Origin: an archaeon
GTDB lineage: Archaea > Iainarchaeota > Iainarchaeia > Iainarchaeales > Iainarchaeaceae
Reading direction: 5' to 3'
Assembly: GCA_024653865.1 (NCBI GenBank)
Contig: JANLHD010000097.1
Span: 1 to 8,149 of the forward strand
DNA: 8,149 nt
The notes under the pieces were generated by a model. That model had not been told where the DNA came from and ran no database searches. It worked only from the letters and a program-made list of their open reading frames with translations. Numbering within the stretch: position 1 is the first letter of the stretch; every line of letters starts with the position of its first letter. Below, piece by piece: positions 1 to 8,149 of this stretch. The position numbers and the translations under genes were made by a program.

Positions 1-713
1 ACCACTTCCTAGGGCTAGGCGGGCTTCTTGCCACAATGAACATACACGGAAGGGACTGGCCGATAACAATCTACGGCCCCAAGGGAATTAGGGGCAAGGT
101 CGAACAAACGCTAGAACTCGCAATGCTACGCCCCGGATTCGAAGTCAAATGCACAGAGGTTTCTTTTGGAAAAGTTTTGGAAAAAGAAAAATTTTCAATC
201 GAAGCATTCCCCCTCAAACACGAGGTGGATTGCTTCGGATACGTTTTCAAGGAAAAGGACAAGGAAGGAGAATTCGACAGGCAAAAAGCGCTAAAGCTTG
301 GCGTGCCCATCGGACCCATGTTCAGCCAGCTCCAAAACGGAAAAAATGTCACTGTAGAGGGAAAAACAATCAAGCCCGAACAGGTGATGGACAAATCAAA
401 GGCAAGGCAAGGAACCAAAATCTCCATGGTGTTCGACACACTGCCCTCCCCCTCATACCACAAGGCAATCAAGGACTCGGACGTCTTGATTCACGAAGCC
501 TCTTTTTTGGAGGAGAGAAAGGATCGGGCAAAAGAAACCATGCACTCAACAGCACTGCAAGCCGCGCAAGCAGCGAAAAAAACGAACGCAAAAAAACTCG
601 TGCTCTTCCACCTAAGCGCACGGCACAAGGAGGACGAAAAATTCGAAAACGAGGCGCGCAAAGAATTCCACGACGTGGTCGTGGCAAAGGATTTGCTGGA
701 GATTGACGTTTGA
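1..713 (+). CDS. rnz: Ribonuclease Z (tRNA 3'-processing endonuclease), 5' end outside the window
   Basis: Zinc-dependent endonuclease of the metallo-beta-lactamase fold that removes 3' trailers from precursor tRNAs in the cytoplasm. The frame is open from base 3 and reads HFLGLGGLLATM before the first ATG at 36, matching the family segment that follows the HxHxDH metal motif. Bases 1-2 (ac) fit the end of the Asp codon, so ATG 36 is an internal Met and about 60 N-terminal residues are missing. Counting from that Met: His62 in LKHEVDCFGYVF, Asp134 in MVFDTLPS (usually GDT, here FDT), the LIHEASF strand, His170 in MHSTALQAA and His192 in LFHLSARH are the expected later ligands. The central FDRQKALKLGVPIGP and LQNGKNVTVEG segments are also typical of RNase Z. 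The gene ends in TGA at 711-713. No sign of decay in the visible part. Confidence 0.93.
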   Translation, partial: HFLGLGGLLATMNIHGRDWPITIYGPKGIRGKVEQTLELAMLRPGFEVKCTEVSFGKVLEKEKFSIEAFPLKHEVDCFGYVFKEKDKEGEFDRQKALKLGVPIGPMFSQLQNGKNVTVEGKTIKPEQVMDKSKARQGTKISMVFDTLPSPSYHKAIKDSDVLIHEASFLEERKDRAKETMHSTALQAAQAAKKTNAKKLVLFHLSARHKEDEKFENEARKEFHDVVVAKDLLEIDV

Positions 714-750
714 AAAAGAGTAAAAATCAATGCCTGTAAAAAGCGTCGAT

Positions 751-760
751 TTTTTATATA
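751..760 (+). promoter_or_regulatory. TATA-like box for the small ORF at 790
   Basis: The run TTTTTATATA lies about 33 bases before ATG 790. Archaeal transcription starts about 25 bases downstream of the TATA centre, which would place the start near 780-784, just before that ATG. The T-rich run beginning at 750 could also act as an archaeal oligo-T terminator for rnz. This box lies inside the longer reading frame that begins at ATG 730, which argues against that earlier start. Confidence 0.5.
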
Positions 761-779
761 ATAAAAGAATTAAAATATT

Positions 780-785
780 AGGTGA
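780..785 (+). promoter_or_regulatory. Ribosome binding site deciding start 790
   Basis: AGGTGA is complementary to the conserved archaeal 16S 3' end (CACCUCC region) and is spaced four bases from ATG 790. The same GGTGA(T) core precedes the mini-ORF, the coiled-coil gene and pheT in this window. Confidence 0.6.
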
Positions 786-789
786 TTTA

Positions 790-1032
790 ATGCGAAACCC
801 AATTCACAGGCCAAACAGAAGAAAAGAAATTGCTCCAGAATCAAACATGTATAACGGACCTACCAAAGTATTTACTAGGCCATTGGCAAAATCAATACTT
901 TACCCTGCCCTCCCCGCTCAAGACAACTTAAAACGCCCAAAACCAACCCGTCTTGCCACCGCAACAAAAATGGACGGCAGCGGTGTAATTGAAGGACATT
1001 ACCTTGGAAGAAGGAAAACGGACAAAAAATAA
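790..1032 (+). CDS. Small basic proline-rich hypothetical protein (80 residues)
   Basis: I do not recognise a family. The protein has 18 Lys/Arg against 6 Asp/Glu, 9 prolines, no Cys, no Trp, and no membrane segment or signal peptide. It looks like a mostly disordered cationic protein, perhaps an RNA, DNA or ribosome binder (inference from composition only). The frame is open from ATG 730, but I chose ATG 790 because a Shine-Dalgarno-like AGGTGA (780-785) sits four bases before it and the TATA-like run at 751-760 would otherwise be coding. Its DNA is more AT-rich, with more A/T-ending codons, than the flanking genes. It stands alone between rnz and a nucleotidyltransferase, with its own apparent promoter. 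It could be a lineage-specific gene or, less likely, a chance ORF; the promoter plus ribosome site favours a real gene. Confidence 0.6.
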   Translation: MRNPIHRPNRRKEIAPESNMYNGPTKVFTRPLAKSILYPALPAQDNLKRPKPTRLATATKMDGSGVIEGHYLGRRKTDKK

Positions 1033-1089
1033 TTGCCCAAGTGAAATGCCAATATCCAAGAAAAGCGGCCCTGATTTTCAACAACAATG

Positions 1090-1097
1090 TATTTATT
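1090..1097 (+). promoter_or_regulatory. TATA-like box for the nucleotidyltransferase
   Basis: TATTTATT is centred about 26 bases before ATG 1120 and no Shine-Dalgarno-like sequence lies between. This spacing would put the transcript start on or next to the start codon, giving a leaderless mRNA (inference). Confidence 0.4.
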
Positions 1098-1119
1098 CTG
1101 TAATTTCATATTCTACGTC

Positions 1120-1842
1120 ATGAAAGCAGTAATACTCGCGGCGGGAAAGGGAGTTAGGCTTCGGCCGCTCACGGACCAGATTCCAAAGTGCATGGCGGCT
1201 GTAAAGGACAAGCCAATGCTCGAGCACATTCTGGACAGGCTCATTAAAGCCGGGGTAGACGAGGCGCACCTGGTCGTTGGCTACAAAAAGGAAATAATAG
1301 AGGACCACTTCGGCCCCGAATACGCGGGCATCAAGCTCAACTACTTCGTGCAAAAAGAGCAAAAGGGAACCGCGCACGCCGTGAGCCTTGTCGAAAAATA
1401 CATCGACGACAAATTTATCATAGCGAACTCGGACGTGATTACCGGCACAGGCAATTACAAAATGCTCGCGACAACGGACGAATTCGAGCAGGTCGACGGC
1501 CTCATACTCGCAAGAAAAGTAAAGGACCCATGGAGGTTTGGCGTGCTTAAAACAAACGAGACCGAAGTGGTTGGCATCGTGGAAAAACCCGACCCCGGCA
1601 ACGAGCCAAGCAACCTCGTGAGCATGGGAATCTACAGGTTCCGCAAGGACTTCTTCGAATCAATCAAAAACACGCCTCTCTCGCCGCGAAACGAATACGA
1701 ACTCGTGGACTCAATAAAGGATTACATTGTGCGCAACAAAAAGGTCGAATACAGGCTTTCCACGGGAAGCTGCGCGGACATCGGCAACATGGACGATTTG
1801 CAGCGCGCGAACGAAATGCTCGACGAAATATTCCCAAAATGA
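1120..1842 (+). CDS. Sugar-phosphate nucleotidyltransferase, single domain (240 residues)
   Basis: Transfers a nucleotidyl group from an NTP to a sugar 1-phosphate, making an NDP-sugar for glycan or glycolipid synthesis in the cytoplasm. The Rossmann-like nucleotidyltransferase signature is complete: LAAGKGVRLRPLT (residues 6-18) with Lys23, Gln78 and GTAHAV (83-88) at the nucleobase site, NSDV with metal-binding Asp105, and a later VEKP segment. The protein ends after about 240 residues, so the left-handed beta-helix acetyltransferase domain of archaeal GlmU-like bifunctional enzymes is absent. I chose ATG 1120 because MKAVILAAGKG is the family N-terminus and a TATA-like box lies at leaderless distance; the in-frame ATG at 1087 would add an atypical hydrophobic stretch. 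Gln plus GTAHAV suggests UTP or dTTP use with glucose 1-phosphate or a related sugar, but the exact substrate cannot be read. No other sugar-pathway gene is nearby. Confidence 0.88.
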   Translation: MKAVILAAGKGVRLRPLTDQIPKCMAAVKDKPMLEHILDRLIKAGVDEAHLVVGYKKEIIEDHFGPEYAGIKLNYFVQKEQKGTAHAVSLVEKYIDDKFIIANSDVITGTGNYKMLATTDEFEQVDGLILARKVKDPWRFGVLKTNETEVVGIVEKPDPGNEPSNLVSMGIYRFRKDFFESIKNTPLSPRNEYELVDSIKDYIVRNKKVEYRLSTGSCADIGNMDDLQRANEMLDEIFPK

Positions 1843-1853
1843 ATTTTCAAAAA

Positions 1854-2540
1854 TTACTTTGTGCTAAAAGATTGCCCGAGCTTCAAAATAACAGGAATCG
1901 TTTTGAGGTTGCTCTTGTCTATGCGCTCCTTGAAATCAACCGGGTCCGCGATAATCGAATCGAATGAATTATAGTGCATTGGAATCACGAACTTTGGCTT
2001 CATGGACTTGGTCGCGCGCACGGCATCAATCACATCCATTGTCGAAGAGCCGCCAATCGGGAGAATTGCCACATCGCACGCGGTACCCACAAAAGAATCC
2101 GTAAGCGCGGTATTGCCCGCGAAAAATACCCTTTCGCCGGATTTCTCAAAACAAAAACTCAATGGGTAAAATGAGTTTGGGTAATGCGCCCCGGTGACCT
2201 CGATTTGAATACCGCGCAAATTGAACTTGTCACCGATCTTCACGTTGTGCTTTTGCGTTGAAGGAATGCCCAGCTCGTTTAGCACCGATTCGTGGCCGAC
2301 GACAACCGAGCCCTCGCGCATCGCAATTTCCGAAACAAGCGCTCTGTCAAAGTGGTCAAAATGCTCGTTGCTCACAAAAATCGCGTCAATTTTCGACAAT
2401 TTTTTGGATGACACCGGGCATTTCTCATTGAACTTCATCGCCATGTCACCCACCGGCTCGTTTATGAAAGGGTCCACAAGGAACGTTGCACCGGAAAACT
2501 GAAGTTTGAAAAAGGAATGCCAAAGGAACTGGATCTTCAA
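1854..2540 (-). CDS. UlaG/UPF0173-like metallo-beta-lactamase-fold protein with altered metal ligands
   Basis: Member of the broad COG2220 hydrolase group; the substrate is unknown. Numbering is from an upstream TTG at 2558. The metal motif reads N64-E-H66-F-D68-H69, so the first His of HxHxDH is Asn. His125 (GAHYP) and His195 (PMHYNSF) are kept, but the bridging Asp of the usual GDT is Asn149 (GNT). The LPIGGSSTMDVIDAV and PKFVIPMHY segments are typical of the family. Asn at the first position is known from subclass B2 beta-lactamases, which work with one zinc; loss of the bridging Asp as well is less usual, so activity is uncertain. No ATG fits the N-terminus. TTG 2540 gives MKIQFLWHSFF, the family pattern; TTG 2558 adds six residues. 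The gene faces the nucleotidyltransferase with an 11-base gap and diverges from the membrane-protein gene. Confidence 0.85.
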   Translation of the reverse strand: MKIQFLWHSFFKLQFSGATFLVDPFINEPVGDMAMKFNEKCPVSSKKLSKIDAIFVSNEHFDHFDRALVSEIAMREGSVVVGHESVLNELGIPSTQKHNVKIGDKFNLRGIQIEVTGAHYPNSFYPLSFCFEKSGERVFFAGNTALTDSFVGTACDVAILPIGGSSTMDVIDAVRATKSMKPKFVIPMHYNSFDSIIADPVDFKERIDKSNLKTIPVILKLGQSFSTK

Positions 2541-2577
2541 AGATGACCACTCGCGCAAAGAAGTAAGAGAAACCGTG

Positions 2578-2586
2578 TATATTAAG
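2578..2586 (-). promoter_or_regulatory. TATA-like box for the metallo-beta-lactamase-fold gene
   Basis: On the minus strand this reads CTTAATATA. A start about 25 bases downstream falls near 2556, leaving a leader of about 16 bases before TTG 2540, or an almost leaderless start at TTG 2558. Only a weak Shine-Dalgarno-like match (GAGTGG) lies in that leader, so the start stays uncertain between the two. Confidence 0.45.
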
Positions 2587-2606
2587 CTTCCCTCCGAAAA
2601 AAGCGA

Positions 2607-2629
2607 GTGGCACGGCAGGAACTTGCCAC
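2607..2629. promoter_or_regulatory. Inverted repeat between divergent promoters, possible operator
   Basis: GTGGCA (2607-2612) is inverted as TGCCAC (2624-2629) around an 11-base centre. It lies midway between the minus-strand TATA-like box (2578-2586) and the plus-strand one (2645-2654), where a regulator of both genes could bind. Six-base arms are short, so chance is possible. Confidence 0.25.
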
Positions 2630-2644
2630 AAGCGCGGCAAAAAG

Positions 2645-2654
2645 TTTAACTAAA
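2645..2654 (+). promoter_or_regulatory. TATA-like box for the membrane-anchored protein
   Basis: TTTAACTAAA is centred about 26-28 bases before ATG 2676, with no ribosome binding site in between. This fits a leaderless transcript and supports choosing 2676 over the in-frame GTG 2607 and ATG 2661. Confidence 0.45.
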
Positions 2655-2675
2655 AGTAGAATGCAATATTTCTTC

Positions 2676-3458
2676 ATGAAAAAAATCGTTTTCCTGCTTG
2701 CCCTTCTCGCATTCCCAGCCATCGTGCAATCGGCAAGCATAGAAACACTTGACATACTGGTCTCAATCGACCAGTCCGGAAACGCGGGCATCACGGAAAC
2801 CTACATCATACAATTCACAAGCCCCTTCGAGGAGCGAGAATTCCAGGACAAGGCAATAGAAAATTCCTCAAGCGTTTCCGCATGGATGGCGGATTATGAA
2901 TTCTTCACGCCGCACTTTGCGCTGGACACGACAAGAATAAGAAACTCCTCGATAAGCTACGCACCGGAATTCAAGAGGCTCGTTTTTGAATACACTTTGA
3001 AGGACTCCTTTGCGCGGCTCACGGCGAATGAACAGAGGGCAAATTTTTTCATAATAGACGATAGGCAACTTGGGTCATTCATAGAATCCGGAAGCGTCAT
3101 AGTCCCGGAAAACATCACGCTGAGGATAAGGTTCCCGCCGGGTGCTGAAATAGACCAGCAAAGGCTGCCGGAAAAGGCGGTCGTTTCCAACAACGAAATA
3201 CTGCTAAGCGGCATACAGAGCAACAATATCAGAATCACCTACATGGTGCCAAAACCCATTGTTCCGACCACGGATTTGGTGGAAGGAATTTCAAACCTCT
3301 ACCTCTTCATGGCCCCGGTTGCAATCCTTCTTATCGTCGGCTACATCAAGCGCGACGAGATAGAGGAAAAAGTGGAAGATTATCTTGTGAAGCACTCGAA
3401 AATAAATAAAAGGGAAAACGACGAGGACATCAACCTCGATTTTGACGAGAACCCCTAA
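2676..3458 (+). CDS. Secreted, single-pass membrane-anchored protein of unknown function (260 residues)
   Basis: The first 19 or so residues (MKKIVFLLALLAFPAIVQS) form a clear signal peptide with likely cleavage near residues 19-20. Then comes an extracytoplasmic region (about 20-205), rich in short alternating hydrophobic stretches that suggest beta strands. One membrane helix (about 206-224, LYLFMAPVAILLIVGYI) is followed by KR and a 36-residue highly charged, acidic-ended tail. Basic residues just inside the helix predict a type I topology: ectodomain out, tail in. Fragments such as ISIDQSGNAGITETY-like strand pairs recall the N-terminal domains of several archaeal membrane proteins (DUF2207-like), but I cannot make a firm match. 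There are no Cys residues and no catalytic motif I recognise. ATG 2676 is chosen because the signal peptide begins there; GTG 2607 would add 23 unlikely residues. The 3' end overlaps the convergent PIN gene by 29 bases. Confidence 0.78.
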   Translation: MKKIVFLLALLAFPAIVQSASIETLDILVSIDQSGNAGITETYIIQFTSPFEEREFQDKAIENSSSVSAWMADYEFFTPHFALDTTRIRNSSISYAPEFKRLVFEYTLKDSFARLTANEQRANFFIIDDRQLGSFIESGSVIVPENITLRIRFPPGAEIDQQRLPEKAVVSNNEILLSGIQSNNIRITYMVPKPIVPTTDLVEGISNLYLFMAPVAILLIVGYIKRDEIEEKVEDYLVKHSKINKRENDEDINLDFDENP

Positions 3459-3849
3459 ACGATTTGTGCCTCTTGATTTCGCCCTGCGCCACGCCGGAAA
3501 ATTTTACCCCCATTTTTTTGAGGACATTCTGCACGCTGTAATCGTCCGTAATAACCTCGAACTTCTCGCCCCTGCCGCGAAACTCCATGGATAGCGCAAT
3601 TATCGAGGCGTCCGCATCGCCCAAATTTGTCCCCGATTCTCCCGCCTTCTCCCAGGTAGTTTGCATCGAAAGCGGGCATGGGTCCTGGATTGCCAAAAGC
3701 CCTGTTGAAAGCGCGTTTTCGGCGAGGCTTTTGCTCCGAAAATCCCTCCACTCCGCAAAAACCTTCGAGGTCGTGAAATAGCGGTTGCCCTCATCGAAAG
3801 AAAAATTCTCCGAGTTCAAAAGCGCCGCGGCGTCAAGAATGTAGATCAA
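3430..3849 (-). CDS. Nob1-like PIN-domain ribonuclease without zinc ribbon (139 residues)
   Basis: PIN-fold metal-dependent RNase most like Nob1, which makes the final cut at the 3' end of 16S/18S rRNA precursors. The acidic site is complete: Asp6 (YILDAAAL), Glu33 (KVFAEWRD), Asp78 and Asp80 (LGDADASIIAL), and Asp102/Asp103 in ITDDYSVQNVLKKMGV, the segment most diagnostic of Nob1. Known archaeal Nob1 carries a C-terminal four-cysteine zinc ribbon; here the protein ends in a basic tail (EIKRHKSFRGSRQNRG) and has only one Cys, at position 58. No other minus-strand frame downstream supplies the ribbon. The start is TTG 3849, since no ATG or GTG precedes IYILD in frame; a TATA-like run near 3887-3897 leaves a leader of about 17 bases. 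It could be a reduced Nob1 or another PIN nuclease (VapC-like); no antitoxin gene lies beside it. Confidence 0.78.
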   Translation of the reverse strand: MIYILDAAALLNSENFSFDEGNRYFTTSKVFAEWRDFRSKSLAENALSTGLLAIQDPCPLSMQTTWEKAGESGTNLGDADASIIALSMEFRGRGEKFEVITDDYSVQNVLKKMGVKFSGVAQGEIKRHKSFRGSRQNRG

Positions 3850-3886
3850 AAGTACCCCGCCATGCCAATTTATGGGTTTGCAACGC

Positions 3887-3900
3887 TTTTAATATTAATT
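3887..3900. promoter_or_regulatory. Shared AT-rich divergent promoter for the PIN gene and pheS
   Basis: The run TTTTAATATTAATT can serve as a TATA region in both directions. Going right it lies about 26-36 bases before ATG 3926, giving a very short leader or none for pheS. Going left it places a start near 3866, about 17 bases before TTG 3849. No strong Shine-Dalgarno sequence precedes pheS, consistent with a leaderless or nearly leaderless message. Confidence 0.5.
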
Positions 3901-3915
3901 ATTCACTTAATTAAT
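3894..3915. promoter_or_regulatory. Inverted repeat at the pheS promoter, possible operator
   Basis: ATTAATT (3894-3900) is inverted as AATTAAT (3909-3915) with an 8-base centre, giving a dyad overlapping the start region of pheS. The arms are purely A/T and in AT-rich sequence, so the statistical weight is low. Confidence 0.22.
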
Positions 3916-3925
3916 CGTTGAAAAC

Positions 3926-5380
3926 ATGGCGCCAACCGACAATGTCTCTAGCCTGAGCGAAATAGAGAGAAAAACCCTCAGGGTTCTTTTCCAAAACCCC
4001 CAAACAACCGGGGAAATAGCGTCCGCATCGGGGCTCAACATCGATTCGGTGAGAAGGGCGATCAACTGGCTCGAGCAAAAGGGGTTCGCCCAAACACAAA
4101 CACAAAAGAGCACGAGGCTCTTGCTCACAAAAGAAGGAAATGACGCGCTCGAAAAAGGCCTGCCCGAAGAGAGGCTTTTGAATGCGCTATCTGAAAAAAA
4201 CGCGGCGACTTTTTCCGAAGCAATGAAAAAAGCCGGCCTTAGCCAACAGGAGTTCAACGTGGCCCTTGGCATAAACAAGCGCAACGCATTTTTGGCGATC
4301 ACAAAAAAAGAAGAGCCCATGCTGCTTCTCACAGGGGTGAGTTCGGAAACAAAAAACCCGTTCCCCGAAAAAAAGGCATTGGAGGAAATTTTTGCGCGAA
4401 AAAAACCATCCGACCAGAATGCCGCAAAATCGCTCCTGTCACGGGGGCTTGCGGAAGAGAAGGAAGAATCGGAGCTTCGCGTGAAAATCACCCCGCAGGG
4501 AAACGCGGCGCTGAACACAAAGGAATTTTCCGAAGAAAGAAAATACAACATCCACGAAGCCGTGCCGCAAATCTATCCGGGAAAAAAACAGCCGTACGTG
4601 CAGTTTCTCAATAACATAAGAAGAAAGCTCGTTGGATTGGGTTTTAAGGAAATGCAAGAGCGCCTAATCAATCAGGAATTCTACAATTTTGACGTCCTCT
4701 TCCAGCCGCAAAACCACCCCGCAAGGACCTGGACCGACACATACCAGCTCACCTACCCCAAAATAGGCAGGCTCCCGGCAAAAGAAAAAGTGCTTGCAAT
4801 AAAAAATGCGCACGAACATGGCGGAAAAACAAACTCGAGCGGATGGGGTTATAAGTGGAGCGAGGAAATTGCCTCAAGGCTCATGCCAACCGCACACGGA
4901 ACAGCTGCGGACGCCAGGCAAATGGTGGAAGGAGTCGAGTATCCGAGAAAATACTTTGTGATAAACAGGTGCTTTAGGCCGGACGTCCTTGACGCAACAC
5001 ATTTAATAGAATTCAACCAGCTCGACGGCTTCATAGTTGGGCCGAACCTAAACTTTGCGAACCTTCTTGGAATACTCAAGGATTTTGCAAAAGAAATAGC
5101 AGGAGCAGAGGACGTCCGATTCTACCCGGACTATTACCCTTTTACGGAACCCTCCGTTCAATTGTCCGCAAAGCACCCAGAACTTGGATGGGTGGAATTT
5201 GCGGGCGCAGGAATATTTAGGCCGGAAATTACCCAAAGCCTTGGAATCAAAGGAAACGTGCTCGCATGGGGAATGGGAGTGGACCGGCTCGCAATGTTCA
5301 AGCTCGGAATAAAGGACATAAGGCACCTATTCTCCGACGATTTGAAGTGGCTGCGCGAGAGCAAAATGGTGATGGAATGA
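3926..5380 (+). CDS. pheS: Phenylalanyl-tRNA synthetase alpha subunit
   Basis: Catalytic subunit of the heterotetrameric class II synthetase that attaches phenylalanine to tRNA(Phe). At 484 residues it is of the archaeal/eukaryotic type. The N-terminal ~205 residues contain winged-helix DNA-binding-fold modules (TTGEIASASGLNIDSVRRAINWLEQKG at about 30-56) that bind tRNA in relatives, replacing the bacterial coiled coil. The class II core runs from about 208: QPQNHPAR (260-267), TAHGTAADAR (322-331), motif 2 with RCFRPD (348-353) and LIEFNQLDG, the active-site loop WVEFAGAGIFRPE (422-434), and motif 3 GMGVDRLAMF with Arg454. All expected signatures are present and nothing looks broken. ATG 3926 follows the promoter at leaderless distance. 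The last four bases, ATGA (5377-5380), also begin the next mini-ORF. First gene of an apparent operon with the coiled-coil gene and pheT. Confidence 0.96.
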   Translation: MAPTDNVSSLSEIERKTLRVLFQNPQTTGEIASASGLNIDSVRRAINWLEQKGFAQTQTQKSTRLLLTKEGNDALEKGLPEERLLNALSEKNAATFSEAMKKAGLSQQEFNVALGINKRNAFLAITKKEEPMLLLTGVSSETKNPFPEKKALEEIFARKKPSDQNAAKSLLSRGLAEEKEESELRVKITPQGNAALNTKEFSEERKYNIHEAVPQIYPGKKQPYVQFLNNIRRKLVGLGFKEMQERLINQEFYNFDVLFQPQNHPARTWTDTYQLTYPKIGRLPAKEKVLAIKNAHEHGGKTNSSGWGYKWSEEIASRLMPTAHGTAADARQMVEGVEYPRKYFVINRCFRPDVLDATHLIEFNQLDGFIVGPNLNFANLLGILKDFAKEIAGAEDVRFYPDYYPFTEPSVQLSAKHPELGWVEFAGAGIFRPEITQSLGIKGNVLAWGMGVDRLAMFKLGIKDIRHLFSDDLKWLRESKMVME

Positions 5381-5382
5381 AA
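5367..5382 (+). repeat. 16-bp direct repeat, copy 1 (pheS end, ribosome site and mini-ORF start)
   Basis: A perfect 16-base match to 5459-5474, 92 bases downstream. It holds a Shine-Dalgarno core GGTGAT (5368-5373), three spacer bases, and ATGA, in which the pheS stop TGA overlaps the ATG of the mini-ORF. Both copies end the upstream frame with Val-Met-Glu-stop. Part of the identity is expected because both are ribosome site plus ATGA, but the full 16 bases go beyond that need. Confidence 0.85.
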
Positions 5383-5472
5383 ACATTGCTGAATATTACC
5401 GCGGCATTGAGAAAAACGAAATGCCGCACATATGCGGTACAGCCGATCGCAAGCGGCTTGGTGATGGAATGA
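5377..5472 (+). CDS. 31-residue mini-ORF linking pheS to the coiled-coil gene
   Basis: It starts at the ATG overlapping the pheS stop (ATGA, 5377-5380), with GGTGAT three bases before it, and ends in TGA at 5470-5472, whose ATGA (5469-5472) starts the next gene. The product has no recognisable domain: hydrophobic start (MKTLLNITAAL), one Cys, one Tyr, no Phe, ending in GLVME like the pheS end (MVME). Ribosomes leaving pheS could reinitiate here and then at the coiled-coil gene. The peptide itself may not matter; the frame may simply carry ribosomes across the structured segment. It could also be a chance ORF inside an inserted unit bounded by the 16-bp repeats. Ribosome site and double stop/start overlap are visible; translation is inference. 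Confidence 0.42.
   Translation: MKTLLNITAALRKTKCRTYAVQPIASGLVME
5401..5427 (+). repeat. Hairpin A: 8-bp inverted repeat in the pheS downstream segment
   Basis: GCGGCATT (5401-5408) pairs perfectly with AATGCCGC (5420-5427) around an 11-base A-rich loop. The right arm is shared with the hairpin at 5422-5439, so the two cannot form together. No T-run follows, so it is not a bacterial-type terminator. Confidence 0.6.
5422..5439 (+). repeat. Hairpin C: 7-bp stem competing with hairpin A
   Basis: TGCCGCA (5422-5428) pairs with TGCGGTA (5433-5439) with one G-U pair and a 4-base CATA loop. The second arm GCGGTA (5434-5439) can also pair with TACCGC (5397-5402), the left flank of hairpin A. Which fold prevails may depend on ribosome position. 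Confidence 0.45.
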
Positions 5473-5474
5473 AA
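5459..5474 (+). repeat. 16-bp direct repeat, copy 2 (mini-ORF end, ribosome site and coiled-coil start)
   Basis: Identical to 5367-5382. Deleting one copy and the 76 bases between would join pheS directly to the coiled-coil gene by the same ATGA overlap, which is what an insertion or slippage duplication at an ancestral junction would leave. The flanking bases on both sides differ. Confidence 0.85.
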
Positions 5475-5478
5475 TCAC
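5461..5478 (+). promoter_or_regulatory. Hairpin covering the ribosome site and start of the coiled-coil gene
   Basis: GTGAT (5461-5465), the core of the Shine-Dalgarno sequence, pairs with ATCAC (5474-5478); the 8-base loop GGAATGAA holds the start codon ATG 5469-5471 and the mini-ORF stop. A ribosome finishing the mini-ORF would melt this stem. Repeat copy 1 has no such downstream arm. Five base pairs is a weak stem, so its effect is inference. Confidence 0.35.
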
Positions 5479-5795
5479 ACGCTGCAAAAAAAAGGACAAT
5501 AAATGTTCCGCAAGCGGACATAAAAGTTCTCAGGGGCATGGTAAGCGAACACGCCGGGCTTCCAGAAGTCAGCAAAAGAATTAGGCATCTAAAAATCCGA
5601 ATTGCAGAACTGGGAAAAGAGAGGCGGCGGAATGCGAACGATGGCATGAGAAAAAAACTTTCCGGCGAAAATGAACTGCTAATAGCCGAGCTTGGAAAAC
5701 TGCAGGAACAGGCGCAGATATTGACAGCAAACTTTGAATATGCAAAACGCCAACTTCAAATCATTCACGATTCAAAAAACGGGCACGGTAGGTGA
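5469..5795 (+). CDS. Coiled-coil protein of unknown function between pheS and pheT (108 residues)
   Basis: No known family recognised. After a basic N-terminus (KSHAAKKR) the protein is predicted mostly helical, with two heptad blocks: Val34, Ile38, Leu41, Ile45, Leu48 and, after a charged break (RRRNANDG, 52-59), Leu71, Leu75, Leu78, Ala82, Leu85, Phe89, Ala92, Leu96, Ile99, spaced 4-3-4-3 without interruption. It could be an antiparallel helical hairpin or a dimer. No Cys, no membrane segment. I chose ATG 5469 because GGTGAT lies three bases before it and it overlaps the preceding TGA; an in-frame ATG at 5421 would add 16 residues but has no ribosome site and overlaps the hairpins. The stop (5793-5795) overlaps the pheT ribosome site, so coupling to PheT is likely. 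A helper for PheRS assembly or tRNA binding is conceivable but unproven. Confidence 0.72.
   Translation: MKSHAAKKRTINVPQADIKVLRGMVSEHAGLPEVSKRIRHLKIRIAELGKERRRNANDGMRKKLSGENELLIAELGKLQEQAQILTANFEYAKRQLQIIHDSKNGHGR
5789..5795 (+). promoter_or_regulatory. Ribosome binding site deciding the pheT start
   Basis: TAGGTGA ends five bases before ATG 5801 and contains the coiled-coil stop codon TGA. The alternative GTG at 5792 overlaps this site and has no ribosome site of its own, so ATG 5801 is preferred. Confidence 0.65.
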
Positions 5796-5800
5796 ATGCA

Positions 5801-7462
5801 ATGCCGACGATAAATTCGAGCAAAAAGGACCTCGAGAGCCTTGTGGGAAAAAAATTCTCCCAAAAAGAGCTTGAGGACGCGCTCATGTTCGTGAAAGGCG
5901 AACTCGACGCAATAAACGGCGATGACCTAACAATTGATGTGAAGGAAACAAACATGCCGGACCTTTGGAGCACTGAAGGAATCGCACGCGAATTGCGCGC
6001 AAGAATGGGCATCGAAAAAGGAATCAAAAAATATCATGCGGAAAAGGCAAGAATAAGCTGCACGATAGAAAAGAGCGTAGAAAAAACAAGGCCATTTATT
6101 GCGTGCGCAATCGCGAGAAATGTGAAGGTAACAGAGAAATTTCTCGTTCAGATGATACAGCTCCAAGAAAAGGTCGGAATGACATACGGGAGAAAAAGAA
6201 GGGAAACGGGGATTGGCATTTATGATTTCGACAAGATGAAACCGCCGATATTCTATCGCGGCTATAAGGACAATGAAATAGAGTTCATCCCGCTCGAATA
6301 TCGCGTGAAAATGCGCCCGAGTGAAATACTCACAGAGCACCCCAAGGGAAAGGAATATGCGCATCTTCTAAAGGGCGCCGAATTCTTCCCTATAGTTATC
6401 GACTCAGCAGGGGTTGTCGCATCAATGCCGCCAATAATAAACTCCGAAACAACGGGCAAGGTAACCGAAAAAACCTCAAATATATTCATAGAGGTAACGG
6501 GATTTAATTGGAACACGGTGAACGTTGCGCTAAAAGTAATGTGCATGGCGCTTGCTGATAGGGGCGCCAAGCTCGAGGCAGTCAAAATAAACTTTCCTAA
6601 AACAAAATCTTATCCAACACAAAGCATCGAAACCCCATTTTTTGGCACCAAAAAAATTTCCCTGGACACCGAATACGCACAAATGGCAATTGGAACAAAA
6701 ATGAATGCAAGCCAAATGTCGGCAATTCTCCAGAAAGCCGGAATGCATGCAATTGCACAGGGAAAAAAAATCATGGTCGAATACCCGGATTACAGGATTG
6801 ATATTTTGCACCAAGCCGACATTGTGGAGGATATATTAATTGGGCACGGATACAACAACATCATGCCGCAGAAAGTGGAACTAAGCGTTGCGGGGGAAGA
6901 ACTTAGCGAAAAACTGTTCCTTGACAAGGCTCGTGATGTGTGCATAGGCCTTGGGCTGCAGGAAGTTTTGACCTTTAACCTTAGCTCAAAAGAAAAACAG
7001 CTCGAAAAAATCATGGCAAAAGACGAGCTTGTGCAGATTGCAAACCCCGTGTCTGTAAACTGGGAAGTCATGAGAAAGAGAATCGTTCCGGAACTTCTGG
7101 ACTTTCTCGCAAAAAATAAGCACGCCGAATATCCGCAAGGGATATTCGAAATAGGCACATGCCTCTCGATTGACAAAAATTCTGACACAATGGTTAGGCA
7201 GACCTATAATTTGGGGATTGCAATCAGTGACAGCCGCGCCAACTTCACCCGCATAAAATCCGTATTGGATGCGATAACAAAAAATCTCGGGATTGACTAT
7301 CGCCTTCGGGAAACAAAATCCGCGTTTTTGGACAACTCAAAGGCAGGGGATATTTTGGCGGGAAAAATGTCTGGCTTTATCGGCGAGATTTCACAAAAAT
7401 GCGCACAAAATTTTTCGCTCGAAACTAAAACTATAGTGCTCGAAATAGAACTCGTGCAATAA
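5801..7462 (+). CDS. pheT: Phenylalanyl-tRNA synthetase beta subunit
   Basis: Non-catalytic partner of PheS, involved in tRNA binding and in editing of mischarged Tyr-tRNA(Phe). At 553 residues it is of the shorter archaeal/eukaryotic type, lacking the bacterial EMAP-like and anticodon-binding ends. The N-terminus MPTINSSKKDLESLVGKKF and NMPDLWSTEGIARELR (about 50-65) are characteristic. The middle (about 100-260) matches the B3/B4 editing region (GIGIYDFDKMKPPI, then NVALKVMCMALADRG). YRIDILHQADIVEDILIGHGYNNI (331 onward) marks the B5-B6 region. The C-terminal class II-like domain ends with GFIGEISQKCAQNFSLETKTIVLEIEL. ATG 5801 fits both the family N-terminus and the ribosome site; GTG 5792 would add three residues. 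The stop TAA (7460-7462) directly abuts the rfcL stop on the other strand, so transcription must end inside the opposing gene. Confidence 0.95.
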   Translation: MPTINSSKKDLESLVGKKFSQKELEDALMFVKGELDAINGDDLTIDVKETNMPDLWSTEGIARELRARMGIEKGIKKYHAEKARISCTIEKSVEKTRPFIACAIARNVKVTEKFLVQMIQLQEKVGMTYGRKRRETGIGIYDFDKMKPPIFYRGYKDNEIEFIPLEYRVKMRPSEILTEHPKGKEYAHLLKGAEFFPIVIDSAGVVASMPPIINSETTGKVTEKTSNIFIEVTGFNWNTVNVALKVMCMALADRGAKLEAVKINFPKTKSYPTQSIETPFFGTKKISLDTEYAQMAIGTKMNASQMSAILQKAGMHAIAQGKKIMVEYPDYRIDILHQADIVEDILIGHGYNNIMPQKVELSVAGEELSEKLFLDKARDVCIGLGLQEVLTFNLSSKEKQLEKIMAKDELVQIANPVSVNWEVMRKRIVPELLDFLAKNKHAEYPQGIFEIGTCLSIDKNSDTMVRQTYNLGIAISDSRANFTRIKSVLDAITKNLGIDYRLRETKSAFLDNSKAGDILAGKMSGFIGEISQKCAQNFSLETKTIVLEIELVQ

Positions 7463-8149
7463 CTAAAATAACCTTGTTTGCTTGTGGCCATCTACCGGTT
7501 CCAGGGCTTCGGGGCCAGGTGGCTCATCTTCTTCAATAGGCTCCTCTTCTTCCAAAACAGGCTCTTCATAAAAAACCCTCTTGGGCTTCGCGTGCAACGC
7601 CCTTAACTTTTCCGATTCCGAAAAAATCGACCCGGATTTTTTCGACCCCGGCTTTGCCCCAAGCATGAACGCTATTTCCTTCTCCCCGAGCCCGAAGAGC
7701 GCCGAGAGCTCCACCGCCTTTTTTTTGTCCGCAAAAAGCATGCGCAAGTACGGGAGGTCCTTTGAAACGACGCTGCGCGAAGAGGAATGCGTGAGGTCGC
7801 CGATTTTTTTCCCTAGCCCTGCGCGCATGGCGCGCTCGGAACTGCTTTTTGAAAGCATTGAGAGCAGCATTGGAAACTGGTACATCACAAAATCGTGCGA
7901 TACTTTTCCCTTGGAAAATGCCACGCCCTCCGCGGCAAGCGCCGAACTGTAGCGCAAAAAACCCCAATGCTGCCGCCTATAAATCCTGCCGTTGAAAATG
8001 TCCGCGCGTGAAAGCCGGTTGAATGCGAGCGCAATGTCCTCAAAATTCGCATACTGCCTGGGAATGTTCTCCTCCACCCACCTAAAAATCATGTCGTTAG
8101 CAAGGTCGCTCTTCGACCTTGCCTCGCGGACATCCGCAAAATTTGTGCC
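7463..8149 (-). CDS. rfcL: Replication factor C large subunit, C-terminal 228 residues (start outside the window)
   Basis: Part of the clamp loader that opens and loads the PCNA ring at primer ends during DNA replication. The frame stays open to the window edge (reading GTNFADVREARSKSDLAND before the internal Met at 8092), so the AAA+ ATPase part lies outside. The visible MIFRWVEENIPRQYANFEDIALAFNRLSRADIFNGRIYRRQHWGFLRYSSAL is the characteristic RfcL collar region (WIEENxP, then SRADxFxGRI). It is followed by a basic-rich helical stretch, an acidic linker (EEPVLEEEEPIEEDEPP) and the end KQTRLF. Archaeal RfcL usually ends in a PCNA-interacting peptide such as QxTLFDFL; here the protein stops right after Leu-Phe, giving a shortened motif. 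The tail architecture otherwise matches the family. Convergent with pheT with no intergenic base. Confidence 0.92.
   Translation of the reverse strand, partial: GTNFADVREARSKSDLANDMIFRWVEENIPRQYANFEDIALAFNRLSRADIFNGRIYRRQHWGFLRYSSALAAEGVAFSKGKVSHDFVMYQFPMLLSMLSKSSSERAMRAGLGKKIGDLTHSSSRSVVSKDLPYLRMLFADKKKAVELSALFGLGEKEIAFMLGAKPGSKKSGSIFSESEKLRALHAKPKRVFYEEPVLEEEEPIEEDEPPGPEALEPVDGHKQTRLF

Follow-up and report, generated by a model that had tools for sequence, protein, structure and literature searches.

A 92-bp unit behind an archaeal pheS gene belongs to a dispersed, gene-boundary-bound family of double-hairpin elements

The end of the phenylalanyl-tRNA synthetase alpha gene (pheS) in an archaeon of the Iainarchaeaceae poses a question: is the short, repeat-bounded segment between this gene and the next reading frame a small gene in its own right, or an insertion? 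We address it in a window of 8149 bases, the whole of contig C119 from an incomplete genome (986 kb, 176 contigs). All features described here lie on the plus strand. pheS occupies positions 3926 to 5380, as judged from its reading frame and Pfam PF01409 (262.6 bits). It is followed by a 31-codon open reading frame (ORF) that runs through the segment (5377 to 5472, MKTLLNITAALRKTKCRTYAVQPIASGLVME), by a 108-aa ORF (5469 to 5795), and by pheT, the gene for the beta subunit (5801 to 7462; Pfam PF17759, PF03484, and PF03483). Pfam returned no match for either the 31-codon or the 108-aa ORF. The frames interlock as the original prediction described: the pheS TGA (5378 to 5380) overlaps the ATG at 5377 that opens the 31-codon ORF, whose own TGA overlaps the ATG (5469) of the 108-aa ORF.

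The segment is bracketed by two perfect 16-bp direct repeats (TGGTGATGGAATGAAA) at 5367 to 5382 and 5459 to 5474, with a spacing of 92; we confirm both. Extended by 3 bases, the copies (TGGTGATGGAATGAAAACA at 5367 to 5385 and TGGTGATGGAATGAAATCA at 5459 to 5477) are identical at 18 of 19 positions. Direct repeats of at least 16 nt lying 20 to 300 nt apart arose in none of the 400 windows simulated with a first-order Markov model. Copy 1 is the native pheS 3′ end: the last codons of the gene, GTG ATG GAA TGA (VME*), make up most of it, and perfect identity with copy 2 stops 2 nt beyond the stop codon. The 76-base interior (5383 to 5458) is indeed rich in inverted repeats. Two can be read from the sequence, GCGGCATT/AATGCCGC at 5401 to 5408/5420 to 5427 and AGCCG/CGGCT at 5441 to 5445/5454 to 5458; both are below the limit of 12 nt at which a search of positions 5200 to 5700 found no inverted pair. 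The fold of 5367 to 5474 has a z-score of −2.43, with 1 of 200 shuffles equally stable.

Read in order, the interior consists of a 5′ part (5383 to 5400), a predicted hairpin 1 (GCGGCATT ... AATGCCGC, 5401 to 5427), a linker recognized by covariation (ACATATGCGGTAC, 5428 to 5440), and hairpin 2 (AGCCG-AT-CGCAA-G-CGGCT, 5441 to 5458). The linker GCG at 5434 to 5436 pairs with the loop CGC at 5448 to 5450 to form a pseudoknot. The sharp end of the element is the foot of hairpin 2, at 5458/5459; copy 2 of the repeat starts exactly there and holds the ATG of the next ORF.

The original prediction proposed that the segment is an inserted, repeat-bounded unit, and that relatives with a direct junction, or copies of the interior elsewhere, would support this. 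Among the pheS junctions inspected (23 of the 55 loci found), locus L032 of genome G002 is the only one that can be placed in the same genus; there, pheS passes straight into the next ORF through a TAATG overlap, with nothing between. Homology between the ORF behind pheS in L032 and the 108-aa ORF of the window could not be demonstrated (BLASTP E 5.4), so this empty site corresponds by synteny rather than base for base. By eye, pheS also appears to run straight into pheT at L036, L039, and L043, among others. A nucleotide search for the interior, in its own genome and across ten genomes, returned only itself at full length. Since the interior is absent elsewhere as sequence, the nucleotide test by itself fails, and a search based on structure is needed. 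Short partial matches led to the end of rpoB″ in G002 (a gene with Pfam Rpb2 domains 1 to 3), which carries a similar unit, again with a spacing of 92. The rpoB″ end is occupied in G002, empty in G001 of the same genus (protein 95% identical) and in G005, and filled by a different double-hairpin insert in G003. As both the pheS and the rpoB″ ends differ among relatives, these units come and go between close species. Together, the L032 junction and the rpoB″ end support insertion: the scar seen at pheS is real, and its interior is a member of a structured, dispersed, gene-boundary-bound family of elements.

The structure of the family is seen from the part that the pheS and rpoB″ units share, GCGGTACAGCCGnnCGCAAnCGGCTTGG. 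Members consist of a hairpin 1 of free sequence, a linker, and a hairpin 2 of the AGCCGnnCGNAAnCGGCT type, where the linker N′CG pairs with the loop CGN; this pairing is an H-type pseudoknot. The pattern GTACAGCCGNNCGCAANCGGCT, with up to 2 mismatches, occurs at 14 places in 10 of 53 genomes, and its backward control at none. In the alignment of these matches (A2, from which the fourteenth, L157, was left out as its linker lacks CG), linker N′ and loop N covary in all 13 members: 7 GC, 3 CG, and 3 UA. A more general pattern, which fixes N′CG, a 5-bp stem with at least 3 G-C pairs, and CGNAA, yielded 141 elements, 131 of them with complementary N′/N, from 3.5 million bases (both strands, overlaps included); reversed controls gave 3 matches. 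In an enlarged set of fetched DNA, it found 189 elements, of which 178 are complementary. These totals count the copies studied and are not densities, because the fetched stretches were picked largely for the model matches inside them. The G003 rpoB″ element (L265) falls outside the 189, since it has two G-C pairs where the stem rule asks for at least three; L141 and two L038 units, which do not fit the pseudoknot pattern, are likewise outside, and L254 is one of the 11 elements without a complementary pseudoknot base.

Hairpin 2 shows covariation at all 6 of its pairs across 119 distinct rows, in an alignment fitted to the model. Its stem is almost purely Watson–Crick, with 6 G-T pairs in 950, and none occurs at the pseudoknot base among the 189 elements; the predicted folds upstream, hairpin 1 included, contain 150 wobble pairs in 2165. 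From the near absence of wobble pairs in the stem and their absence at the pseudoknot base, we take the constraint on hairpin 2 to act at the level of DNA, or on both strands alike. The 46 nt ahead of the pseudoknot fold well too, with a median of −15.9 kcal/mol in 177 members against −8.2 for stretches 400 nt upstream. We considered C/D-box, ribozyme, and TnpB-guide readings and set them aside, given the occurrence of elements in both orientations and the avoidance of G-U in hairpin 2. Rfam held no match to the unit in positions 5200 to 5900 at E ≤ 1; the single match, CRISPR-DR61 (E 0.92) at 5559 to 5595, is below the gathering score and outside the unit. At the gathering score, 14 element loci matched tRNA only.

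The spread of the family is patchy. A first model (E ≤ 1) matched 30 of 53 genomes, with 0 to 57 copies per genome, and a broader model, R2 (E ≤ 0.01), matched 27 of 87 genomes of the phylum, with 0 to 61 copies. The highest R2 counts are in G019 (61), G028 (26), G042 (24), and G035 (23); in families f8 and f17, copy number is zero or close to it. R2 had no match in 12 genomes outside the order, and a single weak one among 30 genomes of more distant pheS loci, mostly Woesearchaeota; a woesearchaeotal unit, L078, was found by its repeat and by the pattern, not by R2. The genome of the window has 1 match with R2 at E ≤ 0.01, and 6 with R1 at E ≤ 5. Besides the pheS unit, it has two copies that fit the pseudoknot pattern: L210, inside a tRNA gene that ARAGORN labels tRNA-His and whose GTA loop we read as tRNA-Tyr, and L212, flush with the 5′ end of tRNA-Arg.

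With introns allowed, ARAGORN placed tRNAs near 62 of 178 elements. Of the 178, 22 have the hairpin 2 foot against the 3′ end of a tRNA and 8 against a 5′ end (−2 to +5 nt); a further 10 are located within a tRNA, where the foot falls on the intron border, 35 to 40 nt from a tRNA end. In windows displaced by 700 nt, the tRNA matches numbered 0 and 2. A given kind of site can hold the element in either orientation. In 31 elements, an antisense ORF (150 aa or longer) stops between −6 and +60 nt of the foot; in 22 of these, its stop codon is within 2 nt of the foot, against 2 of 24 stops in four shifted control sets taken together. Nine of the 22 flush stops contain two bases of the element; as the stop codon is then partly supplied by the element, these nine frames may be truncated by it. 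The 10 tRNA-internal elements were also folded; the unit of the window lies outside any tRNA. Separately, the elements in the tRNA-Ser(GCT) genes of three families (L168, L173, and L174) look old, and could be functionally kept.

Duplication of the kind seen at pheS marks a subset of the family. At 19 of 175 elements there are repeats that score at least 15 with an anchor no more than 2 nt from the foot, compared with 6 of 690 shuffled pairings; the 19 include some element-to-element matches (L236) or one site counted on both strands (L150). The score is below 15 in the other 156 of 175, which counts against the insertion reading favored below. Coding and low-complexity repeats, which general scans for direct repeats pick up as well, were not counted. 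We examined 13 sense repeats behind protein genes; L235 and L298 also carry repeats and were left unclassed. In 10 of the 13 (the window, L107, L265, L254, L180, L125, L078, L302, the L038 unit at 739/851, and L141), the stop codon stands at the same place in both copies, and identity is lost 0 to 4 nt later; in six of the ten (L107, L265, L254, L125, L141, and L302), the two copies use different stop codons. The 3 misfits are L226 and L209, where the repeats lie inside the reading frame, and L304, where the downstream copy has decayed. In two tRNA cases, L190 and L156, the repeat extends to the tRNA 3′ end. Among the stronger cases, the repeat varies from about 16 to 42 nt, and there is no constant short target duplication; inserts in the gene-end cases measure 55 to 79 nt. 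That the repeats end where the gene ends disfavors a random staggered cut.

Across the 13 repeat pairs, 26 of 114 codons differ, and 16 of these differences are synonymous; 8.0 would be expected if only the upstream copy were constrained (P 0.003), and 4.9 under neutrality (0 of 2000 simulations reached the observed value), in a codon set that is small and hand-assembled, with a null free of transition bias and with no synonymous change in L304. Nucleotide differences fall at third, first, and second codon positions in the ratio 21:9:5. The synonymous excess may indicate that each copy already served as a functional gene end at the time the two were joined, like an integrase site brought from another lineage, or that the downstream copy is also in use.

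Could the unit be a gene after all? The original prediction held that it preserves translational coupling on both sides with a ribosome site, start, and stop of its own. This does not hold generally: the repeat is the native end of pheS, and in the ten cases traced, the frame of the downstream copy is open to the upstream copy in six (the window, G002, G003, G005, L078, and L038) and closed in four (L180, L125, L226, and L141). Because the corresponding frame is closed in these four, we do not treat the 31-aa frame as a gene. That it encodes a genuine coupling peptide, a leader or linker ORF between pheS and the next ORF, is scarcely credible, even with a frame open from ATGA to ATGA and units with similar ATGA overlaps in G002, G003, and G005: the peptide has no Pfam match, the L032 junction holds no counterpart, and the peptides of the window and of G002 are alike chiefly at residues that hairpin 2 imposes, while otherwise each ends in the C-terminus of its own host.

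Three other explanations were weighed. An ordinary transposon-like insertion, where a staggered cut leaves a long and variable target-site duplication and the gene-end insertions are the survivors, would account for direct repeats that begin at a fixed element end, for the patchy copy number, and for the duplications inside the reading frames of L226 and L209. We consider it rather unlikely. Duplications made at random should not close 0 to 4 nt after a stop codon in 10 of 13 pairs, or where the tRNA ends, as in L190; and survival by itself would tolerate any distance beyond a stop, yet 22 of 31 antisense ORFs terminate no more than 2 nt from the foot. Flush position might instead reflect function: hairpins that set points of RNA cleavage or transcript termination would be expected at tRNA 5′ ends, 3′ ends, and intron borders, all of which are cut sites of pre-tRNA, and occupation of the same tRNA gene in three families fits this idea. 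Such a module is unlikely, given that both orientations occupy the same kind of site, that hairpin 2 is nearly free of G-U, and that presence differs between species of one genus. Finally, the element could be spliced out or bypassed by the ribosome, so that the downstream copy is sometimes the real C-terminus. The excess of synonymous differences and the elements at tRNA intron borders speak for this; on the other side, the upstream copy alone completes the protein in ten cases, the limits of the codon set given above apply, and two gene ends that already differed when brought together would give the same signal. We judge splicing or bypass very unlikely.

We favor insertion of a mobile element: the 92-bp unit is probably a copy of the double-hairpin family that moved into the last codons of pheS and duplicated the gene end. 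Pairing with covariation, dispersal with patchy copy number, the flush boundary position, and the empty sites of relatives are all observed. The element would move as DNA, by way of a strand folded into its two hairpins. A putative recombinase acting in trans would connect the hairpin 2 foot with a position within the gene end, and the other end of the element would land just past the stop codon or the tRNA 3′ end; with the two joints placed in this manner, a working gene end would be kept. Reverse transcriptase, Y1 transposase, and Cas1 were tried as mobilizers and rejected, as they do not track copy number. RVT_1 was found in 3 of 53 genomes (G008, G010, and G043) and Cas1 in 6 of 53, none of them high-copy; Y1_Tnp was found in 17 of 53, G028 and G041 included, and not in G000, G019, G035, G042, G032, or G045, several of which are incomplete. 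Since no high-copy genome contains RVT_1 or Cas1 and most lack Y1_Tnp, we assign the mobilizer to none of the three.

The closest parallels are the gene-restoring attachment sites of tyrosine integrases, in icd, fis, and tRNA genes, and in the archaeal tRNA-Arg used by SSV1. There, as in our family, the insert is flanked on each side by a copy of a block that reaches from within the gene to its 3′ end, and insertion leaves the host gene whole (for our family, in the window and in 9 of 12 other protein-gene cases, the exceptions being L226, L209, and L304). Excerpts of PMC10111431 give the fis identity block as a 15-nt gene terminus with its stop codon, and describe attP sites as supplying a substitute for the terminal part of the target gene; PMC3293823 gives the SSV1 repeat as 44 bp of tRNA-Arg, and proposes that tRNA introns were gained from a mobile element. 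Unlike integrase inserts, the family element carries no integrase, and its 76-nt interior leaves no room for a gene; it occurs in many different genes with a conserved double hairpin and pseudoknot, and is also found at tRNA 5′ ends and intron borders. With archaeal tRNA introns, the family shares the ten elements inside tRNA genes whose foot lies at an intron border, and differs in that it also occurs outside tRNAs and in both orientations.

Short palindromic elements offer a second set of comparisons. MITE-type elements are described in part of PMC10969869 as short, non-coding, multicopy, and patchy, and as sometimes read through as an in-frame peptide; the same part puts Rickettsia palindromic elements (RPEs) at about 150 bp. 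The family resembles both in being dispersed, multicopy, and variable between related genomes. In contrast to MITEs, the unit of the window has no terminal inverted repeat of at least 12 nt, its hairpins being internal and shorter, and the family has no short fixed target duplication and a sharp preference for gene boundaries. The end hairpins of REP/RAYT and IS200/IS605 systems are thought to act as folded single-stranded DNA. To our knowledge, these systems leave no target duplication; they differ further in their Y1 transposase, which was not found in the six genomes named above. Mitochondrial repetitive or double hairpin elements belong to a different domain of life, and we know of no pseudoknot or gene-end duplication in them. 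Like the present family, the RHEs of sponge mitochondria (PMC2800124) are short hairpin elements scattered through intergenic DNA. The titles and abstract openings of the open-access literature held no description of the present element, within a scope beyond which most subscription papers lie.

More tentatively, these elements may represent a new class of micro-element: a DNA double hairpin of 60 to 75 nt with a Watson–Crick pseudoknot, which would seek gene boundaries, be moved as folded single-stranded DNA by a host recombinase, dock with single-nucleotide accuracy at stop codons, tRNA ends, and tRNA splice sites, rebuild the gene end that it cuts, and serve as a present-day source of new archaeal tRNA introns. 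If this is right, Diapherotrites genomes are seeded with a minimal element that finds gene boundaries with base precision, and does so without a known transposase. The family would offer a system in which to study how very small genomes receive insertions without harm to their essential genes. Moreover, since the same element is caught both at tRNA ends and at the intron site, it would open a direct route to the long-debated origin of archaeal tRNA introns.

Direct repeats also bound inserts in L038 (JAFGBZ010000019.1), a locus from a relative, in two places. At positions 2905-3014, an 18-bp direct repeat (ATGCCGACAATTGAATCA) recurs at a spacing of 92, like that of the window's unit, and encloses an A/T-rich hairpin that lacks the pseudoknot motif; this repeat copies the apparent pheT start at the pheS/pheT junction and is independent of the window's repeat. 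At positions 739-890, the 3' end of a gene is repeated perfectly over 40 bp at a spacing of 112, and the two GC-rich hairpins inside do not match the pseudoknot pattern. The pheS-pheT gap is apparently filled by different small open reading frames (ORFs) in some relatives (L032, L050, L073, and L079), and the window's ORF at 5469-5795 has no recognizable homology to that of L032, a same-genus relative, at the same junction.

Elements also occur in close runs in the high-copy genomes G028 and G035 (L235, 5037-5202; L236, 925-1110; L249, 8099-8340; and L250). Around position 2417 of L209 (minus strand), a coding block is present in three copies separated by two differing inserts, as if one gene end had been struck twice.

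In contigs G004:C21 and G006:C18 (L267, L268, and L274), the rpoB'' match is split into two parts inside a single long open frame (lengths 1014 and 1547 aa). The arrangement resembles an intein, or some other insertion that keeps the frame, close to the C-terminus.

A pseudoknot hairpin resembling the element lies at 1654 of L108 (contig G004:C111), immediately ahead of GAGGAAAGTCC, a stretch of the kind found in RNase P RNA; Rfam at the gathering threshold gave no match within L108. Finally, an antisense element sits at the intron border of tRNA-Ser(GCT) genes in L168, L173, and L174; these represent three different families, and this occurrence suggests that the element-bearing intron is old or functional.
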